Shown in pieces: positions 1-34,342 of a stretch of DNA of 34,342 nucleotides. The notes under the pieces are model-generated. The model did not search any database. It had not been told where the DNA came from and saw only the letters and a list, made by a program, of their open reading frames with translations. A program made the translations under genes and the position numbers. This DNA is from a delta proteobacterium MLS_D (GTDB lineage: Bacteria; Desulfobacterota; Syntrophia; Syntrophales; UBA2210): NCBI GenBank assembly GCA_002030015.1, contig LQBH01000016.1:1-34342 (forward strand). The letters run 5' to 3'. Within the stretch, counting starts at the first letter, position 1. Every line of letters begins with the position of its first letter.

Positions 1-4
1 TCCC

Positions 5-379
5 ATGAGAAAGTTTCAGATCATAACATTGGTGGTGCTGGTGGTATTTGTGTTTGCCCTGGCGGGATGCGGAGTGAGCAAGGACGAGCACGAAAAGACG
101 GTTGCCGAACTTGAGGAGGTAAAAGCTGAACTGGCGGAGGCGAAGGCTGAGATCGCCGAGCTTTCCAAGGGTGCGGGTGCCGACCTGGAGGACAAGGTCA
201 GGGAGGCACAGGCAAAAGCACAGGAACTCGGCGAAAAATTAGCCGGCATGGCCTCGGAAAACGAGAAGCTTAAAGGACAGGTTGATAAGCTGAAAGAGCT
301 GGTTGAAGAGTACAAGAAAAAGATCGAGGAACTCGGAGGGAAGGTGAAGGACATGCCTTCTGATTTTTTGAATCGTTAG
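5..379 (+). CDS. Small coiled-coil lipoprotein
   Basis: The 124-residue product begins with a lipoprotein signal peptide: a basic MRKF start, a hydrophobic run at about residues 5-20 and a lipobox LAGC with the acylated Cys at residue 22. The rest is almost entirely Glu/Lys/Ala-rich with heptad spacing (about residues 28-115), so it should form one long alpha-helical coiled coil exposed in the periplasm and tethered to a membrane. It could be a structural or spacer lipoprotein; low-complexity coiled coils give no reliable family assignment and I do not propose a function. The start lies 4 bases from the window edge, so the ribosome binding site and promoter cannot be judged. Confidence 0.8.
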   Translation: MRKFQIITLVVLVVFVFALAGCGVSKDEHEKTVAELEEVKAELAEAKAEIAELSKGAGADLEDKVREAQAKAQELGEKLAGMASENEKLKGQVDKLKELVEEYKKKIEELGGKVKDMPSDFLNR

Positions 380-510
380 GAAATGTGCCGGGGGAAGCCG
401 TTCTAACGTTGTCGTGGATTTGTGCCCGCGGTGGGAATGGCGGAACCGGGCAAGGTGCCGGCCTTTGGAATGCTGAAAATCGAATAAAGTAATAACATAA
501 GAACGTTCCT
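380..510 (+). other. Intergenic gap, nothing recognised
   Basis: This 131-bp gap separates the lipoprotein gene from the DUF72 gene. I see no clear terminator hairpin, RNA gene or ribosome binding site for the downstream ATG. Confidence 0.5.
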
Positions 511-1242
511 ATGATTTTGGTGGGTACATCCGGGTGGCATTATAAGAGCTGGAAAGGACCGTTTTATCCGGAGAATCTGTCGGCGCGGGAGTTTCTGCCT
601 TATTACGCCGAACGGTTTAAAACGGTGGAGATTAATAACTCCTTTTACCGTCTTCCGGAACGGGAGACATTCGCCGCGTGGCGTGATGCCGTCCAAGAGG
701 GGTTTTTCTTTGCCGTAAAAGCAAGCCGCTATATCACGCATATGAAAAAGCTGCGCCACACGGAAGAAGTCCTGTCCACGTTCTTGGAAAGGGTCGGAGC
801 CCTGGGCGGGAAGCTGGGGCCGGTTCTTTTCCAGTTGCCGCCGCGCTGGCGTTTTAACGGGGAACGGTTTGCCGGATTTCTCGAAGGGTTGCCGGCGGGG
901 CCGCGGTATGTGTTCGAATTTCGTGATCGGAGCTGGATGAATCCGGAGGCCTGTGAGCTTTTGAGGAAGCACAACGCGTCTTTCTGCATTTACGATCTGG
1001 CCGGGTACCAGTCTCCTGCGGAGATAACTGCTGATTTTGTCTATGTCAGGCTTCACGGGTCCGACGACGCGTATTGCGGGAAATACAGTAGCGCGGTCCT
1101 TTCGCAATGGGCCGAAGCCTTTGCAGCCTGGTCAGGCCGGGGACTGGATGTCTATTGTTATTTCGACAATGACGAAGCGGGATATGCGGCGCAAAACGCC
1201 CTTGAACTTGCGGAAATGACAACGCAACGGGGAGGGGGGTAA
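511..1242 (+). CDS. DUF72 family protein (YecE-like)
   Basis: The 243-residue protein matches the DUF72/YecE family, a TIM-barrel fold of unknown biochemical role. Seen in the sequence: the N-terminal GTSGWHYKSWKGPFYP signature at about residues 5-20, EINNSFYRLP at about 46-55, FAVKASRYITHMKKL near 70-84, FQLPPRW near 110, and the C-terminal YVRLHGS and YCYFDND motifs. Length is normal for the family (about 230-280). No good Shine-Dalgarno precedes the ATG, but the family signature begins a few residues in, so this start is acceptable. The MscS gene follows after 23 bp and may be co-transcribed. Function remains unknown. Confidence 0.9.
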   Translation: MILVGTSGWHYKSWKGPFYPENLSAREFLPYYAERFKTVEINNSFYRLPERETFAAWRDAVQEGFFFAVKASRYITHMKKLRHTEEVLSTFLERVGALGGKLGPVLFQLPPRWRFNGERFAGFLEGLPAGPRYVFEFRDRSWMNPEACELLRKHNASFCIYDLAGYQSPAEITADFVYVRLHGSDDAYCGKYSSAVLSQWAEAFAAWSGRGLDVYCYFDNDEAGYAAQNALELAEMTTQRGGG

Positions 1243-1265
1243 AATAAACACTACATGGAGCAGGT

Positions 1266-2396
1266 ATGGAGTTTGCTGATATTGTAAAGAGCCTTCGCAC
1301 ACTTGCCGGCGAACATTTGTGGATAACCCAGGTGTTTGTCGTGATTTTTGTCTGTCTTCTCCTGGCTTTCATTCAGAAGGTCTTGCTAAAAAGATTGCAT
1401 GACAGGCTGCTGAAAACACGATATGTCTGGGACGACGCCCTGGTGGATGCCATGCGGGGGCCGATTACGGTTTTTATCTGGCTGGTGGGAATAGCCTTCG
1501 CTGCCCAGATAGTGGGATATGAAGCCGATGCTCCGCTTTTCCAGGCGGTAGAGCCCCTCCGCGATGTTGGAATTATCGCCGTCTTCGCCTGGTTTACGAT
1601 TCGCTTTATCAGGATGGCGCAGGATAACATCATGAACAAGCGGATACGGAGGGGTGAAACGTTTGATCCGACGACCGCGGATGCCATCAGCAAGCTCCTG
1701 AAGATTTCCGTTGTCATTACGGCGCTCCTTGTCATCCTGCAGACCCTGGGTTTCAGCTTATCGGGCGTGCTTGCCTTCGGTGGTGTGGGCGGTATAGCCG
1801 TTGGGTTCGCCGCCCGGGACCTGCTGGCCAATTTTTTCGGCGGGCTGATAATATACCTTGATCGTCCTTTCGCGGTGGGCGAGTGGGTACGATCGCCGGA
1901 CAGGGAGATCGAGGGAACGGTCGAAGAGATAGGCTGGAGGCTCACCAGGATCAGAACGTTCGACAAGCGCCCCCTTTACGTACCCAATGCCGCTTTCACG
2001 ACAATTACCCTGCAGAATCCATCCCGAATGACCAACCGCCGGATATTTGAAACGATAGGCGTACGGTACGATGACGCCGGAAGGCTGAAGGGCATTCTCG
2101 AAGACGTGCGGTCCATGTTGCAGGAACATGAAGATATCGACCAGGGCCAGCTTATGATGGTTTACTTCAATGAATACGCCGCCTCGTCTCTTGATTTTTT
2201 CGTGTACTGTTTTACCAGGACCACGGTCTGGGCAGAGTATCACCGGGTTAAAGAAGATGTATTGTTCAGGATAATGGACATCATACTGGCCCACGGCGCC
2301 GAAGTAGCCTTTCCCACCAGTACGCTGCACGTACCCGAAGGTATCGGAGTATGGGAAGAGTCGGCGACAGGAACGGAACAAAAGGAACCGCGGTGA
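1266..2396 (+). CDS. Mechanosensitive ion channel, MscS family
   Basis: This 376-residue inner-membrane protein is a small MscS-type channel, which releases solutes when membrane tension rises on hypo-osmotic shock. Visible features: hydrophobic segments near residues 15-35, 60-85, 95-115 and 140-165, then the Gly/Ala-rich pore helix (GGVGGIAVGFAARDLLANFF, about residues 173-192), followed by the hydrophilic beta domain with the typical LDRPFAVGEWV stretch and a cytoplasmic C-terminal region. It has one more transmembrane segment than the E. coli MscS minimum. A ribosome binding site (GGAGCAGGT) sits just upstream of the ATG. It is probably transcribed with the DUF72 gene. Confidence 0.93.
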   Translation: MEFADIVKSLRTLAGEHLWITQVFVVIFVCLLLAFIQKVLLKRLHDRLLKTRYVWDDALVDAMRGPITVFIWLVGIAFAAQIVGYEADAPLFQAVEPLRDVGIIAVFAWFTIRFIRMAQDNIMNKRIRRGETFDPTTADAISKLLKISVVITALLVILQTLGFSLSGVLAFGGVGGIAVGFAARDLLANFFGGLIIYLDRPFAVGEWVRSPDREIEGTVEEIGWRLTRIRTFDKRPLYVPNAAFTTITLQNPSRMTNRRIFETIGVRYDDAGRLKGILEDVRSMLQEHEDIDQGQLMMVYFNEYAASSLDFFVYCFTRTTVWAEYHRVKEDVLFRIMDIILAHGAEVAFPTSTLHVPEGIGVWEESATGTEQKEPR

Positions 2397-2621
2397 TAAA
2401 GGCAGAATTCCGGTGTTGTTGTTTCCATACTCTGGGCACGAGAGCCGCTTTCCGGGTGTTGTGGTCTTCACGACGCAGGGGAGGCGACGAATTCTATGAG
2501 ACCCTTTTTCCATTCTGCAGGTACAATGATCGACAGGGAAAGGTGAGCCTGTGAGAATTGCCGAAAGCGGAGGAGGAGTAATGATCTTGCTCGTTGAGTA
2601 CCAGGCGGGAGGGAAGGCCCG
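2397..2621 (+). other. Intergenic region without identified gene
   Basis: This 225-bp stretch lies between the MscS gene and the transglycosylase gene. Open frames here are short and lack both ribosome binding sites and protein-like composition. I see no RNA gene or clear terminator. It presumably holds the promoter of the downstream gene. Confidence 0.4.
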
Positions 2622-4025
2622 GTGAGATACCTCAAAACGGTGTCGCCGGCTATTCTTATTGTTCTTCTTGTAGCGGTTTCACTGTTTTTTTTCTTTCGCG
2701 ACCGTGAAAAGGAACCGCTTTCGCCCGCTCTCGAGGATATCATGGAGCGGGGTGAGTTGGTGGTGCTCACTCGAAACGCTCCAACGACATATTATTTCGA
2801 TCGGAACGAACAGCCTGCGGGCTTCGAGTATGATCTTGTCAGCCGTTTCGCTGAATGGTTGGGTGTCCCGGCCCGTTTCGTCGTCGAACACAGCGTCGGC
2901 GAAATCATGGACGCCCTTGAGCGTGGTGAGGCACATCTCGCTGCCGCTAACCTGACGAAAACCGAGCCTCGGGCGCAACGTTTCACGTTTGGTCCTCCCT
3001 ACATGGAGGTTGAACAACAGGTAGTGTGCCGGCGCGGGGGTAATTGTCCCGATTCCATCGAAGACCTCGATTCGGTTTCTCTGATGATAATTTCCGAGAG
3101 CAGTTACGAGGAACGGTTACGAGAGATCAGGGACACAATGCTCCCGGAGCTGTCCTGGCAGGCAATGCCGGGGCTTTCTACGGAGATGATCCTGCAGAAG
3201 GTCTGGGAGGGCGAGGTTGACTGCACCGTGGCGGACTCGAACATTGTCCAGAAAAACAGGCGGTTTTTCCCGGAGCTGGTCGTCGCCTTTCCGATCACCG
3301 AACCCCAGGAGCTTGTCTGGCTGCTGCCCAAGGGCGCCGACGACCTGGTTCATTCGGTGAAAACATGGTTCGACGAGTTTGTGAATTCGAATACATTTTC
3401 AGCCATTCATACGCGCCATTACGCCCACGTGGAGATATTTGACTATGTTGATATCACCCGATTTATGCGAAGCGTGGATGAGCGGCTTCCCCGTTACCGA
3501 TCTTATTTTGAAGAGGCGGCCGAAGCATACGGTTTTGACTGGACGCTCCTTGCCGCAATGGCGTACCAGGAATCCCACTGGAACCCGGACGCACGGAGTC
3601 ACACGGGCGTGCGAGGCATTATGATGCTGACGCTGGACACGGCTGCCGATCTTGAAATTGAAGATCGTGTCGACGTGGAAGCGAGCATTGACGGGGGCGC
3701 CCGATACCTGGCTCAACTGCGTGAACGACTGCCGGAAGCCGTCCTGGAGCCGGACCGGACCTGGATTGCGCTCGCGGCGTATAATATCGGCATGGGGCAT
3801 ATTTATGACGCGCGTGCCCTGGCTGAACACTATGGCTACGATAAAAATACCTGGGCGGGCCTGCGCGAAGTTCTGCCGAAACTGGCACAGCCGGATTATT
3901 ACCGATACCTGCGCTTCGGTTATGCCCGGGGCGGCGAACCAGTGCTTTACGTGGCACGGGTGAGGAACTACCAGCAGGTTCTTGAGCGCGTGCTGGAGTG
4001 GGAAGATAGTAAGGGGTGGCTGTGA
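2622..4025 (+). CDS. MltF-like membrane-bound lytic murein transglycosylase
   Basis: The 467-residue protein has the MltF layout: an N-terminal membrane anchor (about residues 8-25), a periplasmic solute-binding-protein family 3 domain (about 40-265; GELVVLTRNAPTTYYF, GFEYDLVSRFAEWLG, ANLTKTEPRAQRFTFGPPY), then a C-terminal lysozyme-like SLT domain (about 290-410). The catalytic Glu is expected at residue 317 in AYQESHWNPDA, followed by GVRGIMMLT and LAAYNIGMGH. The enzyme cleaves the MurNAc-GlcNAc bond of peptidoglycan to give 1,6-anhydro-MurNAc; the SBP-like domain regulates it in known MltF. The start is GTG, preceded by GGGAAGG. I give no symbol because orthology to E. coli mltF is only by domain order. 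Confidence 0.9.
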   Translation: MRYLKTVSPAILIVLLVAVSLFFFFRDREKEPLSPALEDIMERGELVVLTRNAPTTYYFDRNEQPAGFEYDLVSRFAEWLGVPARFVVEHSVGEIMDALERGEAHLAAANLTKTEPRAQRFTFGPPYMEVEQQVVCRRGGNCPDSIEDLDSVSLMIISESSYEERLREIRDTMLPELSWQAMPGLSTEMILQKVWEGEVDCTVADSNIVQKNRRFFPELVVAFPITEPQELVWLLPKGADDLVHSVKTWFDEFVNSNTFSAIHTRHYAHVEIFDYVDITRFMRSVDERLPRYRSYFEEAAEAYGFDWTLLAAMAYQESHWNPDARSHTGVRGIMMLTLDTAADLEIEDRVDVEASIDGGARYLAQLRERLPEAVLEPDRTWIALAAYNIGMGHIYDARALAEHYGYDKNTWAGLREVLPKLAQPDYYRYLRFGYARGGEPVLYVARVRNYQQVLERVLEWEDSKGWL

Positions 4026-4071
4026 GGCGGTATCACAAGGGAAAGGAAATAATTTTGTCCCGGGAGAGGTC

Positions 4072-5031
4072 ATGTTTATGAGTAACACAAATTATCCACT
4101 GTCACGGCGATCATTTTTATCGTCGCTTGCGTTGACTGCGGGCGGTTTGAGCATGGGCCGGTTTGGAGTTGCGAAAAAGGCCTCCGCCGCCGTGAAGGAA
4201 TCTCCCCGCGTCGGCCTGGCGCTGGGGTCAGGCGGTGCAACCGGAATCGCCCATGTGCTCATGCTGGAAGTACTTGACGAACTGGGTGTCAAGCCGTCGA
4301 TCGTGGCGGGATCGAGCATCGGCGCCGTCATGGGGGCACTGTACGCATCCGGCTTGTCCGGAAAAGAAATACGCGACATTGTGAGTGAGTTCGCGGGTTC
4401 CGGGATCGACGTATTCAAGACGCTGGTGGTCGGAGACACTGGTCTCAAAATCACGGACCTGGTGAAACTGGCAATCGACGAAGGGGGACTCCTGGACAGC
4501 CGGGGATTCCTGGATTTTCTCAAGCGGAAGATCAAGTGTTTTACTTTTGAAGAGTTGTCCTTTCCTCTGAAGATCGTTGCGGCGGATTACTGGAGCAGAG
4601 AGGCTGTTGTTTTCGAATCGGGCGATCTGGTTCCGGCGATCAACGCCAGCATGGCGGTCCCGGGATTGTTTCCGCCCGTGCAGATTGACGGGCGGCTGCT
4701 GGTTGACGGCGGCATGGTAAATCCCCTGCCTTATGATCTCATGGTGGATGAATGCGATATCGTGGTAGCCGTGGATGTGTCAGGAATCAGCGTGCCCGAC
4801 GAAAAGGATGAACCGGACCTGGTGGATTCGCTTTTCAACAGCTTCCAGATAATGCGGGAATCCATCACCCGCGAGAAGATTCGATGCGTGAAGCCTGACA
4901 TTTATGTCAAGCCGAAAGTTGAAGGTGTGCGGCTGCTTCACTTCCACCGTGTAAAGGAGATTTTCGAGGAGGCGGCGCCCGCCGCCGACATCCTCAGGGA
5001 ACATTTGAGTCGGCGGCTGGGAATGTCGTGA
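4072..5031 (+). CDS. Patatin-like phospholipase with Tat signal
   Basis: This protein of about 319 residues is a patatin/RssA-type serine lipase. After the proposed start it shows a twin-arginine signal (SRRSFL at residues 11-16, then a hydrophobic stretch and an AxA-like cleavage region near 38-40), so a folded protein is probably exported. The catalytic domain has the oxyanion loop GSGGATG (52-58), the nucleophile elbow GSSIG (Ser82) and the DGGM motif carrying the dyad Asp in the second half. The ATG at 4072 was chosen because it follows GGGAGAGG at proper distance; the ATG at 4078 is an alternative. The open frame extends to 3982, overlapping the transglycosylase gene, but that part precedes the Tat motif. 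It ends 14 bp from a converging gene. Confidence 0.88.
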   Translation: MFMSNTNYPLSRRSFLSSLALTAGGLSMGRFGVAKKASAAVKESPRVGLALGSGGATGIAHVLMLEVLDELGVKPSIVAGSSIGAVMGALYASGLSGKEIRDIVSEFAGSGIDVFKTLVVGDTGLKITDLVKLAIDEGGLLDSRGFLDFLKRKIKCFTFEELSFPLKIVAADYWSREAVVFESGDLVPAINASMAVPGLFPPVQIDGRLLVDGGMVNPLPYDLMVDECDIVVAVDVSGISVPDEKDEPDLVDSLFNSFQIMRESITREKIRCVKPDIYVKPKVEGVRLLHFHRVKEIFEEAAPAADILREHLSRRLGMS

Positions 5032-5045
5032 TCGTGTGAACGCTG

Positions 5046-5900
5046 TCAGTCGTTTGGCGCCGTTTTTCTTTCCAGATCGAGTATCGGCGCGATTGCCTGC
5101 GAGAATGCCTTCGCGGCTTCCGTTGTGTTGTAATGGTAGACGAACGGTGTGCCGTTGTCGGAGGCATCCACTATTCGGGGATCAATCGGAATGCTTCCGA
5201 GAAATGCCACGTCCATTTCACGGGCCATTTTTTCTCCACCCCCGGTCTTGAATATGTCGATGACGGTGCCGCAGTTGGGGCACGTGAGCCCGCTCATGTT
5301 TTCCAGAACACCCAGCACGGGCACGTTGACCTGTTTACAGAAGTTGATGCACTTGCGGACGTCGTTGAGTGACAAGTTCTGCGGTGTTGTCACGATCACG
5401 GCGCCGTCGCAGCCGGGAAGCAACTGTGCTATGGACAACGGTTCATCTCCCGTCCCGGGAGGAAAATCTATAATCAGGTAGTCCAGTTCACCCCAGTTCA
5501 CCTCGGTGAGAAGCTGCTTGAGGACGTTCATTTTCATCGGGCCCCGCCAGATTACCGCGTCGTCACGGTTCGGAAGAAGGAACCCTATGGACATGACCTT
5601 GAGCGTTTCGCTGAACGTCACGGGCAGAATCGCGTCGCCGTCGCTTCCGGGGCGCTGGTCTTCGAGGTTGAGCAGCGTTGGAATACTGGGCCCGTGAAAA
5701 TCACTGTCCAGGAGACCGACCTGTTTTCCTTCCAGAGCAAGGGCGACGGCGATGTTTGTCGCGACGGTACTTTTCCCGACTCCTCCCTTGCCTGAAAGCA
5801 CCATAATCTTGTGTTTTATCTTGCTCATGCGATCGGTGAGTTCCTTGCTTTCCGTGTACGCCTTGAGCCGATCTGCGGACGTTTGCTTTTCGTCGCTCAT
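5046..5900 (-). CDS. Mrp/NBP35-type iron-sulfur cluster carrier ATPase
   Basis: The 284-residue protein is an Mrp/ApbC/NBP35 P-loop ATPase that binds and transfers Fe-S clusters. Seen: deviant Walker A GKGGVGKS at residues 37-44, switch motif LLDSDFHGPS near 63-72, IIDFPPGTGDEP near 143-154, and the C-terminal CPNC at 207-210 whose two Cys bridge a 4Fe-4S cluster between dimer subunits. It is the last gene of the five-gene minus-strand cluster, and its ATG overlaps the TGA of the DUF89 gene (ATGA at 5897-5900). In Desulfovibrio an MRP-family gene belongs to the orange-protein (ORP) gene set, which fits this context. Housekeeping Fe-S assembly is the alternative role. Confidence 0.92.
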   Translation of the reverse strand: MSDEKQTSADRLKAYTESKELTDRMSKIKHKIMVLSGKGGVGKSTVATNIAVALALEGKQVGLLDSDFHGPSIPTLLNLEDQRPGSDGDAILPVTFSETLKVMSIGFLLPNRDDAVIWRGPMKMNVLKQLLTEVNWGELDYLIIDFPPGTGDEPLSIAQLLPGCDGAVIVTTPQNLSLNDVRKCINFCKQVNVPVLGVLENMSGLTCPNCGTVIDIFKTGGGEKMAREMDVAFLGSIPIDPRIVDASDNGTPFVYHYNTTEAAKAFSQAIAPILDLERKTAPND

Positions 5901-6829
5901 GTTTTTTTCCTCTCTTGTTGTGTAGTGTTGTTCAAATAGAAACGTTGTGCGTCGCCGTTGGTTGACGGGTCTCCGTTCAATAACACGAGATCGCCCACGT
6001 CGCAGCCTATGTCATCGGCGATGACCGGGCATTTTGCCGTGAGGAGAAAAAATATATTTTCTTTTGCATTCGAAAGCGATTCGTAATTTCCCTGCCCTTT
6101 GGCAAGTATCAGGTCGGCCCCGAAATAGCACTCCAGGAATTCATGTGAACAGGCGTCCAGTTCCACTCCGGGGAAGGCGGCACCCGTGTCTATGATGCGA
6201 ACCATGTCCGCGAGGCCGATCAGCTCAGCGTCTTCCCTGGTGGCGTCGTTGATGATCGGTCCACCACGAACGGCAAAGATTATGTCGAGGTTGGGTTCGC
6301 GCGCAAGCAGCAGTCCGATCAGAAGTTTGTCAAGTACGATTTCACCCGCGTTGTCACCCAGGTAGAGCAGCGTCTGTGACTGGTGAAGGGTTTCTTCGAA
6401 GTGGTCGAGAAGAAAAAGAGTCTGTTCCCCGGCAGTTGTGATGCCGTCGAAAATTCTGTGGATATCGGACCATCGCCGTTCGGGCCCCATGTCGATAAGG
6501 TTGCCTGTCCCCGCCAGTTTCAACGCTCCCTCCAGCGGCGACGGTGACTCGCCGATTCGATCCGCCAGCTCCTGTTCCATTTCCATGATTGCTTCATTGT
6601 GTTGCCGCTTGATCTCTTTGTAGGGATCCGGATTGCCGGTGATGTCTTTCACCGTTTCATGGATCATTCGGCCCATTTTCGGCGGTGTTGTGCCGTCGGG
6701 AATATCGGCCAGTATCTGCATAATGGAAGAAAGGATTCGCTTCTGCGTTTTTTCGTCGGCACCGGCGATCCTCCCGGCATCCAGGGTTTGTCTCACGAAA
6801 CAGGGATAACAGTCGAGATAGATTTTCAC
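5897..6829 (-). CDS. DUF89 / ARMT1-like damage-control phosphatase family protein
   Basis: The 310-residue protein matches the archaeal/bacterial branch of DUF89 (AF1104-like). Motifs seen: N-terminal CYPC at residues 7-10 (CYPCFVRQ), the metal-binding GDNAGE at 158-163, and AKGQGNYE in the C-terminal third, together with Asp residues expected to hold a divalent metal. Family members studied elsewhere are metal-dependent phosphatases acting on damaged or side-product phosphometabolites; the substrate here is unknown. The start codon is GTG at 6829, forming a GTGA overlap with the upstream ATPase stop, and its stop overlaps the Mrp start. Such double coupling suggests it works with the Fe-S ATPases. 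A cofactor-assembly role is inference. Confidence 0.88.
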   Translation of the reverse strand: MKIYLDCYPCFVRQTLDAGRIAGADEKTQKRILSSIMQILADIPDGTTPPKMGRMIHETVKDITGNPDPYKEIKRQHNEAIMEMEQELADRIGESPSPLEGALKLAGTGNLIDMGPERRWSDIHRIFDGITTAGEQTLFLLDHFEETLHQSQTLLYLGDNAGEIVLDKLLIGLLLAREPNLDIIFAVRGGPIINDATREDAELIGLADMVRIIDTGAAFPGVELDACSHEFLECYFGADLILAKGQGNYESLSNAKENIFFLLTAKCPVIADDIGCDVGDLVLLNGDPSTNGDAQRFYLNNTTQQERKKT

Positions 6830-7719
6830 GCCGTGCCCCCGTCAAGTGTCGTAACGACGCTGTTCCAAAGGTTCCTGATGTCGGAGGACACATCACCGTC
6901 AGCGAAAGCAATGATGCTGGTCCCGGCGATCTGGGCGCGCGTGACGGACGTGTCGTACCGAACCCGACCCGCCGGTCTGACATTGTGTTCACGGGCTTCC
7001 TGTTCTATCTGCCCGGTGATGTCGGCGTTCAGATCCCACTTGTTGACACAGACAATGGTGGGAATACGGAAAAACGACGTCAGCTCGGCGACACGAAGGA
7101 GATCGTGACGGCCGGAAAGGGTCGGTTCGGTTATGACCAGCACGAGATCCGCCCCTGTTATAGAGGAAATGACCGGGCATCCGACGCCCGGAGATCCGTC
7201 GACGATGATGTAGTCGAGATTTCCTTTTTCGGCGATACTCCGCGCTTCCTGTCGGATCTGTGAGACGAGTTTCCCCGAGTTTCCTTCCGCCATGCCGAGT
7301 CGCGCGTGTACCATTGGTCCGTACTTTGTCGAAGATACGTACCACTCACCGTTGACGGCCGGTTCGAAGGATATGGCGTCGGTCGGGCATACTCGAAAGC
7401 AGACACCGCAGCCTTCACAGAAAATATGATTTATGTGGGGCGTATCCGTTTTCCCCGAATCGGAATAGGAGATAGCATCGAAACGGCACTCTTCAATGCA
7501 ACGGTCACAACCTATACAATTTTCTTCGATGACGGAGGCTTTCTTGCCGCCGCTGAAATCTTCGCGACGTTCGATTTTGGGATTGAGAACGAGATGGAGG
7601 TCTGCCGCGTCTACATCACAGTCCGCCAGAACGGCTTCCCCCGCGAGAGCCGCAAACGAGGCGACGATGCTTGTTTTCCCGGTTCCTCCCTTTCCGCTTA
7701 TGACGACTATCTCTTTCAT
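6826..7719 (-). CDS. MinD-superfamily P-loop ATPase with inserted 2x[4Fe-4S] ferredoxin domain (first copy)
   Basis: The 297-residue protein combines a MinD/ParA-type ATPase with a ferredoxin insert. Seen: Walker A GKGGTGKT (residues 9-16), two four-Cys clusters (Cys68/71/74/78 and Cys101/104/107/111) and the Walker B-like IIVDGSPGVGCPV segment after the insert. The open frame extends to 7788, but the family begins at MKEIVVISGKGG, and AAAGGAAG precedes the ATG at 7719, so I use that start. It lies 4 bp after the second ATPase gene and overlaps the DUF89 start (GTGA). Related pairs occur in the ORP gene set of Desulfovibrio (DVU2103/DVU2104 type). The role is probably Fe-S or metal-cluster handling driven by ATP; the exact reaction is unknown. 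Confidence 0.92.
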   Translation of the reverse strand: MKEIVVISGKGGTGKTSIVASFAALAGEAVLADCDVDAADLHLVLNPKIERREDFSGGKKASVIEENCIGCDRCIEECRFDAISYSDSGKTDTPHINHIFCEGCGVCFRVCPTDAISFEPAVNGEWYVSSTKYGPMVHARLGMAEGNSGKLVSQIRQEARSIAEKGNLDYIIVDGSPGVGCPVISSITGADLVLVITEPTLSGRHDLLRVAELTSFFRIPTIVCVNKWDLNADITGQIEQEAREHNVRPAGRVRYDTSVTRAQIAGTSIIAFADGDVSSDIRNLWNSVVTTLDGGTA

Positions 7720-7723
7720 TTTT

Positions 7724-8617
7724 TCACACTTCCTTTGCTGTACCGTCGGAATCCGGCTTGTTCGACGCCTCGTTTCCACTGAAGGCACGTATCCTGTCCC
7801 AACATGTTTTAAAGGTTTTTAAATATTCGGGTAATTCCCGCACAACCATTGAACCCCGTGAATAGGCTTCGGCTATTCTGCGATCGTCAGGTATTTCCAG
7901 GAATATCTCGATATTTTCCCGGCGACAGTACTCGGCAACCGCCTCGTCGCCCACGTCCGACCGGTTTATGGCGACGGCAAAGGGAAGATGTAATGCCTGG
8001 GCCATGCCCACGGCGAGCTTCAGATCGTTGAGTCCGAACGGTGTTGGTTCCGTTACCAGGAGGACGAAATCGGCGTCTTTCACGGCTTCAATGACGGGAC
8101 AGGATGTTCCCGGGGGTGAATCAATGATGAGCACATCCGGATCACCGGTGGATTTTTTAACTTCACTGATAACGGCGGGCGACATGAGCTCGCCGATGTT
8201 CAGAAGACCTTGTGTAAAGGTGATTCCCCCGGAGGATCCTTTTTCGATGACACCGACTTCCCGGGGTACTTCTACAAAGGCGTCTTCGGGACAGAAGAGC
8301 AAACAGGCGCCGCATCCATGGCAGAGTTCCGGGAAAATAAGGACTTTGTTTTTCACCACGGCGATTGCGCTGAATTCACATACCTCCGCACAAATACCGC
8401 AACCCGTGCATTTTTCTTCGATTACTTGCGGAATCATCACTGTAACGGGTGACGAGGATTCTATCTGCGGTTTCAGAAAAATATGGCAGTTCGGCTCTTC
8501 CACGTCGCAGTCCAGCAACTGGACGTTTGTCCCCGTGTCGGCAAGTGTCAGGGCAAGGTTCGTCGCTATCGTCGTCTTTCCGGTGCCGCCTTTTCCGCTG
8601 GCGATTGCAATTTTCAC
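7724..8617 (-). CDS. MinD-superfamily P-loop ATPase with inserted 2x[4Fe-4S] ferredoxin domain (second copy)
   Basis: This 297-residue paralogue of the neighbouring ATPase has Walker A GKGGTGKT at residues 8-15, ferredoxin cysteines 70/73/76/80 and 99/102/105/109, and IIDSPPGTSCPV after the insert. In the first cluster the residue after the fourth Cys is Glu (CEFSAI) rather than Pro. The two copies are equal in length and adjacent (4-bp gap), so they probably form a heterodimer, as proposed for the paired ATPases of the ORP cluster. It comes after the NifX/ferredoxin gene with a 76-bp gap. MKIAIASGKGG at the very N terminus confirms the start. Confidence 0.92.
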   Translation of the reverse strand: MKIAIASGKGGTGKTTIATNLALTLADTGTNVQLLDCDVEEPNCHIFLKPQIESSSPVTVMIPQVIEEKCTGCGICAEVCEFSAIAVVKNKVLIFPELCHGCGACLLFCPEDAFVEVPREVGVIEKGSSGGITFTQGLLNIGELMSPAVISEVKKSTGDPDVLIIDSPPGTSCPVIEAVKDADFVLLVTEPTPFGLNDLKLAVGMAQALHLPFAVAINRSDVGDEAVAEYCRRENIEIFLEIPDDRRIAEAYSRGSMVVRELPEYLKTFKTCWDRIRAFSGNEASNKPDSDGTAKEV

Positions 8618-8693
8618 AGGCGATTGCTCCTTTCAAAAAATGCTGTTTCGTGCTTCGGCCTGATCCGGCCTGGCTTTTCAGCCCCCAAAGTCG

Positions 8694-9551
8694 TCACGTC
8701 ATGCTGATTGCACCAAGCGGGCACTGGTTGACGCAGATGCCGCATCCGGTGCAGGCATGCTCGTCGATAACAGCGATATCGCCCAGACTGATGGCGTTTA
8801 CGGGGCAGGAACTCACGCAGACGCCGCATCCCGTGCATTCCTCCGCGTTGACGAACGCGACCGAGGGGGCGCTTCTTCTCTGCGGTGCATCGTCGATATG
8901 ACGCCTGATATCCTGAAGTCTTTGTTCGAGGAGACGTGCTTCTTCTCTGAGGCTTTCTATATCGTCTCTTCCGCTTACTCCGGATTGCGGCGCTTGTCCG
9001 GAAGGAGGTGTCAAACCGCCGCTCATGCCTGTACCACGGCCCATGCCCATGCCGCCGCCCATGCCTGTACCACGGCCCATGCCCATGCCGCCGCCCATAC
9101 CCATACCACGGCCCATGCCCCGGCCCATGCCCATGCCACGACCCATACCGGCGCCCATGCCCATACCGGCACCCGTGCCGCCGCCGCTTCCTGAGCCGAA
9201 GTGGCTTGCCACGTTCGGCTGATCTATTGTCGAGAAAGTCCCTGACTTGAATTGCTCGGCTGCGTGACGGGCGGTTCCGCTGACACCCGCTATAACATGA
9301 ATGCCGGCGGCCTGAAAAACCTGAAAGGCATTGGGGCCGCAGTTTCCCGTCAGCACATAGCGTACATCCTTTTCAGACATGAGCTGTGCCGACTGAATAC
9401 CCGCCCCTCCCCCGGCCGAGACGTTGGGATTCCGAACGGATTCGAATTCCATGGTATCCGTGTCCACGAAGACATAGTAGGGGGCCCGGCCGAAGCGGGG
9501 TTCCACGTGGTCATCAAGTGACGGGCCCGTTGTTGTTATTGCTATTTTCAT
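8694..9551 (-). CDS. NifX/ORP-like (dinitrogenase Fe-Mo cofactor) domain fused to Met-Gly linker and 2x[4Fe-4S] ferredoxin
   Basis: The 285-residue protein has three parts. Residues 1-115 are a NifB/NifX/NafY-type domain (MKIAITTTGPSLDDHVEPRFGRA, VLTGNCGPNAFQVFQAAGI), the fold used by the Mo-Cu orange protein ORP. Residues about 119-180 are nearly pure Gly/Met/Arg with 14 Met. A helical stretch (about 195-225, Glu/Arg/Leu-rich) leads to two [4Fe-4S] motifs, CTGCGVCVSSCP and CTGCGICVNQCP, at the C terminus. The open frame reaches 9611, but the NifX domain starts at the ATG of 9551, preceded by AAAGGA. It heads the minus-strand cluster. Binding of a metal-sulfur cofactor is likely by family; nitrogenase involvement is unlikely because no nif genes are seen. 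Confidence 0.88.
   Translation of the reverse strand: MKIAITTTGPSLDDHVEPRFGRAPYYVFVDTDTMEFESVRNPNVSAGGGAGIQSAQLMSEKDVRYVLTGNCGPNAFQVFQAAGIHVIAGVSGTARHAAEQFKSGTFSTIDQPNVASHFGSGSGGGTGAGMGMGAGMGRGMGMGRGMGRGMGMGGGMGMGRGTGMGGGMGMGRGTGMSGGLTPPSGQAPQSGVSGRDDIESLREEARLLEQRLQDIRRHIDDAPQRRSAPSVAFVNAEECTGCGVCVSSCPVNAISLGDIAVIDEHACTGCGICVNQCPLGAISMT
9015..9197 (-). repeat. Met-Gly-rich low-complexity repeat inside the NifX/ferredoxin gene
   Basis: Imperfect repeated units encode GMGMGRGMG / GTGMGGGM blocks, 14 methionines in about 50 residues. On the opposite strand the same DNA opens frames rich in Pro/Met/Arg, which are artefacts. Similar Met/Gly-rich tracts are found in small anaerobe proteins of the DUF5320 type, often near NifX-like genes. 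Confidence 0.85.
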
Positions 9552-9599
9552 TGTTGCGGCATCCTTTCTTCCGTGATTATTATCTGAAATCGATAGATA

Positions 9600-9623
9600 C
9601 GGCCACGGCAATTACCGTGGCCG
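9600..9623 (-). promoter_or_regulatory. Perfect 9-bp hairpin in the 5' region of the NifX/ferredoxin cluster
   Basis: CGGCCACGG and CCGTGGCCG flank a 6-base loop, a perfect GC-rich stem. It lies about 50 bases upstream of the first start codon of the cluster. There is no U-run on either side, so it does not look like an intrinsic terminator; it could stabilise or control the leader mRNA. Confidence 0.6.
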
Positions 9624-9653
9624 CATCATATTTCACGTATTTAGTCTGACTCC

Positions 9654-9669
9654 ATCAAGAAGCGTACCA
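9654..9669 (-). promoter_or_regulatory. Candidate sigma54 (-24/-12) promoter
   Basis: On the minus strand the sequence TGGTACG-N4-TTGAT matches the sigma54 consensus TGGYACG-N4-TTGCW except that the C of the -12 element is A. It would place transcription start about 90 bases before the ATG at 9551, just before the 9-bp hairpin. The ORP operons of Desulfovibrio vulgaris are known to be sigma54-dependent, which raises the prior. The -12 mismatch is at an important base, so this stays a candidate. Confidence 0.35.
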
Positions 9670-9762
9670 GAACGGGATATGCGGAGCGGATTTTAATAAT
9701 AAGCTGTTTCAGGGGCTTGGCGATGGACGCATCGTCCCGCGCACTGTAGGGGTTGCGTTCAG

Positions 9763-9789
9763 GCTACCATCACTCCTGAGAATGGTAGC
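9763..9789. repeat. 8-bp perfect inverted repeat upstream of the candidate promoter
   Basis: GCTACCAT and ATGGTAGC are separated by 11 bases, about 95 bp upstream of the sigma54-like site. An overlapping 10-bp palindrome GCACATGTGC lies at 9788-9797. The spacing suits an enhancer-type activator site; it has no U-run to make it a terminator. Function is inferred only. Confidence 0.5.
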
Positions 9790-9847
9790 ACATGTGCAAC
9801 AGTTATGTGGATACCTATCCGCGTCCGCAGAGTGCTGCTTTAATTAT

Positions 9848-9936
9848 CCTCCCACAGGCGGGACTGAAGCCCGAGTCACCCCTGATGACGCCACATACAG
9901 CAATAACCGCCCGATTCCTGCGGGAGCGGCCTTGCC
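9848..9936. repeat. REP-like palindromic elements, degenerate pair
   Basis: Two GC-rich segments resemble the REP sequences linked to RAYT/IS200-like transposases: CGGGACTGAAGCCCG with a flanking CTCCCAC at 9848-9874, and CCCGATTCCTGCGGGAGCGG at 9910-9929. Both form small CGGG/CCCG stems. The gene-free stretch 9552-10005 holds these plus the regulatory sites listed; I found no gene in it. Other copies in the genome would be needed for certainty. Confidence 0.3.
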
Positions 9937-10005
9937 AACCCTGGTACCACATCCATGGTGTGAGGGTTTCTCTTTCGATCTAAAACATGTCGTTGCTTCC
10001 GCGTT

Positions 10006-11343
10006 CTAGATATCCCGAAGCAGTCGATTCGCCGGAGAACGTGATAGCTCATCTCTGAAGGTGTTAAGTATTTCCGAGAGGATTTCCGTTTCTTTCGTTC
10101 GAACCGTGGGGATCGTATCCGACCCGCACTGTTCCAGCGCGTCAATGACAAAGTGCACGGTAAGCTGGTTTATGTCACGGGCGGGCTGGTACCCCGGTTC
10201 CCGGTATTCGGCAGTTTCGGTGGGAATGATGATTCCAGCCGTCGTGAGGTCAGACACGACCACGTGTAGCAGGCGTATGGGGATTTCGAGCTTGTGCGAT
10301 ATTTCAGTTGCCGTGAGGGGTTGCTTGCCGCCGGCGAAATTTTTCACGAGCAGGTGGGCAGTCTGCAGCGTGAGGAGCCTCTTGAATGAAGGACTTATTT
10401 CGAGTGAGTCCGGCTCAAATTCATAAGTGTCCACGTTCTGCCGGGCAAAGGAATACTCGGCGCCGAAAAGGACGATAAGCCAGCTTAACTGGAGCCAGAT
10501 CAGGAAGAGCGGTAAGGCGGCGAAACTTCCGTAAATCGCGTTGTATTTCGCGGCACCCACCTGGAACGTGATGTACCCCAACTGGACGATCTGGTAAATC
10601 GTTCCGGCGATGATGCCTGCTAATAAGCCTGATGCGAAGTGCACTTTGGTGTTGGGCATAAAAATGTACAGAAAAGAAAAAAGAACCCAGATGATGCAGT
10701 AGGGAAGCAGGGAAAGCAGAATTGAAATGATGCCGCTGAACATGCCGAGAAGTGCGATTTTTTCCATGATCATCGTTATTTGCGTGGATATGAAGACAGT
10801 GATGCTGCTTGAGAGTATGATCATTATTGGTCCCAGGACCATAACGGAAAGGTAATCGCTGAATTTTCTGCCGAGTTTTCTCGGTTCCTGTATTCCCCAG
10901 ATGTCATTGAAAGACGTCTCGATGTGGTTGAGCACCTTGATGGCGGCGTAAAAAAGAAGAATCACGCCGATACCGGCGATCAGGCCCCCTTTCGTATTGG
11001 CGAGCAGGGATTCGGCAAATGTGATGACTTGGGCGATGACTTCTTCATGTCCGTGAAACTGCTCCAGCAGTTGTTTTTCAAGACGTTTCTCAAAGCCGAA
11101 TCCCTTGGCGATTCCGAAGAGCATGGCGGCCACGGGGACGATGGAAACAAGCGAATAAAACGTGAGCGCCGAGGCCCTGAGCAGGCACTTGTCCTCGTCA
11201 AATCCACGTATCGATAGAATGAAAATACGAAGTTCACGGAGAAAGAAAGATTTTTTTTTCGGCAGATCATTCAGGCGGATCCGCCAGATATCGTGCGTTA
11301 TGAAACTGACGATTCGTCCAAGAGTTGCCATGGTATTATTCAT
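10006..11343 (-). CDS. YihY/BrkB family membrane protein with C-terminal winged-helix-like domain
   Basis: The 445-residue protein matches the YihY/virulence factor BrkB family, once misnamed RNase BN. The N-terminal two-thirds (about residues 40-300) hold about six membrane segments with family hallmarks: LRASALTFYSLVSIVPVAAMLFG, GGLIAGIGVILLFYAAIKVLNHIETSFNDIWG, and the YGSFAALPLFLIWLQLSWLIVLFGAEYSFA motif. The remaining 140 residues are soluble and look like a winged helix (LTATEISHKLEIPIRLLHVVVSDLTTAGII), an extension seen in many deltaproteobacterial and other members. The transport or structural role of the family is unknown. Its ATG overlaps the stop of the 77-residue gene (ATGA at 11340-11343). 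Confidence 0.92.
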   Translation of the reverse strand: MNNTMATLGRIVSFITHDIWRIRLNDLPKKKSFFLRELRIFILSIRGFDEDKCLLRASALTFYSLVSIVPVAAMLFGIAKGFGFEKRLEKQLLEQFHGHEEVIAQVITFAESLLANTKGGLIAGIGVILLFYAAIKVLNHIETSFNDIWGIQEPRKLGRKFSDYLSVMVLGPIMIILSSSITVFISTQITMIMEKIALLGMFSGIISILLSLLPYCIIWVLFSFLYIFMPNTKVHFASGLLAGIIAGTIYQIVQLGYITFQVGAAKYNAIYGSFAALPLFLIWLQLSWLIVLFGAEYSFARQNVDTYEFEPDSLEISPSFKRLLTLQTAHLLVKNFAGGKQPLTATEISHKLEIPIRLLHVVVSDLTTAGIIIPTETAEYREPGYQPARDINQLTVHFVIDALEQCGSDTIPTVRTKETEILSEILNTFRDELSRSPANRLLRDI

Positions 11344-11573
11344 AAATCGTCCTCTTTCGGCTGAAGCTCTTCAGGGCTCCGTTCCGGTCTGCGATTACGG
11401 GGCGGACAACGGAAACTCCGAAGCCGGATGAAATGATACTCCGTGGCCGCGGCCACAGGTACTTGATAACACGCTTTTAATTTCGATTCCATGATCTTGT
11501 TGGGGAAAATGCCGGAAAAATAGAGGATGTTTCGATTGCCAGTGCGGCCTCGAGGCAGTATCAACTGTTTCAT
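11340..11573 (-). CDS. Unknown 77-residue protein, coupled at both ends
   Basis: I do not recognise this protein. It is basic and rich in Arg and Pro in its C-terminal half (RCPPRNRRPERSPEE), with no signal peptide or membrane segment. The case for a real gene is positional: its ATG overlaps the stop of the upstream gene and its TGA overlaps the ATG of the YihY-like gene, giving ATGA junctions at 11570-11573 and 11340-11343. Such back-to-back overlaps are typical of translational coupling. Composition is unusual, and it could instead be a chance frame bridging two operon genes. Confidence 0.5.
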   Translation of the reverse strand: MKQLILPRGRTGNRNILYFSGIFPNKIMESKLKACYQVPVAAATEYHFIRLRSFRCPPRNRRPERSPEELQPKEDDL

Positions 11574-12133
11574 CGAAAGGTTCGCGTGGTGTCGGTCGGC
11601 GTTCTCAACGCCAGGACGCGAAGAATGGCCGATACGGCGTCTTTGTGTTCGACAAGCACAACTTTTATGCGACGCTCACTGCCGGTGAATATACGGCCAA
11701 GATCTTCAGAGTCGCAGTCGACAAGGCAGGCGAGCACGCGCGCGGAGTGACGTTGAATGAGTCGCTCAATGCGGCGGTAAAATCGCCCGGACCCGTCGCG
11801 GGAGCACAGAATGAGACGTGATATGCGATTGACCCGGGGTGCCGCACCTCGACGTGCGGCGACATCTATGCCCCGATCTTCGTTGGCGAGTCCTTTTTCT
11901 ATGTTGTCGTACCCATAGACAATGCGACGGGCAAGGGCGGTCTTTCGCAGTGCTTCTTCAAGTACGCCGTCCGGATAAATAATCGGAATATCGGATTCAA
12001 TGTCCGGCCGGAGGCTGAACGTTCGTTCGAACAGCGAATGCCGAAGAGCGTCGGCGGTACCGTCGGCTTCAAGCTGGCGCGGGAACAGTATTTCCATACA
12101 GTTGCCCGTTTTATTGTTTTCCCGTGAGAGCAT
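11570..12133 (-). CDS. Hypothetical protein (187 aa), first gene of the YihY-like operon
   Basis: I do not recognise this soluble protein. It has an even Arg/Leu/Asp composition, segments such as ESDIPIIYPDGVLEEALRK and an ARRIVYGYDN motif, with a C-terminal half (VLACLVDCDSEDLGRIF, KVVLVEHKDAVSAILRVL) that looks like alternating beta strands and helices. The strong AGGAAGG at 12145-12151 serves either the ATG at 12133 (11-base spacing) or a TTG at 12142 (too close); a further ATG at 12097 has no good site, so I chose 12133. Its stop overlaps the following 77-residue gene. Cytoplasmic location is inferred. Confidence 0.65.
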   Translation of the reverse strand: MLSRENNKTGNCMEILFPRQLEADGTADALRHSLFERTFSLRPDIESDIPIIYPDGVLEEALRKTALARRIVYGYDNIEKGLANEDRGIDVAARRGAAPRVNRISRLILCSRDGSGRFYRRIERLIQRHSARVLACLVDCDSEDLGRIFTGSERRIKVVLVEHKDAVSAILRVLALRTPTDTTRTFR

Positions 12134-12288
12134 GTAGTGCAATTCCTTCCTGTTGATACATCATTGTATTGTAGTGTATGAAAAATAAAAATCCAAGGTG
12201 ATTCGCTTTCGGGAGTCAAAAAAGGTCGAACGAATCGCCACGAGTCCGGCCGTTGCAGCCACACTGTACGAAGAAAGGAGGAACCGGT

Positions 12289-12612
12289 ATGTTTACACGA
12301 TGGGACGAACGAAATTACCGCGAGATGCTGCCGGGGGTCGAGCTGAAAACGTTGACCTATGGAAAGACCATGTTGCTTGGGGAGTTCCGGTTAAAAAAAG
12401 GCGCGGTAATCCCGTCTCACAGCCATCCCCATGAGCAGATCGGGTACCTGGTTTCGGGACGGCTCCGTTTTAATGCGGGAGATGAAACCTTCGAGGCGGG
12501 ACCGGGTGACGGATGGTGCTTTGCCGGTAATCTCGAACATGGTGTGGAGATCCTCGAAGATTCTCTTGTCGTGGAGGTGTTTTCGCCGGTTCGCGAGGAT
12601 TATCTGCCCTGA
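12289..12612 (+). CDS. Cupin-domain protein
   Basis: The 107-residue protein is a single-domain cupin. The metal-binding motif 1 is visible as HSHPHEQIGYLVSG (residues 44-57; His44, His46, His48/Glu49 region), followed by the second motif in the PGDGWCFAGNLEHGVE stretch. The size and order fit small cupins that bind a divalent metal and act as isomerases, dioxygenases or sensors; the reaction cannot be told from sequence. The start at 12289 follows AAAGGAGG with good spacing. It is divergent from the unknown-protein operon and converges on the M48 protease gene with a gap of 17 bp. Confidence 0.9.
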   Translation: MFTRWDERNYREMLPGVELKTLTYGKTMLLGEFRLKKGAVIPSHSHPHEQIGYLVSGRLRFNAGDETFEAGPGDGWCFAGNLEHGVEILEDSLVVEVFSPVREDYLP

Positions 12613-12629
12613 AAGAAATGCGTCACGAT

Positions 12630-13478
12630 TCAGCGGATCTGGGACATCCGGCGGTATTCGTCGTAGTAACGGCGCGCTTCCGGCATCAGAGACTGGATCC
12701 GCTGAATGCGCGAAGCGTCTGTGGGGTGGGTGCTCAAAAAGGTCGGGGGCGACGAACCTTTTTTTTCCGCCGCCAGGCGCTGCCAGAATTCAATGGAACC
12801 TTCGGGATTGTAGCCCGCCATTGCCATAAAAACGAGTCCCAGGTGATCGGCTTCATATTCCTGTATGCGACTGTATGGAAGAATAAATCCGACCTGCGCG
12901 CCGAGCCCGAAGACAGTCATCCAGAGTTGTTGCGTGGTGTCGGGACGATCGGCCATGGCCACCGAAAGAGCAATGCCGCCCAGCTGGGCTGCCAGCATGT
13001 GGCTCATTCGTTCGGCACCGTGGCCCGCGACGGCATGGCCGACTTCATGGGCGATGACCACGGCCAGGCCGTTTTCATCCATCGTTACGGGAAGAATTCC
13101 CGTGTAAACCGCGATTTTTCCGCCCGGCATGCACCAGGCGTTCACCTCATCGCTTTCGATAAGGTTGAATTCCCATTCATAGTCGTCAAGCTCGTGTTTC
13201 ATGCCGCGCTCGCTAAAATATCGTTCCACCGCGTTTTGGATATTCCTTCCAACCCGTTTAGTCATCGCCGTCGCTTCGGCATCGGTGCTCAGCTTGTTAT
13301 CTTTAAGAACCTGGTCATACTGCTGCTGGCTCATGGAGAGCATGGTTGACGATCCCACCAGGCGTAGCTGGGTCCGTCCCGTAACGGGCGCGGTGGTGCA
13401 GGCGGCGAGCAGTGTTGTTATGGCCGCGATGACAATGATTCTGCAGGTTCGGTTGACCATGATAATCAGCCCGATCAC
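12630..13478 (-). CDS. M48 family metalloprotease lipoprotein
   Basis: The 282-residue protein is an M48 (LoiP/YcaL/BepA-type) peptidase. It has a lipoprotein signal with LAAC (Cys27 counting from 13478), the family-typical APVTGRTQL segment after it, the zinc motif HEVGHA (His144, Glu145, His148) and the third-ligand motif EYEADHLGL (Glu207). Homologues degrade misfolded outer-membrane or periplasmic proteins. A second in-frame ATG at 13460 lies closer to the signal peptide and is possible; neither has a clear Shine-Dalgarno. It is divergent from the MBL-fold gene across an AT-rich gap. Confidence 0.92.
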   Translation of the reverse strand: MIGLIIMVNRTCRIIVIAAITTLLAACTTAPVTGRTQLRLVGSSTMLSMSQQQYDQVLKDNKLSTDAEATAMTKRVGRNIQNAVERYFSERGMKHELDDYEWEFNLIESDEVNAWCMPGGKIAVYTGILPVTMDENGLAVVIAHEVGHAVAGHGAERMSHMLAAQLGGIALSVAMADRPDTTQQLWMTVFGLGAQVGFILPYSRIQEYEADHLGLVFMAMAGYNPEGSIEFWQRLAAEKKGSSPPTFLSTHPTDASRIQRIQSLMPEARRYYDEYRRMSQIR

Positions 13479-13764
13479 TAATTTTTGTATTTTATTATAA
13501 TTTTCATATTATATAATAAAAATAACAAAAAGTCGCTTTCGTAACAATCACAGAGGAAAAGAGAGCGATGCGGATGTTCCGAGAGGCGGCGGACGCGCGC
13601 TTCATGAAACGGGACGCAACGTTGCAATTCGTGAGTGCTGCATTCAGGGTGACAGGGTTTATTTTTTCTTGTAATACCCATAACGGCCTAGTATGAATGC
13701 GCTCCATCGTTTTCGGGGACCTTACGCCGAGACGACCGAATCCGAATGACGGAGGCCGATTTTC
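13479..13764. other. Divergent intergenic region, AT-rich
   Basis: The 286 bp between two divergent genes begin with an AT-rich block (13480-13530) having TATAAT-like sequences suited to a promoter for the M48 gene. I see no RNA gene or convincing open frame in the rest. Confidence 0.4.
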
Positions 13765-14583
13765 ATGATCAAGTTCCGCTGGACGGGATGTGCCGGGGTT
13801 GAGATTACTCAAGACGGCAAAACCGTCCTCATCGATCCCTATCATACGCGTCTTTCAGCATGGAAGCTCTTTTTCGGGCGTCACGAACCGCTCATGGGAT
13901 CCCTGGAACGGTACGTTAGTGAAATTCCGGGCGAGTTGTCAGCGATTATCGTGGGTCACACGCACCTGGATCACGCGATGGATGTACCCGCCCTGTCCCG
14001 CTGGTGCCGAGGTCCCGTGGTGGGAAGCAGCAGCCTGAAGACGCTGATGGACATAAGCGGCGCTGAAAAAGAAGTGACCGTCACCTGGGGCAGAAAAAGT
14101 ATTGACCTTTTCGACGGTGCCCGGTTGACCATGATTCCTTCGCGGCATGGGCGCGCGTTTTTCGGCAGGGTTCCCTTCCCTGGCGAAATCGATCCTGCCG
14201 GGAAAGTTCCCTTGAAGGCGTCAGGTTACCGGCTGGGAGAAATGTTCCTACCGAAACTGGAAATCGGCGGGAAAACGTTTCTCCACGTTGGCAGTGCCAA
14301 CCTGGTTGAGGAGGATCTCGGCGGTCATCGGTGCGATGTTCTGCTTATGTGCGTCCCCGGCTGGTACAAGGCGCCGGGTTACGTTTCACGACTTCTGGAA
14401 ATAACAAAACCGCAAATGATCATCCCCATTCACTTCGACGATTTCACCCGTCCCGTCAAGCAGAGTGGTCATTATAGACACCTTTCGTTCCTTCGGATGA
14501 AGGAATTTACGGCGCGTGTGCGATCGGCTGCTCCGGGCGCCGCGTTCCGAAGACCCCGACCGTTTCAGCCCATGCTGATCTAA
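13765..14583 (+). CDS. MBL-fold metallo-hydrolase
   Basis: The 272-residue protein belongs to the metallo-beta-lactamase superfamily (UlaG/YtnP-like soluble hydrolases). Seen: GCAGVEI near the N terminus, VLIDPY at 21-26, the metal motif HTHLDH at residues 65-70, a later His in SRHGRAF, and IPIHFDDF near the C terminus as the final His ligand. The start is supported by GGAGG about 10 bases upstream. The substrate is unknown. It is a single gene on the + strand, divergent from the M48 protease. Confidence 0.9.
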   Translation: MIKFRWTGCAGVEITQDGKTVLIDPYHTRLSAWKLFFGRHEPLMGSLERYVSEIPGELSAIIVGHTHLDHAMDVPALSRWCRGPVVGSSSLKTLMDISGAEKEVTVTWGRKSIDLFDGARLTMIPSRHGRAFFGRVPFPGEIDPAGKVPLKASGYRLGEMFLPKLEIGGKTFLHVGSANLVEEDLGGHRCDVLLMCVPGWYKAPGYVSRLLEITKPQMIIPIHFDDFTRPVKQSGHYRHLSFLRMKEFTARVRSAAPGAAFRRPRPFQPMLI

Positions 14584-14684
14584 ATCTTGTGCCGGCGGGG
14601 GTATGAAGGAACCGCTTGCTATTTACATCATTCTTGAGATACATGTGATCACCGGGCAGGGAGCGAAGCCGCGGGGAAAAAGTG

Positions 14685-15023
14685 ATGGAAAACTGGTTAC
14701 GCTATTTGGTCGAAAATCCCGTCATGGCAGCGATAATAGTCGTTTCAGCCGCCGTTGTCGTGTATTTTATTCTGAAGAAAATATTGAAATACGCTATTAT
14801 TTCGCTGGTTGTTTTCATAGCCCTTTCCGGGTATTCCTACTATAAAGCTCCTGATGAATTTTCCGAGAAGTTCAAGACCAACATCGCCGAGATACATGAG
14901 AGGGGCGGGGACATTGTGGATAAAGGCCGCCAGGCCCTGGAACAGAGGGGCGGTATCGGCGGCGTTCTGGACCGCGTTGTGGAGAAGGGCAGGGAACTGT
15001 TCTCTGACAGAGACGAGAAATAA
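14685..15023 (+). CDS. Small membrane protein, unknown function
   Basis: The protein of about 112 residues has two hydrophobic stretches close together (about residues 14-30 and 34-54, with KKILKY between) and a hydrophilic tail rich in Glu, Arg and Gly (AEIHERGGDIVDKGRQALEQRGG). It probably sits in the inner membrane with the tail on one side. The GTG at 14682 directly precedes the chosen ATG at 14685; GGGGAAAA upstream could serve either. I do not recognise the family. It converges on the NIL-ferredoxin gene with 3 bp between. Confidence 0.7.
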   Translation: MENWLRYLVENPVMAAIIVVSAAVVVYFILKKILKYAIISLVVFIALSGYSYYKAPDEFSEKFKTNIAEIHERGGDIVDKGRQALEQRGGIGGVLDRVVEKGRELFSDRDEK

Positions 15024-15026
15024 CGC

Positions 15027-15446
15027 TCAGATAAGGTTGATTTCCATGGCCCGGGCGGGACATGCCTTGACGCAGACCGAGCATCCGCTGCACTTTTCAG
15101 GGTCGAACAACACTTTTCGAGTAACGGGATCGATATAAAGTGCGCCGGTGGAACAAAAGGCTTTACAGGCGCCACAGTGTACGCAGCGTTCTTCGTTGTG
15201 GGTCACACTTTTCGAGAGCGGCTCAACTTTCAGGCCGGCTTCTTTCAGAAAGGCGATTCCCTTGTAGAAATTGTTCTTTGTTCCCGAAAGATCGAGAGCA
15301 AGAACACCCTCGCGTTTCGGCAGCACGCGCGCGTGCAAAATATTAAAATCGAGATCGAATTCTTTGGCGAGACGGCAGACGATAGGTTGATCCACGACTC
15401 CCGCCGTGTAACGTATAACGATTTTCTGCGAGTATTGTTCATCCAT
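15027..15446 (-). CDS. NIL-domain ferredoxin (4Fe-4S) protein
   Basis: The 139-residue protein joins an N-terminal NIL domain (residues 1-80; YTAGVVDQPIVCRLAKEFDLDFNILHARV) to two [4Fe-4S] motifs with Cys88/91/94/98 and Cys119/122/125/129. In methanogens and some anaerobic bacteria such NIL-ferredoxins partner with COG1900/DUF39 proteins in making homocysteine from aspartate semialdehyde and sulfide. No COG1900 gene is in this window, so the role is uncertain. The frame extends to 15509, but MDEQYSQKIV matches the usual NIL start. The ribosome binding site is weak. It follows the alpha/beta hydrolase gene by 69 bp in the same direction. Confidence 0.9.
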   Translation of the reverse strand: MDEQYSQKIVIRYTAGVVDQPIVCRLAKEFDLDFNILHARVLPKREGVLALDLSGTKNNFYKGIAFLKEAGLKVEPLSKSVTHNEERCVHCGACKAFCSTGALYIDPVTRKVLFDPEKCSGCSVCVKACPARAMEINLI

Positions 15447-15515
15447 CGTTCGTTTCACCGTGTCCGAATCGGCCGCCTCCCGGCATAAAACATGCGGATG
15501 GGCCGTCACGAGCGT

Positions 15516-16004
15516 TTACTCATAACACAGGAGACTGTTCCAATCCAGCGTTTTGAACTGTGCTTCGAGTGGATGGTTGTCATCGATCATGTTGTATTCG
15601 AGATTTGTGAATACCTTCGACGCTATTTTGCGAACCGGATTCGACGGTACCACGTCGTCACGTGTACCGTGGTAGACGATCACGGGAATATCGAGCGACC
15701 TGTCCAGGTATGCCCCGAATTCGTCAAGGGAAAGTGCTGGAGCCAGCAGGACCAGCCGGCTGACCTCCTGCGAGTGCTCGAAGGCGTATATGGCTGCCAT
15801 GAGCCCGCCGTAACTCGATCCGACGAGCAGAAGGTCGCTCCTGCCGTGCAGAATGGTACGAAGACGGGTCATTCGCTGGTCGAGGGTTCCCCGGTAGTCC
15901 TCGATGATCATGTCGGGATAGCGCTTCCTGAAAAAGTTTCCTTTTGTTCCCCCCGAGCTGCTTTCAAGCCCGTGAATAAATACTCTGGTGAAATCGGGTT
16001 CCAT
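15516..16004 (-). CDS. Alpha/beta hydrolase (YqiA/esterase-like)
   Basis: The protein of 162 residues is a small alpha/beta-hydrolase of the YqiA/UPF0227 kind. Seen: FIHGLESSSGGTKG (9-22), the nucleophile elbow GSSYGG with Ser64, the acid Asp in YHGTRDDVVP and the catalytic His in DDNHPLE near the C terminus, in the usual order. The open frame extends to 16100, but the start at 16004 has GGAGG 5 bases upstream and begins right at the domain, so it was chosen. Probably a carboxylesterase or thioesterase; the substrate is unknown. Confidence 0.85.
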   Translation of the reverse strand: MEPDFTRVFIHGLESSSGGTKGNFFRKRYPDMIIEDYRGTLDQRMTRLRTILHGRSDLLLVGSSYGGLMAAIYAFEHSQEVSRLVLLAPALSLDEFGAYLDRSLDIPVIVYHGTRDDVVPSNPVRKIASKVFTNLEYNMIDDNHPLEAQFKTLDWNSLLCYE

Positions 16005-16163
16005 GGTCCTCCGCCGTTCGTGTCGCGACATCATGTACCGGCTGTTTCGCCGCCGGAATCGCATTTTTACTATTCCTGGAAGAATATTGCAAGGAATCAT
16101 GAAGAAAATCCGGTGAAACGGAATGGGGGTGATTGCTGATAATATTGGTTATTTTGAGGCATT

Positions 16164-16177
16164 TGTGCTAGAGCACA
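16164..16177. promoter_or_regulatory. 14-bp perfect palindrome, possible operator
   Basis: TGTGCTAGAGCACA is self-complementary apart from its central AG and lies about 43 bases before the small upstream frame at 16207 and 60-70 bases before the DUF1015 gene. This is a typical place for a dimeric repressor site. No specific regulator can be named. Confidence 0.35.
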
Positions 16178-16206
16178 TACGAACTTTGGAAGGAAAGGAA
16201 TGTAAC

Positions 16207-16239
16207 ATGAGGATGATATGTGAAGAGGTGTTTCTATGA
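16207..16239 (+). CDS. Putative 10-residue leader peptide upstream of DUF1015
   Basis: The frame MRMICEEVFL follows GGAAAGGA at good spacing and its TGA overlaps the ATG of the DUF1015 gene (ATGA at 16236-16239). It could be a translational-coupling leader. The same DNA also contains GAAGAGG, which can serve as the Shine-Dalgarno for the DUF1015 gene, so the short frame may be fortuitous. Confidence 0.35.
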   Translation: MRMICEEVFL

Positions 16240-17483
16240 AAATATGGCCTTTCAGGGCGGTGAGACCGTCGCGGATGAGGGCCGGCGACGTTGCCTCACA
16301 GGCCTACGATGTCGTCAACGGGGATGAAGCGCGGAAACTGGTCGAAAATAATCCCTACAGTTTTCTTCGCGTTGAAAAATCGGAGATAAACTTTCCCCAG
16401 GCAGCAGATCCTTATGCGGATGAGGTTTACGAGTCAGCCCGCGACACGCTTCGTGCGATGATTCGTGACGGCGTGATGATTCAGGACGAAACACCCTGTT
16501 TTTATGTTTGCCGGCAAAAAACGGCGGATCATCAACAGAGCGGTATTGTAGGCTGTGTTGATACAGGAGAATACGAGGCGGGGCGAATCCGCAGGCACGA
16601 AATGACACGGAAGGACAAGGAGGACGACCGGACCCGTCACATCGACCGCGTGAACGCCCAGACAGGAGCGGCACTCCTGGCGTACCGGAGTGATTCAGAA
16701 GTGAACGGCCTGATCGACGAGATCGTCGCATCACGGCAACCCGAGTATGATTTCCAGGCGGACGACGGAACGACTCATACGGCGTGGGTCGTTGACGACG
16801 GAGAAACTATTAAGCGGCTCATAAGGGTCTTCAGCCGTATCGATGTTCTGTATATCGCCGACGGACATCACCGTGTGGCCGCGGCGGCCCGTGTGGCCGC
16901 TCTGCGGGAAAAAACAGGTCGGCAGGCGGCTGAAAACGAAGAGTACCGGAGAATAATGGCTGTGATAACCCCCCATGACAGGTTGCGTATTCTTTCATAT
17001 AATCGTGTTGTTCGCGACCTGAACGGTATGGCCCGCGCGGACTTTCTTGCGGAACTTTCGCGGGATTTTTCCCTGGAACGGTCGGCGGAGCCGGTGATTC
17101 CCGATCGCGTCGGTATATTCGGCATGTACCTTGCGGATGGGTGGCGCCGGCTTGCCGTAAAGAATGATGCCGGGACCGATACGGTTGAGTCGCTTGACGT
17201 GTCGATTCTTCAGGACAGGTTGCTTGCCCCGGTTCTCGGTATCGGAGACGCACGAAGCGATGAACGCATAGATTTCGTCGGAGGCGTTCGGGGCGTACGT
17301 GAACTGGCCAGGCTTGTTGATTCCGGAGAATATGCCGTCGCTTTTTCCCTGTATCCCACGAGCATGGAATCGCTCCTGGCCGTCTCCGATGAAGGAAGGA
17401 TCATGCCTCCCAAGTCAACCTGGTTCGAACCCAAAATCAAGAGCGGTCTTTTTGTCCATCCACTGGATAAAACCCTGCGATGA
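16236..17483 (+). CDS. DUF1015 family protein
   Basis: The 415-residue protein matches DUF1015 (COG4198) over its full length. Seen: the N-terminal RAVRPSRMRAGDVASQAYDVVNGDEARKL, NPYSFLRVEKSEI, the GRIRRHEMTRKDKEDDRTRHIDRVNAQTG stretch, IADGHHRVAAA near residue 208, and the C-terminal PPKSTWFEPKIKSGLFVHPL. Length is normal. The family is common in anaerobes, often near serine metabolism genes, but its biochemical activity is not established to my knowledge. No such neighbours are seen here. GAGG lies 8 bases before the start. Confidence 0.92.
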   Translation: MKIWPFRAVRPSRMRAGDVASQAYDVVNGDEARKLVENNPYSFLRVEKSEINFPQAADPYADEVYESARDTLRAMIRDGVMIQDETPCFYVCRQKTADHQQSGIVGCVDTGEYEAGRIRRHEMTRKDKEDDRTRHIDRVNAQTGAALLAYRSDSEVNGLIDEIVASRQPEYDFQADDGTTHTAWVVDDGETIKRLIRVFSRIDVLYIADGHHRVAAAARVAALREKTGRQAAENEEYRRIMAVITPHDRLRILSYNRVVRDLNGMARADFLAELSRDFSLERSAEPVIPDRVGIFGMYLADGWRRLAVKNDAGTDTVESLDVSILQDRLLAPVLGIGDARSDERIDFVGGVRGVRELARLVDSGEYAVAFSLYPTSMESLLAVSDEGRIMPPKSTWFEPKIKSGLFVHPLDKTLR

Positions 17484-17567
17484 GAGAGCACGACCGGCCG
17501 TGCTTAAAAAACATGCTAACAATCTGGTAGTACTGCTGTAATAATTATAAATAGTATGTAGAACTTT

Positions 17568-18545
17568 ATGGATGAAGGGCGATTATATAATTTCCCGGTC
17601 ATCCTGGGACCGACGGCGTCCGGCAAGACGGCGCTGGCCGTTCGGTTCGCCCGTTACGCAGCCGAACAACACGACGTAAGCTGCGAAATTATATCGGCGG
17701 ACTCGCGGCAGGTTTATCGCCGCATGGATCTCGGCACCGGGAAAGATCGGGAACAGTTTATCGAAGGAGGCAGGGCAGTGCCCTGTCACCTGATCGACCT
17801 CGTGGATCCTGACTACGAATTCAATCTTTTCGAGTACCGGCGGGCCTTCAGCAGCTCGTTCAGTGATATTCGAAACCGCGGACACCTGCCGATCATGGTG
17901 GGTGGAACGGGATTGTACATCGAGGCGGTCATCAGGAACTATGAACTCCCGCCGCTTCATCCAGATGAAAAGCGCTTCAAAGAACTCCTGCGGCTGGAAA
18001 CGGATGAATTGCTTCGCCGCCTGCTGGAATTTCGCCCGAAGCCGCACAATACGACCGACCTTCTTGACCGGGAGCGTCTTGCCCGTGCTGTCGCCATCGA
18101 GGAGGCGCGACGCACAGATGTGAAAAGCGATTCGGTCCGACCGGACATGAACGCCTTCGTAATCGGTGTCAGGGTGGAACGGGCGGAATTGCGGCGCCGT
18201 ATTAAGCGCCGGCTGGAAAAGCGTATCGCACAGGGAATGATCGACGAGGTCCGGAGGTTGCACGAATCGGGGCTCGAATGGGAACGCCTTGACCGGTTTG
18301 GTCTTGAGTACCGTTATGTCAGCCGTTATCTGCGTGGAGAACTGAACCGCGACGAAATGGTGAAAACGCTTGCCGTGAAGATCGGCCAGTTTGCGAAGAG
18401 ACAGGAGACCTGGTTCAGAAGAATGGAACGCAATGGGATCCTTATTCACTGGGTTGATGCGGACGACTTTCAGACGTTCCGGCGGCTTTTGGAAGATCGT
18501 CTGCCGGAGATGCTTCACGGCGCCGGGCGGCCCGAAAAATCATGA
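17568..18545 (+). CDS. miaA: tRNA dimethylallyltransferase
   Basis: The 325-residue enzyme adds a dimethylallyl group from DMAPP to N6 of A37 in tRNAs reading codons that begin with U. Seen: P-loop GPTASGKT at residues 14-21, SADSRQVYRRMDLGTGKD near 44-61, DLVDPDYEFNLFEYRR, GGTGLYIEAVI and the C-terminal FAKRQETWFRRM. Length is normal. No obvious Shine-Dalgarno precedes the ATG. The GT2-like gene starts within its stop codon (ATGA at 18542-18545). DMAPP for this enzyme comes from the pathway of the nearby ispG. Confidence 0.96.
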   Translation: MDEGRLYNFPVILGPTASGKTALAVRFARYAAEQHDVSCEIISADSRQVYRRMDLGTGKDREQFIEGGRAVPCHLIDLVDPDYEFNLFEYRRAFSSSFSDIRNRGHLPIMVGGTGLYIEAVIRNYELPPLHPDEKRFKELLRLETDELLRRLLEFRPKPHNTTDLLDRERLARAVAIEEARRTDVKSDSVRPDMNAFVIGVRVERAELRRRIKRRLEKRIAQGMIDEVRRLHESGLEWERLDRFGLEYRYVSRYLRGELNRDEMVKTLAVKIGQFAKRQETWFRRMERNGILIHWVDADDFQTFRRLLEDRLPEMLHGAGRPEKS

Positions 18546-19885
18546 ACGACATTATCAGCGCATATTTGGACCGTTATGGCTGCGACCGCCGATGGAACAT
18601 GGAAGGTCCGGCTCCCCGGGGAATCGAAACGGTCATTATCATTCCGGCGCTTGCCGAGTCGACGCATCTTTTTGAGACGCTGGAGAGTATAGCGAAAAAT
18701 GATGGAACGGGCAGGTCGGGGGCCATGGTGGTGTGCGTTATAAACAACGGAGTCGATGTTTCTGAAATCGACCGAAGGGACAACGAACGGACGCTTGCAC
18801 TGCTGCGCAAAATGAACGGGAAGTACCGGGAGCTGCCCCTGGCGTATATCGATGCTTCGTCGCCGGGACGGGAACTGCCGGCGAAAGGCGGGGGCGTTGG
18901 TTTTGCGCGGAAGATCGGGATGGACCGTGCCCTGGAACTCTTCGACCGGGAGCGGGAGACGCCGAAACTGCTTCTCTGTCTCGACGCCGATACGCTCGTC
19001 GAACCTGACTGGTTGTCCGTTGTGCGCGGACGGTTCACGAGTGACAGCCTCACGGCGGCGGCCGTTGAGTTCAGCCACCGCAGGGGCGGAACTTCCGCAG
19101 AGGACGACGCGATTGTAAGGTATGAAACACTTATCAGGTATTACGTGCTGGGTCTTGATTACGCCGGTTCGTCATATAGTTATCATTCAATCGGATCGAC
19201 CATGGCCGTTACCGCGGAAGGATACGCGGCCGTGCGAGGCATGAGCCGGCGTCCGGCCGGCGAAGATTTTCATTTTCTGAACAAGGTTGCCAAGATAGGG
19301 CGGATCGATATTATAGACGAAACACGGGTGTATCCATCGGCACGAGTATCGAGCCGCGTTCTCTTCGGCACCGGCAGGGCCGTGGCCGAGGGAACGGCCC
19401 AGGGAGCGTCGCTGAAGTACGGGTGGAACCCGGAAGTATTCCGTGTTTTGAAAGAATGGACACTCTGTCTTGAAACACACGCCTCGGAGGATGCCGGACG
19501 ACTTCTGGAACGTGTCCGCGACATACACCCGGAAACGGCCGCCTTTCTCGAGGAAGAACGGTTTGCAGCGGTCTGGCCGCGCCTGCAGGAAAACAGCGCG
19601 CGGAAAGGCACGACGGAGCGCCACGCGCGTACCTGGTTCGACGCACTGAAGACATACCGGCTGATCCGCCGTCTCACCCGGACCGTCTATCAGCCGATTG
19701 ACCTGTATGAAGCACTGTACAGCCTTATTATTATGATCGGCCTGTCGCCTCCGTCCGATTGGCGGGAAGCCGGTCGGAAAGGATTAGAAGAGCGGCGGGA
19801 TATCCTGGAATTTCTTCGGAACGCTGCGCTGAAACCGGACCGCATTTCCCGCGAAAGCCTGCGACACTCAGGAATTAATCATTGA
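18542..19885 (+). CDS. Glycosyltransferase family 2-like protein
   Basis: The 447-residue protein has a GT-A/GT2 nucleotide-sugar-binding half: ETVIIIPALAEST near residue 28 and LLCLDADTLVEPDWL near 140 with a DxD-like Asp-Ala-Asp, followed by GEDFHFLNKVAKIG, which resembles the ED acceptor motif. The C-terminal 200 residues are helical and match nothing I recognise. No membrane segment is evident, so it may be cytoplasmic. Sugar donor and acceptor are unknown. Its ATG overlaps the miaA stop, and a TTG at 19882 overlaps its own TGA, so it sits in one operon with miaA and ispG. Confidence 0.75.
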   Translation: MNDIISAYLDRYGCDRRWNMEGPAPRGIETVIIIPALAESTHLFETLESIAKNDGTGRSGAMVVCVINNGVDVSEIDRRDNERTLALLRKMNGKYRELPLAYIDASSPGRELPAKGGGVGFARKIGMDRALELFDRERETPKLLLCLDADTLVEPDWLSVVRGRFTSDSLTAAAVEFSHRRGGTSAEDDAIVRYETLIRYYVLGLDYAGSSYSYHSIGSTMAVTAEGYAAVRGMSRRPAGEDFHFLNKVAKIGRIDIIDETRVYPSARVSSRVLFGTGRAVAEGTAQGASLKYGWNPEVFRVLKEWTLCLETHASEDAGRLLERVRDIHPETAAFLEEERFAAVWPRLQENSARKGTTERHARTWFDALKTYRLIRRLTRTVYQPIDLYEALYSLIIMIGLSPPSDWREAGRKGLEERRDILEFLRNAALKPDRISRESLRHSGINH

Positions 19886-19944
19886 TAGGATTTTCCGATT
19901 CATGCTATAGCTCGTTACATGAAGGGCAGATTGCGAATTGTTCC

Positions 19945-21042
19945 ATGACAGGAAACAACAGGCGATACACGAAATCAATTCATGTCGGGACAGTGAAAAT
20001 AGGCGGCGGAGCGCCCGTTATCGTTCAGTCAATGACATCGACGGACACGCGCAACGTCGCCGCCACGGTAGAACAGATCGAAAGGCTGGAAGAGACAGGA
20101 TGTGAAATCATCCGCGTCGCCGTACCGGACAGGATCGCGGCGGATGCCATTCCGGAGATTAAGAAACGGATTCGAATCCCGCTTATCGCGGACATCCACT
20201 TTGATTACCGCCTCGCACTTCTGGCGGTTGAACGGGGCGCCGATGCTCTCAGGATCAATCCCGGCAACACGGCCAGGGATAATCTCGGAGCTGTCATAAA
20301 AAAAGCTCGCGAGCGGGACGTAGCCATTCGCATAGGTATCAACGCGGGTTCCCTGGAAAAGGATATTCTTGCCAAGTACGGCGGTCCAACGGCTTCCGCG
20401 ATGGTGGAGAGCGCGCTGCGGAACGTCGAATTTTTCGAGGATCACGGGTTCGAGGCCATAAAATTGTCGCTCAAGTCCTCCGATGTGCGAACCATGATCG
20501 AAGCATACCGGGAGATAGCCGACAAGACACCCTATCCGCTCCACCTCGGCGTGACGGAAGCGGGTGGGGTGATGCGATCGACAATCAAGTCGTCTGTGGG
20601 TCTCGGCGTGCTTCTCTACGAGGGTATCGGCGACACGATCCGCGTGTCCATTACCGGCGATCCGGTGAAAGAGGTTTCCGTGGCCTACGGAATCCTGGGA
20701 GCTCTCGACCTGCGGCGGTTCGGTCCCGATATAATTTCCTGTCCGACCTGTGGTCGTTGCGAGATCGATCTGCCGTCACTGGTGGAAGAGGTTGAACGTC
20801 GGGTTGCGGGCATGAAGGAATATGTGAAGATCGCCCTGATGGGGTGCGTTGTCAACGGTCCCGGGGAGGCTGCGGAAGCCGATATCGGAATTGCCGGTGG
20901 ACGCCGCCAGGGCCTGGTTTTCCGCAAGGGCGTTGTTGTAAGAAAAGTAAAGGAAGATCGGCTGGTTGATGCCTTGATGGAAGAACTGGACGCCGTTATC
21001 AGGGAAAAGTCATCTCGAACGAACGGCGAAACGAACAACTAG
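19945..21042 (+). CDS. ispG: 4-hydroxy-3-methylbut-2-enyl diphosphate synthase (GcpE)
   Basis: The enzyme (365 residues from the chosen start) makes HMBPP from MEcPP in the MEP isoprenoid pathway, using a [4Fe-4S] cluster. Seen: TKSIHVGTVKIGGGAPVIVQSMTSTDT at the N terminus, ADIHFDYRLAL, RINPGN, HLGVTEAGG, and the cluster-binding Cys in SCPTCGRCEID and MGCVVNGPGEA. It is the short bacterial form without an inserted domain. An open frame starts at a TTG of 19882 overlapping the previous stop, but family starts fit the ATG at 19945 better; neither has a strong ribosome binding site. It precedes proS by 15 bp. Confidence 0.95.
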   Translation: MTGNNRRYTKSIHVGTVKIGGGAPVIVQSMTSTDTRNVAATVEQIERLEETGCEIIRVAVPDRIAADAIPEIKKRIRIPLIADIHFDYRLALLAVERGADALRINPGNTARDNLGAVIKKARERDVAIRIGINAGSLEKDILAKYGGPTASAMVESALRNVEFFEDHGFEAIKLSLKSSDVRTMIEAYREIADKTPYPLHLGVTEAGGVMRSTIKSSVGLGVLLYEGIGDTIRVSITGDPVKEVSVAYGILGALDLRRFGPDIISCPTCGRCEIDLPSLVEEVERRVAGMKEYVKIALMGCVVNGPGEAAEADIGIAGGRRQGLVFRKGVVVRKVKEDRLVDALMEELDAVIREKSSRTNGETNN

Positions 21043-21057
21043 AAGCGGGGAGAAACA

Positions 21058-22785
21058 ATGCGGTATTCTGAAATGTTGCTGCCCACGACGAGGGAAGTCC
21101 CCTCGGACGCGGAAATCGCGAGCCATCAGTTGATGCTCAGAGCCGGCATGATACGCAAGCTTGCCGGGGGTGTTTATTCATACCTGCCCCTGGGGTATCG
21201 GACGATCAGAAAAATTGAAAATATTATTCGCGAGGAAATGGACCGGGCGGGAGCCCAGGAGATTTTCATGCCGGCAGTTCAGCCCGCCGAGCTGTGGCAG
21301 GAATCGGGACGCTGGGATAAGTATGGAAAAGAACTCCTGCGCTTTCGGGACCGTCATAATCGCGATTACTGCTTCGGTCCGACACATGAGGAAGTGGTAA
21401 CCGACATCATGCGGAACGAAATCCAGACCTACCGGCAGCTTCCAAAAAATCTTTACCAGATACAAACCAAGTTCCGCGACGAAATCCGCCCGCGTTTCGG
21501 TGTCATGCGAAGCCGTGAATTCATTATGAAGGACGCGTACAGCTTTGACGCGGACGAAGAAGCGGCTGAAAAAAGTTATGACATTATGTTCGAAGCCTAT
21601 GAACGGATATTCAGTCGTTGCGGAATGATTTTTCGCGCGGTCGAGGCCGACACGGGCGCCATCGGCGGCAGTTATTCTCATGAATTTCTGGTGACAGCCG
21701 ATTCGGGCGAAGATGCCATGGTGTATTGCACGTCATGCAACTACGCGGCGAACCTGGAGAAGGCCGAGGTGGCGGCGCCGGAGGAAAAGCCGGTTCCGGA
21801 GCAGGACATGCTGCCGGCCGAGGAAGTTCACACACCCGACGTCCGGACCATCGAGGAAGTTTCGGCGTTCATCGGCGTCAGTCCAAGGGACATCGTGAAA
21901 ACCCTTATATTTAACGCGGATGGAAAGACAGTCGCCGTACTCGTTCGGGGCGATGAAGACATTAATGAAACAAAATTAAAAAATTATCTTGGCGCCGGAT
22001 CGCTGGAGATGGCGGCGGATGATGAAATCATGAAAGTAACGGGATCCCCCCGAGGGTTCGCAGGTCCCAGGGGTATACGCTGTTCGCTTATAGCCGATTA
22101 TTCAATCATGAACATGAAAAATTTCGTGGTCGGCGCGAACCGTGAAGATTATCACGTAAAAAACTGCAACCTGGGACGGGACGTGGCGATTCCCGCTTAC
22201 GCAGACCTCAGGACCGTGCGGAAAGGTGACCGTTGTCCCCGGTGTGGAGGCGAAATCAGTTTCGCCCGCGGCATTGAGGTGGGACACGTTTTTAAACTGG
22301 GAACGAAGTACAGCACGGCGATGAACGCCGTGTTCCTGGACAGGGACGGCAAGGAAAAACTCATGATCATGGGATGTTACGGAATCGGCGTATCCCGCAT
22401 AGCGGCAGCGGCCATCGAGCAGAGCCACGACGACGACGGCATTATCTGGCCGATGTCTCTTGCTCCCTTCCAGGTTATTATAACGGCCGTCAACATGGGG
22501 GACGATGAGTTGTCGCAAGCGGCGGAAAATCTCTATAATGAGCTGGTTGAGGCGGGCGTCGAGGTTCTGTTTGACGACAGGGACGAACGGGCAGGGGTGA
22601 AGTTCAAGGACGCCGATCTCCTGGGGATTCCGTTACGGATTACCGTCGGGGCGAAGAGGCTGGCGGAAGGAAACATCGAAGTCAGATTTCGGAAAACAGG
22701 CGAGGTTCGGGTGATTCCCCTGTCGGAAGCAACGGAGTTCATTCGGTCGACCGTCGATGAAGAGACACACAAAATAATGGCCTAA
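21058..22785 (+). CDS. proS: Prolyl-tRNA synthetase, bacterial type with editing domain
   Basis: The 575-residue enzyme charges tRNA-Pro. It is the bacterial architecture: class II catalytic core with GMIRKLAGGVYSYLPLGYR (motif 1 region), FRDEIRPRFGVMRSREFIMKDAYSF (motif 2), an inserted YbaK-like editing domain (about residues 225-390) that hydrolyses Ala-tRNA-Pro, motif 3 CYGIGVSR near 440, and the C-terminal anticodon-binding domain (VNMGDDELSQAAENLYNEL onward). GGGGAGAAAC precedes the ATG. It lies 15 bp after ispG. A tRNA-Pro gene is 4.4 kb downstream, probably by coincidence. Confidence 0.97.
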   Translation: MRYSEMLLPTTREVPSDAEIASHQLMLRAGMIRKLAGGVYSYLPLGYRTIRKIENIIREEMDRAGAQEIFMPAVQPAELWQESGRWDKYGKELLRFRDRHNRDYCFGPTHEEVVTDIMRNEIQTYRQLPKNLYQIQTKFRDEIRPRFGVMRSREFIMKDAYSFDADEEAAEKSYDIMFEAYERIFSRCGMIFRAVEADTGAIGGSYSHEFLVTADSGEDAMVYCTSCNYAANLEKAEVAAPEEKPVPEQDMLPAEEVHTPDVRTIEEVSAFIGVSPRDIVKTLIFNADGKTVAVLVRGDEDINETKLKNYLGAGSLEMAADDEIMKVTGSPRGFAGPRGIRCSLIADYSIMNMKNFVVGANREDYHVKNCNLGRDVAIPAYADLRTVRKGDRCPRCGGEISFARGIEVGHVFKLGTKYSTAMNAVFLDRDGKEKLMIMGCYGIGVSRIAAAAIEQSHDDDGIIWPMSLAPFQVIITAVNMGDDELSQAAENLYNELVEAGVEVLFDDRDERAGVKFKDADLLGIPLRITVGAKRLAEGNIEVRFRKTGEVRVIPLSEATEFIRSTVDEETHKIMA

Positions 22786-22833
22786 GGCCGGGACGGGGCC
22801 GGCATGATCCGGCGCCCCCCGTGAAACCGACTA

Positions 22834-25032
22834 ATGATTCGTATTACCGACATACTGGAGGAAGCCCAGAAATACATGACCGACAGCGAGTTGGAGGCGA
22901 TTGAGAAAGCCTACATCTTTTCAGCGTCGGTTCATCAGGGCCAGGTTCGTCTGTCGGGAGAACCCTATCTGAATCATCCCCTTGAAGTGGCGGGAATTCT
23001 GGTTTCCATGAAGCTTGACGTGGCAACCATCATTACCGGCCTGCTCCATGATACCGTCGAAGACACGCTGACCACGATAGATCAGATTGAATCGACTTTC
23101 GGCAAAGATGTGGCATTTCTCGTCGACGGCCTGACAAAAATCAGCAGGATCGTCTTCGCCAGCCGCCTCGAACAGCAGGCAGACTATTTCCGTAAAATGA
23201 TCCTGGCTATGTCGTCCGACATAAGGATTCTCATGGTCCGGCTGGCGGACCGGCTTCACAACATGAGAACTCTCGAATATCACCGGCCTGAACGGAAGAT
23301 ATTCATAGCCCGGGAAACGCTTGAAGTATACGCGGCGCTGGCGACCCGGCTGGGAATCAACTGGATTAAAACGGAACTGGAAGACCTGGCCTTCAAGCAT
23401 CTCGATCCCGAGGCCTACAACGACCTTATCGAGCGTGTGGCAATGAAAAAGGCCGAGCGCGAATATTACACGGAAGAAATCAGAGATATTATTCAACAGA
23501 AAATTCATGAATTCGGCCTCGAGGGCACCGTTAAGGGCAGGGCGAAACATTTCTACAGCATTTATAAAAAAATGCGTGAGCAACACCTGAATTTTGACGA
23601 GGTTTACGACCTGACCGCCTTCAGAATCATTCTTGATTCCGACAAAGAAAAAGAATGCTACGAGGCGCTCAGCGTGGTGCACGCCCTCTGGAAACCCGTA
23701 CCCGGCAGGTTCAAGGATTACATCGCGATGCCGAAGGCGAATAATTATCGTTCCCTTCATACCACCGTGATCGGTCCCTACGGCGAGCGGGTGGAAATAC
23801 AGATCCGCACGTCCGAAATGGACGAGTGGGCCGAGTACGGTATAGCTGCACACTGGCGCTACAAGGAAGGGGACGTTTCGTCGCTGGAAGAGGACCGGCA
23901 GATTCAGCAGCTCAGGGAACTACTGGAAAGCCAGAAGGAGTATAAGGACGCCAGGGAGTTTATGAAAAATCTCAAGCTCGCCCTGTACCCCGATGAGGTC
24001 TATGTCTTCACACCGCGCGGCGACGTCAAGTCATTCCCCAAGGGCGCGACGCCGATCGATTTCGCGTACAGCATTCACACGGACGTGGGGCATTCCTGCG
24101 TCGGAGCGAAGGTCAATCGGAATATCGTATCCCTGAAGTACCAGCTCAAGAATGGCGATACCGTGGAGATTCTTACACACCACGGCCACAAGCCAAGCAC
24201 GGATTGGCTTAAATATGCCGTGACTTCCCGAGCTGTTTCCAAAATCAAGCAATGGATCAAGACAGAGGAACGGGAACGCAGTATCTCGCTGGGGCGTGAT
24301 ATTATTGAGAGAGAACTTAAGAAAAGGCGTATATCCTTAAACCGTTTCGTTAAAGAACCGGCGTTGAAAGAACTGATAGAATCGCAATCTCTCGGCGATG
24401 TCGACGACCTGCTGGCCCAGATCGGATATGGCAAGACATCAGCACAGTACGTTATAAACAATGTTTACGAGGGGGGAACGAAAGAGTCCCGGGAAGCGGA
24501 AAAAGACAAAGAAGGATTTTTTGAAAAAATAAAGGGGCACTTGACAAAAACGTCCCATGCGGGCATTTCCGTCAGGGGTATCGATGATGTTCTTGTTCGC
24601 TTTGCCAAGTGCTGCTGTCCTCTGCCGGGCGACGAAATCGTCGGGTATATTACGCGGGGACGAGGCGTTACAGTTCACCTGGCGAGCTGCCCTCAAGTGC
24701 AATCCATGGATCCCGAGAGAATAATCGAAGTGCGTTGGGAAGTGGATAAGGGCCAGACATACCCGGTAAACATAAAAATAAACTGTATCGACAAGAAAGG
24801 GCTGCTGGCGGAACTGAGCAACGTCATTTCCAAACTTGGCATCAACGTCAGTCACGCGGACGTTTCGACCTTTCCGGACGAGCGGGCCACCTTTGAATTC
24901 CGGTTGAGCGTGAATGACCTGGCACAGTACAAGAGGCTGGTGTCTGAACTGAAGAAGCTGAATAACGTCTTGTCGGTGGAGCGGCAACGAGAACCTGTCC
25001 TGGAAAAGACGGATGGATCATTGTTGTCGTGA
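22834..25032 (+). CDS. Bifunctional (p)ppGpp synthetase/hydrolase, Rel/SpoT type
   Basis: The 732-residue protein makes and degrades the alarmone (p)ppGpp. Domain order: HD hydrolase with His48, His72-Asp73 and ED at 76-77 intact; RelA/SpoT synthetase (about 230-345) with the RFKD motif (GRFKDYIAMPK), typical of bifunctional enzymes rather than the monofunctional RelA form; TGS (about 388-450; EVYVFTPRGDVKSFPKGATPIDFAYSIH); a conserved-Cys region with KCCCPLPGD; and a C-terminal ACT domain (INCIDKKGLLAELSNVI). Both activities should therefore be present. It is the only Rel homologue in the window. Confidence 0.96.
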   Translation: MIRITDILEEAQKYMTDSELEAIEKAYIFSASVHQGQVRLSGEPYLNHPLEVAGILVSMKLDVATIITGLLHDTVEDTLTTIDQIESTFGKDVAFLVDGLTKISRIVFASRLEQQADYFRKMILAMSSDIRILMVRLADRLHNMRTLEYHRPERKIFIARETLEVYAALATRLGINWIKTELEDLAFKHLDPEAYNDLIERVAMKKAEREYYTEEIRDIIQQKIHEFGLEGTVKGRAKHFYSIYKKMREQHLNFDEVYDLTAFRIILDSDKEKECYEALSVVHALWKPVPGRFKDYIAMPKANNYRSLHTTVIGPYGERVEIQIRTSEMDEWAEYGIAAHWRYKEGDVSSLEEDRQIQQLRELLESQKEYKDAREFMKNLKLALYPDEVYVFTPRGDVKSFPKGATPIDFAYSIHTDVGHSCVGAKVNRNIVSLKYQLKNGDTVEILTHHGHKPSTDWLKYAVTSRAVSKIKQWIKTEERERSISLGRDIIERELKKRRISLNRFVKEPALKELIESQSLGDVDDLLAQIGYGKTSAQYVINNVYEGGTKESREAEKDKEGFFEKIKGHLTKTSHAGISVRGIDDVLVRFAKCCCPLPGDEIVGYITRGRGVTVHLASCPQVQSMDPERIIEVRWEVDKGQTYPVNIKINCIDKKGLLAELSNVISKLGINVSHADVSTFPDERATFEFRLSVNDLAQYKRLVSELKKLNNVLSVERQREPVLEKTDGSLLS

Positions 25033-25110
25033 AGATTGACAAGAACCTTCCCGGTGCTGTATGACCATGCATCACTCGCGGAGGCACCGTAAATCGGGGG
25101 ATTGAAAGTA

Positions 25111-25803
25111 ATGAGACTTGCAATAAACGCCTTGTCGGCAATTATGCTGGCAGTAGTGGTATGTATGCCGGCGGCGGCGGCCGATTACAAGGTTGTTATA
25201 GATGCCGGTCACGGCGGCGTGGATCAAGGAGTCCAGCTTTCCAGGAGCGTTTACGAAAAGGACGTGACCCTGGCGATCGCGGGGAAAATAAAATCGCTGC
25301 TGGCCTCGAACGGAGAGATATCTGCGGTCCTTACAAGAGCGCATGATCTGGATATGTCGCTTGCTGACAGAAAAAACATCGCACGCTCGGCCAATGCCGA
25401 TCTTTTTATAAGTCTGCATGTCAATGCGGGTTTTGGCATGAAGGCATCCGGATATGAAATCTATTTTACCGGCTTTCAGTCGGAGCCCGGGAAGGATCTC
25501 GACGCGAAGGAAGTTGTCGATGCCATGCTTGGAACAAGCTACGTGAACAACAGCATCCGCTTTGCCAATATTGTCGACCGGGGGCTCGGCAGGGTGTTCC
25601 GACGCGAAGGGCGCGGCCTGAGATCGGCGCCGGTTGCTGTTCTCGGTAATTTACCCATGCCGGGCGTGCTCATAGAACTGGGTTTTGCTTCACACGTCAA
25701 AAACAGGGATTTACTGCTTGATGAAGCCGTGCAAGAGAAAACTGCGGAGGTCATCGTCGAGTCTGTTCGTGAATACTTTTCGCTTTCGGGGCCGGCCTCG
25801 TGA
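25111..25803 (+). CDS. N-acetylmuramoyl-L-alanine amidase (Amidase_3)
   Basis: The protein (about 230 residues) is a secreted zinc amidase cutting the MurNAc-L-Ala bond of peptidoglycan. It has a signal peptide (about residues 1-23, ending in AAAA-D) and the Amidase_3 fold: [13 protein letters not shown] with the first His, the Glu of YEKDVTL, SLHVNA with the second His, and the catalytic Glu of [10 protein letters not shown]. No AMIN or SPOR domain is present. The frame can start at a TTG at 25102, but the ATG at 25111 behind GGGGG fits the signal peptide better. Its stop overlaps the GTG start of rph. Confidence 0.93.
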
Positions 25804-26525
25804 TTCGCGCAGACGGACGGAAAGCGGACCAGCTGCGGACACCTCACATCACGCCGGGTTACCTGGTTGAAACACCTGGTTCGGCGCTCATAGAAATGGG
25901 AAAGACCAGGGTGATCTGCGCGGCGTCCATCGAAGACAAGGTTCCCCATTTCCTGAAAGATTCTGGAACAGGCTGGTTAACGGCCGAATACTCGATGCTT
26001 CCGATGGCGACGCCGCGGAGGAATTCCCGCGAGGCCGCAGAAGGACGGCAACGGGGAAGAACTCTCGAAATACAGCGGCTCATCGGACGTTCGTTGCGCG
26101 CGGTAACCGATCTTGCCGGATTCGGCGCTCGAACCGTTCACATAGATTGCGACGTTATTCAGGCTGACGGCGGAACAAGGACAGCATCCATCACGGGCAG
26201 TTTCGTTGCGCTGGTTGAGTTGTTCGGGGATATGAAAAACAGGGGCGCGATAGAAAATATTCCCGTTCTGGATTCTGTCGCCGCCATCAGCGTGGGCCTG
26301 CTGAAAGGCGAGGTACTGTTGGATCTCGATTACAGTGAGGATTCAATTGCCGATGTGGACGCGAACTTCGTCATGACGGGCGACGGCGCATTTGTCGAAG
26401 TGCAGGCGACGGCGGAAGGACATCCGTTTGACAAGGCGGTTCTCGACAGCATGACGGACCTGGCGGCAAAGGGAATCGGCGAATTGGCGGCTTTGCAGAG
26501 ACGTATCCTGGGAGAATGGATGTGA
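25800..26525 (+). CDS. rph: Ribonuclease PH
   Basis: The 241-residue phosphorolytic exoribonuclease trims tRNA 3' ends. It matches over its full length: [11 protein letters not shown] at the N terminus, [38 protein letters not shown] with the RNA-binding arginines, [18 protein letters not shown], and [33 protein letters not shown] with the active-site Asp residues. The start codon is GTG, overlapping the amidase stop as GTGA at 25800-25803. The pyrophosphatase gene overlaps its end, a common pairing in bacteria (rph next to the XTPase). Confidence 0.97.
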
Positions 26526-27106
26526 GACGGATACTGTTTGCTTCCAGGAATGAGGGGAAGATTCGCGAGGCACAGGCTATTCTTGGTTCGAGTAATGTGA
26601 AACTTGTTTCGATCAGGGATTTTCCCGACATGCCCGAAGTTGTCGAAGACGGAAAAAACTTTTTCGAAAATGCTCTAAAAAAAGCAAAAACCTTGAGTGA
26701 ATTCTCGGGTATCCCCACAATCGCCGATGATTCCGGTCTTGAAGTTGATTGCCTGGACGGCAGGCCGGGAGTTCATTCCGCCCGTTATGCCGGTACCAAC
26801 GCGACCGACGGGGACAACATTGAACGGCTTCTGGAGGAAATGAAGGGAATTCCGCAGGAAAACAGAAAAGCGGCTTTCAAATGCGTGCTGGTGCTGTACG
26901 AGACAGACGGCAGTTATCATCATTTTGAAGGATTGTTCGAAGGAAGCATCGCCGAAGCACCGTCGGGAACAGGCGGATTCGGGTACGATCCCGTGTTTCT
27001 CCCCGCTGGTGAAAATAAAACAGTTGCAGAGATGGACCCGGAAACAAAAAACAGCATCAGCCACCGGGGCAGGGCATTCGATAAGCTTAAGAAATACTTA
27101 AAATAA
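26516..27106 (+). CDS. rdgB: XTP/dITP pyrophosphatase (RdgB/HAM1 family)
   Basis: The 196-residue enzyme hydrolyses non-canonical purine nucleoside triphosphates such as dITP and XTP to monophosphates. Seen: [13 protein letters not shown] near the N terminus, [34 protein letters not shown] and the C-terminal SHRGRAF. Two starts are possible: the ATG at 26516, and a GTG at 26522 which lies 6 bases after GGGAGA and forms a GTGA overlap with the rph stop like the preceding junction. The spacing favours 26522. It is the last protein gene before tRNA-Pro. Confidence 0.94.
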
Positions 27107-27124
27107 TTATTTAAAATATATAAT
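27096..27124 (+). promoter_or_regulatory. Possible promoter for tRNA-Pro
   Basis: A TATAAT -10 hexamer at 27119-27124 stands 14 bases before the tRNA. The -35 position (ACTTAA at 27096-27101) is poor. The short rdgB-tRNA gap is very AT-rich, as expected of a promoter. Confidence 0.4.
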
Positions 27125-27138
27125 ATTTCAGCAAAATA

Positions 27139-27215
27139 CGGGGCGTGGCGCAGCCTGGTAGCGCACCTGCTTTGGGAGCAGGGAGTCGGGGGTTCAAATC
27201 CCTCCGCCCCGACCA
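27139..27215 (+). tRNA. tRNA-Pro (anticodon UGG)
   Basis: A full cloverleaf can be folded: acceptor CGGGGCG/CGCCCCG, D arm with AGCCTGGTAG, anticodon stem CCTGC/GCAGG around the loop TTTGGGA (anticodon TGG), T arm with GGTTCAAATC, discriminator A and encoded CCA at 27213-27215. It is intact, and its 3' end is the attachment site of the downstream element. Confidence 0.97.
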
Positions 27216-27256
27216 GTTATTTCAAGGGGTTGCGGTTTATTCTGTGACCCTTTTTT
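27205..27256 (+). repeat. Attachment-site repeat, copy A (tRNA 3' end plus terminator)
   Basis: This 52-bp segment recurs 130 bp downstream with 42 of 52 positions identical and no gaps. The first 11 bases (CGCCCCGACCA), the tRNA acceptor end, are identical. Duplication of a tRNA 3' end is a hallmark of integration by a tyrosine recombinase. Confidence 0.8.
27224..27256 (+). terminator. Rho-independent terminator of tRNA-Pro
   Basis: AAGGGGTTGCGG and CTGTGACCCTT pair imperfectly (a bulge and G-U pairs) around a 6-base loop and are followed by T6. It starts 9 bases after the tRNA. Confidence 0.6.
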
Positions 27257-27269
27257 AGTCATAAAGTGT

Positions 27270-27293
27270 TCGGGGTACAAATCGGGGTACAAA
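27270..27293. repeat. Tandem 12-bp repeat TCGGGGTACAAA x2
   Basis: Two perfect copies lie directly head to tail between the two attachment-site copies. The GTACAA core recurs in the pair at 27402-27421. It is a likely protein-binding site pair, for example for an integrase or excisionase. Confidence 0.6.
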
Positions 27294-27334
27294 TAAAAAA
27301 CATTAGAAACAAAAAAAGGGGGCAGGATTGCTCT

Positions 27335-27386
27335 CGCCCCGACCATGAAAATCAAGGGGTTACGGGTTATACCGTGACCCCTTTTT
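27335..27386 (+). repeat. Attachment-site repeat, copy B
   Basis: This is the second copy of the tRNA 3' end (CGCCCCGACCA at 27335-27345) and the following terminator, 130 bp after copy A. It has no cloverleaf upstream and so is not a tRNA gene. It marks either the true element boundary or the end of an earlier insertion. Confidence 0.75.
27354..27386 (+). terminator. Rho-independent terminator, copy B
   Basis: AAGGGGTTACGG and CCGTGACCCCTT form a 12-bp stem with one G-U pair, a 6-base loop and a T run. It is better paired than copy A. On the minus strand it could also stop transcripts from the phage genes. Confidence 0.7.
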
Positions 27387-27401
27387 GCTGGAAAAAATAA
27401 T

Positions 27402-27421
27402 TTGTACAACTATTGTACAAC
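27402..27421. repeat. Direct repeat of TTGTACAAC, 11-bp period
   Basis: Two copies, each with the palindrome TTGTACAA, are spaced one helical turn apart just outside attachment copy B and 33 bp before the end of the first phage-side gene. They share the GTACAA core with the tandem repeat at 27270-27293. Confidence 0.6.
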
Positions 27422-27453
27422 TTTGTTTAATGCCTCACCGCCGCAGGAGAGAC

Positions 27454-28257
27454 TTACCGGCCAGAAGACATCCTGCTAGCCCGCATCGCCTTGACATATT
27501 TGCTTTCTATCGTCCGCCAGGGGATTTCATGCCCGACCAGTTCACCCTGCCGATCTGCGATCCGATGGCACGCTCGACGAACCGAAAGTCCCTGGCGTTG
27601 ATAGTCCTTGACTAGCCCGACAACGTCCTCGCGAGTCAGTTTTTGCTTGACCTTGGGATCGGTGATCAGGTCGTTTTCGGTGGGTTCGATGAACTTCTCC
27701 TTGTATTTGTCCGCCATTGATTTCACGACCCGCATCACCTTTCGATGATCCACCTTGAACATTTCAGCGACCTCATCACCTTGGAAACCAAAAATATTGA
27801 CCAGCAAAAACCATTTTTCCCGGTCCGAAAATCGGCTGTTGGTGACTCGCTTGATCCCTGTACTGCGCATATCCATAATTTGAATGATCTTGAAAAGCAC
27901 CTTCTTCGCGCTTCCATACAGTGATTCGATAGTTGAAACAGTTACCCCGTAACGCTCTGCCAGTTCGCTTGCGGGAACCTTGTTAAAAAACCGCTCGATA
28001 AAAACAGCAGTCTGGCGGAGCTCGGTGTCGCCTGATGACCACGGGATTTTGTCATCGGTCGAAAAAATATTATCGATTTTGTTTAGGGCGGAAAACTGTT
28101 TCACAGCGCTGCTGCCGGTGTAAACCTGTATGCGGTCCGAAAAGTGCTTTTCGAAACATTTGTTGTCGTGCCAGAGAATTTTGTTCACCTCCTGGCACGG
28201 CGACCTGCATGTATCGTATTTTTCGCATTTGAGACATCTCCCTCTTTCTATGTCCAT
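27454..28257 (-). CDS. Cys-rich helix-turn-helix protein of the phage element
   Basis: I do not recognise the family of this 267-residue protein. The N terminus has four cysteines (CLKCEKYDTCRSPC, spacing C-x2-C-x5-C-x3-C) that could bind zinc or an Fe-S cluster. At least two helix-turn-helix candidates follow: VPASELAERYGVTVSTIESL (about 92-111) and FQGDEVAEMFKVDHRKVMRVV (about 156-176), with a third basic helical region in the C-terminal 60 residues. A DNA-binding regulator is likely, perhaps of the sigma-like or late-gene type. The start at 28257 is set by AAGGAGGG at 7-base spacing; the ATG at 28263 is too close to that site. It lies last in the element's gene order, next to the attachment site. 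Confidence 0.7.
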   Translation of the reverse strand: MDIERGRCLKCEKYDTCRSPCQEVNKILWHDNKCFEKHFSDRIQVYTGSSAVKQFSALNKIDNIFSTDDKIPWSSGDTELRQTAVFIERFFNKVPASELAERYGVTVSTIESLYGSAKKVLFKIIQIMDMRSTGIKRVTNSRFSDREKWFLLVNIFGFQGDEVAEMFKVDHRKVMRVVKSMADKYKEKFIEPTENDLITDPKVKQKLTREDVVGLVKDYQRQGLSVRRACHRIADRQGELVGHEIPWRTIESKYVKAMRASRMSSGR

Positions 28258-28279
28258 TATCATCCCTCCTTTTTGGGGA

Positions 28280-29392
28280 TTATTTCTGGATCGTGTTCAT
28301 GTTTTCTAACTGCCGCACCTCATCAATCGTTAAGAACCCCGCCTCGAGGGCGATTTTATAAGCTTCATAACGACTCTTCGTGTCTGCCCGCAAGAACCCG
28401 GCAGTTAAGTGTTCGATAAAATATTTTTCCTTCTCCTGTTCTGTTAGCAATGCCTTCGCCATCGCCTGTTCGATCCGATCAAGCCATGGTTGCAAGGTAT
28501 GCGTCAGGAAGCTGCGATTCTGCTCAGTAACGTTACTGTACGTTGACCGTTCGTAATCCATAATTAAGTTCAGTGGTACCCGGAAGACGCGGGCAATTTC
28601 GACAACGGAGAATTTCTGCGATTCGATCATTTGTGAATCTTCCGGCGTTATGCCGATGGATTGCCACTTGAGGTCGTTATCCAGGATTGCAGTTTTGTGC
28701 TTATTGCCGTGTCCCTGATAGCCTTTCTTCCATGATTCCCGGAGATTCGCGAAACTCTCCACCGACAGTTTTCCCGGCGTTGAGAGTATGCCGCCCGGTG
28801 TGCCGTCATTCTTGAAGAAGTTCGCAGAGTAACTCGATATGGCCAGACTGTGGCCAAAGGTGTCCCGAAGCAGGGCCAGCGGCGACAAGCCGACAATGCC
28901 ATCGTCCGACAATCCTTTAATGTGCAGAATGTCTTCCGTGGAATAGGTTCGCTCGGCACCGTCAGTTTGATGCCTATAGACAACCTCTTTTCCGACCACC
29001 TCGACTGTCACCCGATCAGGATGAAGCGGCCAAAGGGCGACGACCTCGCCGCCGTCGCGCTCAACGTAACAATAAGCGTTTCCCCTCAAGCACAGATGGC
29101 CGACCAGAAGCTCTCGAAGCTCGAAGGACGTCATAAGCGGGTTCGGTGAATCGTGCAAAATACGGTACAGGGAGAAGCCCCGTGCGCGCTCGCGATCTTC
29201 ATTTTCCATACGTTCATACGTAACCAGCGGCAAGGCCGCGATTGCCTCCGACAGGACACGAATACAGGCGAAAACCGCCGGAATGCCCAAAACGTCGGCA
29301 TCGCTGACCCGCATCCCTGACGTTGTTTCTCGGTCCTCGAGGGCGTCAAGATTCGCCCAGGATCGTTTTTTAAAAAATGGTGGTATTTTCAT
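28280..29392 (-). CDS. HK97-family phage portal protein
   Basis: The 370-residue protein forms the dodecameric portal at one capsid vertex, through which DNA is packaged. Family features seen: IPAVFACIRVLSEAIAALPLVTYER at about 36-60, NPLMTSFELRELLVGHLCLRGNAYCYVERD, VALWPLHPDRVTV, DILHIKGLSDDGIVGLSPLALLRDTFG, and VVEIARVFRVPLNLIMDYERSTYSNVTEQNRSFLTHTLQPWLDRIEQ in the C-terminal third. The protein ends at LTIDEVRQLENMNTIQK, shorter than many portals (about 400-430) but past the conserved core. GGGAGCTGG precedes the ATG. Unusually it comes after, not before, the capsid gene. Confidence 0.92.
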   Translation of the reverse strand: MKIPPFFKKRSWANLDALEDRETTSGMRVSDADVLGIPAVFACIRVLSEAIAALPLVTYERMENEDRERARGFSLYRILHDSPNPLMTSFELRELLVGHLCLRGNAYCYVERDGGEVVALWPLHPDRVTVEVVGKEVVYRHQTDGAERTYSTEDILHIKGLSDDGIVGLSPLALLRDTFGHSLAISSYSANFFKNDGTPGGILSTPGKLSVESFANLRESWKKGYQGHGNKHKTAILDNDLKWQSIGITPEDSQMIESQKFSVVEIARVFRVPLNLIMDYERSTYSNVTEQNRSFLTHTLQPWLDRIEQAMAKALLTEQEKEKYFIEHLTAGFLRADTKSRYEAYKIALEAGFLTIDEVRQLENMNTIQK

Positions 29393-29411
29393 TTTTCCAG
29401 CTCCCTTTCAG

Positions 29412-29439
29412 GGGGGAGCGGCCCCTTCGGACCGCCCCC
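29412..29439 (-). promoter_or_regulatory. GC-rich hairpin between the 155-residue gene and portal
   Basis: On the minus strand GGGGGCGGTCC and GGGCCGCTCCCCC pair around a GAAG loop with a small bulge. It lies just after the stop of the 155-residue gene and before the portal ribosome binding site. With no U-run it may protect mRNA or set relative expression rather than terminate. Confidence 0.5.
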
Positions 29440-29451
29440 GCCGGTTGCATT

Positions 29452-29919
29452 TTATTCCTTCAGGAGGGAACCCGAGGGCTTATAACGCGTTTCTACGATG
29501 GCGACGCCGGTCAGGTTGAGCGCCGACGCCTGACTTCCAAAATTCAAGGCGATCCAAGCATTACCGGAAGGAACCGCCGCGACATCGACCTCGATCACCC
29601 ACATGCGGTCATCGTCATCGGTCATTTTCCAGTAATTCTCATCCGTCTCGTAATCAACGGCCGTGAGGGTGTCAGCCGCAGCTGCTTCAATGTCCGCCGT
29701 GGTGCGGAACGCTCTATTGACGGCGCCCATCGTGCCGACAGCCGCCGCTTCATCCGTCCCATATTCAACGGTAACTCGAGCGCCTGCCGTCGTAATTCCG
29801 GCGGTCAGGATGACAAAAGTGACCGTATGCGCCGTGCCGACATAAAGGCCGGCAGTTTGTTTTCCGCCTTCGTAATCGTCGAATTTAACGACGGGAACTA
29901 TCTGAAATCTTTCGCTCAT
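29452..29919 (-). CDS. Phage structural-type protein, unknown (155 aa)
   Basis: I do not recognise this acidic, Ala/Thr/Val-rich protein. Its alternating hydrophobic pattern (AHTVTFVILTAGITTAGARVTVEYG, WVIEVDVAAVPSGNAWIALNFG) suggests a beta-sandwich, as in capsid decoration, tail-tube or Ig-like virion proteins. It lies between the major capsid gene (27 bp after its stop) and the portal gene, a place where head decoration or head-completion proteins are often found. AAAGGAAAAA precedes the ATG. No signal peptide or membrane segment is present. Confidence 0.7.
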   Translation of the reverse strand: MSERFQIVPVVKFDDYEGGKQTAGLYVGTAHTVTFVILTAGITTAGARVTVEYGTDEAAAVGTMGAVNRAFRTTADIEAAAADTLTAVDYETDENYWKMTDDDDRMWVIEVDVAAVPSGNAWIALNFGSQASALNLTGVAIVETRYKPSGSLLKE

Positions 29920-29946
29920 GGCATTTTTCCTTTCTTTGTTGTGTTG

Positions 29947-31647
29947 TTAGCTCTTGCGTGCACCGAGACCCACAGCCCACGATTGCGAAATACCGTTTTT
30001 GGGGGTTATGGCCTCGTTCCAGGTTCCTTGCCCGTCGAAGCGGACGATGGCGCGATAGCTCATCAAATCCGCGTCCCATCCGGGGATATTTGATTTTTCA
30101 ATCCGCAGATCCCGCCTCATGCCAATTGCATATTGACTCACATCAACGAACATGAGGTCGTCTTCCTCGCCAAGTTCGGGCAGCTGCGAAGTAAAGAGAA
30201 CCGGTCTCGTCAAAATCGTGAAGGCTCCCGTACCCTGCATAACGGGAACGTGTTCACCGACGTCGCCGATAGGGATTGCCAGGGAAAGCAGTTCAGGAAT
30301 GATTGAATCGTTTGCTATCCAGATACCCCGGCGCCGTCCGGCGGGGTACATGGCCGCAAACATTGCGGTCAGATTTTCCCAGAGCAGGGTTGCGTCTGCC
30401 TGGCCATCTGACTTTTCGATCGTGATCTTCGCCACATCGTTTCGAATGCCCTTCGGCTCGGCACCGCCGACACCATTGATAAAGGCGTTGTCGAGGCCGT
30501 AGGCGATAGAAACTTTCATTGCTCGATCAAGCTGTGAATCGACGCCCTGGCCGTCTTCGTGGAGCTCACTGGAAATGTCAACAAAGATGGCGCCCTTTTT
30601 CGCCTTGAGCTCTATTGCGCGAAGCTTGCCTTTTTGCTTTGTGCCCGTTCCGCCTTCCGCGAGGAACTCCATACTGAACCCACCGAAAAGCACACCGCCG
30701 GTCTGATCGGCTGCGTCCCATCCAGCGACCTTTCTGGTTGCGCTGTCCATGGGCCATACGGTTGCCCGTGGGCGTATGATCTCCGACTCAATGGAATCAT
30801 CCAGCCACTTTGCAGCCAGGGGCTCGGGGACACTGAAGCCGCCCGCCGTAGCCGTACCGGCGACCATAGCGTCGCGGAATTCACGGATCATGTCCTCGTT
30901 GACTTCCAGAGAGCGTCCTTCGTGGAACATTCCCGCATAGCTGCGATCCGTTGCAGGGCCGCCGCCGACCTCGATCATGGAACGACCCGTCTTTTTCACA
31001 TCCGGTGTGAAGGTTGCCGGTTCCTTCCGAGCCGCCGCCATTTCAAAAGCTTCAAGCCGGGAATCCAGGGACCGGATTTCGTTTTTGAGTTCTTCCAGGC
31101 GTTCGGAGTCTTCCCCGGAAGTAGCCAGTTCTGCCAGCTCATCGGCTGCGGTTTTCTTCGCTTTCAGTATGTCGTTTTTGTCCATTTTCGTGATTTTCCT
31201 TTCATCGTGATTTCGGTTAATGCCGACTGTCGCGTCGGCAGGCGCGGCCACAAGACTGGCCTCGTAGGGCATCCATCGCGTTGCGGTGTAGCCGTTCTTG
31301 GTCTTCCTTTTTTTTAAGACCTGGTAACCAATGCTCAGGTTTCTGACGATCCCGTCGCAGATATCCCGCCACAGTCCGTCCTGATTTGAAGACAGCCGAA
31401 TCACACCCCGAAGACGCCCTTCGGCAAGCTCGAGATTTTCGACAACGCCGACCGGTAAAGAACGGTTGTCGTGGGCCTTGAGCAGGGGTAGTGGTGCCCT
31501 GGACAGGTCCACGGCGCCGGGTTTGTGACTCAACACTTCTTCCCCGTCGATACGGCGGACCGGCGTTTCCGACGAAAGTGACGCCCCAACGGTTCGTTCC
31601 TCGGTCCTGACGGTACTTGCATCAATTTCAAAAGTTCGCGTGTCCAT
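29947..31647 (-). CDS. Prohead protease-major capsid protein fusion (HK97 type)
   Basis: One frame of 566 residues encodes two proteins normally separate. Residues 1-150 are an HK97-type prohead serine protease: catalytic His59 in LLKAHDNRSLPVG, Ser105 in VRNLSIGYQV and acidic YEASLVAAPAD near 128-137. Residues about 155-275 are helical with Lys/Glu/Asp (scaffold or delta domain), and the rest is the HK97 capsid fold (RPRATVWPMDSATRKVAGWDAADQTGG, FINGVGGAEPKGIRND, PVLFTSQLP, VDVSQYAIGMRRDLRIEKS). The start at 31647 follows AGGAGG. An in-frame ATG at residue 155 (31185) preceded by AAAGGA could give free capsid protein. The upstream frame to 31764 is not needed. Confidence 0.92.
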   Translation of the reverse strand: MDTRTFEIDASTVRTEERTVGASLSSETPVRRIDGEEVLSHKPGAVDLSRAPLPLLKAHDNRSLPVGVVENLELAEGRLRGVIRLSSNQDGLWRDICDGIVRNLSIGYQVLKKRKTKNGYTATRWMPYEASLVAAPADATVGINRNHDERKITKMDKNDILKAKKTAADELAELATSGEDSERLEELKNEIRSLDSRLEAFEMAAARKEPATFTPDVKKTGRSMIEVGGGPATDRSYAGMFHEGRSLEVNEDMIREFRDAMVAGTATAGGFSVPEPLAAKWLDDSIESEIIRPRATVWPMDSATRKVAGWDAADQTGGVLFGGFSMEFLAEGGTGTKQKGKLRAIELKAKKGAIFVDISSELHEDGQGVDSQLDRAMKVSIAYGLDNAFINGVGGAEPKGIRNDVAKITIEKSDGQADATLLWENLTAMFAAMYPAGRRRGIWIANDSIIPELLSLAIPIGDVGEHVPVMQGTGAFTILTRPVLFTSQLPELGEEDDLMFVDVSQYAIGMRRDLRIEKSNIPGWDADLMSYRAIVRFDGQGTWNEAITPKNGISQSWAVGLGARKS

Positions 31648-31693
31648 GTTTCCTCCTGGTTGTCGGGCAAAGAAAAAGGGCAACAATGAAGTG

Positions 31694-31707
31694 GTGAGGC
31701 ACCTCAC
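31694..31707. repeat. 14-bp palindrome between terminase and capsid genes
   Basis: GTGAGG and CCTCAC flank CA. It lies in the 153-bp gap before the capsid gene and may be part of an RNA hairpin or an operator. Confidence 0.4.
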
Positions 31708-31775
31708 TGCCGCCCTAATTCTTTCTTGCGTTCCCTCCGCCTGGCCGGACATCGGGAAACCCACTTTTTTTTAAC

Positions 31776-31800
31776 CAAAAAACCTCCGGCGATTACCGGA
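31776..31800 (-). terminator. Weak terminator after the terminase gene
   Basis: On the minus strand TCCGG and CCGGA form a 5-bp stem with a 6-base loop followed by GG and T6, immediately after the terminase stop codon. The stem is short, so it may only attenuate. Confidence 0.35.
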
Positions 31801-33414
31801 CTACATCCACCTGACTTCGGGGTGCACCTCCTTTCCAGCGTTCCGCAGCGCCCCGTCCAGGGCCATGATCGTCGAAACGACTAGGTCAATTTTTTCCCTC
31901 GACCTTTTTTTGGAGGGCTTGACATTCCCCGCTGCATCCACTTCGGTGATAACGTTTCCGAAGCACCACCGCAGCACGGGATTTTCCGAAAACTTGATTT
32001 TTCGTTCCAGTATCAGTTTTTCAAGTTCCTTGGCCGGAGGACTCATTGACGCAAATCCCTGGCCGAATTCTATGACCTCCAAACCCATCGCTTCAAGTTC
32101 TGCCACGATCCGTGCGGCGCCCCATCGGTCAAAAAGGACTGCTTCCAGACTGTATTTCTTCGCCACCTCGTCCAGACGGGCAAGGATGTAATCATAGTCA
32201 ATCACGGTTCCCGGCGTTGCCTCGATATACTTCTGTTTCTCCCACAGCTCATAGGGAACGTGGTCAGCCTTTGATCGGCGTTTGATCGCATCCTTTGGGC
32301 ACCAGGCATAATGAAGCGTCCAGAACGGTTCTCCGTCCATCACAGGGGGGAAGCATAGCGACAGGGCACACAAATCTTGTGTACTGGCAAGATCAAGACC
32401 GCCATAACATGTCCGGCCCGTCAGATCGGGAATTTTGCTGACACAGGCGTCGAAGTCTGCCGACGCGATCCACTTCGCTGCTGCATCGACTCGCTGGTTC
32501 AAATACAGCGCCCGGAAAATTGACTCCTTCGCCGGAATCTTCCGCGCCTGCTCCGCAAAGTTTTTCATCTCTTCCAGGGACCGGAAGTCGCCCAATGCTG
32601 GATTGCAGTCGTGCCAGACCTGTTCATCCCACGGATCGGCGTCGTCTGGCGCTGCAAATGCACAGCCGTAGAACGATGGATCAGGGGGAAGGGTGCCGTC
32701 CTCGATTTTTAAGGCATAATCGACTAGCTCGCTCATGATGTGTGCCGGTGAAGGTGACTGAGTGCTGATAACAATCATCAGAGGTTCGGCCCGTGCGCCG
32801 GTGCCGGTGGTTAAATTGTCGTAAAGCTCCCGATCGTGGGATTGAGCTAGTTCATCGTACACCATAAATGACGGCGACAGACCGTGTGCCTTTCGCGCGT
32901 CCGACGAAAGCGCCTGATATGATGATCCCGTTTTCAGGTCCGTGATTGTTCGATGGAATGCTTGAATGTGACATCGCTCCGAAAACTCGGGCACCCTCAG
33001 AATTATTGCTTCCATCTCACGATAAATAATTGCTGCTTGCTCCCTATCCGCAGCTGCTGAGAAAACCTGTCCTCTTGATTCCGCCTCGGGGCCCAACAAG
33101 TGACACAGCGCAAGGGCTGCCGCCAAAGCTGTCTTCCCGTTCTTCCGTGGTACGGTTATCACGCCGGTCCGCACCTGCCGCCTGCCGTCAACGTCAACGG
33201 CATACAGGGCCCGGACGATCTCTCGCTGCCACGGACGAAGGATCAGCTTCCGACCGGCATGGACACCGGAAGTAATCGGCAGGAATTCACAGAAGGCAAT
33301 GACACGTTCCGCCCGTGAGAGACCGCGTTTATTCCAGGGCAGCGTTTTCCGACGAGAGCGGGCCTGCGGTTTCGCCGCCATGACCGAAGCTGTTTTTGGT
33401 CCTCTTTTACCCAT
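31801..33414 (-). CDS. Phage terminase large subunit (TerL)
   Basis: The 537-residue motor protein packages DNA into proheads. The ATPase half has Walker A PRKNGKT (residues 89-95) after the LRPWQREIV adenine-binding region, Walker B FMVYDE (183-188) and a coupling motif VISTQ. The nuclease half has acidic residues in GGLDLAST, VLFDRWGA and KIDLVVSTIMALDGA. It matches the Terminase_1 (YmfN-like, P27-linked) family and is of normal length. The first 20 residues (MGKRGPKTASVMAAK) resemble the N terminus of P27 small terminases. The Shine-Dalgarno AGAGGAG is about 11 bases from the ATG. HNH lies directly upstream. Confidence 0.95.
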   Translation of the reverse strand: MGKRGPKTASVMAAKPQARSRRKTLPWNKRGLSRAERVIAFCEFLPITSGVHAGRKLILRPWQREIVRALYAVDVDGRRQVRTGVITVPRKNGKTALAAALALCHLLGPEAESRGQVFSAAADREQAAIIYREMEAIILRVPEFSERCHIQAFHRTITDLKTGSSYQALSSDARKAHGLSPSFMVYDELAQSHDRELYDNLTTGTGARAEPLMIVISTQSPSPAHIMSELVDYALKIEDGTLPPDPSFYGCAFAAPDDADPWDEQVWHDCNPALGDFRSLEEMKNFAEQARKIPAKESIFRALYLNQRVDAAAKWIASADFDACVSKIPDLTGRTCYGGLDLASTQDLCALSLCFPPVMDGEPFWTLHYAWCPKDAIKRRSKADHVPYELWEKQKYIEATPGTVIDYDYILARLDEVAKKYSLEAVLFDRWGAARIVAELEAMGLEVIEFGQGFASMSPPAKELEKLILERKIKFSENPVLRWCFGNVITEVDAAGNVKPSKKRSREKIDLVVSTIMALDGALRNAGKEVHPEVRWM

Positions 33415-33461
33415 AAAATGTTAGACTCCTCTAACTTACTAAAAATTGCACCAATCGCCGG

Positions 33462-33803
33462 TTAAACCGCGTCCCTATCCGATGATTTTTTTCGGTTTCC
33501 GTGTACCTGGTTGTGGCACCGTGCGCATAGAGCCTGCACATTATCGGGATCACACTCCGCCCCGCCGGCGGACAGCTCAATGATATGATGCACTACTGTG
33601 GCCGGGACTGCCTCACCGGCAGCCTGGCACCGTTCACACAGCGGGTGCTGCCTCAAATACCACGCTCGGAACCGCCGCCACCTAGAAGACGTATAGAACG
33701 AATCCGCCACCTTCTGGGGTACCTCCCGAGCGTGCTCCTCACAGTACCGACCCACCGTTGCAATCCTGTTGCATGGGAACGCAGCGCAGTAGCGAGGCTT
33801 CAT
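33462..33803 (-). CDS. HNH endonuclease, phage-associated
   Basis: The 113-residue nuclease has the HNH core: CERC (Cys56, Cys59), HHIIEL with His72-His73, the Asn of DPDNVQAL and CARCHNQVH with Cys93, Cys96 and His101. The N terminus adds a possible zinc site (Cys6, Cys11, Cys21, His24). HNH proteins encoded beside TerL take part in DNA cleavage during packaging in HK97-like and cos-type phages. Its ATG overlaps the stop of the preceding 93-residue gene (ATGA at 33800-33803). Confidence 0.92.
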   Translation of the reverse strand: MKPRYCAAFPCNRIATVGRYCEEHAREVPQKVADSFYTSSRWRRFRAWYLRQHPLCERCQAAGEAVPATVVHHIIELSAGGAECDPDNVQALCARCHNQVHGNRKKSSDRDAV

Positions 33804-34081
33804 GTGAACGCCATCCGCCCTTTCATTCCCTCAACGTCAAGGCCGTCATAAGCCGACTGCGGATAGATGGTCCCTTCCTCAGTGACTCTGACACCCTCCA
33901 CGATGAAGGCCTTCACTGCTGCCAGCAAGAACGCTTCAAGCTCTTTCTCCATGATCTTCTCAGGGGCCGAGATATCTAATAGCCGTCGGTACCTGTTGCC
34001 CTTGTTTATTACGTCCACTAATGTTGATTGGTAGGCTTCTTGCAAATCCGCCACTCTGTCCGTTTTGAATCTGTAATCCAT
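33800..34081 (-). CDS. Hypothetical phage protein (93 aa)
   Basis: I do not recognise this small acidic protein. It starts MDYRFKTDRVADLQEAYQ and appears mostly helical, with a central hydrophobic helix (ELEAFLLAAVKAFIVEGVRV) and a C-terminal part with YDGLDVEGMKG. The start at 34081 is set by AGGAGGGG six bases upstream; an open frame continues to 34153 but overlaps the upstream gene. Translation is coupled to the HNH gene by ATGA. A small packaging or early protein is possible from its position. Confidence 0.7.
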   Translation of the reverse strand: MDYRFKTDRVADLQEAYQSTLVDVINKGNRYRRLLDISAPEKIMEKELEAFLLAAVKAFIVEGVRVTEEGTIYPQSAYDGLDVEGMKGRMAFT

Positions 34082-34092
34082 GATATCCCCTC

Positions 34093-34188
34093 CTATAGTG
34101 CAATCCATCCGATGACCGATATGGCCAGCAAATAAATGCCTCCGATGAGGCAAACCATAAACAAAATGTTCTCCAATGTTCTGTGCAT
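34093..34188 (-). CDS. Tiny 31-residue single-pass membrane peptide
   Basis: A short frame encodes MHRTLENILFMVCLIGGIYL followed by LAISVIGWIAL: about 8 polar residues, then one 23-residue hydrophobic segment with a Gly-Gly pair. It follows AAAGGAG at 7-8 bases, and its TAG runs into the ribosome binding site of the next gene, so it fits the operon. It may be a membrane microprotein such as a holin-like or inhibitory peptide; the function is unknown. Confidence 0.6.
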   Translation of the reverse strand: MHRTLENILFMVCLIGGIYLLAISVIGWIAL

Positions 34189-34237
34189 GAGATGCTCCTT
34201 TCCTTGGCGGCTTGTTTTAAAAATAGAGAGTGAGCAT

Positions 34238-34262
34238 GTGGGCAAATCGTCAGATTGCCCAC
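34238..34262. repeat. 8-bp perfect inverted repeat
   Basis: GTGGGCAA and TTGCCCAC flank a 9-base loop. It lies about 50 bases upstream of the tiny peptide. With no adjacent U-run in the element's direction, an operator or leader hairpin is more likely than a terminator. Confidence 0.5.
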
Positions 34263-34273
34263 CCTACTTCTCT

Positions 34274-34306
34274 TACCTTCTTAATACCTTCTTAAAACCT
34301 ACTTAC
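34274..34306. repeat. 11-bp tandem repeats (TACCTTCTTAA x2 plus a degenerate third)
   Basis: Two perfect head-to-tail copies are followed by AACCTACTTAC. The period of one helical turn suits cooperative binding of a regulator near the start of the visible phage operon. The window ends 36 bp further on. Confidence 0.55.
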
Positions 34307-34342
34307 CCGGTAACTTTTTCCCACTCCAGGGACTACTTTTTC

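Follow-up and report, generated by a model that had tools for sequence, protein, structure and literature searches.

Introduction

Does a phage head and packaging module that stops at a tRNA gene, with no tail genes behind it, mark the end of an ordinary prophage or of a satellite that builds its own capsid? Capsid-forming satellites have been reported from Enterobacteriaceae, lactobacilli, streptococci and others (according to PMC10803314), and also from Streptomyces (PMC10690885); a literature search found no such satellites for a host of the present kind or for metagenome collections. The published gene list for capsid-forming phage-inducible chromosomal islands (cf-PICIs) comprises capsid, protease, portal, connectors, the two terminase subunits and HNH (PMC10690885), and their average length is 14 kb (PMC10803314). 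Here, we describe a module of this sort in a delta proteobacterium, which a preliminary description based on the DNA letters had proposed to be a tail-less, capsid-forming, tRNA-integrated satellite resembling a cf-PICI. The stretch analysed (the window) is an entire contig of 34,342 bp (G000:C16), and the element is truncated at its right edge. We read the element as a probable capsid-forming satellite of phages, ~10 kb long and inserted at the 3' end of tRNA-Pro(TGG), for which we infer particles and the use of a helper; this reading is preferred because complete relatives that share its layout occupy tRNA genes in bacteria that are only distantly related.

Results

Genes for an HNH endonuclease, the terminase large subunit (TerL), a fused protease-capsid protein, a portal protein and a helix-turn-helix (HTH) protein lie on the minus strand and run directly up to tRNA-Pro (27454-34081, including a small ORF). 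The features of the locus are:

27139..27215, plus strand: tRNA-Pro(TGG), the integration target (ARAGORN)
27168-27215: attL, the last 48 bp of tRNA-Pro(TGG), with a one-mismatch copy at C7:1912-1959
27216..27300, no strand: left end of the element (read directly)
27225-27251: terminator-like inverted repeat in the left end (read directly)
27271-27294: two GGGGTACAAAT repeats in the left end, probable integrase arm sites (read directly)
27454..28263, minus strand: HTH protein, 269 aa, Sigma70_r4-like (weak match)
28280..29392, minus strand: portal protein (PF04860, 6.9e-115)
29452..29919, minus strand: 155-aa ORF between capsid and portal, without family match
29947..31647, minus strand: fused head-maturation protease and HK97-type major capsid protein, 566 aa (PF05065, 1.4e-29; PHROG protease and major-head matches)
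31801..33414, minus strand: TerL (PF20441, 2.6e-48; PF03354, 6.4e-22)
33462..33803, minus strand: packaging-associated HNH endonuclease (PF01844, 1.5e-11)
33800..34081, minus strand: small ORF, 94 aa from an RBS-preceded ATG, overlapping the HNH start (read directly)

HNH, TerL, protease-capsid and portal are all found where the preliminary description had placed them, and their family matches are strong, far beyond chance. Its statement that portal and one HTH gene lead straight to a tRNA is borne out by the tRNA-Pro(TGG) gene, and a family search of the window ORFs found no tail gene between the portal gene and this tRNA. The protease-capsid reading frame is open to 31764, and the start kept in relatives (31647) yields the 566-aa product, with PHROG head-maturation-protease matches in the N-terminal part and Phage_capsid (PF05065) in the C-terminal part; the fusion is common to nine aligned homologues (50-67% identity). 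The portal is 64-75% identical to those of the satellite relatives, TerL is 74% identical to the TerL of the element in genome G450, and HNH is 40-55% identical to same-position HNH genes in relatives covering that region. The small ORF beyond HNH has at most a weak PHROG match, to a function-unknown family. The 155-aa ORF, absent from the preliminary gene list, has no match in Pfam or PHROGs, no relative in viral contigs and a poor structure model; at a guess, it is possibly a head decoration protein.

As the preliminary description had stated, the element continues past the window, which is a whole contig; the other end is on contig C7. A genome search found one second copy of the tRNA end (C7:1938-1959), and aligning outward from it gives a 48-bp repeat with one mismatch between attL and attR (C7:1912-1959). 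A 404-aa integrase gene adjoins attR in the orientation expected for the far end, and GGGGTACAAA(T) pairs lie inside both element ends (in the C16 left end and beside the integrase on C7); the relative L058 has a similar repeat-pair arrangement at both of its ends. The C7 integrase shares 54% identity with its counterpart in L058, where integrase and the same capsid module lie on one contig, and this match ties C7 and C16 into one element; the presumed link between the two contigs rests on the matching att ends and on analogy, not on reads. In G100, a genome of the same genus, one contig carries the empty site (RdgB, tRNA-Pro, chromosome), and a second carries the occupied site, in which that chromosomal sequence meets attR and an integrase with 56% identity. 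The two contigs are 98.4% identical over 193 bp and agree up to the tRNA repeat, so integrases of this type do use this tRNA-Pro for insertion; site-specific integration is seen both in these sites and in the 48-bp direct repeat.

Integrase and HNH are 2.4 kb apart in L058 and 2.0 kb apart in G450, and 1.06 kb of this spacing is seen in the assembled parts here; by this comparison, the unassembled middle of the MLS_D copy would be ~0.9-1.4 kb and the whole element ~10-10.5 kb. The G450 replication protein has no match in the MLS_D genome. A partial second copy of the tRNA-end/terminator motif (27335-27390) lies inside the left end and could be the trace of an older tandem insertion. Derivation of the C7 integrase from another tandem element, which the attL-like copy at 27335 brings up, was judged the less likely reading, given that tRNA, terminator and GGGGTACAA pair at the outer end are arranged as in L058, whose related integrase shares a contig with the capsid module.

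Searching viral contigs with alignments of the portal and the capsid yielded some two dozen close relatives, none of them on a contig longer than ~11 kb. Repeats delimit the following elements:

L058: 10.1 kb, tRNA-Pro GGG, exact 51-bp repeat
L055: 10.05 kb, tRNA-Val, exact 45-bp repeat
L047 (genome G074): 10.2 kb, tRNA-Lys, exact 48-bp repeat
L083 (more distant): 9.6 kb, exact 45-bp repeat
L125 (genome G450): 10.35 kb, tRNA-Arg, exact 48-bp repeat
L014: 9.9 kb, 23-bp repeat, size in agreement
L068: 9.8 kb, circular by a 127-bp terminal repeat, size in agreement, no recognised integrase

Complete relatives (9.6-10.4 kb, with 45-51-bp tRNA-derived repeats) carry integrase, regulator, replication gene, HNH, TerL, protease-capsid and portal. 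Gene order in G450 and L058 is that of the window, running from integrase through small ORFs, AlpA-like and replication genes to HNH, TerL, protease-capsid, portal, HTH and att. The module HNH-TerL-(protease-capsid)-portal-HTH is conserved, and att repeats are present at both ends of the MLS_D element, on two contigs. AlpA and DnaD/O-like genes are carried by the relatives; in the MLS_D copy the integrase is on C7 and the middle is unassembled. The same portal type occurs in G074 and G011 (same order), in G450 and, more distantly, in G169 (same phylum). These few hosts came from sets of 155 genomes for the order and 395 for the phylum; the elements are widespread yet rare in assembled genomes.

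With Pfam, no tail, connector, holin or lysin families were found in 53 accessory ORFs of the relatives; tail, connector and lysis families were likewise absent among the 25 most frequent of 70 PHROG families in relatives, as were such genes from the ten genes of the G450 element and ten further ORFs. The same scan detected head-tail adaptor, tail and tape-measure proteins in resident prophages on contigs C39 and C29 (positive control); these tail genes accompany their own terminase, portal and capsid genes, and the two prophages are candidate helpers. Tail and lysis genes are undetected in all complete relatives, with ~0.9-1.4 kb of the MLS_D copy unassembled. The preliminary proposal of a tRNA-integrated, capsid-forming satellite is supported through these relatives and by the integrase and attR at the far end; the length of about 10-18 kb, with integrase and regulator and without tail genes, that it had named as the mark of a satellite is matched by the relatives (~10 kb, replication gene, no detectable tail or lysis genes), the middle of the MLS_D copy being unassembled.

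Between related head genes, dN/dS is 0.04-0.12 (for pairs with estimable dS, dS being saturated for many pairs); these ratios indicate purifying selection on the head genes. The portals from 23 loci group in a single clade (support 99/97) that excludes the tested portals of phages and prophages; long branches among the outside rows leave the order of those rows unsure. The nearest outside portal, from G169, adjoins an integrase, tRNA-Arg and a primase-like gene.

The HTH protein has an N-terminal four-cysteine motif in addition to its weak Sigma70_r4 match, and is 41-48% identical to its nearest relatives in a 17-row alignment. Its AF2 model contains three helical HTH-like units; a fold search with this model returned nothing significant, only sigma-region-4-like pieces. 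It is probably DNA-binding, as a late regulator or packaging factor, and could activate late genes or stand in for the small terminase (TerS). No TerS is present in the assembled part of the MLS_D copy, and among the relatives P27 TerS occurs only in L014, L015 and L047, with a more distant TerL type (37-43% identical to the MLS_D TerL); among the relatives' ORFs, none was found beside a TerL of the MLS_D type. This pattern is a lead for HTH replacing TerS, not proof, because L047 carries both.

Discussion

An ordinary HK97-type prophage, with tail and lysis genes hidden in the unassembled gap between C16 and C7, would be compatible with the missing middle and with the presence of phage tail genes in this genome. 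We consider it very unlikely, since the integrase-HNH space is only 2.0-2.4 kb in relatives with the same end-to-end order and 1.06 kb of that length is already seen here, and since the tail genes of the genome belong with other terminase, portal and capsid genes. Representative HK97-type elements (Peptoclostridium prophage NZ_CP007453; Syntrophomonadaceae phage PV036453) do share with this element a portal (44% identity over nearly full length), an HK97-type capsid and, in some, an HNH and P27 terminase neighbourhood; their order, however, is TerL-portal-protease-capsid-connectors-tail, whereas here it is TerL-protease/capsid-portal-end. In a normal phage the tail follows the head genes, and here portal and HTH are followed by the att site. 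A decayed prophage, no longer mobile and stripped of its tail genes by deletion, would also look like a tail-less head module next to an att site. Such decay is scarcely credible, as the tail-less layout and size recur in many elements, across various tRNA genes and various families of the phylum; the ORFs are intact, with low dN/dS and a monophyletic portal, and L068 assembles as a circle.

That circular 9.8-kb relative, with no recognised integrase, and the lack of encoded connectors would suit a self-sufficient tail-less capsid element (phage-plasmid-like or agent-like) for which a helper tail is not needed; this is highly improbable, given that no lysis gene or own entry device was detected, that portal and TerL follow the packaging plan of tailed phages, and that most complete relatives are integrated. 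A bona fide cf-PICI, belonging to the family of Alqurainy et al. 2023 but reduced in gene content, is a possible though doubtful identification. As described for cf-PICIs, the element is an island in the chromosome that encodes capsid, protease, portal, TerL, HNH and integrase for itself; an AlpA-like regulator is present in relatives, and no tail gene was detected in the assembled parts or in the complete relatives. Against this, connectors were undetected in any complete relative (the 53 Pfam-searched ORFs and the G450 element included) and TerS is found in a minority only; protease and capsid are fused, the portal follows the capsid, a cysteine-HTH gene is terminal, and the length is ~10 kb compared with the 14-kb average (PMC10803314). 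The match to the known cf-PICI layout claimed in the preliminary description is put too strongly: connectors and, in most copies, TerS were not found, and the order of capsid and portal is reversed relative to the usual phage. The element appears to work like a cf-PICI yet lacks two features of the published list; because connectors are undetected and TerS is usually missing, we do not file it as one.

The Streptomyces satellites MulchRoom and MiniFlayer (PMC10690885; OQ784832) also encode their own capsid, portal and terminase, and MulchRoom shares a tyrosine integrase and the lack of annotated tail genes. Unlike the present element, MulchRoom has TerS, a scaffolding protein, adaptor, stopper and 1.6-kb terminal repeats, is 14.8 kb long and has another gene order; no adaptor, stopper or long terminal repeats were found in the G450 element.

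For a capsid-forming satellite of this kind, we propose that induction by a helper phage would lead the integrase to excise the island, which a replication gene would then amplify (AlpA and DnaD/O-like genes serving in relatives, in a region unassembled in the MLS_D copy). Fused protease-capsid and portal would build a small head sized for ~10 kb, and TerL with HNH would cut and package the satellite's own DNA, the HTH protein possibly substituting for the absent small terminase. The helper would contribute lysis and all parts beyond the portal ring (adaptor, stopper, tail); without connectors, how the portal joins a helper tail is not obvious. The elements could quite plausibly constitute a family of their own, made up of widespread, minimal capsid-forming satellites that end at the portal, encoding head and motor with a fused protease-capsid and no usual small terminase, and drawing connectors and tails from a helper, so that the portal ring is the boundary between satellite and helper.

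The relatives make up a coherent family in uncultured bacteria and metagenomes, with a gene set smaller than that of the capsid-forming satellites compared. If its head is truly without connectors of its own, it offers a clean way to test where a satellite head and a helper tail have to match. Many short IMG/VR 'viral' contigs that carry head genes but no tails could be complete satellites, not phage fragments.

L050, in G106, uses the same tRNA-Pro site with a 58%-identical integrase, but has a stand-alone capsid protein, a TerS-like protein and an AAA_25 ATPase, and TerL and portal were not found in it. L085, a distant relative (31% identity in the capsid), has what look like tape-measure ORFs behind its portal gene, so the head type may also occur outside satellites.

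In three relatives that carry the satellite head module (L014, L015 and L047), TerL is accompanied by a P27 TerS, and their proteins match those of the window element at 37-43% for TerL and 64-72% for portal. Judged from sequence comparison, TerL and the P27 TerS seem to have been swapped as one unit, with capsid and portal unchanged in kind. The head module is also carried by L068 (9934 bp), a circular 9.8-kb relative in which no integrase was recognised and ORF 2631-4010 (459 aa) has no family match. In the distant relative L085 (16.3 kb), a fused protease-capsid and portal are followed by ORFs resembling tail chaperone and tape-measure genes; L085 may be an ancestral-type phage.

A different island uses the same tRNA-Pro target as the window element (L050, G106:C160, about 6.0-15.1 kb), with an integrase 58% identical to that of the window element. 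Its genes include one for a stand-alone capsid protein, one for a TerS-like protein and one for an AAA_25 ATPase, and neither TerL nor portal was found within it; the island is perhaps a satellite that swaps the capsid of its helper. The beginning of a similar island is present in G098, a genome of the same genus as the window.

Immediately inside attL, window positions 27335-27390 hold a partial second copy of the tRNA-end/terminator sequence (81% over 53 bp), perhaps the remnant of an older tandem insertion. Directly past attR, on contig C7 of the same genome (L019, 1975-2180), about four units of 52-54 bp lie in tandem, each terminating in the tRNA 3' sequence CCCTCCGCCCCGACCA; G100, of the same genus, has a similar unit. 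In G074, a second islet of 2 kb (L047, G074:C3, 341-2371), flanked by 46-bp copies of the tRNA-Lys repeat that also bounds the complete satellite, adjoins that satellite in tandem.

Elsewhere in the window, one ORF contains a low-complexity stretch rich in Gly/Met (9025-9222):

8694-9611, minus strand, ferredoxin-motif protein, part of the ATPase/ferredoxin gene cluster at 5046-9611
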